From Marivirga atlantica (GTDB taxonomy: Bacteria; Bacteroidota; Bacteroidia; Cytophagales; Cyclobacteriaceae): DNA of 64,000 bases. Positions 1-64,000 of this stretch are shown here, in pieces (the stretch's first letter is position 1; each line of letters opens with the position of its first letter). The position numbers and the translations under genes are program-made. The stretch is taken from positions 1 to 64,000 of the forward strand of contig NZ_JAERQG010000001.1 in assembly GCF_016734805.1 (NCBI RefSeq), written 5' to 3'. Under the pieces are notes generated by a model, which was not told the origin of the DNA, made no database searches, and was given only the letters and a program-made list of their open reading frames with translations.

Positions 1-120
1 ATTCGGGAGTGCAAAGGTAACCCCTTTTTTATCCCCCGCAATAACTATTTGCAAAGTTTTTAATGATTTTTTCTAGCAATATTAACTATACCCTAGTAAT
101 CAAGAAGTTATATAGTCGGG

Positions 121-630
121 TTATTTTTTCTTTTTGTAAATAGGCACGGTGCTGCATGGTTCACCATACATAATTGACGAAGCTACCGGCACTAAATGGT
201 TTGTGATTTCAGCAAAAGCAAACTCAGGATGTTTAAGATCTGAGCAACCTTTGATTACCAATTTTCCATTTTCATACTGTGAGACATCGATATTGGCTAT
301 ATTAAATCTAATAATTTCCTTTTCTAACTCAACATCATCTCCATAAATGGCCAATTTTACAATGCCTGATAGTTTGGATAAGACTAGCATGTAAGCCCAA
401 TTTGGAATTATGGCATCTGCCGAGCAAAAAACATTGACATAAGCATCCTTATACTCATCCCAGTTGGTTGACTTTATGTATTGACGGAAATCTTTTTCGC
501 GAAGTATCAACCCTTGAAAAAGTTGATCGGACAAATCGATTGATTTGCGGGCAGTTTGCTTATCTATCATCTCCTCTAAATCAATTGTGACTAAAGGACT
601 TTTTGCTACTTTATTAATTATCTCACTCAT
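121..630 (-). CDS. DUF2480 family protein
   Basis: A 169-residue soluble protein of unknown function. I recognise it as DUF2480, a family largely confined to Bacteroidota, from the N-terminal block MSEIINKVAKSPLVTIDLEE, the FQGLILREKDFR stretch (about residues 38-49) and the central FCSADAIIPNWAYM segment. It has no signal peptide or membrane helix and ends in a lysine run. It lies 3 bp downstream of tsaB on the same strand and is probably the last gene of that set. No hairpin terminator is visible in the 120 bases between its stop and the window edge. The family assignment is fairly secure; no function should be inferred. Confidence 0.8.
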   Translation of the reverse strand: MSEIINKVAKSPLVTIDLEEMIDKQTARKSIDLSDQLFQGLILREKDFRQYIKSTNWDEYKDAYVNVFCSADAIIPNWAYMLVLSKLSGIVKLAIYGDDVELEKEIIRFNIANIDVSQYENGKLVIKGCSDLKHPEFAFAEITNHLVPVASSIMYGEPCSTVPIYKKKK

Positions 631-633
631 CTC

Positions 634-1347
634 TTAACTTCTCAAATTAACAAACGGCTTTTTCTTCGACTTAGGTGAAAAAAATTCTTTCCCATAATTT
701 GGTTCAAAGTAGGCTAAGCTTTCAAACTCCTGTCTTTGAAATTTATTAAAAGCCAAATCACCCATAAATTTAGCCTTAGGGGTAACGCCCTCAATTATTT
801 TTAAGTTTCGTTTATCTTGATATAGTTCTGCTGCCTTTTCAGCTCCATTACCAAATAGGATAATCTCATCATTCTCGGAAAGAAGTTTATCAAAAGTGTC
901 TTCTTCCAGAATGAGGTTCCCCAACTTCTGAACTTCGGTTAAATCTGGTTCTAGATATTTATAGAACACTTCCATTCTTCTAGCATCTATCATTGGAACG
1001 AGGAGTTGACTCCTTCCTTCTAGTATGAACTTACTAACTTGTAAGGCCATTGCATCCAAAGAAGAAACACCTATTAAAGGAACATCAAGTGCAAAACAAA
1101 GCCCCTTTGCAGTACTCATCCCTATTCTTAAACCTGTATATGAGCCAGGACCATTAGACACGGCAACAGCTGAAATATCTTCCATTTGATAATCACCATG
1201 TAATAGTACCTGTTCAATAAGTTGAGTTAAAGAACCAGAATGACTTTTCTCCAGATATAAATCTGCCTCTGCTTTAATGATGCCATCCTCATGCAAGGCA
1301 ACTGAACATATGTAAGTTGAAGTATCTATGCTTAGTACTAAGCTCAT
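634..1347 (-). CDS. tsaB: tRNA threonylcarbamoyladenosine biosynthesis protein TsaB
   Basis: 237 residues. TsaB is the non-catalytic partner of TsaD in the cytoplasmic complex that transfers threonylcarbamoyl to A37 of ANN-decoding tRNAs. The N-terminus MSLVLSIDTSTYICSVALHE is the ASKHA-fold start of the family, and the SNGPGSYTGLRIGMSTAKG block (about residues 64-82) is its hallmark. Length fits the family (about 220-240). The start ATG overlaps the stop of the upstream exporter gene by 4 bp (ATGA), so the two are probably translationally coupled. Confidence 0.95.
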   Translation of the reverse strand: MSLVLSIDTSTYICSVALHEDGIIKAEADLYLEKSHSGSLTQLIEQVLLHGDYQMEDISAVAVSNGPGSYTGLRIGMSTAKGLCFALDVPLIGVSSLDAMALQVSKFILEGRSQLLVPMIDARRMEVFYKYLEPDLTEVQKLGNLILEEDTFDKLLSENDEIILFGNGAEKAAELYQDKRNLKIIEGVTPKAKFMGDLAFNKFQRQEFESLAYFEPNYGKEFFSPKSKKKPFVNLRS

Positions 1348-2156
1348 ATCAATTCAAAAATCTTTTTAACCATTACAATTAAAACAAAGCCTGCAAATAA
1401 ATAGCTTATTGTTGATGATGGTATTTTACGACTAAGCTTTACACCATAAGAGGCACTTATTAAGGTTCCTATAATAATCGGAACTGAGATACCAAAAACT
1501 AAGTAGCCAGCGCTAACCTGATCAACATCTGTTTCCGGGGTTTGAAATGCATTATAAATTACCATGCATAATGAAGTAATTACGATAACCCCTAGCGATA
1601 TAGCTTTAGCTTTTCTTATATCGAATTTTAAAACCTGATTAAGAAAAGGAATAATCACAATTCCACCACCAAGCCCTGATAATGCAGCCACTGTTCCAGA
1701 AAAAGTACCAGTTAATGTGAATACTCTTTTAGTTTTAGTTGTTTGTTCCACAAAACTACTTTGTCGTTTAGCATTTCTGAGTGTTGTAAATAGCATCACT
1801 AACATCAGAATAATAATAACTACATTAAATTCATCTTGTGCGTAGAATGATGTATTAACAACAAACTTTAACGTAAGCAGACCAGTAACTATCCCTGCTG
1901 AACTTATTATAAGAATTGCCTTATAATAAAATTCTTTGTTACGGATGTGGTTAAAGGTTGCAAAAGAGGCGGCAAAAAAGGTCCCCATTAACGAATTAGC
2001 AATTGTGAATTGAGCAATTTCCTGTTCTGGAATCCCAATATAGCTGAAAGCCATTGGCAGAAATAGCACATAGATTAAACCACCGCCAACTCCTAGAAGT
2101 CCTGAGATTAAACCTCCTAATACACCTGCCAGCAATAAGAGTAGATAAAACTCCAT
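1344..2156 (-). CDS. TauE/SafE family membrane transporter
   Basis: 270-residue polytopic membrane protein of the TauE/SafE (DUF81) family, whose members are thought to export sulfite, sulfoacetate or related anions; the substrate here is unknown. The glycine-rich repeat typical of the family appears in both halves: GGLISGLLGVGGGLIYV near residue 15 and ALSGLGGGIVIIPFL near residue 160. About eight hydrophobic segments are visible. The start codon overlaps the stop of the upstream S41 protease gene by 1 nt (TAATG) and the stop overlaps tsaB by 4 bp, so expression with both neighbours is likely although the functions look unrelated. Confidence 0.88.
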   Translation of the reverse strand: MEFYLLLLLAGVLGGLISGLLGVGGGLIYVLFLPMAFSYIGIPEQEIAQFTIANSLMGTFFAASFATFNHIRNKEFYYKAILIISSAGIVTGLLTLKFVVNTSFYAQDEFNVVIIILMLVMLFTTLRNAKRQSSFVEQTTKTKRVFTLTGTFSGTVAALSGLGGGIVIIPFLNQVLKFDIRKAKAISLGVIVITSLCMVIYNAFQTPETDVDQVSAGYLVFGISVPIIIGTLISASYGVKLSRKIPSSTISYLFAGFVLIVMVKKIFELI

Positions 2157-3814
2157 TATTTAGAAACTAATAAAGACTCATAAAAACCAGAATCATCAAG
2201 CACTCTAATAGCTTCATTAACTTCTTCATCTGTTTCAAATGATGATTGAATCATTCCTTGTCTTTTATGATACCTTGCCATTATTTCCTCCTTGAGTGCC
2301 TGGCGAATTTCATCTTGAAAAGCTTCAATGTCCTTTGCCTTATGTGCTTCTATTTCGGACTTTACAGAAGTAATCTCCTCTTCTAAGAAGTTGTAATATT
2401 TATCATTTTTCGCTTCCTCAATCAATTCTGCAATTGCTCTCTCGGTATCGGATTCATAATTGTAGTTTTTGCCTTCGAGCCAATTCTTAAATTCATTAAA
2501 TAGCTTGTCATCAACTTCAAAAGTTTTTGGGTCGGGAACTTCCTGCTGATGGCTATAATAATATTCAGTTGCAAAATTAAAAATGAAGCCATTTTTAATC
2601 AGCTGAATAGTGATAGGTGCATAGTTAAAACCCTGAACTTCTACATCTGGAGAAACACCTCCACCATCATACACTAGCCTGCCCGCAGCAGTTTGAAATT
2701 CACTTTTTAGTGAGTCTGGTATTTTACCCACGCTACCATCTTCATTTCTGTGGCTGTAATCTATTGCCTGAATACATCTTCCGCTTGGAATGTAATATTT
2801 AGCAGTGGTAAGTTTTAGCTGGCTGTTATAACTCAGTGGTCTGGTTGCCTGAACAAGACCTTTACCAAAACTTTTTTGACCAATCAACACACCCCTATCA
2901 TAATCCTGCATTACCCCTGCAACAATCTCAGAAGCTGAGGCACTTCCGTTGCTGATTAATACAGCTAGCGGAATGTGAATATCAACCGGATTTTTATTTG
3001 CGGTATACGTCTTGTTCCACTCCTCAATTTTACCTTTCGTACTTACAACCTCTTTCCCTTTAGGAATAAAAATATTCGAAACCTCAATAGCCTCATTCAA
3101 AAGCCCTCCAGGATTTCCTCTTAGATCAAGAATGATTTTTTTTGCTCCTTCTTCTTTTAAAGAAATTAATGCCGAACGTATCTCCGCTCCTGCTCCGTTT
3201 GAAAATTCAGTTAAACGGATGTAACCTACATCTTCACTCACCATACCTGAATAAGGTACACTCTCAATATTTATTCTATCTCGCTTTATGGTGAAGGATA
3301 AATCCTTTTTCTCACCTGTCCTTTTTATGGTGACGGAAAGAGCAGTACCTATCTGACCTTTTAAGAGCGTATTAACCTCATCTGTATCTAGGTCAGTGGT
3401 TTCCTTATTGTTGATTTCTAAAATTTCATCACCAATTTTTATACCCGCCTCTTCAGCAGGTGAGCCTTCAAAGGTCATTAAAACAACCGTTTTGCCATCG
3501 AACCTACCTACAGCTGTACCTATGCCCCCATATTGACCAGTCGACATAATTCGGTAATCTTCAATACGATCCTCAGGAATGTAGTTGGTGTAAGGATCAA
3601 GAGAATTAAGCATGGCATCTATTCCTATACCTAACAATTCGGAGGGATTGATTTCATCTACATAAAAAGTATTTAACTCCTTATACAGTGTAGTGAAAAT
3701 ATCTAGGTTTTTTATTATTTCGAAGTATCTGTCAGATAGCTTGGCTCGGAAAGAGAAAAGTGCGAAGACAGTTACAATCAAGAGACCAATACCAATTTTT
3801 CTCTGCAATTTCAT
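2156..3814 (-). CDS. S41 family C-terminal processing peptidase
   Basis: About 552 residues if started at the ATG at 3814; a TTG lies one codon earlier. CtpA/Tsp-type periplasmic serine protease. Order: N-terminal membrane anchor or uncleaved signal (about 8-24), S41 N-terminal helices, PDZ domain (about 95-175), then the catalytic core with DLRGNPGGLL near 231-240, the catalytic Ser inside GSASASE (near 292-296) and the general-base Lys in SFGKG (near 318). A charged, coiled-coil-like tail of about 130 residues follows. Such enzymes trim or degrade envelope proteins from the C-terminus. It lies 54 bp after rnpA and heads the tauE-tsaB-DUF2480 overlap chain. Confidence 0.92.
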   Translation of the reverse strand: MKLQRKIGIGLLIVTVFALFSFRAKLSDRYFEIIKNLDIFTTLYKELNTFYVDEINPSELLGIGIDAMLNSLDPYTNYIPEDRIEDYRIMSTGQYGGIGTAVGRFDGKTVVLMTFEGSPAEEAGIKIGDEILEINNKETTDLDTDEVNTLLKGQIGTALSVTIKRTGEKKDLSFTIKRDRINIESVPYSGMVSEDVGYIRLTEFSNGAGAEIRSALISLKEEGAKKIILDLRGNPGGLLNEAIEVSNIFIPKGKEVVSTKGKIEEWNKTYTANKNPVDIHIPLAVLISNGSASASEIVAGVMQDYDRGVLIGQKSFGKGLVQATRPLSYNSQLKLTTAKYYIPSGRCIQAIDYSHRNEDGSVGKIPDSLKSEFQTAAGRLVYDGGGVSPDVEVQGFNYAPITIQLIKNGFIFNFATEYYYSHQQEVPDPKTFEVDDKLFNEFKNWLEGKNYNYESDTERAIAELIEEAKNDKYYNFLEEEITSVKSEIEAHKAKDIEAFQDEIRQALKEEIMARYHKRQGMIQSSFETDEEVNEAIRVLDDSGFYESLLVSK

Positions 3815-3868
3815 CAAGTGTATTTCTTTTTATTTAGCCCTTCAGAAGGTTAACGCAAGAAGGACGAA

Positions 3869-4285
3869 TCAATTATCAAGGTTTTGCTTCAAACGACCAA
3901 GCGTAGCAATTAGTTTTTTGCTAATTACCGACTGAGGCAAAATTTTATCAGCAGTGTAAATATAAGCAATGTGAAATGTTTTGTTAACTTCCTCGGGAGA
4001 TATGATTGCTTTATTTAGGCGATAGGCCTCTCGAACTCTTCGTTTGACAGAGTTTCGGTCAACAGCTCTTTTAAATTTCCTTTTAGGAACGGAAATTAAA
4101 ATTTTGTGCTTGCTAACAGAATCTGAGCTGTTTGACTGTACTGCCCATATAACTTTGAATGGGTACAAATAAAAAGAGGAGCCCTCGGAAAAGAGCTCCT
4201 GAATGAGTTTTTTACTCTTAAGACGTTCTTCTTTTTTAAAAGAAAAAGGGTGTTTGCTTAAGTTGTCTGAACTAGCTGCAGACAT
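3869..4285 (-). CDS. rnpA: ribonuclease P protein component
   Basis: 138-residue basic protein, the protein subunit of RNase P, which helps the RNA subunit bind pre-tRNA leaders. The RNR motif RNSVKRRVREAYR (residues 77-89) and the N-terminal block FSFKKEERLKSKK are diagnostic. It lies directly after rpmH, the conserved rpmH-rnpA order of nearly all bacteria. It is slightly longer than the usual 115-125 residues because of a serine-rich insertion near 51-58. Confidence 0.95.
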   Translation of the reverse strand: MSAASSDNLSKHPFSFKKEERLKSKKLIQELFSEGSSFYLYPFKVIWAVQSNSSDSVSKHKILISVPKRKFKRAVDRNSVKRRVREAYRLNKAIISPEEVNKTFHIAYIYTADKILPQSVISKKLIATLGRLKQNLDN

Positions 4286-4304
4286 CTAATCAAAGACCGA
4301 AGCC

Positions 4305-4466
4305 TTATTTTCTATGCTTTCCTTTTTCGTCAGAAACAGTAAGCTTGTGACGACCTTTAGCCCTTCTTCTTGCTAAAACTGATCTGCCATTAACTGACTC
4401 CATTCTTGCTCTGAAGCCATGCTTATTTTTTCTCTTTCTCTGCGAAGGCTGAAATGTACGTTTCAT
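4305..4466 (-). CDS. rpmH: 50S ribosomal protein L34
   Basis: 53-residue, strongly basic protein read from the reverse strand. It begins [20 protein letters not shown] and contains the family signature (FRARM, then [13 protein letters not shown]), so identification is unambiguous. The C-terminal tail after GRHKLTVS is a few residues longer than the E. coli form, as in other Bacteroidota. It sits 19 bp upstream of rnpA in the classical rpmH-rnpA pair and has a good promoter at 4616-4647. Confidence 0.97.
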
Positions 4467-4785
4467 ATCTTTCTTATTTATTAAATGCTTTATGAATCCT
4501 TAAAAGCCATTATGCCCTTTAGAGGCATTTATTCGGCCTAAAATCGGAACTCATAAAATTTAAAATTTCAATTTATTCCGTTTCCTTAAAGCTTCTGACT
4601 TTTCTTTAAGGGCTGCAAATTTAATTAGTTTAATCAGAATTGCCAAATGTTAATTAAAATGTTTGCCAATAAATTATTCTACTCTCTTTCAGCTAATTAA
4701 CTCATGAGTAGTTAACTTGCCTGTTCTGATTAAACTTTTTGTATTACAAAGTGTAAATATAAGGCTTAAAACTTAATATTTTTAA
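4467..4785. other. intergenic region between divergent rpmH and M61 genes
   Basis: A 319-bp AT-rich gap between divergently transcribed genes. It holds the rpmH promoter (4616-4647). I see no convincing promoter for the M61 gene, no small ORF, no RNA gene and no DnaA-box cluster, although rpmH-rnpA adjoins oriC in many other phyla. Confidence 0.6.
4616..4647 (-). promoter_or_regulatory. Bacteroidota-type promoter for rpmH-rnpA
   Basis: On the minus strand a TTTG (-33 element, plus-strand 4644-4647) is followed after exactly 20 nt by TAAATTTG (-7 element TAnnTTTG, 4616-4623). This matches the primary sigma consensus known from Bacteroidota. Transcription would start near 4611, giving a leader of about 145 nt before rpmH. 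Confidence 0.7.
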
Positions 4786-6519
4786 ATGACTACCAAATAC
4801 TACTTTAGCCAGAAATATCCACATAGTGAATTTTTACAGGTTCGTTCTCACTTTAACCTTAGCTCACAGGCAGACGAAACGCTAGTATTTCTTCCTGCAT
4901 GGCGACCTGGCAGATATCAATTAGGTAATTTCTCTAAATACGTTCGCTCTCTTACAGCACACGATAATGATGGCAGACAGATTAAGTCTACTAAAGTAAG
5001 CAAGGACAGCTGGGCTATAGAAACCAAAGGATTAGAACAGTTTGAGGTGCGATATGAATTTTATATACATATTATAGATGGCGGAAGCACTTTTGTAGAT
5101 GAGGATATTTGGTATTTAAACTTCATAAACTGCACTCTATATACGCATGAGAGCATAAATGATAAGTGTGAAGTACATCTAACAATACCAGATAACTGGA
5201 CTATAGCAAGTAGCTTAAAGAAAACAGGCAAGGTACTAGAAGCTAAAAATTTCTATGAGTTAGTCGATAGCCCTGTAATTGCAGCAAAATCACTTCAACA
5301 TCTCAAGTATTCTATTGACAATACCAATTTTCATCTTTGGTTCCATGGCAATGTTGACTTAACAAATAATAGCAATCAGATAGTAAAAGACTTTAAGAAA
5401 TTTACCCATGAACAATTAGAAATGATGGAGGAAATGGAAACCGAAGATTACCACTTCCTTTTTCAAATATTACCACATAAAGCCTATCATGGTGTTGAAC
5501 ATTTGAGTAGTACTTCAATCATATTAGGGCCTGACAATGAATTCGAAACTCAAGATTTGTATGACAATTTCTTAGGTATTAGTTCGCACGAATTATTCCA
5601 CTACTGGAACATCATTCGGATTAGGCCTAAAGAGATGTTTCCTTATAATTTTCAAACTGAGAATTACTTTACCACTGGTTATATAGCTGAAGGTGTAACC
5701 ACTTACTATGGTGATCTTTTTTTAGTCCGTAGTAAGGTTAAAAGTGTAAAATGGTATTTAGATGAGCTTAATAAACTACTGAAAAGGCACTTCGAGAACT
5801 ACGGTAGATTCAACAGCTCAGTAGCAGAGTCATCTCAAGATTTATGGGTTGATGGATATGAAGCAGGCACTCCACACAGAAAAGTATCCATCTATGTAAA
5901 AGGAGCAATAATAGCCCTCCTATTGGATTTAAAAATAATGTTAGCAACTAATGGCGATAAGTGCCTTGAAGATGTTATAAAAGGATTATGGAAGAATTAC
6001 TACAAGAAAGGATTAGGCTACAGCCCAGAAGATTATTTGACAATGGCTGAAGAAGTTATAAGACATTCTTTAGACACCTACGCAGATAAGTATATTTATG
6101 GTACTGAACCTATAGAAAACGAGTTAAAAGAGCTTATTAACCATTTTGGTTTTGACCTTATCCCTACACCCAATGAAAACATATTAAACAGAAAGCTTGG
6201 TATAAAATACAACCTGGAAAACGATAGAATTAAAATAATCTCTTATGCTCCTGATAGCCCCGCAGAAAAGAATTTAAGGATTGGAGATGAAATTATTAGT
6301 ATAGATGGCCATGCTGTTTCCAATGGAATAGATTCATGCTTGAATATCGAAAACGGTTTAAATTTAACCTTATGGCGTAAATCAAGACTAAAACAGATCG
6401 TTATTGAGAAAAAAGAAATCTTAGAGAAGAATAATTTTTACGGCTCTTTGGAGATTAAGGAGAGAAAAGAAAGATCTAAAAATGAAAATAGCTTAAGGAA
6501 AAAATGGTTGAAAAACTAA
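4786..6519 (+). CDS. M61 family metallopeptidase with C-terminal PDZ domain
   Basis: 577 residues, glycyl-aminopeptidase-like (M61). An N-terminal beta-rich domain (about 1-190) precedes the thermolysin-like core. The zinc motif HELFH is at 268-272 and the third ligand Glu lies in YIAEGVTTYYGD (Glu about 302). The family block GVEHLSST is at about 236-243. A PDZ domain follows (about 478-545, with APDSPAEKNLRIGDEIISI). No signal peptide is apparent, so a cytoplasmic location is likely. Bacteroidota usually carry several M61 paralogues with poorly defined substrates. A strong hairpin terminator follows. Confidence 0.9.
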   Translation: MTTKYYFSQKYPHSEFLQVRSHFNLSSQADETLVFLPAWRPGRYQLGNFSKYVRSLTAHDNDGRQIKSTKVSKDSWAIETKGLEQFEVRYEFYIHIIDGGSTFVDEDIWYLNFINCTLYTHESINDKCEVHLTIPDNWTIASSLKKTGKVLEAKNFYELVDSPVIAAKSLQHLKYSIDNTNFHLWFHGNVDLTNNSNQIVKDFKKFTHEQLEMMEEMETEDYHFLFQILPHKAYHGVEHLSSTSIILGPDNEFETQDLYDNFLGISSHELFHYWNIIRIRPKEMFPYNFQTENYFTTGYIAEGVTTYYGDLFLVRSKVKSVKWYLDELNKLLKRHFENYGRFNSSVAESSQDLWVDGYEAGTPHRKVSIYVKGAIIALLLDLKIMLATNGDKCLEDVIKGLWKNYYKKGLGYSPEDYLTMAEEVIRHSLDTYADKYIYGTEPIENELKELINHFGFDLIPTPNENILNRKLGIKYNLENDRIKIISYAPDSPAEKNLRIGDEIISIDGHAVSNGIDSCLNIENGLNLTLWRKSRLKQIVIEKKEILEKNNFYGSLEIKERKERSKNENSLRKKWLKN

Positions 6520-6535
6520 ATAGCTTATAAAAAGT

Positions 6536-6561
6536 GAAAGGCAGCTCCCCAGCTGCCTTTC
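6536..6561 (+). terminator. hairpin terminator after the M61 peptidase gene
   Basis: Perfect 11-bp stem GAAAGGCAGCT / AGCTGCCTTTC with a CCCC loop, starting 16 bp after the M61 stop. The following T-tract is weak (TATTTC). Confidence 0.7.
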
Positions 6562-6732
6562 TATTTCAACCAAAACCTTACAAAGTCATTGACTTATATA
6601 AGATATTGTAAACATAATAGATTTTTTAAGATGTTGCAACAGTTATTCTACAAATAACTCACAATAAGGTATATATAGTCGTTCTTTAAAGGTTAATAGA
6701 AAGTATTTCATCAAATAGTATGAACAGTCAAT

Positions 6733-6769
6733 AAAAAAATAGCCTTGATCATATAATACAACCAAGGCT
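6733..6769 (-). terminator. rho-independent terminator of the fad operon
   Basis: On the minus strand AGCCTTG, a 15-nt loop and CAAGGCT are followed by a run of seven T, located just past the fadE stop. It ends the marR-fadNAE transcript. Confidence 0.75.
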
Positions 6770-6794
6770 AAATGAACGGAGTTTATTAACCTAA

Positions 6795-8600
6795 TTAAAT
6801 TTCAATACTCTTTTTCTCTAATACTGCATCTGCTATAGAACGTCTGATTTCTTTCAGGTTAGCAGGCTCAATTTTAGTAAAGCGCTTAAGCCCTAATAAC
6901 ATCATGCGTTGCTCATCTCCTTCCGCAAATGCATAGATCGCTTCTTTACCTGCCTTATTAGCTACTTCAGCAGCTCTGTGCATGTAAAGCTTCGTCATAT
7001 TAATTTGTTGCTCGCATGCAGCTTCTCCCTTTTGAGAAACTAACTTTTCAGTTCTCAACATAGCAGATTCTGCAGCATAAACTTCAATTAACATGTCAGC
7101 AAGATTCATTAAGATTTCCTGCTCGTTTGATAGTTTCTGCATGTATTTTTGTACGGCAGCTCCAGAAATCATTAAACCTGCTTTCTTAAGATTAGCAATT
7201 AATTTCTTCTCTTTAACAAATAGACCGTCTTCTTCTTGCGCACCAAAATCAGGGATTGATGTCAACTCCTTCTGTACATTCATAGCAGGAGTCATAAGGT
7301 CTAACTTACCTTTCATGGCTCTCTTTAATAGCATGTCAATCGTTAACATTCTATTAATTTCGTTAGTACCTTCAAATATTCTATTGATACGTGCATCTCT
7401 GTACGCTCTGTCCATAGGAGCATCAGCAGAGAAACCCATACCACCGTAAGTTTGAACACCTTCGTCTACTACGTAATCCAATACTTCAGAACCATGAACT
7501 TTCATGATAGCACATTCAATAGCAAACTCTTCAACTGATTTAAGTTTTGCTTCTGCCTCAGGCATACCATCAGCCACCATTGCTGCATATGCATCATCAA
7601 TATTTTGACCTGCTCTGTAGGCCGCAGATTCTGAAACGAAAGTTCTCGTTGCCATTTCAGCTAGCTTATGTTTAATAGCTCCGAAATTACCTATTGAGGT
7701 TCCAAACTGCTTTCTTTCAGTGGCATATTGAGCAGCATTGGCAATTACACCTTTACAAGCACCTATTGTAGAAGCGGCTAACTTAATTCTACCAATATTC
7801 AAGATATTAACAGCTATTTTAAAGCCATTTTCTCTTTCTGACAACATGTTCTCAACCGGAACCTTTGTATCATTAAAGAATACTTGACGAGTTGAAGAGC
7901 CCTTAATACCCATCTTAGCTTCTTCTTCATTCATCGTTACACCACCATGCTCTTTTTCTACGATGAATGCCGTAAGATTCTTATCATCATCAATTTTTGC
8001 AAAAACGATAAATACATCGGCAAACCCACCATTGGTGATCCACATTTTCTGACCGTTGATCAAGTAATGCTTACCATCGTCAGTCAATTTGGCTTTTGTT
8101 TTACCGCTGTTTGCATCTGATCCTGAATCAGGTTCAGTTAAGCAATAAGAAGCTTTCCACTCACCAGTAGCTAATTTTGGTAAATATTTTTGTTTCTGCT
8201 CATCATTACCGTAATAAAGAATAGGCAAGGTACCGATACCAGTGTGTGCCGATAATGCCACTGCAAATGAATGCCCTGCACCAATAACCTCGGCTACTAA
8301 CATTGAGGTATTGAAATCCATACCAAAGCCACCGTATTGTTCTGGTACTGAAGTACCTAAAAGACCTAGCTCACCAGACTTATCCATCAGAGATGGCATT
8401 AAATCAGGATTACCTTTAACATCATCTATTTCATCTAATCTTGGATAAACTTCTTGCTCTAAGAAGTCTTTACAAGTTTGAGCAATCATTTTTTGCTCCT
8501 CAGTCCACTCTTCAGGAGTGAAAACGTCTTGTGCATTTGTTTCTTTAATAAGAAACTCACCACCCATAGTGGCTAATTTTTTATCTGTTGCTGTTGACAT
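6795..8600 (-). CDS. fadE: acyl-CoA dehydrogenase (FadE type)
   Basis: 601-residue flavoprotein catalysing the first, alpha-beta dehydrogenation step of fatty-acid beta-oxidation. The core ACAD fold covers about 30-420: CLTEPDSGSDANS, KMWITNGGFADVFIVFAK (FAD-binding middle domain) and the C-terminal YRDARINRIFEGTNEINRML block carrying the usual catalytic glutamate. A helical extension of about 170 residues follows, as in VLCAD/ACAD9-like bacterial enzymes. Together with fadN and fadA it reproduces the fadN-fadA-fadE order of Bacillus subtilis. A four-helix-bundle gene interrupts the run upstream. Confidence 0.93.
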   Translation of the reverse strand: MSTATDKKLATMGGEFLIKETNAQDVFTPEEWTEEQKMIAQTCKDFLEQEVYPRLDEIDDVKGNPDLMPSLMDKSGELGLLGTSVPEQYGGFGMDFNTSMLVAEVIGAGHSFAVALSAHTGIGTLPILYYGNDEQKQKYLPKLATGEWKASYCLTEPDSGSDANSGKTKAKLTDDGKHYLINGQKMWITNGGFADVFIVFAKIDDDKNLTAFIVEKEHGGVTMNEEEAKMGIKGSSTRQVFFNDTKVPVENMLSERENGFKIAVNILNIGRIKLAASTIGACKGVIANAAQYATERKQFGTSIGNFGAIKHKLAEMATRTFVSESAAYRAGQNIDDAYAAMVADGMPEAEAKLKSVEEFAIECAIMKVHGSEVLDYVVDEGVQTYGGMGFSADAPMDRAYRDARINRIFEGTNEINRMLTIDMLLKRAMKGKLDLMTPAMNVQKELTSIPDFGAQEEDGLFVKEKKLIANLKKAGLMISGAAVQKYMQKLSNEQEILMNLADMLIEVYAAESAMLRTEKLVSQKGEAACEQQINMTKLYMHRAAEVANKAGKEAIYAFAEGDEQRMMLLGLKRFTKIEPANLKEIRRSIADAVLEKKSIEI

Positions 8601-8610
8601 AATATTATAT

Positions 8611-8650
8611 TTTAGTAGTTAGTATCTAGTACCTAGATTTTAGTATTTAA
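8611..8650. repeat. left arm of imperfect inverted repeat around the four-helix gene
   Basis: This arm carries AGTAGTTAGTATC and, after a variable stretch, TTTAGTATTT. The reverse complement of 9027-9064 reads AGTAGCTAGTATC then TTTAGTATTT. The two arms enclose only the four-helix-bundle gene. Confidence 0.65.
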
Positions 8651-8654
8651 AAAT

Positions 8655-9005
8655 TTATCTCATACTGTTTTTCAACCCAAGAATCATTCTTTGCACTTCT
8701 TGAATTGATGCATTAACACGGTCAAATTCGGTTTTATCTACCATCTCAAGGTCGAAAAGTAGAATTACCTGAGTCTCTAATTCAAATGCTGATCCCAACG
8801 TGATATCTAAAAATCTGTTGAAATCTTTTTTCGTTTCTCTTCCTGCTCCTTCTGCAATATTTGAAGGAATAGAAATTACGCAGCGTTTAATTTGAGCGAC
8901 CAATCCGTATTTTTCATCGGAATTAAGCTGTTTCAAAAAATCATATACCTCTTTTACTAGCGCTCTTGATTTTTGCCAAACCTTTAATTCCTTATAATTA
9001 TGCAT
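8655..9005 (-). CDS. four helix bundle protein (23S rRNA-IVP/S23 family)
   Basis: 116 residues from MHNYKELKVWQKSRALVKEV. The start at 9005 is preferred over an upstream in-frame codon because CTAAGGACG just before it is a clear ribosome-binding site. The VWQKS block, the ISIPSNIAEGAGR motif (near 55-67) and the four predicted helices identify the family first known from ORFs in intervening sequences of 23S rRNA genes. Function is unknown. It is inserted between fadA and fadE and bounded by imperfect inverted repeats, which suggests a mobile or once-mobile unit and not a beta-oxidation gene. Confidence 0.88.
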   Translation of the reverse strand: MHNYKELKVWQKSRALVKEVYDFLKQLNSDEKYGLVAQIKRCVISIPSNIAEGAGRETKKDFNRFLDITLGSAFELETQVILLFDLEMVDKTEFDRVNASIQEVQRMILGLKNSMR

Positions 9006-9026
9006 CGTCCTTAGAAAAACAGTGGC

Positions 9027-9064
9027 TAGTAACAAATACTAAATACCTGATACTAGCTACTTTA
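9027..9064. repeat. right arm of imperfect inverted repeat around the four-helix gene
   Basis: Read on the minus strand it gives AAGTAGCTAGTATC and TTTAGTATTT, matching the arm at 8611-8650. It ends about 10 bp from the fadA stop codon. Confidence 0.65.
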
Positions 9065-9072
9065 TTCTGTAT

Positions 9073-10245
9073 TTAAACCATTTCATAGATTCCGGCAATA
9101 CCCTGGCCACCACCAATACAGGCTGTTACCATTCCGTATTTACCATTTGTACGTTTGAGCTCATTAAGAACTTGAACTGAAAGTTTAGCACCTGAACATC
9201 CTAATGGGTGTCCTAAAGCGATAGCTCCACCATTTACGTTAAGTTTGCTTGGGTCTAAATCAAGTTCACGAATAACAGCTAATGATTGAGCTGCAAATGC
9301 TTCATTTAGTTCTATTAAGTCAATGTCATTTTGCTTAAGACCAGCATTCTTCAATGCTTTCGGCACTGCTTCTACAGGTCCAATTCCCATTATTCTTGGT
9401 TCTACACCTGCTACACCGAAGCCTACCATTCTTGCAATAGGTTTTACGTTAAGCTCTTTTACCATTTTCTCAGACATTACCATCACGAAAGAGGCTCCAT
9501 CGTTAGTTGGTGAAGAGTTACCAGCTGTTACTGATCCACCTTGTGCAAATACAGGACGCAGTTTACCTAGTACTTCAGTACTGGTTCCGGCTCTCGGCCC
9601 CTCATCTTTTGCTACAGTATAAGTTCTGGATTTTTTCTTACCATCCTCAACGTAGGTTTCTGTTACATCTATTGGAACAATTTCATCGTCAAATTTGCCT
9701 TCCTCTTGTGCTTTAAGAGCTTTCATGTGCGATTGGTAAGCAAACTCATCCTGATCTTCTCTGGAAATTTTCCACTGCTGAGCAATTTGTTCAGCTGTAA
9801 GTCCCATAGAGGTATAATAATCAGGTGTTTCAGTAGCTATTTTATAATTCAATGCTGTTTTATAACCCATAATAGGCACTAATGACATAGACTCTGTACC
9901 ACCAGCTATGATGATATCAGCAAATCCAGCCTGAATTTTAGAAGCTGCCATGTTGATAGCTTCTAAGCCTGAACCACAGTATCTGTTTATTACAAGACCA
10001 GGCACTTCTTTACCTAATGCCAGTAAAGAAATCATTCTACCCATTTGCATACCCTGCTCAGCTTCCTGAACAGCATTACCTACAATCAGGTCATCAACCA
10101 TTTTATTTTCAACTCCCTCTACTTGAGAGACCAAATGCTTTATTACGTCAGAGGCCAAATCATCAGGTCGATAGAATCGGAAACCTCCTTTTTTAGCTCT
10201 AGTAACTGCAGATCTGTAACCTGCTACTATATATGCTGCTTCCAT
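9073..10245 (-). CDS. fadA: acetyl-CoA C-acyltransferase (3-ketoacyl-CoA thiolase)
   Basis: 390 residues, the usual thiolase length. It cleaves 3-ketoacyl-CoA with CoA in the last step of beta-oxidation. The nucleophilic Cys90 lies in [13 protein letters not shown]. The C-terminal half has [12 protein letters not shown], the [18 protein letters not shown] block with the catalytic His, and CIGGGQG with the second active-site Cys. Its partner fadN lies 64 bp upstream; a small hairpin occupies that gap. The activity is secure; chain-length range cannot be read from sequence. Confidence 0.95.
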
Positions 10246-10264
10246 AATTTTATTTTTTTAATGA

Positions 10265-10280
10265 GCATCTTTCAAGATGC
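10265..10280 (-). other. small hairpin between fadN and fadA
   Basis: Perfect 7-bp inverted repeat GCATCTT / AAGATGC with a 2-nt loop in the 64-bp gap between the fadN stop and fadA start. No T-run follows, so it looks more like an mRNA processing or stability element than a terminator. Role unknown. Confidence 0.4.
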
Positions 10281-10309
10281 ATTCATTGTTAATTCTTAAT
10301 TGCTAAATC

Positions 10310-12712
10310 TTAATTTCTTAGTGGTTTACCACCTTGTAATACTGACTGAATTCTTTCCAGAGTTTTCTTCTCAGCTAAAAGTGATAAAAATGCTTCTCTT
10401 TCTAAATCCAGTAAATACTGTTCCGAAACTTCCTGAGGATAAGACAAGTCTCCACCACACATTACGTATGCTAATTTCTCAGCGATTTTCTTATCGTGAT
10501 CTGAGATGTAATTACCCATTCTCATTCCGTTAACTCCAGCCATGAAAAGTGCAATACCTGTTTTACCCTGAACCTTAATGTCTTCTCTTTGCTTAGGCAT
10601 TGTATATCCTTCAGCATGAAGTCTTAAAGCAGCGGCTTTAGCATCAGCAATTTGTCTTTCTCTATTGATACTGATATCGTCTGAAGGTCTGAGAATATTC
10701 ATATCTCTTGCTTCTTCAGCGGAAGTAGCAACTTTTGCCATTGCGATGTTCATAAATGCATTTTGTAGTGCATTTAATTCTACATCACCTGATTCTAAGC
10801 TGTCTGCTACTCTTAAGGCAAACTCTTTAGTTCCACCACCACCAGGGATAACGCCAACACCTACTTCAACTAAACCGATATAAGTTTCGGCAGAAGCCTG
10901 TACGTGGTCAGCATGCATAGTAAGCTCACAACCACCACCCAGTGACATATTATGTGGTGCTACTACAACAGGAACTGCTGAATATCTGGCACGCATCATG
11001 GTATTTTGGAATGAGCGAATCATGAAATCCAGTTCGTCATATTCCTGCTCGATGGCATACATAAATACCATACCTAGGTTAGCACCTAATGAGAAGTTTG
11101 ATCCTTCATTAGCGATTACAACGCCTTTGTACTTTTCTTCACCAAGTGAAATACCTTTATTGATGGCTTCAATTACACCGCCACCTAAAGTGTTAGACTT
11201 CGACTGGAATTCAACGCAAATCACTTCATCACCAAGATCGATGATGTTAGCTTCCGCATTACTCCAAATAGTTTTACCACTTTGCTTAAGATTTTCTAAG
11301 CTGATATATTCTTCTTCTCCTGGAATAGCTTTATATGATTTGTTATCGATATCATAATAATGCTTAATTCCTTTTTCTACTTTGTAGAATGATTTTGCAC
11401 CAGACTCCAACATGTCATAAACCCATTGATTCGGCTTATAACCCATCTCCTCCATTTTCTTAACAGTTTTCTCAACGCCAACGGTATCCCATGTTTCGAA
11501 AGGTCCAACTTCCCATCCGAAACCGGTGCAGATAGCCTGATCAATTCTGAAAAGCTCGTCTGAAATTTCAGGAATTCTGTTCGTTACATATTTAAATAAA
11601 CCAAAGAATGAATCTCTGTAGAATTCGCCTGCTTCATCTTTACCATTTAAAAGTACAGGAAATCTCTCTTTTAAATTTGAGATTTGCTTAGTCTGTTCTA
11701 AAGTGGCAAAGGTTGCTTTTTGCTTTGGCTCATATTCTAAAGTATCAAGGTTTAACGTAAGAATTTCTGTCTTGCCATCCTTCTTAGTTTTTTTGTAAAA
11801 ACCTTGACCAGTTTTATCACCTAACCACTTATTTTCTTCCAGTTTGTTAATAACATCTGGAAGTTTGAAAGTATCTCTACTCTCATCATTAGGTAAGTTT
11901 TCATAAAGACCATTAGCCACTTTTATTAAAGTATCAAGCCCAACCACATCAGAAGTTCTGAATGTTGCTGACTTTGGTCTACCAATTACAGGCCCAGTAA
12001 GCTTATCTACCTGATCGATATTTAAGCCCATTTTCTGCATGGTTTCAACCACCTTTAGGATTGCGTAGATCCCAACTCTATTAGCAATAAAAGCAGGAGT
12101 ATCTTTACATAAAACAGTTGTTTTACCTAAAAATAAATCACCATAATGCATACAGAAATCAACAATTGATTGATCTGTTTTTTTCGTTGGGATGATTTCT
12201 AAAAGCTTTAAATAACGCGGTGGGTTAAAAAAGTGAGTTCCTAGGAAATGCTTCTGGAAATCTTCACTTCTACCTTCAAGCATCATATTTATAGGAATAC
12301 CCGAAGTATTGGAAGAAATAATGGTACCTGGTGTTCTATGTTTTTCAACATTTTCGAAAACCTGCTTTTTGATATCTAATCTTTCAACTACAGCTTCGAT
12401 TACCCAGTCGCAATCCTTGATATCCTTCATGTTATCATCGAAGTTGCCTAAGGTAATTCTCTTGGCAAAGTCTTTATGATAAAGTGCTGCAGGTTTACTT
12501 TTCTTTGCAGCTTCAAAAGCTTCATTCACTATCTTATTTCTAAGAACAGGCGATTCAAGCGTTAAACCTTTTTTCTTTTCCTCTTCTGTAACCTCTCTTG
12601 GCACAATGTCAAGCAAAAGCACCTCAACGCCAATATTGGCAAAATGACAGGCAATTCGGGAACCCATGATTCCAGAACCTAGCACTGCTACTTTTCTGAT
12701 GACTCGTTTCAT
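10310..12712 (-). CDS. fadN: 3-hydroxyacyl-CoA dehydrogenase / enoyl-CoA hydratase (FadN type)
   Basis: 800 residues. Domain order is that of Bacillus FadN, not E. coli FadB: the NAD-binding dehydrogenase comes first (GSGIMG at 12-17, then SNTSGIPI and GTHFFNPPRYLKLLEI), its C-terminal helical domains follow to about 450, and an enoyl-CoA hydratase/crotonase-like domain ends the protein (NFSLGANLG, then MSLGGGCELTMHAD and VGVIPGGGGTKE). It would hydrate enoyl-CoA and oxidise 3-hydroxyacyl-CoA to feed FadA. It lies 107 bp after the MarR-type regulator on the same strand and probably belongs to its operon. Confidence 0.92.
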   Translation of the reverse strand: MKRVIRKVAVLGSGIMGSRIACHFANIGVEVLLLDIVPREVTEEEKKKGLTLESPVLRNKIVNEAFEAAKKSKPAALYHKDFAKRITLGNFDDNMKDIKDCDWVIEAVVERLDIKKQVFENVEKHRTPGTIISSNTSGIPINMMLEGRSEDFQKHFLGTHFFNPPRYLKLLEIIPTKKTDQSIVDFCMHYGDLFLGKTTVLCKDTPAFIANRVGIYAILKVVETMQKMGLNIDQVDKLTGPVIGRPKSATFRTSDVVGLDTLIKVANGLYENLPNDESRDTFKLPDVINKLEENKWLGDKTGQGFYKKTKKDGKTEILTLNLDTLEYEPKQKATFATLEQTKQISNLKERFPVLLNGKDEAGEFYRDSFFGLFKYVTNRIPEISDELFRIDQAICTGFGWEVGPFETWDTVGVEKTVKKMEEMGYKPNQWVYDMLESGAKSFYKVEKGIKHYYDIDNKSYKAIPGEEEYISLENLKQSGKTIWSNAEANIIDLGDEVICVEFQSKSNTLGGGVIEAINKGISLGEEKYKGVVIANEGSNFSLGANLGMVFMYAIEQEYDELDFMIRSFQNTMMRARYSAVPVVVAPHNMSLGGGCELTMHADHVQASAETYIGLVEVGVGVIPGGGGTKEFALRVADSLESGDVELNALQNAFMNIAMAKVATSAEEARDMNILRPSDDISINRERQIADAKAAALRLHAEGYTMPKQREDIKVQGKTGIALFMAGVNGMRMGNYISDHDKKIAEKLAYVMCGGDLSYPQEVSEQYLLDLEREAFLSLLAEKKTLERIQSVLQGGKPLRN

Positions 12713-12819
12713 GTGTATGTTTTGTTTTTAGTGGTCCAAAAAAATGCTCAGTTTAAGTTTTCTGATTGTAGTAAATCGATTGCACTAAATGAGCGTTTCT
12801 GTTTTAATTATTTGTTATC

Positions 12820-13284
12820 TTATAATTTATCAGGGGCCGTTTCTTTAGCCTGATAAATAGTATCTTCTTCAATTATTTGATTTATGGTATTAATGGTTTC
12901 GTAAAAAGCAGTCAGCTTCTCTTTATCAAGCCTCTTAAAAACCTCTTCATTAAAAGCCTTCACAGTTTCTCTTGAAATAGCTTTTTTCTCTATTCCTAAA
13001 TCCGTTAGGAAGATTCTCACGGAACGCTTGTCTTCCGGATCAGGCTTTTTATAAATCAAGCCTTTATCCTCCATACTTTTAAGCATACGCGTTAAACTCC
13101 TGCTTTCAAGCCCCATTAAAGGAGCAATTTTAGTAGCTGGCGTTCCTTCATTCGTATTGATGTTAAGCAACACAAAACCAATAGAAGTCGTTATACCATA
13201 TTGAATAGCCTGCTGGTTATACATACGTGAAATCGCATGCCAGGCCGCCTTTATATTATAATCTATTGCTTCCTCTCGTTTCAT
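12820..13284 (-). CDS. MarR family transcriptional regulator of the fad operon
   Basis: 154 residues starting at MKREEAID. An upstream in-frame ATG at 13314 would lie inside the operator palindrome and beyond the -7 promoter box, so 13284 is preferred. The winged-helix region (about 45-115) includes LMGLESRSLTRMLKSMEDKGLIYKKPDPEDKRSVRIFLTD, the canonical MarR recognition helix and wing. Placement upstream of fadN-fadA-fadE suggests an acyl-CoA- or fatty-acid-responsive repressor, by analogy with other fad regulators. A 34-bp perfect palindrome at its 5' end is the likely autoregulatory operator. Confidence 0.88.
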   Translation of the reverse strand: MKREEAIDYNIKAAWHAISRMYNQQAIQYGITTSIGFVLLNINTNEGTPATKIAPLMGLESRSLTRMLKSMEDKGLIYKKPDPEDKRSVRIFLTDLGIEKKAISRETVKAFNEEVFKRLDKEKLTAFYETINTINQIIEEDTIYQAKETAPDKL

Positions 13285-13296
13285 TGATTCAAATAT

Positions 13297-13330
13297 AATA
13301 AAAATAGTATGCATGCATACTATTTTTATT
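13297..13330. promoter_or_regulatory. 34-bp perfect palindrome, likely MarR operator
   Basis: Centred between 13313 and 13314. The left half is AATAAAAATAGTATGCA and the right half its exact reverse complement. It abuts a -7 box (TATATTTG on the minus strand, 13290-13297) just upstream of the marR start, the usual position for MarR autorepression. The operator role is inferred from position and symmetry. Confidence 0.75.
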
Positions 13331-13479
13331 GATTTTTTTCAGAATTTTTTGATAGAATAAAGAGACGGTTCAATGGTAAAGATTTGTATTTCCCCTAAAG
13401 ACCGGTATTTTATTTGTAAATCAATTAAGGATATATTTTGTTATGTAAATAGATAATTTATAAAACTGAAGCAGAATTT

Positions 13480-13656
13480 ATGATCTATTCATTAGTACAA
13501 ATACCACAAGGGGTACCTAACCCTGCAGATAGTGAGCCTCTTTTAATTAACTCAACCTTTGACATTATTCTCTACATAGTGCTTCCTATTTTAATCTTAA
13601 TAGGGTATTTCTTATGGAGAAAGCGTCAGAAAAAGAGAAATGAAGATAAGAACTAA
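13480..13656 (+). CDS. small single-pass membrane protein (58 aa)
   Basis: 58 residues starting MIYSLVQIPQGVPNPADSEP, then one hydrophobic segment (about 28-46, ILYIVLPILILIGYFL) and a basic tail (RKRQKKRNEDKN), so the N-terminus is probably outside. I recall similar VPNPAD-type small proteins in other Bacteroidota, often misannotated as adenylosuccinate synthetase; they have no known function. The ATG follows an AT-rich leader, and a strong bidirectional hairpin lies 24 bp after the stop. It is divergent from marR and convergent with nqrF. Existence is well supported by composition and terminator. Confidence 0.75.
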   Translation: MIYSLVQIPQGVPNPADSEPLLINSTFDIILYIVLPILILIGYFLWRKRQKKRNEDKN

Positions 13657-13680
13657 GTATTAGTAATTATTAGACATAAA

Positions 13681-13710
13681 AAAAGGAGACTTATAAATAA
13701 GTCTCCTTTT
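13681..13710. terminator. bidirectional terminator between the 58-aa gene and nqrF
   Basis: AAAAGGAGACTTA pairs with TAAGTCTCCTTTT (13-bp stem, 4-nt loop). A- and T-tracts on both sides let it serve both convergent transcripts. Confidence 0.8.
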
Positions 13711-13729
13711 CAATTCATTTGTTATTTGA

Positions 13730-15034
13730 TTAACCTCCGAAGTCATCAAATCTAATGTTCTCAGGTGGAACGCCTAATTCATCTAGCATTTTAAGCACAG
13801 CTGAATTCATCAATGGAGGTCCACATAAGTAATATTCAATTTCTTCCGGCTCCTTCTTATTCTTTAAGTAATTGTCGTAAAGTGCCTGGTGAATGAAACC
13901 TAAGTAACCATCACCTTCTTTATCATCTAAATCCTTTTTCACTTTCCAATTATCTTCTTCTAAAGGTTCAGAAAGTGCGATATTAAACTGGAAATTAGGA
14001 TTCTTCTCTTCAATATCTCTAAAGTGATCTACATAGAAAAGCTCTCTTTTAGACCTACCACCATACCAGTAAGATACTTTTCTATCAGTACCCTGAGTGT
14101 GAAATAAGTGGAAAATATGAGAACGTAATGGAGCCATTCCAGCACCACCACCAATATAAATCATTTCAGCATCTGATTCATTAATATGGAACTCACCATA
14201 AGGACCAGAAATAGTAACCTTATCACCTGGTTTTCTAGTAAACACATAAGAAGAACAGATTCCTGGGTTAACATCCATCCATTTGTTGTTTGCTCTATCC
14301 CATGGTGGAGTAGCAATACGGATATTCAACATGATGATGTTACCTTCTGCAGGGTGGTTAGCCATAGAGTAAGCTCTAAATATTGGCTCATCATTTTTCA
14401 TCACTAAATCCCAAAGGCCAAATTTATCCCAGTCTTCCTGGAAGATATCATCTTTATGTCCTAAATCAGGATGAGGAGTGATGTCCATATCTTTGAATTC
14501 ACAAGTAATAGCTGGTACATCAACCTGAATGTAACCACCAGACTCGAAATCAAGATTTTCACCTTCAGGTAACTGTACTACAAACTCTTTAATAAAAGTA
14601 GATACGTTATAGTTAGATTTAACAGTACACTCCCACTTCTTAATACCGAATATCTCTTCCGGTACTCGAATGTGCATATCCTGTTTTACTTTTACCTGAC
14701 ATGAAAGTCTTACATTGTCTTTCTTTTCAGCCCTACTTAAATGGCCTTCTTCGGTTGGTAATACTTCACCACCACCGTCTTCAACAACGCATTTACACAT
14801 AGCGCAAGTACCACCTCCACCACAAGCTGATGGCAAGTAAACACTTTCACTTGACAGGGTTGAAAGCAAGGTAGAACCTGCTTTTGTTACGATAGGATTC
14901 TCCTCATCGCCATTTACATAAATATTAACCGGGCCTGTTTGCACTAATTTTGATTGGGCAAACAATAGTATAAATACCAAAATCAGGATTAATACTGTAA
15001 AGGCAAGGACTGAGGTTATGATTACTGATGTCAT
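13730..15034 (-). CDS. nqrF: Na+-translocating NADH:quinone reductase subunit F
   Basis: 434 residues. NqrF is the NADH-oxidising entry subunit of the sodium-pumping NQR complex in the inner membrane. Order: one N-terminal membrane helix (about 4-26), a 2Fe-2S ferredoxin domain with Cys71, Cys77, Cys80 and Cys112, an FAD-binding domain ([12 protein letters not shown]) and an NAD-binding domain ([13 protein letters not shown], then YLCGPPLMN), ending in the conserved DDFGG. It is slightly longer than the usual ~407. It stands alone here with no nqrA-E next to it. A -7-like box is at 15079-15086. Confidence 0.94.
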
Positions 15035-15078
15035 GAACTCCTTTTAGTTTTGTTCTTTCTATTCAATTAATTGAAGTG

Positions 15079-15086
15079 CAAATATA
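15079..15086 (-). promoter_or_regulatory. candidate -7 box for nqrF
   Basis: TATATTTG on the minus strand fits TAnnTTTG, 45 nt upstream of the nqrF start. No TTTG is found at the ideal 19-21 nt spacing, so the assignment is tentative. Confidence 0.4.
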
Positions 15087-15182
15087 TTAGATAATAGACA
15101 AAAGCGTAAGCACAGACTATTAATTTTTGCAAATCGGTACTGTAACAAGATGTTTCTTAAAAAAGTTAGCTCATTTACTAAT

Positions 15183-16163
15183 TTATTTAAGCATGCTTTT
15201 CCATGTTCCCTTCATGCTATTATACTTTAGGGTAGATGGTAGCGCCTTCCAAAAATATTGATTCATTTCAACCGCAAAAGAGGGTTGCATATAACAATTA
15301 ATAGTACAACCCTCACATTCCGGCATTCTACCTTCCAAAGAAATATGTTGTTGAACTGCGGCTGAATTATATAATTGAACCAAATTGTTATCAATGGGAA
15401 ATTTCTTTTTACCAAGATGGTAGCACGGAACTACTAATTCGTTGAATGGTGAAATCACTATACTTGAACTAGCTGCTTTACATACCGGATCGGCAACTTT
15501 ATTCCCTCCATTTCTTCTTAAATCAATAAAAGCTTCGTTCAAATAGATGTTTCTCATTTTTCCATAAGCCGAAAGCCTGTCTAAGTTATCTTCAGATAAT
15601 GCTCCACCATCATCAATATCGTTATAACCAAATACCGGATTAATTATCAAGACTAGATTGTTGGGTAGACAAATTTGAAGATATATATCTTCAATTTGAT
15701 CAATATTGCTATTCATCGCTGTAAAGATGATATCTGGTCGTTCACCTAACCGCTTAGCTATTTGGATAGATTCCATAACGAAATCATAGCAGGCCACTCC
15801 TCTACCTGTATCATGCTCCTCTTTGTCAAAACTATCAAGTGAAAAGTGGAGCATATCTACGTTACCTTTCAGCTGCTCCGCCTTTTTTGGATACAGCAAA
15901 CAGTTAGTTGTTACCGTTGTCATGAAGCCGAGCGACTTCGCATAGGATAAATATTCTGGAAGTTCTTGATGCAGTAGCGGTTCACCGCCTGTAAAGTCAA
16001 TTACTTTAACGCCTAAGGATTTTAGGCCCAAAAGATTTTGTTTCAGGTTATCAAACTTTACATAAGGACTTGGCTTTTCCCAAATATCACAGAAATAACA
16101 GCTAGCATTGCAGCGATAAGTGAGATAGTAATTACATAAAACCGGTTTTTTAATAAGCCGCAT
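15183..16163 (-). CDS. radical SAM protein with C-terminal cysteine-rich domain
   Basis: About 326 residues from the ATG at 16163; an in-frame TTG lies two codons earlier. The radical SAM 4Fe-4S motif CNASCYFC starts near residue 18, followed by FTGGEPLLHQELPEYL, TTNCL and the LHFSLDSF strand. The C-terminal part has a SPASM-like cysteine set (CKAASSSIVISPFNELVVPC, then CEGCTINCYM), suggesting auxiliary Fe-S binding as in peptide-modifying or HpnH-like enzymes. The substrate is unknown: no precursor peptide or pathway partner is adjacent. A small secreted protein gene lies 47 bp upstream on the same strand. Confidence 0.85.
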   Translation of the reverse strand: MRLIKKPVLCNYYLTYRCNASCYFCDIWEKPSPYVKFDNLKQNLLGLKSLGVKVIDFTGGEPLLHQELPEYLSYAKSLGFMTTVTTNCLLYPKKAEQLKGNVDMLHFSLDSFDKEEHDTGRGVACYDFVMESIQIAKRLGERPDIIFTAMNSNIDQIEDIYLQICLPNNLVLIINPVFGYNDIDDGGALSEDNLDRLSAYGKMRNIYLNEAFIDLRRNGGNKVADPVCKAASSSIVISPFNELVVPCYHLGKKKFPIDNNLVQLYNSAAVQQHISLEGRMPECEGCTINCYMQPSFAVEMNQYFWKALPSTLKYNSMKGTWKSMLK

Positions 16164-16210
16164 AATCAAAGCTACGCAGCAAAAAGGCAGTTAACAATGA
16201 GTGATGACAA

Positions 16211-16528
16211 TTATTCTGAAAGGTGTTTAATTTTTAATATTTCAACCTGAGGAATTTTATTATCAGGAGACATCCCACATTGGAAAGCAGAATCAAGGTA
16301 TTTAACCATTACCTGAACTGTAATATTCTTTTTTTGGAAGCTTTCAGGAAGCTCGACTGGACTAAAACTTTGGTCGTTAATTTCGAGCAACCAACCGCAA
16401 CCATCGGCAGCTACCAAACCAGTGAATATTATCTCAGCTTCTACCATTTCAGAAGTACCATCATTCTCACATTGAAAAGCCATAGACAAACAAATAAATA
16501 AAAGGATGATAGAAAGTATTCTTTTCAT
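16211..16528 (-). CDS. small secreted or lipoprotein-like hypothetical protein
   Basis: 105 residues. The N-terminus MKRILSIILLFICLSMAFQC is a hydrophobic export signal; Cys20 sits where a lipobox cysteine would, but AFQC is not a good lipobox, so either a lipoprotein or an ordinary signal peptide is possible. Mature cysteines (ADGCGW, AFQCGM) could form a disulfide. I do not recognise the family. It lies 47 bp upstream of the radical SAM gene on the same strand and may be co-transcribed; it does not look like a RiPP precursor. Confidence 0.6.
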   Translation of the reverse strand: MKRILSIILLFICLSMAFQCENDGTSEMVEAEIIFTGLVAADGCGWLLEINDQSFSPVELPESFQKKNITVQVMVKYLDSAFQCGMSPDNKIPQVEILKIKHLSE

Positions 16529-16578
16529 AAGGTTATTTATAATTTAGGTTCACTAATTGAGACACAAACATTTGAAAA

Positions 16579-17103
16579 ATGGTTGTAGAAGAGCTTCGAG
16601 ACAAAATATTGACACCAGAAAATTTCACCGAAAAAGATGGAGTTCGATTAGCACGAAGCCTATATAAACAACCAGCATCTGTTGATTTGGTTATTGATGA
16701 ATTTCTTTCCGAGGATTTAAGGCTTAGACAAAGGATTTCATGGGTATTGATGGCTTTTCCCTCGCTCGATCAATTTTGCCTTGCACCACATATTGAAAGA
16801 TTAATCTCAATACTATTCAATACTAATGAGGATAGTCTTAAAAGAAATATTCTTAGACTACTTCAAATTCAACCTATTCCGAAAGCATATCACGGTAAGC
16901 TGATTGATTTTTGTTTCAAAATATTGGAGGATAAAAAGGAAGCCGTAGCTATTCAAGTTTTTGCAATGACTGTAGTTAGTAATTTAGCAAAACCTTACCC
17001 AGAACTACTTAACGAACTAGCGCTACTTTTAGAAGCCAATTATGAATACGGTACAGCGGGTTATAAATCCAGAGCACGAAAAATAATAAGTGAGATTAAA
17101 TAA
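16579..17103 (+). CDS. hypothetical protein, HEAT-repeat-like
   Basis: 174 residues, all predicted helical with no signal or membrane segment. Paired amphipathic helices (for example SLKRNILRLLQIQPIPKAYH then GKLIDFCFKILEDKKEAVAI) resemble HEAT/ARM repeats, which usually mediate protein contacts. I cannot name a family. It is divergent from the small secreted gene and convergent with accD, sharing a hairpin terminator with it. Confidence 0.65.
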   Translation: MVVEELRDKILTPENFTEKDGVRLARSLYKQPASVDLVIDEFLSEDLRLRQRISWVLMAFPSLDQFCLAPHIERLISILFNTNEDSLKRNILRLLQIQPIPKAYHGKLIDFCFKILEDKKEAVAIQVFAMTVVSNLAKPYPELLNELALLLEANYEYGTAGYKSRARKIISEIK

Positions 17104-17105
17104 AA

Positions 17106-17126
17106 AAGGTGACCCAAAGTCACCTT
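17106..17126. terminator. hairpin between the HEAT-like gene and accD
   Basis: AAGGTGAC / GTCACCTT (8-bp stem, 5-nt loop) just after the HEAT-like stop and 25 bp before the accD stop. It could serve both converging transcripts. Confidence 0.6.
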
Positions 17127-17150
17127 ATATAATATCATCTATGTTTACTG

Positions 17151-17990
17151 TTAACTCAGCATTTTGAGTAAAGTTGTTAGTTTACTCTTTAACTGTCTTC
17201 TGTCAACTATAAAATCCAGGAAACCATGGTCTTTAACAAACTCAGCACTTTGGAAGCCTTTAGGTAAATCTTTACCAATGGTTTCTCTAATAACCCTTGG
17301 ACCTGCAAAACCGATGAGCGCACCTGGTTCCGCAATATTGAAATCGCCTAGCATGGCATAGGATGCCGTTACACCTCCTGTAGTTGGGTCAGTTAATAAA
17401 GAAATATAAGGTATTTTTGCTTCTGAAAGCTGCGCTAGCTTAGCGGATGTTTTAGCCATCTGCATTAAAGAGAAACCCGCTTCCATCATTCTGGCACCAC
17501 CGGATTTAGAAATCATTAGAAATGGTACTTTCTTTTTGATGGAATAATCAATAGCTCTGGCAATTTTCTCACCAACTACTGAGCCCATTGAGCCGCCAAT
17601 GAAAGAGAAATCCATACAGGCAATACAAATTGGTTGACCATTCATTTTACCATGAGCAGATCTCACAGCATCTTTAAGCTCTGTTTTTTCTTGCGTTTGC
17701 TTAATCCTGGCAGGATACGGTTTGCTATCCACAAAATCTAATGGATCACCAGAGGTCATATCTTTATCAAGCTCAGTGAACTTATTGTCATCAAAAAGAA
17801 TTTCGAAATATTCCTTTGAGCCAATTCTTACATGATAATCATCTTCAGGACTTACATAGGCATTTTCCTTTAACTCCCGCATATGGATAATCTTTCCATT
17901 AGGCGTTTTATACCATAAGCCGTCAGGCGCTTCTTTCTTATTTTCAGTAGGTGTTAATATTCCTTTGTTTTGTCGCTTAAACCAAGCCAT
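17151..17990 (-). CDS. accD: acetyl-CoA carboxylase carboxyltransferase subunit beta
   Basis: 279 residues. AccD pairs with AccA to carboxylate acetyl-CoA from biotin in the first committed step of fatty-acid synthesis. The crotonase-fold core is clear: [57 protein letters not shown] and [14 protein letters not shown]. The N-terminal zinc ribbon of E. coli AccD (two CxxC pairs) has lost all four cysteines here: the region reads [17 protein letters not shown] and [14 protein letters not shown] recall the same loss in other Bacteroidota. A promoter is visible at 18017-18048. Confidence 0.94.
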
Positions 17991-18016
17991 ACACTAATTT
18001 TCGATTTGTGTGGCAA

Positions 18017-18048
18017 CAAAGATAAACCAATTGGTTCTTAATTACCAA
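18017..18048 (-). promoter_or_regulatory. candidate promoter of accD
   Basis: Minus-strand TATCTTTG (TAnnTTTG, 18017-18024) is preceded, after 20 nt, by TTGG (18045-18048), a one-base variant of the TTTG element. The leader to accD would be about 20 nt. Confidence 0.5.
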
Positions 18049-18212
18049 TTGCATTTTACATAAAGGTAAATCATCATAATAGCACACATTGTAACAGCCT
18101 CTTGAAGCAGATGAACCAACTTAAAATATCGATAAGACTTACATCTGCATCGATTAGCAGAATCATTCCAGCAACCTCAGCGTTTCATGAATGAATAAAT
18201 CAATATTTCATT

Positions 18213-18380
18213 ATGAAGCATTATTTGGCTAAAGCACTCATATTCATTTTTACTTTACTTCTTATCATGTCATCATGCACGCCCACCACCAGAGTTTCTC
18301 AATCTCAACAGACCTGGAATGAGTATAAAGGAAAAGATGTAAAATCAGTAAAACGAAAAAACACCTGGAGAAAGAATTAA
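18213..18380 (+). CDS. small lipoprotein (55 aa)
   Basis: 55 residues. MKHYLAKALIFIFTLLLIMSSC is a textbook lipoprotein signal with lipobox IMSSC (Cys22). The mature part is 33 residues, basic and hydrophilic, ending TWRKN. No family recognised. It lies in the gap between accD (divergent) and the TetR gene. Support is the signal-peptide quality and clear start and stop; expression is untested. Confidence 0.65.
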   Translation: MKHYLAKALIFIFTLLLIMSSCTPTTRVSQSQQTWNEYKGKDVKSVKRKNTWRKN

Positions 18381-18474
18381 AGACTTCAAATTATACAATA
18401 CCAACAAATTATAACCCACTTATTATTAGAAATTTAAAGTCAGTTTTGAAAAAAGAGAATTTCTTTTGACATTG

Positions 18475-18496
18475 GCGGAATGAACGTTCATTCCGC
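18475..18496. promoter_or_regulatory. 22-bp palindrome, probable TetR operator
   Basis: Perfect palindrome with half-site GCGGAATGAAC, centred between 18485 and 18486. It is the classic size and shape of a TetR-family operator (GGAATGAACGTTCATTCC core) and covers the first ATG of the tetR gene itself, implying autorepression by blocking the start region. Confidence 0.75.
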
Positions 18497-19070
18497 TACA
18501 TTAAATAAGATTGACAAAAAGACTTTAATTCTAGAAACCACGCTTGAATGCATTTCTGAATATGGCTTTCACGGAACTCCTATATCAATGATTGCCGAAA
18601 AAGCTGGTGTGGGAGCGGGAACTATTTACCGATATTTCGACAATAAGGAAGTTCTAATCAATAGCCTCTTTCTTGAAATTAAAAGACGCGTAATGCATGC
18701 CATGTTGGAAGGTTATACAGAAACTGCCAGCTTTGAAGCGCGCTTCAAGCATCTTTGGATGAATCTCATCAACTATTTCATGAAGCATCCGCAAGAATTT
18801 CAATTCATTGAACAGCATAGATACGCTTCTTATATGAGCAAGCTTACAAGAGAGGAAAGCTTTATGATCATGTCTCCGGTTATGTTGTTTTTTATTGAAG
18901 CCAAAAGAGCCAAAGCAATGAAAGACATGCCGGTTTATACCATCATATCCATGACATATGGACCTATTACCTCACTAGCCAAACTTCAAATAGATCATAA
19001 ACAAAAATTAAGTTCTGAGCGCATTGAACAAGCAGCAGATGCTTGTTGGGATGCTGTAAGAATGATATAA
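18480..19070 (+). CDS. TetR/AcrR family transcriptional regulator
   Basis: 196 residues if started at the ATG within the operator. The DNA-binding HTH is clear at about 15-60: ILETTLECISEYGFHGTPISMIAEKAGVGAGTIYRYFDNKEVLINSLF. The C-terminal ligand domain is all helical. The ATG at 18480 lies inside a 22-bp palindrome, so translation may begin a few codons later at a non-ATG codon; no better ATG exists. It is followed 31 bp later by a ketoacyl-synthase-III-like gene, a pairing that suggests control of a lipid-related step. Confidence 0.9.
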   Translation: MNVHSATLNKIDKKTLILETTLECISEYGFHGTPISMIAEKAGVGAGTIYRYFDNKEVLINSLFLEIKRRVMHAMLEGYTETASFEARFKHLWMNLINYFMKHPQEFQFIEQHRYASYMSKLTREESFMIMSPVMLFFIEAKRAKAMKDMPVYTIISMTYGPITSLAKLQIDHKQKLSSERIEQAADACWDAVRMI

Positions 19071-19101
19071 ATCGAATAGCAAATAGACTAAACTATTATA
19101 T

Positions 19102-20178
19102 ATGAAAACTCCTAATGTAATTTTCAATGGTGTTGGTTCTTACATACCAACCAATATAGTTGATAACACAGACTTCCTGAATCACTCTTTTCTGCAAGAA
19201 AATGGGGAGCCCTTTGATGTCCCTAATGAGGTGATTATCAAAAAATTTGAAAAAATAACAGGAATCAAACAGAGAAGATATGCTGATAATGATCAACTAA
19301 ATTCTGATTTGGGCTTCAGAGCAGCTGAAAAAGCATTGGAGAATAGTTCAATAGATAAAGAAGAGCTTGATTACATCATTTACGCGCACAACTTTGGCGA
19401 TATTGAACATGAAACTAATAGAATAGACAACATGCCCAGTTTGGCGGCCAAAGTAAAAAACAAGCTTCAAATCAAAAACCCTGATGTTGTTTGTTACGAC
19501 CTTCTTTTCGGATGCCCTGGCTGGGTACAAGGAGTTATTCAGGCCTATCAAATGATTAGAAGTGGCTTCTGCAGGAATATCATGGTAATTGGTGGAGAAA
19601 CTTTAAGCCGTTGTGTTGATCCTCATGACAGAGACAGTATGATATTTTCTGATGGAGCTGGTGCAACTATTGTATCTGCTTCTTATGATGACGATAGAAA
19701 AGGAATTCTTGGTTTCGCCAATAGAACAGACGCTAATGAAGAATTAGACTATTTAGCTATGGGTCCGTCTTACAATACTGATTTGCCAAAAGATGCACGA
19801 TATATTAAAATGAAAGGGCGCAAAATTTATGAATATGCCTTGGATGAAGTAGCCGCAGGCATCCAAGTAGCCTTAAAGCGATCAGGTATATTTCTGGAGA
19901 ATATTAAAAAAGTATTGATCCATCAGGCTAATGAAAAGATGGATGCTGCCATTTTAAGAAAGCTCGGTCAACTTTATAACATCCCTTTATCCGCTGAAGA
20001 GATGATGCCTATGACCATTCAGGAATATGGGAATAATTCTGTTGCTACTGTTCCTGTAATGCTCGACAGGCTGTTAAGAGGTGATCTTGACAATCACTCG
20101 GTCAAAGAGCATGATGATATTGTACTGGCATCAGTAGGTGCAGGTATGCACATCAATGCAATAGTTTACAGAATATAA
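19102..20178 (+). CDS. 3-oxoacyl-ACP synthase III-like (KAS III/FabH family)
   Basis: 358 residues of thiolase fold. The FabH triad is present: Cys138 in LLFGCPGWVQG, His274 in VLIHQANEK and Asn311 in YGNNSVAT. Substrates are acyl-CoA or acyl-ACP with malonyl-ACP in true FabH. This protein is longer than FabH (about 320-335) and diverges around the acyl pocket, so it may be a second KAS III-like enzyme for a special lipid or secondary product. It is coupled to the preceding TetR gene and ends 3 bp from the stop of a convergent permease gene. Confidence 0.85.
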   Translation: MKTPNVIFNGVGSYIPTNIVDNTDFLNHSFLQENGEPFDVPNEVIIKKFEKITGIKQRRYADNDQLNSDLGFRAAEKALENSSIDKEELDYIIYAHNFGDIEHETNRIDNMPSLAAKVKNKLQIKNPDVVCYDLLFGCPGWVQGVIQAYQMIRSGFCRNIMVIGGETLSRCVDPHDRDSMIFSDGAGATIVSASYDDDRKGILGFANRTDANEELDYLAMGPSYNTDLPKDARYIKMKGRKIYEYALDEVAAGIQVALKRSGIFLENIKKVLIHQANEKMDAAILRKLGQLYNIPLSAEEMMPMTIQEYGNNSVATVPVMLDRLLRGDLDNHSVKEHDDIVLASVGAGMHINAIVYRI

Positions 20179-20181
20179 AGC

Positions 20182-21312
20182 TTAACCTTGCTTAAATAAT
20201 TTCTTCACAAACTTAATCACAATGTTAGGTTGGTCCACGGATTTCTCGTGGACTTCACTACCTATGAGCAGCGCTACTGGTTTTAGAGGTGGGAAATGCT
20301 GACAGAATATTTTGAAAATAGCCATCAGAGGAACTGCCAGAATTAAACCTGGTAGGCCCCAGAGCATTTGGCCAGTTAGCAAAAAGATGATGACAAATAG
20401 AATGTTAATTTTAAGATTACCTCCTACAATTTTAGGGTTGAGGTAATTACTTTCCAGAATCTGGCTAAGCCAGAATAAGCCTATAACACTCAGTGGATAG
20501 AACATTGAGTCATAATTGAAAAATGCATAGATTACTGCAACAGATGCTCCAATTATAGAACCGAAATAAGGAATGATCGACAAGGCTGCTGGCAAGAACC
20601 CGAAAAACAATGGATAATCTATCCCTATAATAAGTAGACCAGTTGTATTTAGTGCCGTCAGTACAACGATCAAAAGCATTACGCCTAACACATAATTTCT
20701 GCCTACAGTTGAAGCTTCATTAACAGCAATACCAAGATCTTCCTTTTCTTTAAAACCAGCTCCAAAAGATTTTATAGCCTTTTTCAAACCTTTTCTGTAA
20801 GAGAGAAAAAGAATGGCAAAAACAATGATAATTAAAACATTACCTAATGAGGTAAGCACTTTCTTCACAACCGTTCCTACCAAATCATAATCACCCTTCT
20901 TGATCAGCTCCTTCGCTTCACGAATAACCTCCGGTGTTTCCAGTTTATTCTTCAGATCAAATTGACTATTGATAAAATTGACTACATCAGACACTGTATT
21001 GAAGAGTTTCTTTTGAAAAGACTCAAACTCCTTAATTATGGTAACTATTTGATTTCCATAAAGATAAAGTATGGTACCTAATACACTAACCAACAAGACA
21101 ATAACCAGCGCGATTGAAACTGATGGGTTTATTCCTTTTTTCTCTAACAGCCTGACAGCAGGAAGCAGAATAAAGGAAAGCAATAAGCCCGCTGATAAGG
21201 GAATAAAAATACTTTTACCAAAATAAAGCAACAGACAAATACTGCCAATTAGAAATATCTTTAAAGATAGGCTTGTTAAAAAATACCTGCTTTGGGCGTT
21301 TCCAGGTTCCAT
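20182..21312 (-). CDS. AI-2E family transporter (PerM/YdiK type)
   Basis: 376 residues, about seven to eight membrane helices. The family pattern is clear: an N-terminal pair of helices around ILLPAVRLLEKKGI, a long amphipathic region (about 90-150), then GIDYPLFFGFLPAALSIIPYFGSIIGA and SQILESNYLNPKIVGGNLKINIL. Family members include proposed AI-2 exporters and Na+/H+ antiporters; substrate cannot be deduced. It converges on the KAS III gene with only 3 bp between the stops. Confidence 0.88.
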   Translation of the reverse strand: MEPGNAQSRYFLTSLSLKIFLIGSICLLLYFGKSIFIPLSAGLLLSFILLPAVRLLEKKGINPSVSIALVIVLLVSVLGTILYLYGNQIVTIIKEFESFQKKLFNTVSDVVNFINSQFDLKNKLETPEVIREAKELIKKGDYDLVGTVVKKVLTSLGNVLIIIVFAILFLSYRKGLKKAIKSFGAGFKEKEDLGIAVNEASTVGRNYVLGVMLLIVVLTALNTTGLLIIGIDYPLFFGFLPAALSIIPYFGSIIGASVAVIYAFFNYDSMFYPLSVIGLFWLSQILESNYLNPKIVGGNLKINILFVIIFLLTGQMLWGLPGLILAVPLMAIFKIFCQHFPPLKPVALLIGSEVHEKSVDQPNIVIKFVKKLFKQG

Positions 21313-21362
21313 AGGTTAAGGTTAAAATAATAGCAACTCTGAAACCCAACGCTTTGTTTAAA

Positions 21363-21869
21363 TTAGCTATTTGAAGTGATTTGGTACAATGCCACAGATA
21401 AGGCGTTGACCACATTTAAAGATGAGTTTTGCCCAAACATTTTAATATGAAAGGTAGCATCTACCTTTTCCAGCAGCTGTTCCGAGATGCCATTTCTTTC
21501 AGACCCAACTATAAGTGCCAGCTTTTTACTTCCCCCTATCTCAAAAGATTCAATAGATTTACTATTACTGGTTATTTCAAGTGCCAATATTTTAAAACCC
21601 TCTTCCTTGTGCTCAACGAGTAAATTCTTACCATTCTCATAAAAGTCAAAGGCTATTGTATTGTGAGTGTTTCTTGAAGCCCGCTTTGCCTTGGTGGTAA
21701 AATCAACAGATTTACTCCCCACAAAACATACTTTGCCTGCGCCAAAAGCTTCAGAAACACGTAAAATCATTCCTAAATTCTCAGGAGTTCTTATGTTCTC
21801 AGCTATTACCACAATATCTAAATTATGACTTGAATTTTTCGTTAGCTCGTGTGTTTTCTGAAATGTCAT
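21363..21869 (-). CDS. TrmH/SpoU family RNA 2'-O-methyltransferase
   Basis: 168 residues, a minimal SPOUT methyltransferase with no N-terminal substrate-binding extension. Motif 1 is ENIRTPENLGMILRVSEAFG (about 24-43), motif 2 is LALIVGSERNGIS and motif 3 is NSSLNVVNALSVALYQI, which forms the SAM-binding knot. The RNA target (tRNA or rRNA) is unknown. It precedes the AI-2E gene on the same strand by about 50 bp. Confidence 0.88.
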   Translation of the reverse strand: MTFQKTHELTKNSSHNLDIVVIAENIRTPENLGMILRVSEAFGAGKVCFVGSKSVDFTTKAKRASRNTHNTIAFDFYENGKNLLVEHKEEGFKILALEITSNSKSIESFEIGGSKKLALIVGSERNGISEQLLEKVDATFHIKMFGQNSSLNVVNALSVALYQITSNS

Positions 21870-21984
21870 TAATAATTTTAAAATGATGACTTTAATGACA
21901 CAATTTTAGAAAATCATCCTGACAAATCTAATATATACGAAGCTTCAAATGTCAGAATGTCAGAAAGTATTTGTCCAAATCCTA

Positions 21985-22000
21985 TTGGCACACCCATTGT
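21985..22000 (+). promoter_or_regulatory. sigma54-like promoter motif upstream of dnaK
   Basis: TTGGCAC, 5 nt, TTGT resembles the -24/-12 sigma54 consensus (TTGGCAC, N5, TTGC) with one mismatch in the critical GC, and lies 45 bp upstream of the dnaK ATG. A CCCATT / AATGGG inverted repeat overlaps it (21993-22010). No TAnnTTTG box was found. Weak evidence. Confidence 0.3.
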
Positions 22001-22045
22001 TCTTAATGGGAAAAAAGAATCAAAAACTGAATTAAATATATAGAA

Positions 22046-23971
22046 ATGGGAAAAATTATTGGAATAGACTTAGGTACAACAAACTCTTGCGTTGCCGTAA
22101 TGGAAGGTAACGAACCGGTTGTTATCCCTAATAGCGAAGGTAGAAGAACTACACCTTCTATAGTTGCTTTCCTGGACGATGGAAAAGGAGAGCGCAAAGT
22201 AGGTGATCCTGCTAAAAGACAAGCCATCACTAACCCTCACAACACTGTATCATCAGTGAAAAGATTTATGGGTAAAAAATTCTCTGAGGTTTCTGACGAG
22301 AAAAAAATGGCTTCTTACAAAGTTGAAGCAGGCAACAATGATGTTGTTAAAGTAAAAATAGGCGACAGAGATTATACACCTCAGGAGCTTTCTGCTATGA
22401 TCCTTCAGAAAATGAAGTCAACAGCAGAAGATTATTTAGGTCAAGAAGTAACTGAAGCAGTAATTACTGTTCCAGCTTACTTTAACGATGCTGAGAGACA
22501 AGCAACTAAAGAGGCAGGTCAAATTGCCGGATTAGAAGTTAAAAGAATTATCAACGAGCCTACAGCAGCAGCGCTTGCTTACGGTTTAGATAAAAGAGAT
22601 AAAGATCAAACTATCGCTGTTTACGATTTAGGTGGTGGTACTTTTGATATCTCAATACTAGAACTTGGTGATGGCGTTTTCGAGGTTAAATCAACTAATG
22701 GTGATGTTCACTTAGGTGGTGACGACTTCGACCAAATCATTATCAACTGGTTAGCAGATGAATTCAAAAATGATGAAGGTCTTGATCTTAAGAAAGATCC
22801 GATGGCACTTCAGCGATTAAAAGAAGCTGCTGAGAAAGCTAAGATTGAATTATCAAGTTCTACAAGCACAGAAATCAACTTGCCATATATTATGCCTGTT
22901 GATGGTGTACCAAAGCACTTGGTAAGAAGCTTAAGTAGAGCTAAGTTTGAGCAATTAGCTGATAATTTAGTGAAAAGATCAATGGATCCTGTAAAGAAAG
23001 CTTTACAAGATGCAGGTATCTCTGCAAGCGAGGTTGACGAAGTAATTTTAGTAGGTGGTTCAACAAGAATCCCTAGAATTCAGGAAGAAGTTGAGAAGTT
23101 CTTCGGCAAGAAGCCTTCCAAAGGTGTTAACCCTGATGAGGTAGTTGCTATTGGTGCTGCTATTCAAGGTGGTGTATTAACTGGTGAGGTAAAAGATGTT
23201 TTACTTCTTGATGTAACGCCATTGTCATTAGGTATTGAAACAATGGGTGGTGTAATGACTAAATTAATTGAGTCTAACACTACTATTCCATCTAAGAAGT
23301 CTGAAACTTTCAGTACTGCATCTGACAACCAGCCATCAGTAGAAATTCATGTACTTCAAGGTGAGCGTTCTATGGCGAAAGACAACAGAACGATTGGTCG
23401 ATTCCACTTAGATGGTATTCCACCAGCACCAAGAGGTGTACCTCAAATTGAAGTAACTTTCGATATTGATGCCAATGGTATCTTAAATGTATCTGCTAAA
23501 GATAAAGGTACTGGTAAAGAGCAGAAAATTAGAATTGAGGCTTCTTCAGGATTGTCAGAAGAAGAAATCGAAAAAATGAGAAAAGAAGCTGAGGCTAATG
23601 CTGAAGCCGATAAGCAGGAAAAAGAAAAAATCGATAAAATCAACCAGGCTGATTCTTTAATCTTCCAAACTGAGAAGCAAATGAAGGAGTTCGGTGATAA
23701 GTTATCTGATGGAAACAAAACTGCTATCAACGAAGCTTTAGATAAGCTGAAAGAAGCGCACAAAACTCAAGATGTAGCAGCTATTGATACTGCTATGGAA
23801 GGTTTAAATAACGCTTGGCAGGCTGCTTCTCAAGAAATATATCAGGCTCAGCAGGCAGCTGGCGGTGCTGAAGGCGCAGCTGGTGCAGACGCTAACGCTG
23901 GTGGCGGAGATGCTACAGATGGCGTTGATGATGTTGAGTATGAAGAAGTTAATGATGACGATAAAAAGTAA
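22046..23971 (+). CDS. dnaK: chaperone protein DnaK (Hsp70)
   Basis: 641 residues, full length. The ATPase domain starts [18 protein letters not shown] and contains [15 protein letters not shown] and the [15 protein letters not shown] block. The interdomain linker [14 protein letters not shown] is followed by the peptide-binding beta-sandwich and the helical lid. The tail is Gly/Ala-rich and ends [13 protein letters not shown]. It refolds and holds client proteins with DnaJ/GrpE, neither of which is adjacent. The last codons, stop and terminator are duplicated 2 kb downstream, beyond a nuclease gene. Confidence 0.98.
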
Positions 23972-24026
23972 GCTGACTAACTACTTTTAAGAATGAAAGG
24001 CTGCTCAAATTGAGCAGCCTTTTTTT
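23954..24026. repeat. direct repeat copy 1: dnaK 3' end and terminator
   Basis: Covers the last dnaK codons, its stop and the terminator hairpin. Positions 23961-24015 (55 bp) are identical to 25970-26024. Outside this core the match continues with two mismatches on the left and one in the hairpin stem on the right. Confidence 0.92.
23996..24026 (+). terminator. dnaK rho-independent terminator
   Basis: AGGCTGCTCA / TGAGCAGCCT (10-bp perfect stem, AAT loop) followed by T-rich sequence, 27 bp after the dnaK stop. Confidence 0.9.
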
Positions 24027-24099
24027 ATGTTCAAATTTTCAGGCCAATATATTTTTGTTAAATTGTTATTTACATTCACTGTTCAGCCATTAAAAAACT

Positions 24100-25956
24100 A
24101 TGAAACTAAGCCAAATCCTCGATAATCTTAACTCTTTTGAGAAGAATTCATTTTTAAAGATTTTAGATTCTATCATCTCCGAAAGTCCAATTAACAGAAA
24201 AGAAATAGATCAAATTCTTAGTGAATCTGATAAAGAATTAAAAAATATCGACAATCTCAATATTGCTAAAGTATTCAATTTAGTAAAAGAGGAATTTGCT
24301 CATTATGTAAAGGCTGAATTTAAGGATACGAATACCCAGCTCGATATTCTTATTGATATAATTATTAGAGATGGAAACTGTATAATGAAAGCTGAGTGGT
24401 TATCTAGGCTTTATGAAAATGAACTCAAGAATTTAAAGAGGAAAGTTAAAGAACTAGAAAAATCAATTGAGAATGGTGCAGACGGCATTGATAATTCAAG
24501 ATTAAGAGATTATCAAATCTACAAGAATTGCCTTCAAACTGCTTATACCAATGATGTTGATAATAACCTTGAAACTAAGATTACGTCTGACGAGCTTTCA
24601 ATTCTATTAACACTTAGCACCGAACTAGAACTATCTCAAGAAGAAATTAAGCTCATTAACTATATGATTATTCCTGCTGAGAAAAAAGAAACGGAGGCTA
24701 TCATTAATGAACTTAAGAACATTGGTGTAATCTTTTACTCTAAGAAATACAACATGGTATATGTTGCTGATGAGATAGTAAGGATATTAAGAAGAGTAAG
24801 AAATAAAGATGTCGCAGACAAGTATTATCGAAGGGTACTTAAGTGCTTAAGGGAGCCTCAAATTAACCTAGCCTGTCGTCAGCATAACATAAAATGGAAA
24901 GACGAAAGTGTAGAAATAAAGATCAAAAAAATTATCAAAGAAGGAATTCCTTTTAAAAGTTTATTAAGTACAGACATTTTCAAAGAAGGTACTTCTCTTA
25001 CTGAAAAGAAAAATTTCATTAACGAACTATTTGAAAAAGGACTAAAGACAGGCCAAAGCCTTAAGGGTAGCACTATCGAAGAGAAATTAGAAAATTTAGT
25101 AGGTTACTTTGAAGAAATTGATAGAGATGAAAGGGTAGGAATTTCCATTGAAGGTTATGAAAAATTACTAAAAGATTTAGATACTATTCTGCCTAAAACC
25201 AATGAATTGCTAAAAGCAGAATTCGAATTGCAAGATAATAATGTTCTTAAGAGCGAATATTTATTGGACTATAATATAAAGCCGCGTGACGTTTTAGAAG
25301 TTATATCAGATAAAAACTTGACTAAATTCTGTGATTCACAAGGTATCAAAACAAGAGGGAATGAAGTATTTAACATACTGGAAGAATATAAGGATTCAGA
25401 GAATCTTTCCTTAGAAAATTATGAGCTATTTGCTTTTCGAGATATAAAGGGTTTAAAAGAAAATGGATTAAATATTCCTGAAGCTGATATCGGATTACAG
25501 TTTGAAGACTTAACTAAAAAGATATTTAGTGAGCTAAAGTTCAATGTAGATGAAAAGCTTAAACTAGAAATGAATACTGCCAAAGATAAAATTGATATTT
25601 TATTAAATCTTGGTAATCGACAGCTCATTTTAGTAGAGTGTAAAACCAGCAAAGATAAGGGTTACAATAAGTTCAGTACCGTATCTCGTCAATTAAAATC
25701 ATATATCAAACTGGCTGAAAAGAACAGTTATAATATTATCAAATCTCTCTTAATAGCTCCTGAATTTAGTGACGACTTTGTTTCAGAATGCAACTTAGAA
25801 TACGAGTTAAATCTTTCTCTTATCAAAGCGAGTTCTTTATATAAAATATTAGAAGCATTTAAAGACTCTAAAAAACATAAAGAATTCCCATATAACCTTC
25901 TAATGAAAGATGTCGTGATTCAAGAAGATAGAATCACCAAAGCTTTATCTAAATGA
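24100..25956 (+). CDS. stand-alone PD-(D/E)XK nuclease-like protein
   Basis: 618 residues with no named family that I recognise. The C-terminal domain (about 465-585) has a restriction-endonuclease fold signature: GLQFEDLTKKIF (Glu469), KIDILLNLG (Asp499), ILVECKTSK (Glu513-x-Lys515) and a following helix SRQLKSYI with the Gln often seen in Mrr-type enzymes. About 390-430 (LTKFCDSQGIKTRGNEVFNILEEY) resembles a SAP-like DNA-binding helix pair. The N-terminal 125 residues are helical, with a coiled coil near 105-125 (NELKNLKRKVKELEKS). It is enclosed by two copies of the dnaK 3' end; the second begins 6 bp after its stop. Defence or homing-type nuclease is an inference. Confidence 0.75.
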   Translation: MKLSQILDNLNSFEKNSFLKILDSIISESPINRKEIDQILSESDKELKNIDNLNIAKVFNLVKEEFAHYVKAEFKDTNTQLDILIDIIIRDGNCIMKAEWLSRLYENELKNLKRKVKELEKSIENGADGIDNSRLRDYQIYKNCLQTAYTNDVDNNLETKITSDELSILLTLSTELELSQEEIKLINYMIIPAEKKETEAIINELKNIGVIFYSKKYNMVYVADEIVRILRRVRNKDVADKYYRRVLKCLREPQINLACRQHNIKWKDESVEIKIKKIIKEGIPFKSLLSTDIFKEGTSLTEKKNFINELFEKGLKTGQSLKGSTIEEKLENLVGYFEEIDRDERVGISIEGYEKLLKDLDTILPKTNELLKAEFELQDNNVLKSEYLLDYNIKPRDVLEVISDKNLTKFCDSQGIKTRGNEVFNILEEYKDSENLSLENYELFAFRDIKGLKENGLNIPEADIGLQFEDLTKKIFSELKFNVDEKLKLEMNTAKDKIDILLNLGNRQLILVECKTSKDKGYNKFSTVSRQLKSYIKLAEKNSYNIIKSLLIAPEFSDDFVSECNLEYELNLSLIKASSLYKILEAFKDSKKHKEFPYNLLMKDVVIQEDRITKALSK

Positions 25957-25962
25957 GTAATC

Positions 25963-26034
25963 GATAACTATAAAAAGTAAGCTGACTAACTACTTTTAAG
26001 AATGAAAGGCTGCTCAAATTGAGCGGCCTTTTTT
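25963..26034. repeat. direct repeat copy 2: dnaK 3' end and terminator
   Basis: Begins 6 bp after the nuclease stop. It reads GATAACTATAAAAAGTAA where dnaK has GATGACGATAAAAAGTAA, then 55 bp identical to copy 1 (counted from 25970), including the dnaK stop, spacer and hairpin. This is duplicated host sequence, not a chance similarity between terminators. Confidence 0.92.
26005..26034 (+). terminator. terminator of the nuclease gene, copied from dnaK
   Basis: Same hairpin as the dnaK terminator with one A-to-G change (GAGCGGCC) that turns a T-A pair into a U-G wobble in RNA, so the stem is preserved. Six T follow. Confidence 0.85.
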
Positions 26035-26160
26035 ATTACCTTAAATTATTTAAGTATACGATAAACCTTACATATATAAGGATTAACGCTTATTAAGCAT
26101 CGATTAAAACAACATCAAGGTAATTTTGGTGTTTAAATCGGTACATCAAACGTTTAAATT

Positions 26161-27030
26161 ATGAATTTGAGACAATTAGGTATTTTTTCAATTTTCACTT
26201 TATTAACCGCTTTAGCCTGTACTTCTGATGATACAGGAAAAGGCACAGCCTCACTCTATTTAACAGATGGTCCAGTAGAAGGAGATAATGTAGCGGCTGT
26301 TACCATCACTTTTAACAATGTAGAAGTATCAGGACCAGATGGCTGGCAAACCATTAAGGCTTATGAAGAGCCTCAATCAATAAATCTACTAGCGCTTCAA
26401 GGTGGAGAAACTTTCTTTATTGATGAGGCAGAATTAACAAGTGGCGCTTACGGACAAGTAAGACTCGGGCTTGTAGCCAATACTGATGAATCAACTCCTG
26501 ATGCTAACTATATCACTTATGATGATAGCACCAGACAAATCTTAAAAGTGCCAAGTGGTACTCAAAGTGGTTATAAAATTACTGGAGGTTTTACCATTCC
26601 TGATGGTGGAGTAACGGCAGTAACTATTGATTTCGATATAAGAAAATCTGTAGTTGAGGCAGGTGCTTCTGGTCAGTTTATATTAAAGCCTACATTAAGG
26701 TTGGTTGAAAATAATAATGCTGCTCAGATTGAAGGTGAGTTAGTAAATTATGATAATGCTGACAACTTGGTAGTGTATGCTTATGCTGATGACACCTATG
26801 ATGTATCAGAAATAGAAGAAAATGAAGACGGTTTAATATTTGCCAATGCTGTTACAAGTGCCAATGTAAATGATGAAGGACTATTTACTCTATCGTTTCT
26901 CGAAGCTGGCAAATACGATTTATATGTAGCCTCTTACAATGTAGATGGAAACTTATTAGAGATTTCAGCTACTAAAGAAGATGTAGAGTTAATTGGAGGA
27001 GATAATCTTTCACTTTCAGTGGAACTGTAA
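26161..27030 (+). CDS. DUF4382 domain lipoprotein
   Basis: 289 residues. Signal MNLRQLGIFSIFTLLTALAC with lipobox ALAC (Cys20) marks an exported lipoprotein. About 28-180 is a DUF4382 beta-sandwich (GTASLYLTDGPVEGDNVAAV, later SGAYGQVRLGLV and GGFTIPDGGVTAVTIDFDI), and a second beta-rich region fills the C-terminus (YDLYVASYNVDGNLLEI). Function unknown; likely a surface or periplasmic binding or structural protein. A good terminator follows. Confidence 0.85.
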   Translation: MNLRQLGIFSIFTLLTALACTSDDTGKGTASLYLTDGPVEGDNVAAVTITFNNVEVSGPDGWQTIKAYEEPQSINLLALQGGETFFIDEAELTSGAYGQVRLGLVANTDESTPDANYITYDDSTRQILKVPSGTQSGYKITGGFTIPDGGVTAVTIDFDIRKSVVEAGASGQFILKPTLRLVENNNAAQIEGELVNYDNADNLVVYAYADDTYDVSEIEENEDGLIFANAVTSANVNDEGLFTLSFLEAGKYDLYVASYNVDGNLLEISATKEDVELIGGDNLSLSVEL

Positions 27031-27057
27031 ATCAAGTATTAATTAAGTGCATGAATG

Positions 27058-27083
27058 AAGCCACCCTTTGAGGTGGCTTTTTT
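27058..27083 (+). terminator. rho-independent terminator after the DUF4382 gene
   Basis: AAGCCACC / GGTGGCTT (8-bp stem, 6-nt loop) then TTTTT. It abuts the stop codon of the convergent lipid kinase gene. Confidence 0.85.
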
Positions 27084-27963
27084 ATGGCCTTATAACCTTT
27101 AAAGCGGCAGGCAGCACTTTCAACTCAATTTCTTCTACTTCTCCCATTAATTCACCATCAACCTGAAGCAACTGTTGTTCTTTACAAATAATGGTAGCAG
27201 ATTCCATCTGATGAATTTCCACATAGGGCGAGTCTTTAATATCACCAAAAAATGATTCGAAAGTAAGTGAAGGAAAATCAGATAAGGGTATAGGCTTAAA
27301 AACTATCACTTCAAATAAGCCATCATTTAAATCACTATCAGGATTTATCACCGCCCCGGTACCATAACTGGAAGCATTGGCAAAAACCAGCATTTCGGCA
27401 GTAACCTCAAAATTTTCTTGGTCTGTTTTTATGGTATAGGTTTCACTCTCTCTGTTTAATATCGATCTGAAAAAAGCTTTGGCGTAACCAAGCTTTCCTC
27501 TGCCTTGCTCCTCCTCAAACTCCTTTATCATTTTGGCATTGAAGCCAACATCACTGAGGTGCAAAGAAATATGTTCATTATTAATCTGAACCACATCTAG
27601 CGCCTTTGCTTCTCCGGTTAAAATAATATCTAAACTATCTTCTTCATCTTCAGGGATTTCAAACTCGCTTGCCATTCCGTTGGCAGAGCCCAATGGCATT
27701 ATGCCCAAAATTAAATCAGTATTGAGTAGGGCTTTAGCTACCATATTTACCGTACCATCACCTCCACAAGCCACCACAATTTTTGGCGAGTGTTCAGAAA
27801 TAGATTTCTTAATCTTCTCAAGATCATTTTCACCTGTTGTATAAAAAAGCTTAAAGTCTACTTCCTGCTTTTTACACACTTTATCGATGAACTTATCAAG
27901 TCCGGTTTTATCATTTCCTCCAGACTTAGGGTTTATTACAAACAAAATATGGTTGTTCTTCAT
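27082..27963 (-). CDS. diacylglycerol/lipid kinase family protein (YegS/BmrU type)
   Basis: 293 residues. The DAGK catalytic domain starts with FVINPKSGG (about 8-16), carries VVACGGDGTVNMVAKAL with the GGDGT nucleotide-binding motif near residue 64, and has LGIMPLGSANGMASEF after it. The C-terminal beta-rich domain ends with LQVDGELMGEVEEIELKVLP, where QVDGE is typical. It phosphorylates a lipid alcohol at the membrane; the exact lipid is uncertain. It is divergent from the App1-like phosphatase gene, a possible functional pair in phosphatidate metabolism. Confidence 0.88.
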   Translation of the reverse strand: MKNNHILFVINPKSGGNDKTGLDKFIDKVCKKQEVDFKLFYTTGENDLEKIKKSISEHSPKIVVACGGDGTVNMVAKALLNTDLILGIMPLGSANGMASEFEIPEDEEDSLDIILTGEAKALDVVQINNEHISLHLSDVGFNAKMIKEFEEEQGRGKLGYAKAFFRSILNRESETYTIKTDQENFEVTAEMLVFANASSYGTGAVINPDSDLNDGLFEVIVFKPIPLSDFPSLTFESFFGDIKDSPYVEIHQMESATIICKEQQLLQVDGELMGEVEEIELKVLPAALKVIRP

Positions 27964-28179
27964 TATATTACATTTACATGGAGTCCATGAGACAATTAGA
28001 CAAAGACTGCTTCTGGTTACTTAAGTGCTTTCTTTAAATATGGAATTCAAACTAAACTTTTTACAAAAAAATTAGAAGCTATTTTTAGATCACTCAATAT
28101 ACGATTAGCTGTTTACTTTAAACGGCTATTAGGGATTATTTCACCTCCTACGATTATTCCTTATCGTGGTTATGGTCAT

Positions 28180-29100
28180 TTGAACAGAATTTATCTGAAA
28201 GGCCAGGTATTAGAAGACAGACCTGACTTTATTTCTGAGGCAGATGATAAAAAGCGCAAAAACTTTAAAGTAATGTTGGCGCGTTATTTAAGTACACCTT
28301 TGCCTGAAGAAAAGGTTGACATACACTTAAATGACGAAACCTTTACAGTGCATTGTGATGAACTGGGCTACTTTAGTAAATGGGTAACAACTAAATCTTC
28401 CTTTGAAGAAGGTTGGCACACGGCCCGATTTTCAATTTGTGATTCCGAAGGTGTTGAGCAATGCAGTCGTTCAGGGAAATTTCTCATTAAAAATGAAACA
28501 CCCCAATTCGGAGTGATATCAGATATTGATGATACCATATTGGTATCGCATGCCACCCAACTTTTTAGAAAGATTAGGCTAATAATGACTAAGAATTCCA
28601 AAACGAGGTTGCCTTTCGAAGGAGTAGCTGAGTTTTATCAGCAGTTGAGCCATGAAGGAAAAAATCCACTTTTTTATGTGAGTAGTAGCGAGTGGAATTT
28701 ATATGATTTTCTGGATGATTTCTTCAAAGTAAGAAATATCCCAAAGGGGCCATTCCTTTTACAGGAATTTAAGTCAGGCATTAAAGATTTACTATTTACT
28801 GGCGGTGGAAGCCATCAACATAAACTTCAGAAAATCCGTAGGCTGATGGATTTATATCCTAATATGCATTTCATTCTAATTGGTGATAATGGTCAGCTCG
28901 ACCCTCTAATTTATCATAAAGCCCTAATCGAATTTAAAGAACGTATTAAAACAGTATACATTCGGAAAATAAAAAAGCATGACGCTATTGATCCGGTAGT
29001 CATTGCTGATTTTGAGAAATATAAAGTACCCCTTTTACTCATAAAAGATACTTCTGAAGCTGAGGCCCATGCCAAAGCACAAGGATGGGTTCATTCATAA
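28180..29100 (+). CDS. App1-like phosphatidate phosphatase (DUF2183), 5' end uncertain
   Basis: About 306 residues from a TTG at 28180. The HAD-type catalytic motif ISDIDDTILVS (DxDxT) is near residue 117, with LFYVSSSEWNLYDFL and ILIGDNGQLDP downstream, as in the App1 Mg2+-dependent phosphatidate phosphatase family. The frame stays open upstream to 28000 and encodes a plausible family N-terminus (LAVYFKRLLGIISPP, then IIPYRGYG), but has no start codon. The only nearby ATG (28040) is in another frame and joins this one if the A7 run at 28065-28071 had one more A. Frameshift, slippage or a rare start codon are all possible. Confidence 0.8.
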   Translation: MNRIYLKGQVLEDRPDFISEADDKKRKNFKVMLARYLSTPLPEEKVDIHLNDETFTVHCDELGYFSKWVTTKSSFEEGWHTARFSICDSEGVEQCSRSGKFLIKNETPQFGVISDIDDTILVSHATQLFRKIRLIMTKNSKTRLPFEGVAEFYQQLSHEGKNPLFYVSSSEWNLYDFLDDFFKVRNIPKGPFLLQEFKSGIKDLLFTGGGSHQHKLQKIRRLMDLYPNMHFILIGDNGQLDPLIYHKALIEFKERIKTVYIRKIKKHDAIDPVVIADFEKYKVPLLLIKDTSEAEAHAKAQGWVHS

Positions 29101-29191
29101 TCTCTATAATGAATCAGAAAATATCTATTGCCAAATAACAACCTGTTTCTTTGTAAGGAGTTATCAAGCATATAATTAAACTTAAAATATT

Positions 29192-29824
29192 ATGAGCTTA
29201 AAAATTGGAGATAACGCACCAAACTTTCAGGTAGAAACTACTGAAGGTAAAATAGATTTTCACGAATGGTTAGGTGATAGTTGGGGTATTCTATATTCAC
29301 ATCCAAACGATTATACACCTGTCTGTACTACCGAATTAGGAAGAACTGCCCAATTGAAACCAGAATTTGATAAACGTAATACGAAAGTATTGGCTGTTAG
29401 TATTGATACTTTAGCTGAGCATCAGGGCTGGATTAAAGACATCAATGAAACTCAAAACACTACTGTAAACTTTCCAATTATTGCTGATCCGGAAAGAGTA
29501 GTTGCCAAGCTTTACGATATGATACATGAGAATGCCGATGCTAATGCAACAGTACGTTCAGTATTCTTTATCGGCCCTGATAAAAAAATTAAAGCGAGCT
29601 TGACGTATCCGGCTAGTACTGGGAGGAATTTTGCTGAAATACTAAGGGTGATTGATTCTTTACAGCTAACAGCGAAGCATAGTGTAGCCACACCTGCCGA
29701 CTGGGTACAAGGACAGGATGTGGTAATTTCACCTTCCATTAAGGATGAGGATATTCCCGCTAAATTCCCGAAAGGACATAAGGTGATAAAGCCATACCTG
29801 AGAACTACACCTCAACCTGAGTAG
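29192..29824 (+). CDS. 1-Cys peroxiredoxin (Prx6 family)
   Basis: 210 residues. It reduces hydrogen peroxide and organic peroxides in the cytoplasm. The peroxidatic Cys45 lies in HPNDYTPVCTTELG (PxxxTxxC). The C-terminal extension with DWVQGQDVVISPSIKDED and the ending FPKGHKVIKPYLRTTPQPE are characteristic of the Prx6 branch, which lacks a resolving cysteine. Monocistronic, with an AAGGAG-like stretch about 35 bp upstream. Confidence 0.94.
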   Translation: MSLKIGDNAPNFQVETTEGKIDFHEWLGDSWGILYSHPNDYTPVCTTELGRTAQLKPEFDKRNTKVLAVSIDTLAEHQGWIKDINETQNTTVNFPIIADPERVVAKLYDMIHENADANATVRSVFFIGPDKKIKASLTYPASTGRNFAEILRVIDSLQLTAKHSVATPADWVQGQDVVISPSIKDEDIPAKFPKGHKVIKPYLRTTPQPE

Positions 29825-29875
29825 TAGTAAAATACATATATAGGGTGCTACAACAGCGCCCTATACTTTTATTCA

Positions 29876-31774
29876 TTAACTCTCAATATAGTTCGAATAC
29901 CACTCCTGAAAGCAGATAAGTGCCCAAACATGCGCATGGCTATCTCCCGGATTATTTGAAAATAACTTCAGCTTCAGCTTTTTAACACCTGCTACATCAA
30001 ATATATCCTGGCTTTCAATGTAGTCATCGGCCAACCATTTATGTTGAATATCAGCTTTCAATTCTTTTTGCATCCAGCCCAATAACGGAACCTCAAAGCC
30101 ATGTTTTGGTCGGTTATAAATTTTCGAAGGTAATTCTTCCCTAAAAGCATCCTGAAGGATTCGCTTTTTCATTTTACCGTTTACTTTGAAGTTATCAGGT
30201 AAACTATTAGCAAAAGCTACAACCTCATGATCAAGGAAAGGGACTCTCACTTCTAATGCATGTGCCATACTCATTAAATCTACCTTTGGTAGCATATCTC
30301 CTTGCAGCACTAATGACTGATCGGTCTGTAAAGCGCTGTTAATGGACTTTGTATTCATAGATGACAGAGAATCTTGCTTCCAGCTATCGAAAGCTTCATA
30401 ATCAATGGCATCTAATACATTATCTGACAACAGATTGGTGACAGATTGAGCTGATTGCAAGCTAGCCAATAGCCAATATTGTTCATCAACTTCAAGCTGA
30501 GAAGCTTCTGAAAACTTATGAAGCTGTCGGAATAAATTACCAACGGGATTATTTCTCGATTGTGGTAATGTCTTCCATAATGAACCAAAACTGCTCACCA
30601 GCTTCTCCTTGGCCCCTTGATTCCATAATTTATAAAGCGCAGCATGTTTGTTATAACCACCAAAAAGCTCATCGGCTCCGTCACCTGAAAGTGATACCGT
30701 AACTTCCTCTCTTGTAAGTTTGCTCAGGGCATAAACAGGCAAAGCCGAACTGTCAGCAAATGGCTCTGAAAAGTGGCTGAGCATTTCCGGTAAGTAATTT
30801 TGCAGGTCATTTATACTAAGCCTAAATACCTTATGCTTACTTCCTATCTTTTTTGCTACAGCTTCCGCATATTCTGTTTCATCAAAGAAAGGGTTATCTG
30901 AATAACCTATGGAGTAAGTATGCAAATCATGATGATGCTTTTTAGCCAAAGTAGCTATGATGGAAGAATCAACTCCACCACTCAAAAAACTTCCTAAAGG
31001 AACATCGGCTACTAACCTCTTTTGAACAGCAGCTTCAAGTTTTTCTCTTAAAACAGCTTTTGCATCATCATAATTACCATTAAAAGGATCGGTAAATGTA
31101 TCAGATAGCTTATAATATGTTTCTTTCTCAACCTGCTTCTTTTTAACAATCAGCAGCTCGCCTGGCATTAATTTTTCAACACCTTTAATCATAGATTTTG
31201 GCGCTGGTAAGTAATTTAGCTGCAGGTAGGTGTATAGTGCATTATGATCAATTTGAGGTGCTATACCATATCGAAGAATACTTTTCATTTCACTAGCAAA
31301 AAGAAACCTATCCTCATCCTCATAGTAATAAAGTGGTTTAATACCGAAACGATCTCTTGCCACCAACATCTCTCCCTTTTGCAAGTCATAAAAAGCAAAA
31401 GCAAAGAAACCATTAAGCTTATTCAGTGCTGCTTTCCCTTCGTGAATTAACAGTTGCAATAATACTTCTGTATCACTTTCTGTATCGAAATTTATTCCAA
31501 AAGCTGTAAGCTCTTTCTTTAGCTCCAGATAGTTATAAATCTCTCCATTAAAAATTAATTGATAACGACCATTTTCAGCACTCATGGGCTGATTGGCTGC
31601 ATTACTTAAATCTATGATGGATAGTCTTCTGTGACCTAAGCCGACAAACTCATCAACATAAATGTTCTGATGATCAGGGCCTCGATGATCTAAAGCTTCA
31701 GTAGCTCGGCTTAAATTGGGAAGGTTAAACCTGCCAATTTCATTGAAAGCAAAAATTCCGGTAATTCCGCACAT
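29876..31774 (-). CDS. asnB: asparagine synthase (glutamine-hydrolysing)
   Basis: 632 residues. The N-terminal glutaminase has the nucleophile Cys2 (MCGITGIFAF), with RLSIIDLS and FNGEIYNYLEL downstream. The synthetase half has the PP-loop PLGSFLSGGVDSSIIA (near 250-265) and SGDGADELFGGY. It makes asparagine from aspartate with glutamine and ATP, although AsnB paralogues also amidate cell-wall or secondary products. A near-consensus -7 box (TAAATTCG, minus strand 31779-31786) ends only 4 nt before the ATG, so the mRNA may be leaderless. Confidence 0.92.
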   Translation of the reverse strand: MCGITGIFAFNEIGRFNLPNLSRATEALDHRGPDHQNIYVDEFVGLGHRRLSIIDLSNAANQPMSAENGRYQLIFNGEIYNYLELKKELTAFGINFDTESDTEVLLQLLIHEGKAALNKLNGFFAFAFYDLQKGEMLVARDRFGIKPLYYYEDEDRFLFASEMKSILRYGIAPQIDHNALYTYLQLNYLPAPKSMIKGVEKLMPGELLIVKKKQVEKETYYKLSDTFTDPFNGNYDDAKAVLREKLEAAVQKRLVADVPLGSFLSGGVDSSIIATLAKKHHHDLHTYSIGYSDNPFFDETEYAEAVAKKIGSKHKVFRLSINDLQNYLPEMLSHFSEPFADSSALPVYALSKLTREEVTVSLSGDGADELFGGYNKHAALYKLWNQGAKEKLVSSFGSLWKTLPQSRNNPVGNLFRQLHKFSEASQLEVDEQYWLLASLQSAQSVTNLLSDNVLDAIDYEAFDSWKQDSLSSMNTKSINSALQTDQSLVLQGDMLPKVDLMSMAHALEVRVPFLDHEVVAFANSLPDNFKVNGKMKKRILQDAFREELPSKIYNRPKHGFEVPLLGWMQKELKADIQHKWLADDYIESQDIFDVAGVKKLKLKLFSNNPGDSHAHVWALICFQEWYSNYIES

Positions 31775-31801
31775 GCCGCGAATTTAGGTAAAATTTATGG
31801 C

Positions 31802-33223
31802 TTATTGAGCCATCCACAATTCAGGCTTAGCACCTAAGCTGTGCAGCCATTGGCGGTAATACATATTGTATTTAGCCTTCAGTTCGATTAGCTTCATTTC
31901 AGCACTTACTAAACTTTGTTGTCTGTAGTTGATCAAAAATATACTACTCTCACCTATTTCAAATTTCCTAAGTTCTGCTTTTAGTAGTCGCTTATATTGC
32001 GTAACAACCGATTCATAAGTATTCAGCTGATCAGTAATGTTCTTAAAAGCAAATTCGTATTGACGAGCCTTATTTTTTATTGAAAGTCGCTTCTGCTGAT
32101 ATTCATAATTGGTGTTTTCCAGCTTAATATTGTTCATTTTCAAGGCCCCTCTTTCTGATCTTAAAAACAGAGGAAAACTAAAACTCAGTCCCCAGTTATA
32201 ATTATCTAATCCACGGATTTCACTAAAACTGGTAGATGGTGTTTGTAGAATGTTGTAAGATAAATCAAGCTTGGGTTTAAGCTTCTCCCTTTTCATCCTG
32301 TTTTCAACTTGCAGCTTATTAATTTTTAAATCGTACTTTCTCAACTCAGGATGATCCTCCACAAAAAGAGGAAGATTAGTTCTGAGACTATCAAGATGAT
32401 TAATAGAAATATTCTCGAAAGAAGGTGCTCTCAAGCTTTGCTCTTCCAAAGGGCTAATCGATTCTTCCCATAAATAAGTAAAAAGAGTTAAGCGGGCACT
32501 TTCAAGCTCATTTGACAACTGTTGGCGCTGAACAGAAAAGTTCTGCAATTGAATATATGCTTCTAAAGTATCAATAGCGGGTTTATCGCCTTGTTCGTAA
32601 GCTGTTTTGTAGTTTTTGAAATTGGTCTCTGCAAACGCATAAGCCTCTTCAATTATACTTTTCTGATATTGCTTTTGTACCCACGTCCAATAATAATTAC
32701 TTGCTTCAAGCAAAACATTGTTCAGTAAAAGCTGTGCTTCATTTTCATAATACTTTCTATCTACAAAAGCCTTTTGAAGCGCTTCTCTGTTTTCATCGAA
32801 TAATAAACCCTGTAAAACAGGTACGCTTATTCCTGCATACCACAGTCCAGTTTCAGGCAAATTATTTTCTGGATTGATATACTCACCCTCATTCCAATCG
32901 TAACCAGCTTGAACAGATATACCAAGGCGTGTTGGCAAGCTTACTCCGGAATTACTGAGCAGGTAATAGTTTTTATTTTCGTAATACTTCTGTTTGTTTT
33001 TGGAGAATAGATAAGGGTCAAAACCACCCTTGGCAGCCAATACTGAAAACTCACCATATTCTACTAAGTTCTCTGCTTTCTTAGCTAAAGGATGATTGGC
33101 TAATACCAATTCAAGGTAATCTTGCTCTTTTAAAACGAAGGAAGAATCAGCCACCTGTGCCCTAATTTGCTCAGGAAATAAAAAAAGGCTTATGATAAAT
33201 GATATGAAAACTACTTTTCTCAT
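31802..33223 (-). CDS. TolC family outer membrane efflux protein
   Basis: 473 residues with signal peptide MRKVVFISFIISLFLFPEQIRAQ. Two long alpha-helical OEP repeats, rich in heptads, surround beta segments (GLSFSFPLFLRSERGALK near 325-345). It would form the trimeric outer-membrane duct of a type I-like export or efflux system. Its start overlaps the end of the hlyD-like gene by 4 bp, the last step of a tetR-ABC-hlyD-tolC operon. Confidence 0.88.
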   Translation of the reverse strand: MRKVVFISFIISLFLFPEQIRAQVADSSFVLKEQDYLELVLANHPLAKKAENLVEYGEFSVLAAKGGFDPYLFSKNKQKYYENKNYYLLSNSGVSLPTRLGISVQAGYDWNEGEYINPENNLPETGLWYAGISVPVLQGLLFDENREALQKAFVDRKYYENEAQLLLNNVLLEASNYYWTWVQKQYQKSIIEEAYAFAETNFKNYKTAYEQGDKPAIDTLEAYIQLQNFSVQRQQLSNELESARLTLFTYLWEESISPLEEQSLRAPSFENISINHLDSLRTNLPLFVEDHPELRKYDLKINKLQVENRMKREKLKPKLDLSYNILQTPSTSFSEIRGLDNYNWGLSFSFPLFLRSERGALKMNNIKLENTNYEYQQKRLSIKNKARQYEFAFKNITDQLNTYESVVTQYKRLLKAELRKFEIGESSIFLINYRQQSLVSAEMKLIELKAKYNMYYRQWLHSLGAKPELWMAQ

Positions 33224-34584
33224 TTCTTTTTATCTGCTTTCATACTGTCTCCTTCCTTTCCTTCAGGGAGATAATAGTTTGGTGGAAAGCCATTGATTTG
33301 TCTCCAGATTTCATACCAGATAGGCACGTTATTAAGTAATGCCAAACCATTAGCTCCACTACCAACTCTTAAGGCATCAGGCCAGTTACCTTCTTCCCCA
33401 GCAGGAGCTACAAGTACTCTGTACTTTCCATTTTTACTAATGATTCTATCAATAGCTACCACTTCTCCGCTAAAGGTACCATAGCTAATAATTGGCCAAC
33501 CCGAGAAAACGATGGAAGGCCATCCATCAAAAATGATTCTCACTTCTTCTCCAACATGCATTAAAGGCATATCTCTTGGTGGAATATACATTTCAACTGC
33601 AAAAGTAATGTCAGAAGGCATAATGGTAATTAATGGATCTCCAGCTTTAATATTCTCACCTACACCAGTTGTAACAGCTTCCGTAATATAACCCGATTGA
33701 GGTGCGCGCACATAATAATATCCTACCCTTACCTGATAGTTCGCAAGTTGATTCTCCATCTTCTCAACTTCTACTCTGGCTTCCTGATAAGCCGATTGTG
33801 TAGCAAACTGATCGGAGCGAGCTTTTTGTAGCTTATCAGTATACTCGTTGTAAACAGAGTTAAGAGATATTTTGGCATTTAGTAGCTCGTTCCTACTACT
33901 TAATAACTTACTATCAGCACTAATCTTTTTAGCAAGAGCCTCTCTCTGTTTTACTCTTTTGGTTTCAAGATCAGTTAGTGATTTCAGGCCTTCTTCATAT
34001 AACTCCTGCTGTCTGTTCAGCTGTCTTTCGGCAATTTCCAGGCTTAAAATAGCAGCTTCATAATCAATACTATCTGCAGCAATTTTAAGCTTTGCTTGTT
34101 TCACATAGTTTCGTGCCTGCTCCAACTTAAGCTTTCTATTTTGCTCAATGGCATCTATTTGTGTATCAAGTGCATCAATCTTTTCATCGTAAAAATCAAG
34201 CGATTGTCTTTTAGCCGAAAGCTGGTTTTCAGTTCGCTCAATCAGCTTAGGATCGAAATAATTATCCTTTATCTCACTAATGAATATAATGGTATCCCCC
34301 TTTTCAACATATTGACCTTCACGCACGTACCACTTTTCTACCCGGCCATCAATCAAGGAATTTATATTTTGAGGTCTGGTAGAAGGATCTAATGCAGTTA
34401 CAAAACCTGAACCTCTGATATTTTGAGTCCATGGAAGAAATGAAAGCAGAATTAATGAGCCAGCAGTTATCACTAAAAGTTTTGATAACTTTTTGGAAGG
34501 TTCCTTTTTTGCAAATAAACCGAATGAGCGGTACTTATCTGTATTAACCTTGTCTTTTATACCGAATGGACTAATATTAAGCAT
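33220..34584 (-). CDS. HlyD family periplasmic adaptor subunit
   Basis: 454 residues: short cytoplasmic N-terminus, one membrane helix (about 36-54, KLLVITAGSLILLSFLP), a biotinyl/lipoyl half-motif (GRVEKWYVREGQYVEKGD), a long coiled-coil hairpin (about 130-280), the second lipoyl half (YYVRAPQSGYITEAVTTGVGENIKAGD) and beta-barrel domains. It links the inner-membrane ABC protein to TolC. Its start overlaps the end of the ABC gene by 8 bp, indicating tight coupling. Confidence 0.9.
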   Translation of the reverse strand: MLNISPFGIKDKVNTDKYRSFGLFAKKEPSKKLSKLLVITAGSLILLSFLPWTQNIRGSGFVTALDPSTRPQNINSLIDGRVEKWYVREGQYVEKGDTIIFISEIKDNYFDPKLIERTENQLSAKRQSLDFYDEKIDALDTQIDAIEQNRKLKLEQARNYVKQAKLKIAADSIDYEAAILSLEIAERQLNRQQELYEEGLKSLTDLETKRVKQREALAKKISADSKLLSSRNELLNAKISLNSVYNEYTDKLQKARSDQFATQSAYQEARVEVEKMENQLANYQVRVGYYYVRAPQSGYITEAVTTGVGENIKAGDPLITIMPSDITFAVEMYIPPRDMPLMHVGEEVRIIFDGWPSIVFSGWPIISYGTFSGEVVAIDRIISKNGKYRVLVAPAGEEGNWPDALRVGSGANGLALLNNVPIWYEIWRQINGFPPNYYLPEGKEGDSMKADKKK

Positions 34585-36304
34585 CTCTCATCAAACAATT
34601 ATACCTGAACCATCTAATATCTTTTACATCTGCAGCATCAACATCGTGAATAATTTCTCCGTTCTCCATACCAATTGCCCTATCACATTTCTGCACGATT
34701 GACAGATCATTACTCACCACTATTACCGTAGCTTTCAGGTCTTTACCCAATAAATAATTTACAAAATGCAGCTTTTCATTATGGGATAGTTGACCACTAG
34801 TATCTTCCCATAAAATTAGCTGCTTATTACCTATTATACCCCTTGACCAAAGAATTTGCTGTTTGGCACGCTTTGGAAAAGTTTTATCTCCAGGATACAT
34901 TATTTTTTGGTAGCCAATGTTATTGCTACGCATATATTCAGATAAACCTGAAATTTCAGTGGCTCTTTGAATCTCCTTAAAGGTACTTTCAGGAGAACCT
35001 ATTTGAATATTTTCTTCAATGGTTCCTTGAAATAAGCCTTCAGTAGCCATACAATCTCCTATATTTCTTCTTAAATCAGTAAGGTTTAAGTCGTTTAAAG
35101 GCAAATCATTAATCATGATATTACCTGAATATTCGGAATACCACCCAGCAATAAACTGAAGCAATATTGTTTTCCCTGCATTGGATGGTCCACTTAAGCA
35201 AACTTTCTCCCCTGGCCGAATATGTAAATCTAAATTTTTGAGAAATACGTGGTCATTATCCTTTAAAGTCAACCCGCTTAAACGAACTGAAATAGGCTCG
35301 TCATCCTGTATCTTCTTATTTCCTGTCATAAATTCCTCGAGAGGAATATCAGTAACAGCAGCCATTTTTTCAACTGAAGTCAATACATCATATATGGTTT
35401 CAATAGTGGTTATTAGCTTCTCTACAGAGTTAATAATGTTTATAATAATAATTTCAGCAGCTACAAACTGGCCAATGTTCATTTGTTGCTCAAAAACCAA
35501 GATACCACCAATTAAAAGTAAGCCTGCCGCAACTAATGCTTTAAAGGCTATCATCAACCAAAACTGTGAAACCAAAACACCGAAGTGCTTTTGTCTTGAC
35601 TTAAGATAATTCTCGGTATGGTCATCATTAACCTTTAAAGGCAATTCAGAATCTACTGACATCTTAAATGTCTCTACATTTCTGGCAAGCTCTTCCAGCC
35701 AATGAGCTGTTTCATATTTATGATGTGACTCATCTAAACTAGTCCTTAATCCACGAGGCACGGTAAACCTCACAATTAGAAAAACCAGTATGACCAGTAA
35801 GAAAGAGAATACTATAAAAAAAGGATGATAAAAAGAGAGTACCAGTAATCCGAAAAGAATTTGCAAAGCACCTGTTGAGAAATCAATCAAGATTTTGGAA
35901 AGCCCTTTTTGTACAGAAACAGTATCAAAAAATCTGTTAATAAGCTCCGGCAAATACTTGTTTTTTACCTGGCTCAAATTGAATCTAGGTATTCTATAAG
36001 CAAACTCGAATGATGCTTTTGCAAAAATCTTTTGCTGAAGGGTCTCCGTTATACTCAATTGCTTTACTTGAAGCACACCCGCCAAAATAATACCTATGAT
36101 TACAAGTACTACTAACAGAATCCATGAAGTACTCACTTCACCCCCCATTATAAAATTTATAATGGCTTGAATACCTAATGGTAATGTCAAACTGATCAGA
36201 CCAGCAAAAATACCATATATATAAATGATCAGTATTAGATCCTTCTCTGGTTTTAGCAGATCAAGAAATCTTTTAAAAGGCCTATCGGTGGATTCTCCTG
36301 CCAT
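34577..36304 (-). CDS. ABC exporter with degenerate nucleotide-binding domain
   Basis: 575 residues: a six-helix transmembrane domain (about 20-300) fused to one ATPase domain (340-575). Walker A is intact (GPSNAGKT, 372-379). Other motifs are not: the LSGGQ signature is replaced by FPKRA (about 476-480), the Walker B aspartate position is Trp (LILWED, 497-501), the switch histidine is Asn (SND, 531-533) and the Q-loop glutamine is absent (DCMATEGLF). It looks like an RTX/HlyB-like exporter without a peptidase domain whose ATPase may be weak or inactive. It overlaps tetR by 1 nt and hlyD by 8 bp. Confidence 0.85.
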   Translation of the reverse strand: MAGESTDRPFKRFLDLLKPEKDLILIIYIYGIFAGLISLTLPLGIQAIINFIMGGEVSTSWILLVVLVIIGIILAGVLQVKQLSITETLQQKIFAKASFEFAYRIPRFNLSQVKNKYLPELINRFFDTVSVQKGLSKILIDFSTGALQILFGLLVLSFYHPFFIVFSFLLVILVFLIVRFTVPRGLRTSLDESHHKYETAHWLEELARNVETFKMSVDSELPLKVNDDHTENYLKSRQKHFGVLVSQFWLMIAFKALVAAGLLLIGGILVFEQQMNIGQFVAAEIIIINIINSVEKLITTIETIYDVLTSVEKMAAVTDIPLEEFMTGNKKIQDDEPISVRLSGLTLKDNDHVFLKNLDLHIRPGEKVCLSGPSNAGKTILLQFIAGWYSEYSGNIMINDLPLNDLNLTDLRRNIGDCMATEGLFQGTIEENIQIGSPESTFKEIQRATEISGLSEYMRSNNIGYQKIMYPGDKTFPKRAKQQILWSRGIIGNKQLILWEDTSGQLSHNEKLHFVNYLLGKDLKATVIVVSNDLSIVQKCDRAIGMENGEIIHDVDAADVKDIRWFRYNCLMRDA

Positions 36305-36984
36305 TAGTGGTTGATATTATTTTTTATGATTTGATAGAAAATGTCTGCTCTCTGGCTTTTATCAAAATTATTGAAGTCAGTTAAAGCCGGCATATGTTGG
36401 GCAAAATACTGTTGGTGAAGCATACCTTCAATACAAGTACTTGCTAAGGTTTTTGCATAAGGATAGTCAGTATTTATTTCAGTAATAATCTGGCTAAGTC
36501 TTTTTGTTATATTTTTATAAGCTTCAAAAAACCCTGCTTTATTTTCAGAATCAACAGCTTTAGTCATAAATGATTTGCTAGACTCTGCTATTACAATTCG
36601 ATTAAGCTTATTTAATGAGAGAGCTATACCTTCATCATTCAATTGGGTAGGATTACACAAAATATCTATGGCAATTCTCAACTTATCGTCTGCCGATATC
36701 AAATTATTTGTTTTAAATACCACAAAATACTCCAGTAGTGCCCAGTAATAATTGGTGAAATAGATTAACAGCTTATGCTTATTCTCAAAATATCTGTAAA
36801 TAGAGCTCTCAGCAGTTTGCAACTGTACCGCTAATTTCTTGAACGTAAAACTTTCTAACCCCAGTTGATCAATCATTTCTAAACCTGACTCCAGAATATG
36901 ATTTCCTAGTTCGGTAGTTTCAGGATCCTTTAAAAAAATATCCTGATTAATCTTTAGCCGTAATTTTGATAAAAGTATATCCAT
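36304..36984 (-). CDS. TetR/AcrR family transcriptional regulator
   Basis: 226 residues. The HTH lies at about 28-75 (ILESGLEMIDQLGLESFTFKKLAVQLQTAESSIYRYFENKHKLLIYF), followed by a helical ligand domain. It is first in the tetR-ABC-hlyD-tolC operon, with its stop overlapping the ABC start by 1 nt, so it probably represses this export operon in response to an unknown compound. No clear palindrome or promoter was found just upstream. Confidence 0.88.
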   Translation of the reverse strand: MDILLSKLRLKINQDIFLKDPETTELGNHILESGLEMIDQLGLESFTFKKLAVQLQTAESSIYRYFENKHKLLIYFTNYYWALLEYFVVFKTNNLISADDKLRIAIDILCNPTQLNDEGIALSLNKLNRIVIAESSKSFMTKAVDSENKAGFFEAYKNITKRLSQIITEINTDYPYAKTLASTCIEGMLHQQYFAQHMPALTDFNNFDKSQRADIFYQIIKNNINH

Positions 36985-37061
36985 TTATGGAGAACAGTAC
37001 ATGCATTATTAATAGTAATACTTTCATGAACCTAAAACAGCTCAAAAGGTTACACCTTAGA

Positions 37062-38474
37062 TCAAAATATTTTTTTGGGGTTCAGTATAGAATTAGGATC
37101 AAAAACTTTTTTAATACCCCTCATCAATTCAAGATTAATCTCAGGCATAGCAAGAGGCATATAAGGTCTCTTGGCAATTCCAATTCCATGTTCTCCAGAA
37201 AGGGTACCTCCTAATTCAACTACTTTTATGAATATTTCTTTGATACCTTCATTCACCTCATTATTCCAATATTCATCAGAAAGCTGCTCTTTCATAATAT
37301 TGATGTGGAGATTTCCATCACCGGCATGTCCATAACAAACAGAATTAAAACCATATTTTTTACCTATTTCCTTAATGGCTACTATTAGAGCAGGTAAGTT
37401 ACCTCTTGGCACCACTACATCTTCTGCTTTGGTTAAAGAATAGGCGTTTACAGCCGGACTTACATTCCTCCTGAGTTTCCACAACTCATCTTTTCTTGAT
37501 TGGTTATCTGCAAAGAGTACTTCTCCAGTATCAAAATCTTCAAGGACTTCAAGTATAGTTTCGGCATCACGCATCAAAACCTCATCATCATTACCATCGA
37601 GCTCCATGAGTAAATGGGCCTGAATATTAACGGGTAAATCAACAACTACATTTTCACCCATCTCTTCCTTCAAATATTTCTGCGTGCGCTCAATAGCCTC
37701 GCGTTCAACAAACTCCATTCCTGAAGGAGCAACACCTGATTTGAAAATAGCGGCTATGGCCCGACAAGCCTCCTCGTTTGAAGTAAAAGGTGCCAATAAG
37801 GTGACATCTTTTTTTGGATATGGCCTTAGCTTGAAAACTATTTTAGTAATGATGCCAAGTGTACCTTCGCTCCCACACATGAGTTGGGTGAGATTATAAC
37901 CCGTACTATTTTTCAAAACATTAGCGGCAGTCCATATAATTTCTCCTGTAGGGAGTACCACTTCCATGTTGAGTACATAATCTCTCGTAACACCATATTT
38001 TACGGCTTTAGGTCCACCGGAATTTTCTGCCAGGTTGCCTCCTAAGAAACATGTGCCTTTGCTTGATGGGTCAGGAGGATAAAAAAGACCCTTTTCTTTT
38101 ACTGCATTCTGAAAAGTTTCAGTGATAACTCCAGGTTCTACTGTCGCTTGAAGATTCAATTCATCAATCTCTATAATTCTATTGAAGCGCTCCATACTAA
38201 TGACTACTCCTTTCTCAGTAGGTAAGGCTCCACCACTTAAACCAGTTCCTCCACCTCTTGGCGTAACAGGAATCAAATGTTCATTACATTTTTTCATGAC
38301 AGCACTTACCTCCTCAGGGGTAGCAGGTTTCACCACCAAATCAGGCATAAATGAATAATCCTCAGTTTCATCATGTGAATATTTGAATTTGTCCTCATCT
38401 AAAGTAAAGGCATTTTCCTTCCCTACTATGCCAATTAGTTCTTCAAAAATGCTTTGATTTGCAATGGTTTCCAT
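37062..38474 (-). CDS. FAD-linked oxidase (GlcD / D-lactate dehydrogenase-like)
   Basis: 470 residues from METIANQSIFEELIGIVGKE (ATG at 38474; a longer in-frame start at 38510 would overlap the divergent gene). The PCMH-type FAD domain has PVTPRGGGTGLSGGALP (near 80-95) and GGNLAENSGGPKAVKYG. The C-terminal oxidase domain has CYGHAGDGNLHINI and GTLSGEHGIGIAKRPYM. Family members oxidise glycolate, D-lactate or D-2-hydroxyglutarate; the substrate is undetermined. Divergent from the NlpC/P60 gene with a 24-bp gap. Confidence 0.88.
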   Translation of the reverse strand: METIANQSIFEELIGIVGKENAFTLDEDKFKYSHDETEDYSFMPDLVVKPATPEEVSAVMKKCNEHLIPVTPRGGGTGLSGGALPTEKGVVISMERFNRIIEIDELNLQATVEPGVITETFQNAVKEKGLFYPPDPSSKGTCFLGGNLAENSGGPKAVKYGVTRDYVLNMEVVLPTGEIIWTAANVLKNSTGYNLTQLMCGSEGTLGIITKIVFKLRPYPKKDVTLLAPFTSNEEACRAIAAIFKSGVAPSGMEFVEREAIERTQKYLKEEMGENVVVDLPVNIQAHLLMELDGNDDEVLMRDAETILEVLEDFDTGEVLFADNQSRKDELWKLRRNVSPAVNAYSLTKAEDVVVPRGNLPALIVAIKEIGKKYGFNSVCYGHAGDGNLHINIMKEQLSDEYWNNEVNEGIKEIFIKVVELGGTLSGEHGIGIAKRPYMPLAMPEINLELMRGIKKVFDPNSILNPKKIF

Positions 38475-38498
38475 AAATGTTACGTTAGACTTTATCAG

Positions 38499-38996
38499 AT
38501 GCAAGAACACAAAAATAAAGAATTATATTCCGCTAGAGCAATTTTTTATATACTGTGTCTTACTATTCTTACAGCATGTGCCGGAGGAAAGAAAGCTAAA
38601 ATTCGTCAAAGAAAAATAGATGCTGTAATAAGTACCGCTCGTTCGTATATAGGAACTCCTTACAAATGGGGAGGAACCAAAAGAACAGGAATGGATTGCT
38701 CAGGCTTATTATTTGTAAGTTTCCAATCAGCAGGCATAAACATACCCCGAGTATCAAAAGACCAAAGTAAGGAAGGAAAAAAAGTGAAATTCGATAAACT
38801 CGAAGAAGGTGATCTGGTATTTTTTGCCATGGGTAAGCGCAGAAGAAAGATCACACATGTAGGGCTTGTAACTGAAGTAAGGGGACCTGACAACGTACGT
38901 TTCATTCATGCTTCCTCCAGTTTGGGCGTGATAGAAGCCAACATTCACACCGATTATTATACAAAAAAGTTCAGGAAAGCGAGAAGGTATTTTTAA
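38499..38996 (+). CDS. NlpC/P60 (C40) family lipoprotein peptidase
   Basis: 165 residues from MQEHKNKELYSAR. Hydrophobic signal with lipobox LTAC near residue 26 predicts a lipoprotein. The NlpC/P60 domain has the catalytic Cys in GMDCSGLLF (about 67-69), His in KITHVGLVT and a third polar site in FIHASSS, so it probably cleaves the stem peptide of peptidoglycan (gamma-D-Glu to meso-DAP). It sits 44 bp upstream of tRNA-Ala. Confidence 0.92.
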   Translation: MQEHKNKELYSARAIFYILCLTILTACAGGKKAKIRQRKIDAVISTARSYIGTPYKWGGTKRTGMDCSGLLFVSFQSAGINIPRVSKDQSKEGKKVKFDKLEEGDLVFFAMGKRRRKITHVGLVTEVRGPDNVRFIHASSSLGVIEANIHTDYYTKKFRKARRYF

Positions 38997-39012
38997 GATT
39001 AGATTTTTTTGA

Positions 39013-39020
39013 TACTTTTG
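39013..39020 (+). promoter_or_regulatory. -7 box of the tRNA-Ala gene
   Basis: TACTTTTG matches TAnnTTTG, 20 nt upstream of the tRNA 5' end. The -33 position is T-rich but not an exact TTTG. Confidence 0.55.
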
Positions 39021-39039
39021 CCGACACGATTTGATTAAA

Positions 39040-39113
39040 GGGGCATTAGCTCAGCTGGCTAGAGCGCTACGCTGGCAGCGTAGAGGTCATCGGTTCGACT
39101 CCGATATGCTCCA
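39040..39113 (+). tRNA. tRNA-Ala (GGC anticodon)
   Basis: 74 nt folding into a standard cloverleaf: acceptor GGGGCAT / ATGCTCC (one G-U), D-arm around AGCTCAGCTGGCTAGAGC, anticodon stem CTACG / CGTAG with loop CTGGCAG giving anticodon GGC, and T-arm TCGG TTCGACT CCGA. The CCA end is not encoded. A promoter box precedes it and a hairpin terminator follows. Confidence 0.95.
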
Positions 39114-39114
39114 C

Positions 39115-39148
39115 AATAGCTACTCAGAAATGGGTAGCTATTTTTATT
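39115..39148 (+). terminator. terminator of tRNA-Ala
   Basis: AATAGCTAC / GTAGCTATT (9-bp stem, 10-nt loop) followed by TTTATTT, directly after the tRNA. Confidence 0.85.
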
Positions 39149-39412
39149 TGTAATCAAATTGAATTAAAGTGGATAATTCTGATTTAATAGTCGGAAATCA
39201 CTTTAAATATAGGCTAACAATTAGTTCCTGTCTTAAATTATAACTATCTAACAATTGATTTATCACACATTTTAGTTGAAGACTTTATCATGAGTTTTAA
39301 ACAAGCATGTAAGGTTTTATCTAAAAAATGTATTTTTTTTATGTGAATTTACCCGAAATAAGTATCTTTCATTTGTATTAACACTTAATTAGGGGTAGTA
39401 AAATTTAAGTCG

Positions 39413-40855
39413 ATGGCTAAACTTAAGAATATTATAATGCAACTCTCTGACAATGACTACCTAGCGATATACGATTCGCTGGCGGAAGGCGGGGCAGAGA
39501 AATCTGCTTATCTTCTTAAATCAATGAGGGAGAGTTCATCAAGCGATAACGCAATAATGACAGAGCTTGATGTCAATACAAACGCTTACTACACATTAAG
39601 GTCCAGGTTAAATCAAAAAATTGAAGAGTATCTGCTTCAACAGATGGAAAATCCAAGAACAGATATTCTTAAAAAAGTAGCCAACATTAATGAAATTCTT
39701 TTTACAAAAAAGAAAGCTATAGCCATTGCTACTTTGAAAAAGTTAGAAAAAGAGCTTATCGATTATGACCTTTCTAACGAATTAACAATAGTATACAAAG
39801 CGCTTAAAAAGCTGCATCAAAACACTGATGAGTATTTTGAATATAGCCAGCTATATAACAGACATGTAGCTTACATGCTTGCTGTTGACAAAGCCGAAGA
39901 TTTATTAAGCAGCTATTTCATAAAATTTGGTACTTATTCATTAACAGGAGATGATACTAACAGATTAGAACTTATCCTTTTAAACAAGGAAATGATCAAC
40001 GTTTGTGCCTTGTATGAATCACACAGATTATATATTTATCAAAACTGTTTGAATATCTTCCACAGGCTTTTTGTTGAAGAAGATGAAGAGAACATTGAGC
40101 TTGAACCTATAGAAGACATTTTAGCGAAGGCCGATGAAATTTTCGAGATGTATAATCTTGATTCTATCTATTTTCATCTCAAGCTAGTTTATGAGTTTCT
40201 TAAGCTTGAATACTATAACCATTACAAGCTTTATCGCAAGTCGGAAGACTTTTTTGAACTGGTGAATGAATCTTGTTCTACCTTTTTATCAAATTTCAGC
40301 CTTTACACTTATCCATCTCAATTTCTTATCACCAAGATTAAGAGAAATCAGCGTTTAGCTGAGAAACAAAAGCTATCTGAAGAGAATAGCGTAATCTTCC
40401 AGGATTATGAGCCGGATAAAGATGATATTCCACAGTACATAAGCTACATCTGCTACAGGGCTTTGAGCTGCTATTATGACGGAAAATATGATGAGGCATC
40501 ACGCTGGTTGAATAATTTACTTAATGAAGTGAGTCTTAAAAAGTATCAAAATGCTCAACTTGAAGTAAAAACGTTGTTGGCTCTTCAATATTGCCTACAG
40601 AAAGATTACGAGTTATTTAATCAGCTTATTAATAGTATTCAAAGGCAAATCAGAATTATCGGAAAGGATAATTGCATGAATATTCAGCTTTTGAATAAAA
40701 TGATGAAGATCTCTTTAAGTGAATCAAAAAGAAACAAAGAAGAAAAGATTGCTGAACTAGGTCAGAAATTTAATAATCTCACTCCAGATCAGCACTTTAG
40801 CCCTACAATGCTCATTAAGGTGGATGAGCATCTAATTGCCAAAATGGTTCAGTAG
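39413..40855 (+). CDS. hypothetical protein, TPR-like helical (480 aa)
   Basis: 480 residues, almost entirely helical with no signal or membrane segments, so cytoplasmic. The C-terminal half has TPR-like helix pairs (SYICYRALSCYYDGKYDEASRWLNNLL, then QLEVKTLLALQYCLQKDYELFNQLI). The N-terminus (MAKLKNIIMQLSDNDYLAIY) looks like a helical adaptor. I do not recognise a characterised family, though similar large TPR-like proteins occur across Cytophagales. The preceding 264-bp gap after the tRNA-Ala terminator holds no other gene. Its terminator lies inside the 3' end of the convergent response-regulator gene. Confidence 0.75.
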   Translation: MAKLKNIIMQLSDNDYLAIYDSLAEGGAEKSAYLLKSMRESSSSDNAIMTELDVNTNAYYTLRSRLNQKIEEYLLQQMENPRTDILKKVANINEILFTKKKAIAIATLKKLEKELIDYDLSNELTIVYKALKKLHQNTDEYFEYSQLYNRHVAYMLAVDKAEDLLSSYFIKFGTYSLTGDDTNRLELILLNKEMINVCALYESHRLYIYQNCLNIFHRLFVEEDEENIELEPIEDILAKADEIFEMYNLDSIYFHLKLVYEFLKLEYYNHYKLYRKSEDFFELVNESCSTFLSNFSLYTYPSQFLITKIKRNQRLAEKQKLSEENSVIFQDYEPDKDDIPQYISYICYRALSCYYDGKYDEASRWLNNLLNEVSLKKYQNAQLEVKTLLALQYCLQKDYELFNQLINSIQRQIRIIGKDNCMNIQLLNKMMKISLSESKRNKEEKIAELGQKFNNLTPDQHFSPTMLIKVDEHLIAKMVQ

Positions 40856-40862
40856 AATTTAG

Positions 40863-40890
40863 AAGAGCTTTTTATATAGAAAGCTCTTTT
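40863..40890 (+). terminator. terminator overlapping the convergent response-regulator stop
   Basis: AAGAGCTTT / AAAGCTCTT (9-bp stem, 8-nt loop) then T-rich sequence. The loop contains the stop codon of the opposite-strand response regulator, so terminator and coding sequence overlap. Confidence 0.75.
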
Positions 40891-41279
40891 AAACTTTCCT
40901 GAGATAATGGTTTGTTAAGGTATTTCTTAACAGACTCATATTTTTTAGACTTGCTTACGTCTTGAGGATTGATGGAAGAGGTAAGCATTACAATTTTACA
41001 CTTTGTTCGTGTAGTATCTTTTAATTTATTGAACTCCTCAAGAAATTGAAAGCCATCCATTAACGGCATATCAATATCAAGAAAGATAATATCTGGTAGT
41101 ACACTTTCCACTACTCCACTTTCAAGCTGTTCTATATTTTTTAAGAACTCTATAGCGCTTTTAGCTCCTGTATGCGTGTAAATGTATTTTGACAAGCCAG
41201 CTGCCTCCACCATTTTTTGATTGATAAGATTATCAATTTCATTGTCGTCAATTAACATTACAGATTGATATGCGCTCAT
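40872..41279 (-). CDS. response regulator receiver protein (CheY-like)
   Basis: 135 residues, a single receiver domain with no output domain. Acidic pocket DDN near residue 11, phospho-acceptor Asp in IIFLDIDMPLMDGFQFL (near 70), Ser/Thr in MLTSS and the conserved Lys in YLNKPLS. Such stand-alone receivers relay phosphate or modulate a histidine kinase; no kinase gene is adjacent. The C-terminus overlaps a terminator hairpin for the convergent gene. Confidence 0.9.
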   Translation of the reverse strand: MSAYQSVMLIDDNEIDNLINQKMVEAAGLSKYIYTHTGAKSAIEFLKNIEQLESGVVESVLPDIIFLDIDMPLMDGFQFLEEFNKLKDTTRTKCKIVMLTSSINPQDVSKSKKYESVKKYLNKPLSQESLKELSI

Positions 41280-41359
41280 ATGATTATGGTTAGTAGTTTT
41301 TTTTATAAACTAAAGTTAAATAAATAGTATTATTTCCTATTTAGCAATTTAAATATAGA

Positions 41360-41387
41360 AAATGCACCTGAAAATTCAGGTGCATTT
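41360..41387 (-). terminator. terminator of the aldehyde dehydrogenase gene
   Basis: AAATGCACCTGAA / TTCAGGTGCATTT, near-perfect 12-13-bp stem 11 bp beyond the dehydrogenase stop, followed on the minus strand by TTCTATATTT. Confidence 0.8.
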
Positions 41388-41397
41388 CGTAAAAAAT

Positions 41398-42948
41398 TTA
41401 GATATCGAACTTAATACCTTGTGCTAATGGAAGCGAAGTTCCATAGTTTAAGGTATTAGTCTGTCTTCTCATGTAGGCTTTCCAGGCATCAGAACCAGAC
41501 TCTCTGCCACCGCCAGTTTCTTTCTCACCACCAAAGGCGCCACCTATTTCTGCTCCGGAAGTACCAATGTTTACATTAGCGATACCGCAGTCAGAACCTT
41601 TTGCTGATAAGAAGTAATGAGCTTCTCTCATATTATTTGTCATAATAGCTGAAGATAAGCCTTGCTTAACACCATTTTGTAAAGCAATAGCGTTTTCAAC
41701 ACCTCCACTATATTTCATCACATAAAGGATTGGAGCAAAAGTTTCTTCCTGAACTATTTTAAAGCTGTTGTCAGCTTCAATAAGTGCAGGTTTCACATAG
41801 CAACCACTTTCATAGCCTTCACCAGAAAGAACGCCACCTTCAATTAAAACCTTTCCGCCTTCTTTTTTAGCCTCTTCAATAGCATTTTGGTAAGCTTCAA
41901 CAGCTTTGCTATCTATTAATGGACCAACATGATTATTCTCATCTAATGGGTTACCAATTTTAATTTGTGAATAAGCATTCTTGATTTTACCCACTAAATC
42001 ATCATAAATATCTTCATGAACAATTAGTCTTCTAGTAGAAGTACATCTTTGTGCAGCAGTACCAACTGAACCAAATACAGCTCCTATTAAAGTCATTTTA
42101 AGATCAGCATCTGGTGTTACAATCATAGCATTGTTACCACCAAGCTCAAGAATAGATTTACCTAATCTTGCCGCCACTGTCTGCCCAACAATTTTACCCA
42201 TTCTGATAGAACCCGTGGCAGAAATTAACGGCACTCGCTGATCGTTGGTCATCCATTCACCAACAGTGTAGTCTCCATTGATCACACAAGAAATACCTTC
42301 CGGCATATCATTCTCCTTAAGCACTTCAGCAATAAGGTTCTGACAAGCTACACCTGTAAGAGGTGTTTTTTCTGATGGCTTCCATACACAAACATTACCA
42401 GCCGCCCAGGCAAGAGCTGTATTCCAACTCCAAACTGCAACAGGGAAGTTAAATGCTGATATAATTCCTGTAATACCTAATGGATGCCACTGCTCCTGCA
42501 TGTGGTGATCAGGTCTTTCAGACTTAATTGTTAAACCATGAAGTTGGCGAGATAAACCTACAGCAAAATCACAGATATCGATCATCTCCTGAACTTCACC
42601 TAGTCCTTCTTGGAAAGACTTACCCATTTCATAAGAAACAAGCTTACCTAAAGGTTCTTTAAGTTCTCTAAGTCTTACCCCAAACTGTCTTACTACTTCT
42701 CCTCTTTTAGGAGCCGGCAGATCTCTCCAGAAGGCAAATGCCTCTTCAGCTTTGGCAATCGTTTGCTCGTATTGTTCTTTAGTAGTTATTGATACCTTAG
42801 CGATAAGTTCCCCATCTACCGGAGAAACACTTTCAATGAAGTTATCAGAAAGCATCCAATCGCCACCTGTAGAGGTACCGCCAATAGATTCCGTAATACC
42901 CAAAGTTTTAAGGGCTTCAGTAATTCCGTACTGTTGTTTAATACTCAT
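41398..42948 (-). CDS. aldehyde dehydrogenase, ALDH7 (antiquitin) type
   Basis: 516 residues. The NAD-dependent ALDH fold has EQWHPLGITGIISAFNFPVAVW, the catalytic Glu in LELGGNNAMI and the nucleophilic Cys in GTAAQRCTSTRR (near 302). Length and the C-terminal GGAFGGEKETGGGRESGSDAWKAY block fit ALDH7A1-like alpha-aminoadipate semialdehyde dehydrogenases of lysine or pipecolate breakdown. That substrate is by family analogy; no other lysine-catabolism gene is nearby (lysA in this window is biosynthetic). Confidence 0.9.
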   Translation of the reverse strand: MSIKQQYGITEALKTLGITESIGGTSTGGDWMLSDNFIESVSPVDGELIAKVSITTKEQYEQTIAKAEEAFAFWRDLPAPKRGEVVRQFGVRLRELKEPLGKLVSYEMGKSFQEGLGEVQEMIDICDFAVGLSRQLHGLTIKSERPDHHMQEQWHPLGITGIISAFNFPVAVWSWNTALAWAAGNVCVWKPSEKTPLTGVACQNLIAEVLKENDMPEGISCVINGDYTVGEWMTNDQRVPLISATGSIRMGKIVGQTVAARLGKSILELGGNNAMIVTPDADLKMTLIGAVFGSVGTAAQRCTSTRRLIVHEDIYDDLVGKIKNAYSQIKIGNPLDENNHVGPLIDSKAVEAYQNAIEEAKKEGGKVLIEGGVLSGEGYESGCYVKPALIEADNSFKIVQEETFAPILYVMKYSGGVENAIALQNGVKQGLSSAIMTNNMREAHYFLSAKGSDCGIANVNIGTSGAEIGGAFGGEKETGGGRESGSDAWKAYMRRQTNTLNYGTSLPLAQGIKFDI

Positions 42949-43041
42949 AGATTAGTTCTTTTATTTTTATTCACTTTTCCAGTTTTTGGTGTCGTGAAAG
43001 AAATTTTCACAAAAATGAGTTTTTTTTAGCTGATTCAAAAG

Positions 43042-43070
43042 AAAAGGCAAGCTTTAACAGCTTGCCTTTT
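43042..43070 (-). terminator. terminator after the Do protease gene
   Basis: AAAAGGCAAGC / GCTTGCCTTTT (11-bp stem, 7-nt loop), T-rich on both sides, so it can stop transcription from degQ and insulate the ALDH gene. Confidence 0.85.
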
Positions 43071-43104
43071 TTAATTCAAAATTTTAATATTCAAAGAATT
43101 AGCA

Positions 43105-44580
43105 CTATTGCACCCCCATCCCGAAGTAAGCTTTTGTGCCGTCAGGATATACGCCTTCAATCAAAACTCCACCACGCTTGGTTTGCAATACTCTAATTAG
43201 TTCGGCAGCATTCGCAATATTCACTTTATCAATTGCTGTGATGATAAATCCTTCTTTAAGACCTATCTCTTGCCATTTTCCTTTTTGTACATCAACTACT
43301 TTGGCGCCACCATCAATATTTAGGGCTTCCATATCTTCTTCAGAAACATCTTGGAAAGTGGCTCCATCCAAAATTTTTGCTTCATCAGCCTTTACAATCT
43401 CCATACTGTTTTGAAGGTTTTTTAATGTGGCATTAACTGTTTGCTCTTTACCTTCTCTTATATAAGTAACAGAAATTTTATCACCAGGAGAGTTTCTGGC
43501 TACAAGCTCTTGCAGCTCTGCTACATTTTTGACCTCTGTACCTTCTATCTCAACAATAACATCTCCTTTTTGAATTCCAGCTTCCTCAGCCGCACTTCCG
43601 GGAGTCAAACCCGATACGTATACTCCATTATTTAAGTTTATGTCTTCCGGTAATCTAGGATCATTCACATCAACAATACTTACTCCTAGTATAGCCCTTT
43701 GAACAATACCATATTCTTTTAAATCATTTACTACTTTCTCAACCAAAGTTGAAGGGACCGCAAAAGAATAACCAGCATAACTGCCTGTAGGTGTTGCAAT
43801 CGCTGTATTTACACCAATCAACTCACCTTTAAGATTAACCAATGCGCCACCGCTATTTCCTGGGTTAACAGCTGCGTCAGTTTGAATAAATGATTCCACA
43901 CCATATCGATTTCTGCCACTTAATATATTGATACTTCTGGCTTTTGCACTAACAATACCAGCGGTTACAGTAGAGGTAAGATTAAAAGGATTACCTACAG
44001 CTAAAACCCATTCTCCTATCTGCGTATTATCAGAATTTCCGAATTCCACAAAGTTCAAATCATTTTCATCAATCTTAATTAAGGCTACATCACTGTTAGG
44101 ATCGGTACCAATTACATCAGCAGAATATTCTCTGTTATCCCATAAAACCACCTCAATTTTTGAAGCATTTTCAACTACATGATTATTGGTAACAATGTAG
44201 CCATCCGGTGAAATAATTACACCTGAGCCTGAAGATTGTGCTTGTCTTTCCTTTGGATATGTAGAACCTCCATGATACTCTCTAAAAAATTCTTCAAATG
44301 GCGATCTACTTCTTTGCACGTTTTGTTTTACTTCAGCCTTTATATGAACAACTCCTTTAGTAACCTTTTCAGCTGCATAGATAAAATTGATGCCTTCAGG
44401 CACATTGTAGTCATCCGTATTTACATAACTGGAGAATTTCGCATTACTACCCTGTATTTCATCAAATGACTTATTACTATTCTGCGTAGGGTTAAAATAG
44501 ATAAACCCACCAACAACCAACGATGCACTCAAGAGTGACGCTAGCAACACACCTAAAATAAATTGCTTTTTATTCATCAT
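43105..44580 (-). CDS. degQ: Do/DegQ family periplasmic serine protease
   Basis: 491 residues. An N-terminal hydrophobic segment (about 7-27) acts as signal or anchor. The trypsin-like domain has His in YIVTNNHVVENA, Asp in NSDVALIKI and Ser in NPGNSGGALV. Two PDZ domains follow (about 290-390 and 400-490). Such HtrA enzymes degrade or chaperone misfolded envelope proteins. It precedes an Hsp20 gene in this stretch, a small stress-response neighbourhood, though a terminator separates them. Confidence 0.93.
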   Translation of the reverse strand: MMNKKQFILGVLLASLLSASLVVGGFIYFNPTQNSNKSFDEIQGSNAKFSSYVNTDDYNVPEGINFIYAAEKVTKGVVHIKAEVKQNVQRSRSPFEEFFREYHGGSTYPKERQAQSSGSGVIISPDGYIVTNNHVVENASKIEVVLWDNREYSADVIGTDPNSDVALIKIDENDLNFVEFGNSDNTQIGEWVLAVGNPFNLTSTVTAGIVSAKARSINILSGRNRYGVESFIQTDAAVNPGNSGGALVNLKGELIGVNTAIATPTGSYAGYSFAVPSTLVEKVVNDLKEYGIVQRAILGVSIVDVNDPRLPEDINLNNGVYVSGLTPGSAAEEAGIQKGDVIVEIEGTEVKNVAELQELVARNSPGDKISVTYIREGKEQTVNATLKNLQNSMEIVKADEAKILDGATFQDVSEEDMEALNIDGGAKVVDVQKGKWQEIGLKEGFIITAIDKVNIANAAELIRVLQTKRGGVLIEGVYPDGTKAYFGMGVQ

Positions 44581-44652
44581 GCTTATTCTATTTTGTTAAT
44601 AAATTATTTACGCATCAAAAACGTCTGGGTTGAAGAAATTATTTCTCAAATA

Positions 44653-44683
44653 AAAAAGGAAGGCCATTTAAACCTCCCTTTTT
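44653..44683 (-). terminator. terminator of the Hsp20 gene
   Basis: AAAAAGGAAGG / CCTCCCTTTTT with one mismatch and a 9-nt loop; T-run on the minus strand, just after the Hsp20 stop. Confidence 0.75.
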
Positions 44684-44696
44684 ACATGAATTGCAA

Positions 44697-45137
44697 TTAC
44701 TTGATTTGAATGGTCTTCACCAATTCCTTTTTCTCATCTTTAGGAATTACAATTTTCAAAATACCATCTTGATAAGAAGCCTCAATTTTATCTTCTTTTA
44801 TGTTTTCAGGAAGATAAAATGATTTGCTGAAGTTACCATAATAGGTCTCTACACTGTGGTAGTTCTTATCATCTGTTTTTTCAATTTGTTTTCTTTCTCC
44901 TGAAATTGTAAGCCTGTCGTTTTCAATATCAATCTTGAAATCCTGCTTTTTCATTCCCGGAACCGCCAATTCTATCTCGAATTCTTTCTTTGTTTCAGCA
45001 ATATCTGCTTGAGGATTGAAAGAAGTAAGTTCCGACTGAACATTTCTTAATGAGTCATTAAAGAACTTGTCAATAAAGCTAGAAAATGTTCTGTCATCTG
45101 CTCCTGTAAATCTTGGGTTATATTTAATAAGTGTCAT
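44697..45137 (-). CDS. Hsp20/alpha-crystallin family small heat shock protein
   Basis: 146 residues. The alpha-crystallin domain spans about 45-135: ADIAETKKEFEIELAVPGMKKQDFKIDIENDRLTISGERK, the YYGNFSKSFYLPE block and the C-terminal EASYQDGILKIVIPKDEKK with the I-x-I-like tail KTIQIK. It holds denatured proteins for DnaK/ClpB refolding. The 230 bp upstream contains an inverted repeat (GACATATTGTC, about 45229-45239) that could be regulatory; no consensus promoter found. Confidence 0.92.
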   Translation of the reverse strand: MTLIKYNPRFTGADDRTFSSFIDKFFNDSLRNVQSELTSFNPQADIAETKKEFEIELAVPGMKKQDFKIDIENDRLTISGERKQIEKTDDKNYHSVETYYGNFSKSFYLPENIKEDKIEASYQDGILKIVIPKDEKKELVKTIQIK

Positions 45138-45366
45138 AATATTTATGTTTTTAAGGTTTAATTTTTCTATTTCTATATCACAGATAGTAAAAAGTATACC
45201 ATTTGTGAAAAATTGATTTCAACACATAAAAAGATGACATATTGTCTTATTTTGGGGAATATTCTAAAAACAATCCGTCATTATGTCGTTTTTAGATGTT
45301 TTTTAATAGACATCTGAGGACATAGTGTTTTTAGTGAGATTTTTTTTGAAATATTTTCGTGAGGTA

Positions 45367-45398
45367 TTTGCAAAATATTAAACCACCTGCTATGTTTG
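45367..45398 (+). promoter_or_regulatory. promoter of tRNA-Asn
   Basis: TTTG (45367-45370), 20-nt spacer, TATGTTTG (45391-45398): an exact Bacteroidota-type promoter ending 18 nt before the tRNA. Confidence 0.8.
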
Positions 45399-45416
45399 CA
45401 TTCCCAAAAGGGAAAT

Positions 45417-45493
45417 TCCTCTTTAGCTCAGTTGGTTAGAGCATCTGACTGTTAATCAGAGGGTCCTTGGTTCGAGCCCAAGAAGAGGAGCCA
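45417..45493 (+). tRNA. tRNA-Asn (GTT anticodon)
   Basis: 77 nt including an encoded CCA. Acceptor TCCTCTT / AAGAGGA with discriminator G, D-arm AGCTCAGTTGGTTAGAGC, anticodon stem TCTGA / TCAGA with loop CTGTTAA (anticodon GTT), T-arm CTTGG TTCGAGC CCAAG. Part of its T-arm and its 3' end recur downstream of the adjacent GIY-YIG gene. Confidence 0.96.
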
Positions 45494-45544
45494 AAAAGCC
45501 ATCAAGTCTACGATTTGATGGCTTTTTTTTATTTCCACAACATG
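45464..45544. repeat. direct repeat unit 1: tRNA-Asn 3' end, terminator, GIY-YIG start
   Basis: From the T-arm (TCCTTGGTT) through the CCA end, terminator hairpin and the first bases of the GIY-YIG gene. Repeated at 45821-45916 with few differences apart from a 24-bp palindrome inserted in the T-loop copy. Confidence 0.88.
45497..45530 (+). terminator. terminator of tRNA-Asn
   Basis: AGCCATCAA / TTGATGGCT (9-bp stem, 9-nt loop) followed by eight T, right after the CCA end. Confidence 0.88.
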
Positions 45545-45820
45545 CATTACGTCTACATCCTTTTCTCACAAAAGCTTAATAAATTCTATATAGGGTATAC
45601 TGCCGACTTGAATCAAAGAATAGAATACCATCAAATGGCTCTAAAAGGTAAATTCACGGCAGCTGCAAATGACTGGGAAGTTTACATAACAATTGAATGC
45701 TCATCAAAAAAGCACGCGCTTGCTATTGAAAGATATATCAAACATATGAAAAGCAAAAAATACATTCAAAACTTAAAACAATTCCCTGAAATGAAGGAAA
45801 AACTCCTTCTCAGATATTAA
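45542..45820 (+). CDS. GIY-YIG nuclease family protein (small, tRNA-linked)
   Basis: 92 residues from MHYVYILFSQKLNKFYIGYT; a longer in-frame reading would start inside tRNA-Asn and is rejected. The GIY-like motif is YVYIL, the YIG motif is YIGYT, with Arg in LNQRIEYHQ and the catalytic Glu in ALAIERYIKHMKS. Such one-domain proteins are common near tRNA genes in Bacteroidota and may act as small homing-type or repair endonucleases. It has no visible promoter of its own and begins 12 nt after the tRNA terminator T-run. Its stop is followed immediately by a second copy of the tRNA 3' end. Confidence 0.85.
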   Translation: MHYVYILFSQKLNKFYIGYTADLNQRIEYHQMALKGKFTAAANDWEVYITIECSSKKHALAIERYIKHMKSKKYIQNLKQFPEMKEKLLLRY

Positions 45821-45828
45821 TCCTTGGT

Positions 45829-45852
45829 TTGTACCGATAGCTATCGGTACAA
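45829..45852. repeat. 24-bp perfect palindrome inside the copied T-loop
   Basis: Half-site TTGTACCGATAG, perfectly self-complementary. It replaces the six bases CGAGCC of the original tRNA T-loop region. It may be a short interspersed palindrome of this lineage; I noticed no second copy in the window. Confidence 0.8.
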
Positions 45853-45868
45853 GAAGAGGAGCCAAAAA

Positions 45869-45902
45869 AGCCATCAAGTCTACTATTTGATGGCTTTTTT
45901 TT
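45869..45902 (+). terminator. second copy of the tRNA-Asn terminator
   Basis: AGCCATCAA / TTGATGGCT with one loop change and a T-run, duplicated from 45497-45530. It now terminates the GIY-YIG transcript. Confidence 0.82.
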
Positions 45903-45913
45903 ATTTCTACAAA

Positions 45914-46075
45914 ATGGACCGGGTCAACATTCATTCCTCACAAAAGCTTAATAAATTCTATTCATGACATACTGCTGATTAGAATCAAAGCAAGCAACAT
46001 CATCCAGCTGGATATTTGCTTATTAAAACATGAAATAAAGCGGCTCATTAAAACAAAAAGGGAGTACATTAAAAT
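45914..46075 (+). pseudogene. decayed tandem copy of the GIY-YIG gene
   Basis: An ATG at 45914 opens a frame matching the intact gene (SQKLNKFY shared exactly) but hits TGA at 45965 where the intact protein has IGYT. Nucleotide similarity continues (ACTGC.GA..AGAATCAAAG) and a shortened 3' remnant encoding an IKRLIKTKREYI-like stretch recalls IERYIKHMKSKKYI. Most of the middle is deleted. It is clearly non-functional. Confidence 0.75.
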
Positions 46076-46088
46076 GCACTCCCTTTTT
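46055..46088 (-). terminator. terminator of the 75-aa hypothetical gene
   Basis: AAAAAGGGAGT / ACTCCCTTTTT (11-bp perfect stem, 12-nt loop), T-run on the minus strand, 25 bp past the stop. Confidence 0.8.
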
Positions 46089-46112
46089 CTGTCATCAACA
46101 TCGTAAATGAAA

Positions 46113-46340
46113 TTATGCTGGCGTCTTTACCAGACTCTCATTTTCAATCAACTCAAAATAATCATCGAATAACTTTTTACTTATTAATTTGCTCTCAGCA
46201 CCTGAACCCCACTTAGCATTTACCTCATAGAGCCCATTGAATGATCTTCCTTCATAGTACTCTCCTTTTGAAAAGCCTTTCAGCCCTTCAATGGAGTTCG
46301 GAGTTTCCCTACACACAAAAACAATCTTATACCTGTCCAT
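46113..46340 (-). CDS. hypothetical small protein (75 aa)
   Basis: 75 residues, no signal or membrane segment. Short beta strands (YKIVFVCRE, GEYYEGRSFNGLYEVNAKWG, KLISKKLFDDYFELI) suggest an SH3-like small barrel. No named family recognised. It has a strong terminator and plausible start, so it is probably real. Unrelated to the adjacent GIY-YIG remnant on the other strand. Confidence 0.6.
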   Translation of the reverse strand: MDRYKIVFVCRETPNSIEGLKGFSKGEYYEGRSFNGLYEVNAKWGSGAESKLISKKLFDDYFELIENESLVKTPA

Positions 46341-46551
46341 AAAATGTTAGTTATTTCACAAAGCTAACGTAAGAGACAAGCAACACGCACAAATGGTTGT
46401 GAAAAATCAAAAGAAAATCGATGGCAAGCTCTCCAAAGCCGATGAAAGCAGAATTATCGACAGATCAAATTACTTAGTGTACCCAATACACTTTTTAACA
46501 CATTCATCTGAAAAGAAATAGCTATCTGTTACACAAAATTCAGAGAATAAT

Positions 46552-46559
46552 TACCTTTG
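46552..46559 (+). promoter_or_regulatory. -7 box directly upstream of the ClC start codon
   Basis: TACCTTTG matches TAnnTTTG and ends only 4 nt before the ClC ATG, so the transcript would have almost no leader. No exact TTTG is seen 19-21 nt upstream. Confidence 0.5.
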
Positions 46560-46563
46560 CGCC

Positions 46564-48342
46564 ATGCGATTTAATGAGCTACTTCTAAAGTTTCTTATAT
46601 GGCGGGTTAAGCACATTAGCACCAAAAATTTCACTATTATAATAAGTGGTATAATTGGTATAGTGGCAGGTTTAGCAGCCGTAACTCTAAAGGAGTCCGT
46701 ACATATCATTCAGAAGTATCTTACTCACAATTTCAAGGAGAACATAGAAAACTACCTCTATCTTAGTTATCCGCTTATTGGTATTTTACTAACCGTACTT
46801 CTTAGCAAGTATATTTTAAAGGAGAAACTCGGACATGGCATTACCGATATCCTTTACAGTATTTCTAAAAAGTCAAGTATTGTAAAACGTACAAAAACTT
46901 TTTCACGGATGCTCACTAGTGCGCTTACCGTTGGCTTTGGAGGCTCAGTTGGACTGGAGGCACCAATTGTTGTTACAGGATCAGCTATTGGGTCGAACAT
47001 TGGCAGACTCGTACACCTCAACTATAAGAAAAGGACTTTACTCATTGGCTGCGGATCGGCAGGAGCTATTTCTGCAATATTTAACTCTCCAATTGCAGGT
47101 GTAATTTTCAGCATAGAAGTTATTCTTTCGGAAATAACCATTAATTCCTTTATTCCGCTATTGATAGCCTCAGTGTGTGGAGCTTTAGTATCTCTTACTT
47201 TACTGGGCGATGATGTACTGTTTAGTTTTACACTTACTGATACTTTCCATGCCAGCGAAACACCATTCTATATCTTTTTAGGAATTTTCACCGGTTTAGT
47301 TTCACTTTATTTCACCAGGGTAACCAATCACGTGGAATCTATTCTACACAATGTAAAAGGAGATATTAGCAAAGCACTAATTGGTGGCATTGGGCTCGGA
47401 TTTCTGATATTTATTTTACCACCATTATATGGTGAGGGCTACGACACCATTAAACTATTGCTAAATGGACAACACCAGCAGATTTTTAATAACAGTATGT
47501 TTTTCGGTGAAATTGATTCTATTGTCTTTTTCATTCTATTTACTGCTGCTGTTATTTTAGTTAAACCTACGGCTACTGCTCTAACTATTGGCTCTGGTGG
47601 AAGCGGGGGAATCTTCGCACCTTCGTTATTCATCGGAGGTATAACAGGCTTCTTATTTGCCTACCTGATAAATCTAATGGGCTTAACAGACCCGATCAGC
47701 ACCAGCAACTTCACATTGGTAGGAATGAGTGGCGTTTTGAGTGGAGTTCTACACGCCCCATTGACCGCCATATTCTTAATTGCAGAAATAACTAGTGGGT
47801 ATACTTTATTCGTACCATTAATGATAGTATCTGCCATATCATATAGCACCATCTCTTACTTTGAGAAGTATTCGATTTACACCAAACCCCTTATAGAGAA
47901 AGGCGATCTAATTTATCATGACAAGGACAGGCAAGTATTAAGCCTTATAGACCTCAATAAAATAGTTGAAACAGACTTACTCACCATAAACCCAAAAGCC
48001 AATTTAGGTGAGCTGGTTAATCTGGTTAGGCATTCAAAGAGAAATATATTCCCCGTTGTAGACGACAATAAAGAGCTACTGGGCATCATTACATTGGATG
48101 ACATAAGAGAAATAATGTTCGATACTGAATCACGGAAAAGTATCATTATTGAAACATTAATGCACAAACCGCCCACTTTTGTAAGCAGCAAAGAAAGCAT
48201 GCAAGCTGTTATGATAAAATTTGAAAAAACAGGAGCGTGGAACTTACCTGTTATTGATGAAGGCAGGTACGTAGGCTTCGTGAGCAAATCAAGAATTTTT
48301 AATGCCTACCGCAAGAAACTTATAAGACAGCAAATCGAATAA
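46564..48342 (+). CDS. ClC family chloride channel with CBS domains
   Basis: 592 residues. The ClC pore region (about 20-430) has GGSVGLEAPIVVTGSAIGS, where Glu in GLEAP corresponds to the gating or proton glutamate, and GSGGSGGIFAPSLFIGG. Two CBS domains fill the C-terminus (about 465-585: NPKANLGELVNLVRHSKRNIFPVVDDNKELLGIITLDDI, then PTFVSSKESMQAVMIKF). It is a chloride channel or Cl-/H+ antiporter of the inner membrane, possibly for acid or osmotic stress, with CBS-linked nucleotide control. Confidence 0.92.
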   Translation: MRFNELLLKFLIWRVKHISTKNFTIIISGIIGIVAGLAAVTLKESVHIIQKYLTHNFKENIENYLYLSYPLIGILLTVLLSKYILKEKLGHGITDILYSISKKSSIVKRTKTFSRMLTSALTVGFGGSVGLEAPIVVTGSAIGSNIGRLVHLNYKKRTLLIGCGSAGAISAIFNSPIAGVIFSIEVILSEITINSFIPLLIASVCGALVSLTLLGDDVLFSFTLTDTFHASETPFYIFLGIFTGLVSLYFTRVTNHVESILHNVKGDISKALIGGIGLGFLIFILPPLYGEGYDTIKLLLNGQHQQIFNNSMFFGEIDSIVFFILFTAAVILVKPTATALTIGSGGSGGIFAPSLFIGGITGFLFAYLINLMGLTDPISTSNFTLVGMSGVLSGVLHAPLTAIFLIAEITSGYTLFVPLMIVSAISYSTISYFEKYSIYTKPLIEKGDLIYHDKDRQVLSLIDLNKIVETDLLTINPKANLGELVNLVRHSKRNIFPVVDDNKELLGIITLDDIREIMFDTESRKSIIIETLMHKPPTFVSSKESMQAVMIKFEKTGAWNLPVIDEGRYVGFVSKSRIFNAYRKKLIRQQIE

Positions 48343-48814
48343 GAATAAACAGAAACTACTGTTTATCACCACTTTAAAAATACGAAGTGATCAAAATCAA
48401 TTTGGTTTGTCCACAATTACCAACTTAAACACTAAGTACTTAAATTACTGATTTACAAGAACTTATAGCATTAAGTTAAAATTATGTGGATAACTTTCTC
48501 TATTTGTGGATAAAAAAGAGGTTTATTTTTTGAATCTTATTTTTGTCAAATAATGCCTTTAAGAATTTCAAAATTATAACTGTCCTTTAGAGAAAATAGA
48601 ATGTTATACATTATTCGTATTTCATTAAACAAAAATGCTATTTTGTTGAATAGTTAACACAACATTACCTCAATATTATCACGAATTGCAGGATTCACCA
48701 CTTATTTACCCAAGTATATTAAATTAAATAGGAGCTAGCTTTTCAGGAAATCAAATACCTTTAATGCATTACAGTAAATCAGACTCTATAGGAATAGTAC
48801 AATTTGAAACTTAC
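48343..48814. other. AT-rich intergenic region with DnaA-box-like sites (candidate oriC)
   Basis: 472 bp without a gene. Two perfect DnaA boxes TGTGGATAA lie in the same orientation at 48485-48493 and 48505-48513, 20 bp apart (two helical turns). A one-mismatch box in the other orientation, TTGTCCACA, is at 48407-48415. The remainder is very AT-rich. This is the only DnaA-box cluster I saw in the window. An origin or DnaA-regulated site is possible; no small ORF or RNA is apparent. Confidence 0.45.
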
Positions 48815-49861
48815 CTAGTTCTTAATTAAATCAATTGCAGCTTCAATCATAGTATCTCTTCCGTTCTGAAGATCGGCAGAATCGAGATCTAGTTTGACAT
48901 CTGGAGCAACACCAAACTCTATATTATTGCCCCGAGCATCAATAGTGCGCGTAGATGAGAAACGAACGCGCCATCCATTTGGCAGCTCATTGTTGATGGG
49001 AAGTCCACCTCCACCTCCGGTTTGGTCACCCATAAGCGTTACATTAGGAATGAAACTCATCATGCTTGCAAAGAAGTTAGCGGATGAATAACTACTCCTA
49101 TTTGTAAGTACTACGATAGGCTTGTTAAACTTATACTCTTCGTCCCCATCAAACTCTATGAATTTCTCTTCAGCCTTAGTAAAATCATCATGAGCAGGAC
49201 CATTTTTATAAAACCAATCAGCCACTTTTGTTTTGTCGCCAGCGAATCTATTGGCTATGGTAAAAGCATTGGAGATACTTCCACCTCCATTATTTCTAAT
49301 ATCAATAATTAAACCTGCGACTGGCCCTTCTAAGCTATTGATTTGTTCTTCCTCAAATTTTAAAATGATGTAATCAAGTAAAGATGTAGACACAGAGTTA
49401 CCAAAACTTTCATAGTATATATATCCTACAGAATCAATAATAGTATTGTGCAGCGGACCGGAAATCTGATAATCTTCACTTGGAAGCAAGTAGTTTCGTT
49501 CTATTATATCCCAATTAAAATTTGGCGGATAATCCAGGTACCACTCCCAATTTCGAGACAAATCTATACCTGCCGAGAGATTAACATGACCATCTTCCAG
49601 CACAAATAATAGATCGGCTAAGGCATTGAATAATTCAATAGAGTTTCTTGCTCTTACAGCATCACCTCGATATAAAGATTTAGCCCTATCCCAATCTATA
49701 TCTTTATCATCAAAGAAGGAATATTTTTGATCTACCGTTTCCCATAGGTGATCAAAAACCTCTGCATTATTTGGTTCAGGGTTTTCCTTAATAAAAGCAC
49801 GTTCACAAGCACTTAATAAAATTACCAAAAAAGGGATGATATAGAATTTATTACACTTCAT
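48815..49861 (-). CDS. S41 family peptidase lipoprotein
   Basis: 348 residues. MKCNKFYIIPFLVILLSAC gives a lipobox (LSAC, Cys19). The tail-specific-protease core has LIIDIRNNGGGSISNAF (near 185-201) and the Ser region NRSSYSSANFFASMMS followed by GDQTGGGGGLPIN. It has no PDZ domain and is shorter than CtpA, as in secreted S41 members of Bacteroidota. Its start overlaps the upstream outer-membrane gene by 4 bp, so it is the last gene of a lysA-omp-S41 set. Confidence 0.87.
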   Translation of the reverse strand: MKCNKFYIIPFLVILLSACERAFIKENPEPNNAEVFDHLWETVDQKYSFFDDKDIDWDRAKSLYRGDAVRARNSIELFNALADLLFVLEDGHVNLSAGIDLSRNWEWYLDYPPNFNWDIIERNYLLPSEDYQISGPLHNTIIDSVGYIYYESFGNSVSTSLLDYIILKFEEEQINSLEGPVAGLIIDIRNNGGGSISNAFTIANRFAGDKTKVADWFYKNGPAHDDFTKAEEKFIEFDGDEEYKFNKPIVVLTNRSSYSSANFFASMMSFIPNVTLMGDQTGGGGGLPINNELPNGWRVRFSSTRTIDARGNNIEFGVAPDVKLDLDSADLQNGRDTMIEAAIDLIKN

Positions 49862-50658
49862 AATTTAAACAAGGTGCTTATGATGATAGCGTGTTCGCCC
49901 GTTTTAATAGGGTTAACATCTTTCAAGGAATCGTATGACCAATAATAATCGAGCTTTAGGCCATTTCCGTTTTTAAAGTAGTAATTAAGATAAGTTTGTG
50001 TCCTTATATTGAAATACTTTCCCCAGCTATATACTTTACCATTGGTTAAATAGTCATACCAGGCAGGATCTTCATTATTAACAAGTGCTGGGAATTTTGT
50101 TGAGGCGAAAAGGGGTCTATTTGCATAAGTAATAAGAGGTAAATGTGTAAACAAACCTAATTCAAAACTTTTTGACCATAATTCAAAAGGTCTTCTGAGC
50201 ATGGCAGATGGTGCCAAAGAGAAGCGAGTTTCTATATGTTGGCTATTATTAGTAAAAGAAGTATGATCTCTCAACACCCACTTAAAGTGAGTACTGAAGC
50301 CTGTATAAAACCGCCATTTACCTTCGTCATTCCCCAAGCTTTTAAAGTAATGCTGATAACTACCTTCGGCTTTATAAGAATAAATGGTAGCACCACTTGT
50401 TTCAGAATCAAGTAAGTTAAAATCGAATCTTCCGTATGATTGAGAGTAACCTTTTTCCCTATCTTCAATATGTCCGAACTGTGCAGCACCACCAACTCCG
50501 CTGTATAAAAGAGGTGAAATACCCTGATCAATTACATTAACATAAGAACCACCAACTCCTGTTGTAAAGAATATTCTTTTCTGAAAATCATCGTCCTGCG
50601 CACTCACATTTTGTGTAGCAAAGACTGTCAGGAACAACAATGAGTAAATTTTGGTCAT
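49858..50658 (-). CDS. hypothetical outer membrane beta-barrel-like protein
   Basis: 266 residues from MTKIYSLLFLTVFATQNVSAQ, a signal peptide. The ATG at 50658 lies 1 nt after the lysA stop and is preferred over an earlier in-frame codon inside lysA. The mature part shows alternating aromatic beta strands and ends in HAIIISTLFKL, like an outer membrane barrel. No specific family recognised. It is sandwiched between lysA and the S41 peptidase gene and overlaps the latter by 4 bp. Confidence 0.7.
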   Translation of the reverse strand: MTKIYSLLFLTVFATQNVSAQDDDFQKRIFFTTGVGGSYVNVIDQGISPLLYSGVGGAAQFGHIEDREKGYSQSYGRFDFNLLDSETSGATIYSYKAEGSYQHYFKSLGNDEGKWRFYTGFSTHFKWVLRDHTSFTNNSQHIETRFSLAPSAMLRRPFELWSKSFELGLFTHLPLITYANRPLFASTKFPALVNNEDPAWYDYLTNGKVYSWGKYFNIRTQTYLNYYFKNGNGLKLDYYWSYDSLKDVNPIKTGEHAIIISTLFKL

Positions 50659-50659
50659 A

Positions 50660-51868
50660 CTATTCAAAGTCAACAAGTATTTGGTTCTTTAAAAGATCAT
50701 CCATTTCCTCTCTCTTTCTGATGAGGTAATCCTTTCCATTTTGAACCAATACTTCAGCAGGTCTAAAACGTGAATTATAGTTTGATGCCATTGAGAAACC
50801 ATAAGCACCTGCATTTTTAATAGCGATGATGTCATTTTCCCTGACTTCAGATAGCTTGCGATCCGTACCAAAGGTGTCTGTTTCACAAATATAGCCAACC
50901 ACCGTATAGACCCTTTCTGTAGAAGAAGGATTTGATATGTTTTCTATTGAGTGGTAAGCATCATACATCATAGGACGCAATAAATGATTCATGCCTGTAT
51001 CAATACCTACGAAAACCGTTGCAGGTGTAGTTTTGATCACATTTACTGAAGCAAGGAAATAACCAGATTCACTCACAAGGAATTTTCCCGGTTCAAACCA
51101 CAACTCCAAATCCTTACCACGTTGTATGCAAAAATCTTTAAATCTTTTACTTAGCTCCTTCCCTAGGCTTTCTATATCTGTGGTTACATCACCAGCTCTG
51201 TAAGCCACCTTGAAACCACTTCCGAAATCAATAAACTCTAAATCAGGAAAATCTTCGGCTGCTTCAAAAATTATTTCAGTACCACGAAGAAAAACTTCTG
51301 AATCAAGAATATCAGAACCTGTATGAATGTGCAGTCCTACAACATTTATATTATAGGTGTCGATAACTCTCAATAAATGGCGCATCTGCAAAATGGAAAT
51401 ACCGAATTTTGAGTCGATATGACCTGTTGAAATTTTAGAATTTCCGCCAGCCATGATATGAGGATTTAACCTTACACAGCAAGGGACACTATCTTTATAT
51501 TTATGACCAAACTGCTCGAGTATTGATATATTGTCAATATTGATCATCAAACCCAAATCAACAGCTTCTATTATCTCATTAATTGAAACACAATTGGGAG
51601 TATACAATATATCTTTAGGCTCATATCCTGCCTTTATACCCAGATGAGCCTCCTGAATAGAAACTACATCAAGGCCAGCACCTTGCTGTTTCATCCATTT
51701 TAAAACAGAGATATTGCTTAATGCTTTGGCTGCATATTTTATTTTTAAGTTTACGCCATGAAAAGCGTCATTTAACCTATTGTACTGCTCAGCCATTTTA
51801 TCTGCATCATATACATATAATGGCGTTCCGTACTGTTTAGCAAGAGATACTAATTGCTTATTTTCCAA
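50660..51868 (-). CDS. lysA: diaminopimelate decarboxylase
   Basis: 402 residues. A PLP enzyme converting meso-diaminopimelate to lysine. The alanine-racemase-fold domain has the PLP Lys48 in KYAAKALSN, HIHTGSDI and the phosphate-binding EFIDFGSGFKVAY. The C-terminal domain has EPGKFLVSESG and CETDTFGTDR, where Cys forms part of the partner active site. The start appears to be TTG at 51868: no in-frame ATG lies between it and the stop three codons upstream. Confidence 0.93.
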   Translation of the reverse strand: MENKQLVSLAKQYGTPLYVYDADKMAEQYNRLNDAFHGVNLKIKYAAKALSNISVLKWMKQQGAGLDVVSIQEAHLGIKAGYEPKDILYTPNCVSINEIIEAVDLGLMINIDNISILEQFGHKYKDSVPCCVRLNPHIMAGGNSKISTGHIDSKFGISILQMRHLLRVIDTYNINVVGLHIHTGSDILDSEVFLRGTEIIFEAAEDFPDLEFIDFGSGFKVAYRAGDVTTDIESLGKELSKRFKDFCIQRGKDLELWFEPGKFLVSESGYFLASVNVIKTTPATVFVGIDTGMNHLLRPMMYDAYHSIENISNPSSTERVYTVVGYICETDTFGTDRKLSEVRENDIIAIKNAGAYGFSMASNYNSRFRPAEVLVQNGKDYLIRKREEMDDLLKNQILVDFE

Positions 51869-51908
51869 TGGTATTATTTAAATTGATATTCTATTAAAAA
51901 TGAGCTAT

Positions 51909-53939
51909 TTATTGAATGCTTATTTTCTCATAAAAATGCTCTAAATCTTCGGGTTTGCCAAACACAAATATGGTATCCCCCATTAAAGGTGTGGTTTCCG
52001 GTCCTATTTGTGTATTAACGTTATTATCTCGCTTGATACCAATCACCGTAACGCCAAATTTTTGCCTCACATTAGTAATACCTACAGGCCTTTTAGTTAT
52101 ATCATCATGATCTTTCTCTATAAGATATGAGGCCGTAGTCAAATTAGGGAATTCCTGAGTTAATCTCTGTAATGGGCTTCTTTTCATAACCCCTCTGAAC
52201 ATTTCATAATTATCAGCTCGGAGCTGTCGAATAAAGCTTTTGATTACTTTTTGTGGTACAAAATATTGATTAAGTACCCTGGTAAATATTTCTACTGAAG
52301 TTTCAAATTCTTCAGGTATCACCTCATCGGCACCTAAACGAAGATTCTGCTCTACTTCAGTAATAAAACGAGTTCTTACAATTACATGTACTGTGCTACT
52401 AAACTGGCGAACATTTGATACAATACTTTGTGTGGCATCCTTATCGGAAATAGCCACCATTACTACTTTAGCTTTTTGGACATGAAGCGTTTTTAATATT
52501 TCACCTTGCACAGCATCACCATACATAATAGGCTCTCCTTGTTTTTTGTAATTCTTTACCGTGTCTGTATTTAATTCACATATTACATAAGGTATGCCTG
52601 CATGCTTAGCGGCCTTTGCAACATTTTGTCCATTTAAGCCAAAGCCAATTATTATGATATGATTTTCTAATTGATGTTCAGCTTTATCAACATCCATATT
52701 TTTATCCGAGAAAGAAAAGAATACTTTCTGGGTCTGATTACTAAATTTGGTGGCCAATTTATTATTGGAGAGTCTATCAGACACATCCTCAGATAACTTG
52801 ATGAAAAATGGGGTAAGTCCCATGGAAAAGAGAGAAACAGATAAAAAATACTGGTTGATAGACTCTGATAGCAGTCCATAGGTAATACCCACAGTTGCTA
52901 AAATAAAGGCAAACTCCCCTACCTGGAATAAAGAAAAGCCAATTCTCACTGCTGATCGGATAGGGTATCCTAATACAAATCCTGCAAAAGTGGAAATACC
53001 TCCCTTTATAAGAATGGTTATCGCAGTCAATCCCGCTATCAATAGCAAATGATCAGCCACGAAAAAGATATCTAGCAACATACCTATTGACACAAAGAAA
53101 AAGGCTGTAAAAAGCTCGTGGAATGGCAGAATATTACTTGCTGCTTGATGACTATACTCTGATTCGGAAATAATTAAGCCTGCCAAGAAGGCTCCTAAAG
53201 CTAAAGACAAACCTAACTCAGCGCTTAACCAAGCTACTGAAAAACAAATGAGTACAGTAACAATAATGAAAAGCTCTTTACTTTTTGTTTTCGCAATCTG
53301 ATAAAATAAGCGAGGCACTAAATACCTTGCACTTATTAATACGAAAACTATTAATAGGCCAGCCTTCAAAAACATCATCAAAATCTCGAACCAAATATTG
53401 GTAGATTGGCCCGCTAATAGTGGTGTGAAGAGCATCATCGGCACTACAATAATATCTTGAAAAATAAGAATGGCGAGAATTGTTTTACCATGGGGAGTAC
53501 TCATTTCGCCCTTATCCTGCAATATCTTAAGCACAATAGCTGTACTGCTTAAGCTAAAGATAAAGCCTAAAAATATAGCTTGATTCCAGGGGAGACCTAT
53601 TCCCATTCCTAGTAAAGCCATCACTAATATGGTTACAAAAACCTGGAAGCTACCCCCAATAAAAACTGACTTCTTAATAGCTGCCAGACTTTTAATAGAA
53701 AATTCAATGCCTATGATAAAAAGTAATAGTATGACGCCAATTTCAGCAAACACCTGAACTCCCTCTGTTGAGCCAATCAATTGAAAAGCATAAGGCCCGG
53801 CTATAACTCCAGTTATTAAAAAACCAATAATGGAAGGCACCCCCAGTTTTCTAAAAATTAATATTACTGCTATGGATAATCCGAGGATTACCACTATATC
53901 AGTAAGTATGGGTATTTGCATGCTGGCGGCTAGGATCAT
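51909..53939 (-). CDS. CPA2 cation:proton antiporter with RCK domains (KefB type)
   Basis: About 676 residues from the ATG at 53939. An earlier in-frame TTG at 53960 overlaps a TAAATTTG -7 box and is unlikely to be used. About 12-13 membrane helices (10-400) include FLITGVIAGPYAF and GLSLALGAFLAGLIISES. A TrkA-N/RCK domain (about 415-535, IIIGFGLNGQNVAKAAKHAG) and a TrkA-C domain (about 590-670) follow. It probably exchanges K+ or Na+ for H+ under nucleotide or ligand control. Confidence 0.9.
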   Translation of the reverse strand: MILAASMQIPILTDIVVILGLSIAVILIFRKLGVPSIIGFLITGVIAGPYAFQLIGSTEGVQVFAEIGVILLLFIIGIEFSIKSLAAIKKSVFIGGSFQVFVTILVMALLGMGIGLPWNQAIFLGFIFSLSSTAIVLKILQDKGEMSTPHGKTILAILIFQDIIVVPMMLFTPLLAGQSTNIWFEILMMFLKAGLLIVFVLISARYLVPRLFYQIAKTKSKELFIIVTVLICFSVAWLSAELGLSLALGAFLAGLIISESEYSHQAASNILPFHELFTAFFFVSIGMLLDIFFVADHLLLIAGLTAITILIKGGISTFAGFVLGYPIRSAVRIGFSLFQVGEFAFILATVGITYGLLSESINQYFLSVSLFSMGLTPFFIKLSEDVSDRLSNNKLATKFSNQTQKVFFSFSDKNMDVDKAEHQLENHIIIIGFGLNGQNVAKAAKHAGIPYVICELNTDTVKNYKKQGEPIMYGDAVQGEILKTLHVQKAKVVMVAISDKDATQSIVSNVRQFSSTVHVIVRTRFITEVEQNLRLGADEVIPEEFETSVEIFTRVLNQYFVPQKVIKSFIRQLRADNYEMFRGVMKRSPLQRLTQEFPNLTTASYLIEKDHDDITKRPVGITNVRQKFGVTVIGIKRDNNVNTQIGPETTPLMGDTIFVFGKPEDLEHFYEKISIQ

Positions 53940-53957
53940 AGGCTTTACAATTGAAAT

Positions 53958-53965
53958 CAAATTTA
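53958..53965 (-). promoter_or_regulatory. -7 box of the antiporter gene
   Basis: Minus-strand TAAATTTG fits TAnnTTTG and lies 18 nt upstream of the chosen ATG. It overlaps an alternative TTG start, which argues for the shorter protein. No exact TTTG at ideal spacing. Confidence 0.5.
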
Positions 53966-54029
53966 GTTAAAATATATATGCCACTATTGTTTTATGAAAA
54001 ATTGAATCTCTTTTATAAATGCTACTAAG

Positions 54030-54061
54030 ATTGCTTACTTTCTTCAATCGACTTACTTTTG
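54030..54061 (+). promoter_or_regulatory. candidate promoter of purM
   Basis: TACTTTTG (54054-54061) preceded after 20 nt by ATTG (54030-54033, one base from TTTG), giving a leader of about 10-15 nt to the ATG at 54078. Confidence 0.5.
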
Positions 54062-54077
54062 ATAAAATTTTACATTC

Positions 54078-55247
54078 ATGAGTGACAGGTATAACCAGCG
54101 AGGTGTTTCCGCCTCTAAAGAAGATGTGCATAATGCAATTAAAAACCTTGATAAAGGGCTTTTTCCTAAGGCCTTTTGTAAAATCGTGCCTGATATGCTC
54201 GCAGGTGATGATGATTACTGCACCATCATGCATGCCGATGGGGCTGGCACCAAGTCTTCTTTAGCCTATCTGTATTGGAAAGAAACTGGGGATATATCTG
54301 TTTGGCAGGGCATTGCACAAGATGCTATTATCATGAATATTGATGATTTGCTTTGTGTAGGATGTACAGATAATATCCTTCTATCATCCACAATAGGTAG
54401 AAACAAAAATTTGATACCTGGTGAAGTGATATCAGCCATTATTAATGGAACGGAAGAAGTGCTTGCAATGCTTCGTGAGAACGGAATTAACATTTTAAGC
54501 ACGGGTGGTGAAACAGCTGATGTTGGCGATTTGGTAAGAACTATTATAGTTGATAGTACCGTTACTGCACGGATGAAAAGAAAGGATGTTATCTCTAATG
54601 ATAATATTAAAGCGGGAAATGTAATTGTTGGTTTAGCAAGCTACGGGCAAGCAACCTATGAAAATGAATATAACGGTGGCATGGGTAGCAATGGACTTAC
54701 CTCTGCCAGACATGATGTTTTCAATAATTACTTAGCAAAGAAATATCCTGAAAGTTTTGATCAAAGCGTGCCAAACGAATTGGTATATATGGGATCAAAG
54801 AAATTAACCGATACGGTTAAAGGAACACCTTTAGATGCCGGTAAATTGGTACTATCTCCAACAAGAACTTATGCTCCAGTTATTAAAAAAGTATTAGAGC
54901 AACTTCCTGGTAAAATTGATGGGATGGTTCATTGCAGTGGTGGAGCTCAAACCAAAGTCTTGCATTTTATTGAAGGTCTACACGTAATTAAGGATAACTT
55001 ATTTGACACCCCTCCTTTATTTGAGATGATTCAGCAAGAATCAGGCACCGACTGGCAGGAGATGTACAAAGTCTTTAATATGGGGCATCGTATGGAAATC
55101 TACCTAGACGAGAAAGATGCGCAGCAAGTAATTGAAATTTCTAAAGCATTTAATATCGATGCGCAGATAGTAGGAAGAGTTGAAGAGGCAAATAAGAAGA
55201 AAGTGACCATTAAAGGCGAGTATGGCACTTTCGAATATGAAGGTTAA
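54078..55247 (+). CDS. purM: phosphoribosylformylglycinamidine cyclo-ligase (AIR synthase)
   Basis: 389 residues. It closes the imidazole ring of the purine precursor AIR using ATP. The N-terminus MSDRYNQRGVSASKEDV and the HADGAGTKSSLAYLYW, NIDDLLCVG and STGGETADVGDLVRT blocks place it in the PurM fold. It is longer than E. coli PurM (about 345) and diverges in the C-terminal half, as Bacteroidota versions do. Divergent from the antiporter gene. Confidence 0.88.
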   Translation: MSDRYNQRGVSASKEDVHNAIKNLDKGLFPKAFCKIVPDMLAGDDDYCTIMHADGAGTKSSLAYLYWKETGDISVWQGIAQDAIIMNIDDLLCVGCTDNILLSSTIGRNKNLIPGEVISAIINGTEEVLAMLRENGINILSTGGETADVGDLVRTIIVDSTVTARMKRKDVISNDNIKAGNVIVGLASYGQATYENEYNGGMGSNGLTSARHDVFNNYLAKKYPESFDQSVPNELVYMGSKKLTDTVKGTPLDAGKLVLSPTRTYAPVIKKVLEQLPGKIDGMVHCSGGAQTKVLHFIEGLHVIKDNLFDTPPLFEMIQQESGTDWQEMYKVFNMGHRMEIYLDEKDAQQVIEISKAFNIDAQIVGRVEEANKKKVTIKGEYGTFEYEG

Positions 55248-55329
55248 GGCTTACTTATTACTCACTTTGTAAAATAAATTTACTTAGGCTCATTTCTATT
55301 AGATATTTAATTCTGATTCTCCCCAACAC

Positions 55330-56934
55330 ATGAACAAGCATGCTTGGACAGTACTTTTTGTCATATACGCATTTTTTAAGGCCTACTCTGCTCCTCAAGA
55401 GGACTACCCTATAAGTCCACAGCAAGAGAAAATCAATCTATATATTAGGGAGGCCAATCAACATATCGACTTTATAAACTGGTTGACTGAAAGAGTGTAC
55501 AAAGTTGAAGAAGCACTTTTAAGCCCAGCAGAAGAAAGAGCTACTGAACACCTTATCCGCTTAGCTGATTATATCAACTCAGGAAGCAAAAGACCTGACC
55601 TAGCTAACACTGGTCAACTTTCAAATTTAGGAGAAAGCTTAAAGGATATTACTATAATAAATACTCAGCTAATTAGCAGCATCAATAGTTTGAGAGCAAG
55701 TGCCTTTGAACTCAGCAGTATTATTCTGGATAAAACCTTTGAAAATAAGTTCACCAAAACGCATCAAGTCATTCAAGCATACAAACAAGAACTAAAACTT
55801 ACACATCAAGCTAGAACTGAATTACTTTCACAACTACATCCAAATACCCTACTAAAGGATAGTTCAAATAATCCATGGGTACATTTAGGGGAATCTATTC
55901 TCCCAATTATTGACCAAGCTGAAGGGGTGATCCACCATTCAAATCGGTCTTCTAATTTTAGAATGGAGACAAAACTGGTAGAGCTAGAAAAGCTAAATAA
56001 TGAACTTAAGATTTTTACTGCTCAAAAAGAGCAGAATCTTGAGGGCTTATTAAGGTTAAGTGAAAATAGAGGTAACAATCCAGACAATGCTTATAAATGG
56101 ATAAAGAGGACGGCAACTTCGTTTTTAACCAAGAATAAAGACACAAGCTATATTGATATCCGAAACGATCAAAGCCTCAATGACATCATAGACATTTACA
56201 ATAAGGTAGTGGACATGGCATTGTTAAAAAGCTTCAATGCAAACACACACCCTCGGTACTTCGAAAATAAGACTGATAATTTGAGGCCAGTCTTCCTTCC
56301 CTATTACTTAAAAGGCATAAGTTACCACCCAAAAACAAAGAATGATTTCCAAGCAGTAGCGCCAACAACCGCTAGCAATTCATTAGATGGCTATGCTTTC
56401 AATAATTTGATATTTGTACTAGACATTTCAGCCTCTATGGCCCAACAAAATAAATTGGAGCATGTAAAAACAGCCCTCAAACAACTAATTGGTATCATGC
56501 GGCCTGAGGATGAAATCACTGTCATTACTTATGCAGGAGAAGCAAAGAAAGTAGTTAAACCCAGCTCAGCAACGAAAGAGAAATACATCAGCAAGAAAAT
56601 AGATAAGTTGAAGCCAGGAGGCTCCACCAACCTACTTGAAGGTATGAAGCTCGCTTTTAAAGAAGCACTTTCAAATTATAAAACGGAAGGAAATAACCGT
56701 GTTATATTGGTCACAGATGGAGCGGTAAGAGCCACTAGCCACCTTGTAGAATTAGTCAATAGTCACTCTAAAGAGCAGGTTCATTTATCCTTACTTAGCT
56801 TTCAAAACGAAAATGACCAGAGTTTAAAGACTCTATCCAATAATTCTAATGCTTATCTAAGTGTTATTAACCAAGAAAATATGCTCTCCACATTAATTAT
56901 TGAAGCCCAAAGGGGAGGAAAAGCAAACAATTAA
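55330..56934 (+). CDS. VWA domain-containing exported protein
   Basis: 534 residues. N-terminal hydrophobic signal MNKHAWTVLFVIYAFFKAYSA. A long, mostly helical region (about 30-350) has no domain I recognise. A C-terminal von Willebrand A domain (about 358-530) carries an intact MIDAS motif DISAS (365-369), GGSTNL and LVTDGAV, so it probably binds a metal and a protein partner outside the cytoplasm. The biological role is unknown. It lies 82 bp after purM. Confidence 0.8.
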   Translation: MNKHAWTVLFVIYAFFKAYSAPQEDYPISPQQEKINLYIREANQHIDFINWLTERVYKVEEALLSPAEERATEHLIRLADYINSGSKRPDLANTGQLSNLGESLKDITIINTQLISSINSLRASAFELSSIILDKTFENKFTKTHQVIQAYKQELKLTHQARTELLSQLHPNTLLKDSSNNPWVHLGESILPIIDQAEGVIHHSNRSSNFRMETKLVELEKLNNELKIFTAQKEQNLEGLLRLSENRGNNPDNAYKWIKRTATSFLTKNKDTSYIDIRNDQSLNDIIDIYNKVVDMALLKSFNANTHPRYFENKTDNLRPVFLPYYLKGISYHPKTKNDFQAVAPTTASNSLDGYAFNNLIFVLDISASMAQQNKLEHVKTALKQLIGIMRPEDEITVITYAGEAKKVVKPSSATKEKYISKKIDKLKPGGSTNLLEGMKLAFKEALSNYKTEGNNRVILVTDGAVRATSHLVELVNSHSKEQVHLSLLSFQNENDQSLKTLSNNSNAYLSVINQENMLSTLIIEAQRGGKANN

Positions 56935-57017
56935 CATGTACCTGAATTAAATGTAGCCTTTGAGGTATTTATAAGCTCAGCTTCCTACTTTAATAGAAGT
57001 GCAACAAATTTTGACAA

Positions 57018-57042
57018 TAAAAAAGAGAGTTATTCAACTCCC
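57018..57042 (-). terminator. terminator of the large metalloprotease gene
   Basis: Minus-strand GGGAGTT / AACTCTC (7 bp with one G-U, GAAT loop) followed by a T-run, about 30 bp beyond the protease stop. Confidence 0.6.
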
Positions 57043-57070
57043 TTTCTCTCTGTTTTATCCTAATGATCTA

Positions 57071-59524
57071 TTAGCCTTTAGGATTTAATAATTGATCTAT
57101 CCTATCTGATAAGTACTGAAGGTGGAACCTAGAGCTTGTATTACTTTGACGTCCTATTCCTCTATTGATCTCTACTTTTAATAAGGTCAAATTCCCTTTC
57201 GCAATAGAGGGTATATCTGTACTTCGCAGGTCATCATTGTCCGTATTTAATAAATTACCCAATTCTTCTACAAAGTTCTTTTGAAGGTTTCTTCTATAAG
57301 TATCTATCTCCTTACCTGACCGTAATTCTGAAAAAACACTTCTTCTCAGATCAGTCATCATTTCAACAGCTGTGTATGCATTTGCACCATTTAGTGCCTC
57401 ATTCTCCAAAATCCGTTTTACACGTTTACCATCAAGTAAGCGTGAAAAAGTTCTTGTCTGCAAGGCCTTAATTCGGTCTACTATACCTTCCTCTTCTATT
57501 CTTGAAAGAATAGCAGGATCGATTAGCCATTCTGGTGTTGCAAAAAGCTGCTTGTTTAAGAAGGCAATAGCTCTTGCCTGTTTCTCTTCATCAACATGCG
57601 TATAAACAGCTCCATCTTCATCTGAGGTTTTGTAGTACTCATAAACACCACCCACATTTGAAGTTACGTGACCCATATAGCGATTATATTGACCTACAAC
57701 ATTATTATAAAGTTCCTGCAGATCATCATAATTTTCGCCCGGCTCGGTTCCCCACTCCATAAGTTTTAGGGCTATTCGCTTAAGGTTAGCAATACCTAAT
57801 TCTGAAGCTTCCATAGAATCGTCTCCTATATCTTCAGTCTGCGCTGTAGGGTCAATAGGATCTCTTCTTTGTCTGCCATAGCGGTATACAGGGTTACCTG
57901 CTTTCTCTAAAATCCACTCGTTCAATATCGGCTCTTCCTCTTCTGGTAAATCAATATTAGGAATAGGTTTATAGCCGTATTTAATAGCCCAGTCGTCATA
58001 CTCTCCTATTTTTGGGAAGAAGTTTTTGATACCATCTTCTGGCTGTGCTATATAATTAAACCTCGCATAATCCATTATAGATGGAGCTACACCATGAGTG
58101 GAAGTAAACTCAGGAGAGCGCAGTGAATCAATTGGGTAAGCAACACTCGAACCCATGTTATGAGGTAAACCTAAAGTATGCCCTACTTCATGAGCTGCCA
58201 CAAAGCGTATCAATTCTCCCATCAGCTCATCTTTAAACTTAATATTCTGAGCTTCAGGATTTACAGCAGCCGTTTGAACAAAGTACCAATTTCTTAAAAG
58301 ATTCATCACGTTGTGATACCATAAAATATCACTCTCGAGTATCTCACCCGTTCTAGGATCGTGCACATGTGGTCCCTGAGCATTTTGAATATCGGTAGCT
58401 ATGTATCTGATTACTGAATAACGTACATCCTCTGGACTCCAATCTGGATCTTCTTCTTTTGTAGGAGCATCTTTGGCAATAATTGCATTTTTTAATCCTG
58501 CTTTCTCAAAAGCTTTTTGCCAATCTTCTACTCCTTGTTTGATATATTTTCTCCACTGATTAGGTGTAGCTGGGTCTATATAATAAACAATTGGCTTTAC
58601 CGGCTCAACAGCTTCTCCCTTATTATAGGCGTCCCAATCTGATGGCTCTAATCTCCATTTAGTAATAAATCTATCAGATTCAGCTTTCTGAGCATCGCTA
58701 GAGTAATTGATCTGGCGGATAGAGAAATATCCCACACGTTCATCAAAATTTCTAGGAACCATAGGCTTCTCAGGTAGTAAAATCATTGACTGATTCATTT
58801 CAATTGACAAGGCTCCAGTCAATTGATTATCTGGAAGTTCAGAACCTTTATAGGTTAAGATATGCCTTATTTCAACATTTTCTGGAAATGCTTTCCCATG
58901 TACAATGACTGATCTGCTTTTATCAACTGTACTTATCTTAAATGCTTTTCTTTGTGAATCGTAAAGAGCCCCAATCAAAGGCACATCTGTTGTGAAGAAA
59001 TCATCAACATTAATAACATAAGAACTGGAATCTTTTCCTAAAGCCTCGATTTTAAAACTCTCGATTATTGGTTCGAAGTTATTATTCTTAACCGATAAGT
59101 AAATAGGATCATTCTCATCCGCAACGGAATTATATGATACAGACCTAAGTAAGAGTTGATGGTCTTTTTTCTGAAACCTAATGACTTGTTGAGGTCTGGA
59201 TTTCATACCAGCTCCTCCAAAATTTAACCCCTTCACGTGGCCTGAGATTCTTGAAACAATTAAAATTTCCTTTTCTAATAAATCGTCAGATATTTCAAAA
59301 TAATGTTTAGCTCCTACTTTGTGAAAAGTAAATAAGCCTTCATCAGACTCAGCTTCTTTAGTAATTACTTCACTATACTTTTTAAAGGGTGAATTTGACT
59401 TTTGCTCTGATTTAACAGATTCTTTCTTCTTCTTTTTTTTGTTAAATAGTTGAGCATTGCCTTCAATGCTAAATGTAATGAGAGCCATAAAGGCTAAAAT
59501 CCATTTGGTATTTTTCGGTATCAT
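57071..59524 (-). CDS. zinc-dependent metalloprotease (DUF5117/DUF4953 type)
   Basis: 817 residues with signal peptide MIPKNTKWILAFMALITFSIEGNAQ. A large N-terminal beta domain (DUF5117-like, about 60-290) precedes a metzincin-type catalytic domain: HEVGHTLGLPH (444-454) is a full HExxHxxGxxH zinc site and SIMDYARFNY is the Met-turn. The C-terminal helical region is of the DUF4953 kind. Secreted or periplasmic; substrate unknown. This family is frequent in Bacteroidota. Confidence 0.88.
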   Translation of the reverse strand: MIPKNTKWILAFMALITFSIEGNAQLFNKKKKKKESVKSEQKSNSPFKKYSEVITKEAESDEGLFTFHKVGAKHYFEISDDLLEKEILIVSRISGHVKGLNFGGAGMKSRPQQVIRFQKKDHQLLLRSVSYNSVADENDPIYLSVKNNNFEPIIESFKIEALGKDSSSYVINVDDFFTTDVPLIGALYDSQRKAFKISTVDKSRSVIVHGKAFPENVEIRHILTYKGSELPDNQLTGALSIEMNQSMILLPEKPMVPRNFDERVGYFSIRQINYSSDAQKAESDRFITKWRLEPSDWDAYNKGEAVEPVKPIVYYIDPATPNQWRKYIKQGVEDWQKAFEKAGLKNAIIAKDAPTKEEDPDWSPEDVRYSVIRYIATDIQNAQGPHVHDPRTGEILESDILWYHNVMNLLRNWYFVQTAAVNPEAQNIKFKDELMGELIRFVAAHEVGHTLGLPHNMGSSVAYPIDSLRSPEFTSTHGVAPSIMDYARFNYIAQPEDGIKNFFPKIGEYDDWAIKYGYKPIPNIDLPEEEEPILNEWILEKAGNPVYRYGRQRRDPIDPTAQTEDIGDDSMEASELGIANLKRIALKLMEWGTEPGENYDDLQELYNNVVGQYNRYMGHVTSNVGGVYEYYKTSDEDGAVYTHVDEEKQARAIAFLNKQLFATPEWLIDPAILSRIEEEGIVDRIKALQTRTFSRLLDGKRVKRILENEALNGANAYTAVEMMTDLRRSVFSELRSGKEIDTYRRNLQKNFVEELGNLLNTDNDDLRSTDIPSIAKGNLTLLKVEINRGIGRQSNTSSRFHLQYLSDRIDQLLNPKG

Positions 59525-59718
59525 AATTAATTATTTAGGTTAAACGGCTTCAAATTAATCTAGGTAATGGAATATATGTATATACACCTTTTGATCTAAA
59601 TTAAGACTTGAAACTTTAATAACTTAAGAATGTTGAGACATTTACATAAACGGAAGAGTACCACAACTCTAATAAGTTGTTTTACAATCGTTTTTTGCTT
59701 GAAGCATAAGAAAAAAAC

Positions 59719-59749
59719 TTTGTTATAAATCTTTTTAGGGTTAGATTTG
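59719..59749 (+). promoter_or_regulatory. promoter of atpD-atpC
   Basis: TTTG (59719-59722), 19-nt spacer, TAGATTTG (59742-59749): an exact match to the Bacteroidota promoter consensus. Leader about 40 nt. Confidence 0.8.
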
Positions 59750-59789
59750 CACCCTGAAAGAAAAGAGCATTCATTTTTATTATAATTAA

Positions 59790-61304
<1,515 letters not shown>

Positions 61305-61322
61305 TTAAGATAAATAAGCGTT

Positions 61323-61571
61323 ATGTACTTAGAAATAATAACACCTGAAAAAGAAGTATTTAAAGGTTCGGTTCATTCAGCAACCTTTCCAGGAAGTGAT
61401 GGTGCTTTTCAGGTTTTAACAGATCACGCTCCTTTAATCAGTTCACTGGCTAAAGGTGAGTTAAGCTATGTGCAGGACAAATCAGAAGCCAGCATGATGG
61501 TAGAAGGTGGTGTGGTTGAGGTTTTGAATAATACAATCACAGTTCTAGCAGAGAAAGTTATTCAAGAATAA
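61323..61571 (+). CDS. atpC: F0F1 ATP synthase subunit epsilon
   Basis: 82 residues, only the N-terminal beta-sandwich (LEIITPEKEVFKGSVHSATFPGSDGAFQVLTDHAPLISSL). The C-terminal helical hairpin that inhibits the enzyme in E. coli (about 138 residues total) is absent, a short form common in Bacteroidota. It lies 18 bp after atpD and has its own terminator. Confidence 0.96.
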   Translation: MYLEIITPEKEVFKGSVHSATFPGSDGAFQVLTDHAPLISSLAKGELSYVQDKSEASMMVEGGVVEVLNNTITVLAEKVIQE

Positions 61572-61593
61572 GTTTAGTTAAATATTTAAGTAG

Positions 61594-61626
61594 AAGCCGA
61601 TTTGGGAAACCAGATCGGCTTTTTTA
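61594..61626 (+). terminator. terminator of atpD-atpC
   Basis: AAGCCGATTTGG / CCAGATCGGCTT (12-bp stem with one G-U, GAAA tetraloop) followed by T-rich sequence. It also abuts the stop of the convergent small membrane gene. Confidence 0.88.
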
Positions 61627-61908
61627 TTTTCTAAATCTCCTAAAAGTCTTCTTAACAAAGGCCCAGAAGAATTTCCCCTGCCCAAAGATAAAACCATAAA
61701 AAAGTAGTATCGCAAAATAGACAGGAAGAATAAGGACGTAGTAGATAGTGGTGAAGGCCCAAGTTCTATCTTCCTTTGGAGCAATAACAGAAAGGATTGG
61801 TTCCTTTAAAAACATGACTGTAAAACCTGTACATGCAAAAACCAGAAGCACCACTAATACCTGCCAACCATTTTTAAGATTCCATCGCTTCTGTAACTTT
61901 TTAAACAT
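61624..61908 (-). CDS. small two-helix membrane protein (DUF6787-like)
   Basis: 94 residues. Two hydrophobic helices (about 14-33 and 53-77) with basic ends: MFKKLQKRWNLKNGWQVLVV and KFFWAFVKKTFRRFRK. The overall pattern (KKW..., FGQGKFF, basic tail) resembles DUF6787 of Bacteroidota. Function unknown. It converges on atpC across a shared terminator. Confidence 0.65.
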   Translation of the reverse strand: MFKKLQKRWNLKNGWQVLVVLLVFACTGFTVMFLKEPILSVIAPKEDRTWAFTTIYYVLILPVYFAILLFYGFIFGQGKFFWAFVKKTFRRFRK

Positions 61909-61962
61909 TTGCCGAAATTAATTAATTTGGCAATAATTAGAAACTAAGAAGCTAATTGGAAA

Positions 61963-62166
61963 ATGAAATTAAAAATAATTAAAGAAGCCATTGGAGTTTT
62001 ATTAATGGCTTTTATGTGTCTTACAGTTCTTACCTCAGGAACCTTCACCGAGTTTGAAGTAAATCAGTCGAAATCAATGCTCTTCATTCTAATATTTTTC
62101 TCGGCCTTGAGCATTCAAAGATTGATTAAGGCAATCATCAGTTATTACAAAGCCAAAACTTCATAA
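61963..62166 (+). CDS. small two-helix membrane protein (67 aa)
   Basis: 67 residues starting MKLKIIKEAIGVLLMAFMCL. Two hydrophobic helices (about 8-26 and 38-57), basic C-terminus (KAIISYYKAKTS). It is followed by a similar small gene 3 bp later; both share the MK..IIK.AI start, so they are probably ancient tandem paralogues. Function unknown. Confidence 0.55.
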   Translation: MKLKIIKEAIGVLLMAFMCLTVLTSGTFTEFEVNQSKSMLFILIFFSALSIQRLIKAIISYYKAKTS

Positions 62167-62169
62167 TTT

Positions 62170-62367
62170 ATGAAAAGGGAAATCATTAAAGCTGCCATTA
62201 GTGAGACAGTATTAATAATGGGATTCATGACGTTGTATTTTTCAGACTATTATGAACAGTTCTCAAAATCTACCAAAACCACACTTATCATAGTGTTTAT
62301 TCCCGCGATTATGTTTGTCTATGGTAGATTTATGGTGGTGGTACTAAAAAACAGAATGAAAAAATAA
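62170..62367 (+). CDS. small two-helix membrane protein (65 aa), tandem paralogue
   Basis: 65 residues starting MKREIIKAAISETVLIMGFM, with two hydrophobic helices and a basic end (VVLKNRMKK). It overlaps nothing but is only 3 bp from the previous gene, indicating one transcript. Same layout as the preceding gene. Role unknown. Confidence 0.55.
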   Translation: MKREIIKAAISETVLIMGFMTLYFSDYYEQFSKSTKTTLIIVFIPAIMFVYGRFMVVVLKNRMKK

Positions 62368-62418
62368 AGGACTTCCAGTTAACAGTCCTTTATAATTAGT
62401 TATTTACTTGATCTCTTC

Positions 62419-62964
62419 TCAGAAATCTAATTCTTTATTCTTCTTTTTGGTAATAAGGCCAACTATAGCGGCAATAATAGCATACCAGATGATTCCCCAT
62501 AAATACCCCATAGCAATACCTGAAAGTGTATAGGAGTTTCTGGCTTGTTCAGCAGCTCTATCCATAGCCGCTGTATCTCCAGATGCGCCAATGGCCTCCA
62601 TCATTCCCATAGTCATTTCAATAGTTGCATCCACTAATACCTGAGATGCCTCTGGATCAATCACATTAAATAATAAGTATCTGAAGATTGCCCCTATAAA
62701 GCCTCCTACTAAAAGCACTACAAATGCATGCATAAATGCTTTTCCATAGGACATAAAACCTCCTAATTGCTTTCTATAATCAAATCCTGAGTATACGATG
62801 ATAGCTGCACCAACTGCTAAAGATAAGAACCCGACCCATGGCTTTACAAATAAGGTAACATCTATAACATAGATCAATAAGCTGATAATCACAGATGCCA
62901 CTCCCATTATTACACCCCATTTAATAGGATGCGCTGAGTTATTTTGTACTTCTTGATTTTCCAT
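62419..62964 (-). CDS. DUF4199 family membrane protein
   Basis: 181 residues with about four hydrophobic segments (15-35, 40-58, 72-95, 147-170). The AHPIKWGVIMGVASVIISLL start and YRKQLGGFMSYGKAFMHAFVV centre match DUF4199, a Bacteroidota inner-membrane family of unknown function, often next to cell-wall or lipid genes. Polar tail KKKNKELDF. Confidence 0.85.
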   Translation of the reverse strand: MENQEVQNNSAHPIKWGVIMGVASVIISLLIYVIDVTLFVKPWVGFLSLAVGAAIIVYSGFDYRKQLGGFMSYGKAFMHAFVVLLVGGFIGAIFRYLLFNVIDPEASQVLVDATIEMTMGMMEAIGASGDTAAMDRAAEQARNSYTLSGIAMGYLWGIIWYAIIAAIVGLITKKKNKELDF

Positions 62965-62991
62965 AGTAATAATAGTTTAGTTTATAGTTGT

Positions 62992-63486
62992 TTATTGGTT
63001 AGTCTCAGAGAAGGCAGAAATATTACAGTCTTGTCGCTTTCTTGTGTCAATTATATAAATAATTTTCCAAATTCCAGCTTCCTTTAGCAGTTGAAATGAA
63101 TTAACACCGCAGTGGCTAAACTCTTTATCAATGAAAAAACCATAATCCATCCAAACTATGGCCAATCCTTCTGTAAGATTCATTTTGTAATTAGCGGTTC
63201 TTTCGTCCCAGGTTTGCTCTTTAGGTTTACCTACAGCATCAAGCCATGCCTGAGGATTACTCTCTGTAAATACTTTTGTGCCTCCACCTGGCTGTATACC
63301 TACCGAGTGCATGACAATATCTTTATGCAAATGCTGAGAAATCATACTACTATCCCCCTGTCGCATGCCATCGAACACATCAGTAATGATTTGCATCACA
63401 GCTGTAGAATCAGCCTTTGGAAGTGATTGAGCATGCACCAAGAGCGTGCTCATAAAAAGAAAGAAGAAAAGAATGTACTTTGTCAT
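62992..63486 (-). CDS. exported NTF2-like (SnoaL/DUF4440-type) protein
   Basis: 164 residues from MTKYILFFFLFMSTLLVHAQ, a clear signal peptide; a longer in-frame start at 63525 lacks this advantage. The mature part is an NTF2-like cone: an N-terminal helix (ADSTAVMQIITDVFDGMRQGD), then beta strands (AIVWMDYGFFIDKEFSHCGVNSFQL, IWKIIYIIDTRKR). Family members bind small hydrophobic ligands; no function assigned. It lies 28 bp upstream of the DUF4199 gene on the same strand. Confidence 0.75.
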   Translation of the reverse strand: MTKYILFFFLFMSTLLVHAQSLPKADSTAVMQIITDVFDGMRQGDSSMISQHLHKDIVMHSVGIQPGGGTKVFTESNPQAWLDAVGKPKEQTWDERTANYKMNLTEGLAIVWMDYGFFIDKEFSHCGVNSFQLLKEAGIWKIIYIIDTRKRQDCNISAFSETNQ

Positions 63487-63561
63487 ACCTATTAAGTTTT
63501 GACATAAGTTCCCCTTTCTTCTCAAGATACAAAACCGTTTTTACATCAACGGTCTACTATT

Positions 63562-64000
63562 TTATTCTGTGATGTGCTCGAAATGAGACCAAACAAAAGC
63601 TTTAGGAATAGGGCTCACTACATTAAAGGGTTCTTTCTTTACAGGATGCTCAAAGGATATTGCTCTCGCATGTAAGGCAATTGAGCCGTCTTTTGTAGGC
63701 TTTGGGAAGCCATATTTTACATCTCCGATAATAGGGCAGCCTATTTTTGCCAGTTGTACTCGAATTTGGTGTGGTCTGCCTGTAATAGGCTTTATTTCAA
63801 TCAAATTTCTGTCACCTTGAGCACTAATGAGTCGATATTCAAGTGTTGACTCAAGTCCACCTTTATTATTACTCACATGGGCATGGGTAAAGTTTTTGTT
63901 ATTGTCCTTTTTTAGCCAATGTGTTATGGTATCTTCTGGTTTAGGCGGACGCTTCTCTGTTATAGCCCAGTATGTTTTGTCTACCTTTCTCTCCTGAAAC
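63562..64000 (-). CDS. RluA family pseudouridine synthase (truncated by window edge)
   Basis: The C-terminal about 145 residues are visible; the frame continues open to the last base, so the gene starts outside the window. GRPHQIRVQLAKIGCPIIGDVKYG and the ALHARAISFEHPV block identify the RluA family, which isomerises uridine in rRNA or tRNA. The catalytic Asp region (HRLDRxTSG) lies beyond the edge, so the site specificity cannot be judged. An internal GTG at 63876 is not a real start. Confidence 0.85.
   Translation of the reverse strand, partial: FQERKVDKTYWAITEKRPPKPEDTITHWLKKDNNKNFTHAHVSNNKGGLESTLEYRLISAQGDRNLIEIKPITGRPHQIRVQLAKIGCPIIGDVKYGFPKPTKDGSIALHARAISFEHPVKKEPFNVVSPIPKAFVWSHFEHITE

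Follow-up and report, generated by a model that had tools for sequence, protein, structure and literature searches.

Duplication of a tRNA 3' end is the classic mark of integrative elements, and the att sites used by integrases in tRNA genes favour the anticodon arm and the T-arm. In fungal mitochondria, free-standing homing endonuclease genes (HEGs) occur with duplicated ends of their host genes, as for atp6 of Allomyces. HEGs accompanied by truncated gene copies are also described in PMC6506933. SegB of the T-even phages is a free-standing GIY-YIG homing endonuclease encoded beside tRNAs, which is thought to cut in tRNA-containing sequence and drives the tandem amplification of tRNA-Tyr together with segB by recombination between short repeats (PMC13096335). 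A further system is formed by the RAYTs, tyrosine transposases that serve GTAG REPs, while the CGTC-tagged REPs had no dedicated transposase according to a 2013 survey (PMC3733652).

The locus described here lies in a 64,000-nt stretch of the Marivirga atlantica genome (the window) and carries a repeated unit on the forward strand. The first gene is an intact tRNA-Asn (gtt) at 45417–45493 (called by ARAGORN; Rfam tRNA, 69.7 bits). A likely promoter, read from the sequence, is located at 45367–45398 (+) and is composed of TTTG (45367–45370), 20 nt, and TATGTTTG (45391–45398), which we take to be a putative match to the TTTG / TAnnTTTG promoter pattern of Bacteroidota. The tRNA is followed by its intrinsic terminator, with a 16-bp stem and a T run (45493–45527, +), and by an intact gene encoding a single-domain GIY-YIG nuclease of 92 aa (45542–45820, +; PF01541, E=8e-15). 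The TAA stop of this gene (45818–45820) abuts TCCTTGGTT (45821–45829) without a gap, and this is the start of a defective tRNA-Asn 3' end, or psi-tRNA (45821–45864, +), that continues through a palindrome to CAAGAAGAGGAGCCA. The second copy of the tRNA-Asn terminator (45864–45900, +) leads to a decayed second GIY-YIG gene (45914–46009, +). Its frame runs for 17 codons from the ATG at 45914 to a TGA at 45965–45967 and contains a further in-frame stop; similarity extends past the stops to 46009, and the decayed copy matches the protein at 55% over residues 4–32 with two stops. A terminator-like inverted repeat without assigned strand (46055–46088) forms the downstream limit of the region. Two repeat families are present at the locus, one of 140 nt (81% identity, offset 372) and one of 19 nt (100% identity, offset 371). 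The original prediction is borne out in that tRNA 3' end, terminator and nuclease are repeated as a unit, which is tied to a tRNA site, mobile in appearance and decayed in its distal copy. Rfam identified no intron family at the locus, and the nuclease gene lies outside the tRNA, 3' of the terminator, which sets it apart from HEGs encoded in group I or II introns.

Two parts of the original prediction require revision. The first is that each unit rebuilds the tRNA end. The T-loop of the psi-tRNA (tRNA nt 57–62, the insert lying between nt 56 and 62) is swapped for the 20-nt TGTACCGATAGCTATCGGTA (45830–45849), part of the perfect 24-nt palindrome TTGTACCGATAGCTATCGGTACAA (45829–45852, no strand assigned), and neither ARAGORN nor Rfam calls a tRNA here. 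Since the palindrome takes the place of the T-loop, the second tRNA-Asn end is a dead copy and only one copy of the tRNA is intact. The second is that two successive insertions took place; congeners hold tandem arrays of near-identical units, which makes local tandem amplification a simpler account of how the second unit arose. In the stretch from the tRNA to the nuclease ORF, a sigma-70-type scan, whose model does not cover Bacteroidota promoters, identified no promoter-like sites above shuffled expectation. Expression of the nuclease by read-through of the tRNA terminator is plausible.

The nuclease carries the catalytic Tyr, Tyr, Arg and Glu residues of the GIY-YIG superfamily and scores above the PF01541 cut-off. 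Residues Y16, G18, R26, H30, E63 and K67 are invariant across 33 relatives and Y5 is nearly so. The AlphaFold2 model of the window protein (pLDDT 94) has UPF0213 and SLX1 as its nearest solved structures (1zg2, 1ywl, 7cq2, 4xlg). This UPF0213/SLX1 branch is the closest in sequence and fold, and the protein is small and single-domain like UPF0213 members, with BH0048 as the best match by profile (E=1e-16) and at Foldseek rank 1. The UPF0213 entries retrieved have no tRNA nesting or mobility attached to them, and SLX1 works with SLX4 on branched DNA according to the titles of the structure entries. Clear homology to phage Seg proteins beyond the GIY-YIG core was not found, which places the protein outside the SegB family, and as a GIY-YIG protein it is distinct from the tyrosine (HuH) transposases of the RAYT type. 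Matches to PHROG homing endonucleases are marginal (E~0.01). The protein is conserved and looks active, while single copies decay, the second copy of the window included.

SegB is the closest experimental precedent; both systems combine a GIY-YIG nuclease beside tRNAs with tandem amplification and a wide range of tRNA isotypes. However, SegB is a phage gene, whereas the genes of the tRNA units are chromosomal, single-domain and UPF0213-like, with one lineage per tRNA type and a duplicated tRNA end that bears a hairpin. The fungal mitochondrial HEGs resemble the units in having a nuclease gene beside a host gene and a broken duplicate of the gene end, but they reside in organelle protein genes and feature neither hairpin substitution nor clades specific to a tRNA type. 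A literature search, subscription papers and preprints aside, turned up no account of bacterial GIY-YIG genes nested at tRNAs or of such genes associated with REPs.

The window protein matches seven further places in its own genome. GIY-YIG genes are found 3' of tRNA-Asn, Asp, His, Val and Leu (five including that of the window) and one is found 3' of the tmRNA. Each of the five tRNA loci shows a repeat of the tRNA 3' end and terminator after the nuclease, and the T-arm region of every repeat holds a palindrome, for instance TCCCGATGAATCGGGA at Asp, TACCGAAAGCTTTCGGTA at Val and longer hairpins at His and Leu; at the tmRNA locus of this genome no repeat of the 3' end follows the nuclease. Looking through the genome for this ORF behind tRNA 3' ends, as suggested at the outset, thus gave a strongly positive result with four further tRNA genes. 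A chance repeat is ruled out, as the layout recurs at these four tRNA genes and at dozens of loci elsewhere. A repeat lacking the nuclease had been named as an outcome that would speak against the unit, and it is confined to psi-tRNA-only copies, which form a minority. Such copies with a hairpin and no nuclease are located upstream of tRNA-Val (L273 and L276) and upstream of tRNA-Asp (L267; G000:C7:694188), and are possibly non-autonomous units.

Two classes of unit are observed. A unit of the 3' class, which is the commoner one, opens with a promoter and the intact tRNA with its terminator; the nuclease follows, mostly 30–90 nt downstream, and after it come a hairpin-bearing tRNA end and another terminator. 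The 5' class (Ser, Leu-cag, Pro-cgg and some Arg) begins with a hairpin-bearing tRNA followed by the nuclease, and the intact tRNA comes last and in some cases overlaps the stop of the nuclease. Of the 74 distinct units with an upstream tRNA, 58 have a further copy of the tRNA 3' end behind the nuclease, and a hairpin was found in 50. Units at Val, Lys, Ala and Arg, and those at Asn in congeners, have the hairpin in place of the anticodon arm. It takes the place of the T-arm at Glu, Asp and Thr and in the Asn unit of the window, and of the region between the anticodon and the variable loop at Met. The target-like arm is replaced in the psi-tRNA and still present in the intact tRNA. End-to-end pairing of at least 6 of 7 pairs was found in 30 of 78 inserts within loci, versus 11% for ends taken from different loci, the inserts being delimited only by tRNA identity on both sides. 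Hairpins at the same position keep their pairing with differing stem sequences, e.g. TCCGCT/AGCGGA and TCCGTC/GACGGA in Met units. The architecture of a nuclease with an extra tRNA copy in which a hairpin replaces an arm is secure.

This retained pairing would also fit a role at the RNA level. The tRNA with the hairpin would then be a functional tRNA-like RNA, serving as decoy, stabiliser or processing signal, and the protein would act on the tRNA or its transcript, with stress, phage defence or a toxin-antitoxin-like pair as possible settings. Psi-tRNAs of nearly full length exist (L088, L150), and the coding sequence is conserved. The reading is nonetheless improbable: many psi-tRNAs, that of the window among them, are a mere 3' fragment, presence is patchy between congeners, and the GIY-YIG enzymes of known activity are, to our knowledge, DNA cutters.

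Of 39 relatives, 24 gave matches in a profile search, at approximately 115 places in all, some of which form tandem runs at constant spacing. In an evenly drawn sample of the phylum, matches with E≤1e-8 occur in 92 of 148 genomes and 60 of 83 genera, with up to 22 matches per genome and one array of about nine; the sampled genomes are not independent and many loci are cut by contig ends. A same-strand tRNA lies within 250 nt at 25 of the 27 best-per-genome Bacteroidota loci with enough flank (the full set of 30 consists of 25 tRNA-adjacent loci, three cut by contig ends and two not adjacent). Among the relatives, 47 of 57 loci with enough flank are near a tRNA, tmRNA included. Rfam analysis of the loci without a tRNA gained a tmRNA and two tRNAs and nothing more. 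A GIY-YIG subclade is located approximately 220–640 nt downstream of tmRNA in three genera (L084, L149, L170), where the tmRNA 3' end is not obviously repeated. A scan of named genomes with the single protein identified five distant loci, of which one belongs to Niabella and the other four to Patescibacteria, and a tRNA is close by at four of the five (Niabella and three Patescibacteria). The nucleases beside tRNA genes in Patescibacteria (L254, L255, L257) belong to Levybacteria and Paceibacterota, and L255 has hairpins upstream of a tRNA-Ser.

A duplicated tRNA 3' end and the same favoured arms are shared with integrase att sites, and the duplication is the signature expected of an att-site remnant left by an integrative element (tyrosine integrase, prophage or ICE). 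Such an origin is highly improbable for these units. A whole unit spans approximately 320–400 nt with the nuclease as its sole gene and no cargo, no integrase gene or remnant was found between the tRNA copies, the same gene recurs at dozens of sites, and the 5' class places the broken copy upstream.

Phylogenetic analysis, built on few columns, separates a tRNA-type clade (76 rows) from a sister clade without tRNAs (29 rows) with support of 99/95; none of the 29 sister-clade loci has a same-strand tRNA within 250 nt. Within the tRNA type, the users of Val, Met, Glu and tmRNA each form clades, and the tRNA-identity label changes 16 times on the tree, compared with a minimum of 25 and a mean of 29.5 for shuffled labels. 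Nuclease lineage and insertion site are thus paired site-specifically, as is expected of homing endonucleases. Of ten congeners, four carry a unit at the orthologous tRNA-Asn site and six have this site empty, and the nuclease of the window is not sister to the other tRNA-Asn occupants, which indicates that the site was invaded at least twice. Wherever the site is occupied, the repeated tRNA end and terminator agree with the tRNA of that genome, species-specific differences included, so the copies are locally derived or homogenised with it. In one sister genome the nuclease is a fusion of a kind that recombination between tandem units could produce. A clean empty site was not found in any very close pair; the one near pair, from another genus (G063 and G190), has an assembly gap, a run of N, at this position. 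In the anticodon stem of the tRNA-Asn at these sites (L175–L184), CTGAC...TCAG is present in the occupied and TTGAC...TCAA in five of the six empty alleles, a small sample with shared ancestry.

Values of dN/dS between species are mostly 0.04–0.2 and higher only for very close pairs, and the coding sequence of the nuclease is under purifying selection. Together with the age of the Val and Met clades, which are old within the genus, this selection would suit a non-mobile accessory gene following tRNAs, to which neutral tandem duplication and independent REP-type insertions were added. We consider this explanation unlikely, because it leaves unaccounted for the many tRNA types, the tRNA 3' end repeated at almost every site, the hairpins placed in arms, and the two unrelated nucleases at orthologous tRNA-Asn genes.

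On balance, the units are probably minimal mobile, homing-like GIY-YIG elements that live on tRNA genes and always leave one tRNA intact, and they look like an undescribed kind of selfish DNA. Presence and absence at orthologous sites, with re-invasion, bear only indirectly on whether the nuclease would act as a homing endonuclease, cutting an unoccupied allele and being copied into it. In the proposed mechanism, read-through of the tRNA transcript would supply nuclease at a low level, and the nuclease would cut the DNA of its own tRNA gene within one of the arms or close to it. The unoccupied allele would be repaired from the occupied one through the shared tRNA halves, such that the nuclease is copied in and one whole tRNA is left. 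The intact tRNA copy would keep the host alive, and the hairpin, by removing an arm, would make the second copy neither a tRNA nor a target. Repeated cutting and repeated tRNA segments may then, through unequal recombination, have generated the tandem arrays observed, which hold two to nine near-identical units (about nine at most), after which copies would decay, as in the window.

Several points stand against homing. The presumed target is still present in the intact tRNA next to the nuclease. The psi-tRNA and the terminator match the local tRNA, which indicates that they derive from this gene or have been homogenised with it and were not brought in with the unit. For the window protein there is no phage match at E≤1e-3 and no plasmid copy was found. 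The long-lasting, strong purifying selection exceeds the need of a purely selfish element, and a host function could exist. If the homing-like reading is correct, these would be among the smallest autonomous selfish elements (<400 bp), residing on essential tRNA genes in most sampled Bacteroidota genera and so far annotated just as scattered 'GIY-YIG nuclease' genes. They would serve as a test bed for the exploitation of an essential gene that is left functional, and would supply many natural nucleases specific to tRNA genes. Tandem fragments that resemble tRNAs, and breaks in assemblies at tRNA loci, would also be explained.

The GIY-YIG genes of the sister clade are UPF0213-like and have CGTC-tagged REP palindromes (cgtcATCCTCGGGCTTGACCCGAGGATcca and similar sequences) next to them, in many cases on either flank. 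Their hosts are Bacteroidota, Sinorhizobium, Shinella, Sphingobium, Novosphingobium, Azospirillum, Rhizobium and Photobacterium (L079, L105, L145, L153, L308–L315), and this genome has such a locus at G000:C6:1230999–1231285 (L171, L007). Here, three of 16 strict CGTC-palindrome sites lie within approximately 600 nt of a sister-clade gene. The sister-clade nuclease is a candidate mobility enzyme for the CGTC REPs, and this link would make the open question of what mobilises them directly testable.

The tRNA units also resemble the REP/RAYT and CGTC-tagged REP systems (PMC3733652) in their small nuclease gene with flanking palindromes, their paired or tandem units and the solo palindromes elsewhere; they differ from the RAYT system in replacing tRNA arms and tracking tRNA identity. 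The position of the sister clade among CGTC-tagged palindromes in Bacteroidota suggests a hairpin-directed, REP-like mode as the chief rival to homing. The nuclease would then recognise and cut palindromic hairpins or cruciforms, as SLX1-type relatives do, and the element would move in the manner of RAYT/REP, without sequence-specific homing; the hairpin of the psi-tRNA would be the active site or end of the element itself, and tRNA arms would be colonised for the hairpins that they extrude. CGTC-tagged palindromes are present at all eight sister-clade plasmid loci examined (Alphaproteobacteria, Photobacterium), on both flanks in most, a shared start of TCCC or TCCG occurs in 25 of 78 inserts of unrelated psi-tRNAs, psi-tRNA-only copies occur, and of the nearest structures, UPF0213 and SLX1, the latter is a structure-specific nuclease. 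This rival is nevertheless doubtful, as the tRNA-specific clades imply that tRNA identity is recognised beyond the hairpin alone, some psi-tRNAs lack a clear hairpin, and hairpin sequences vary freely between loci.

A broader proposal, advanced tentatively and with the balance somewhat against it, unites both branches in an entirely new class of mobile DNA in bacteria, based on UPF0213-like, hairpin-acting nucleases. One branch would spread CGTC REPs and the other would colonise tRNA and tmRNA genes from Bacteroidota to Patescibacteria, with the hairpin-substituted tRNA copy as the second end of the tRNA branch. The palindrome was also considered as a high-copy dispersed repeat of the genome and rejected, as TCCCGN(2-8)CGGGA occurs at 18 sites against 10 for the control. 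In the same genome, the palindromes TCCCGATAGCTATCGGGA and TCCCGATCGCTATCGGGA are found at G000:C8:47419–47671 (L271, L272), a region that reads like an RNase P RNA gene with palindromes as if placed in the hairpin loops of a structured RNA.
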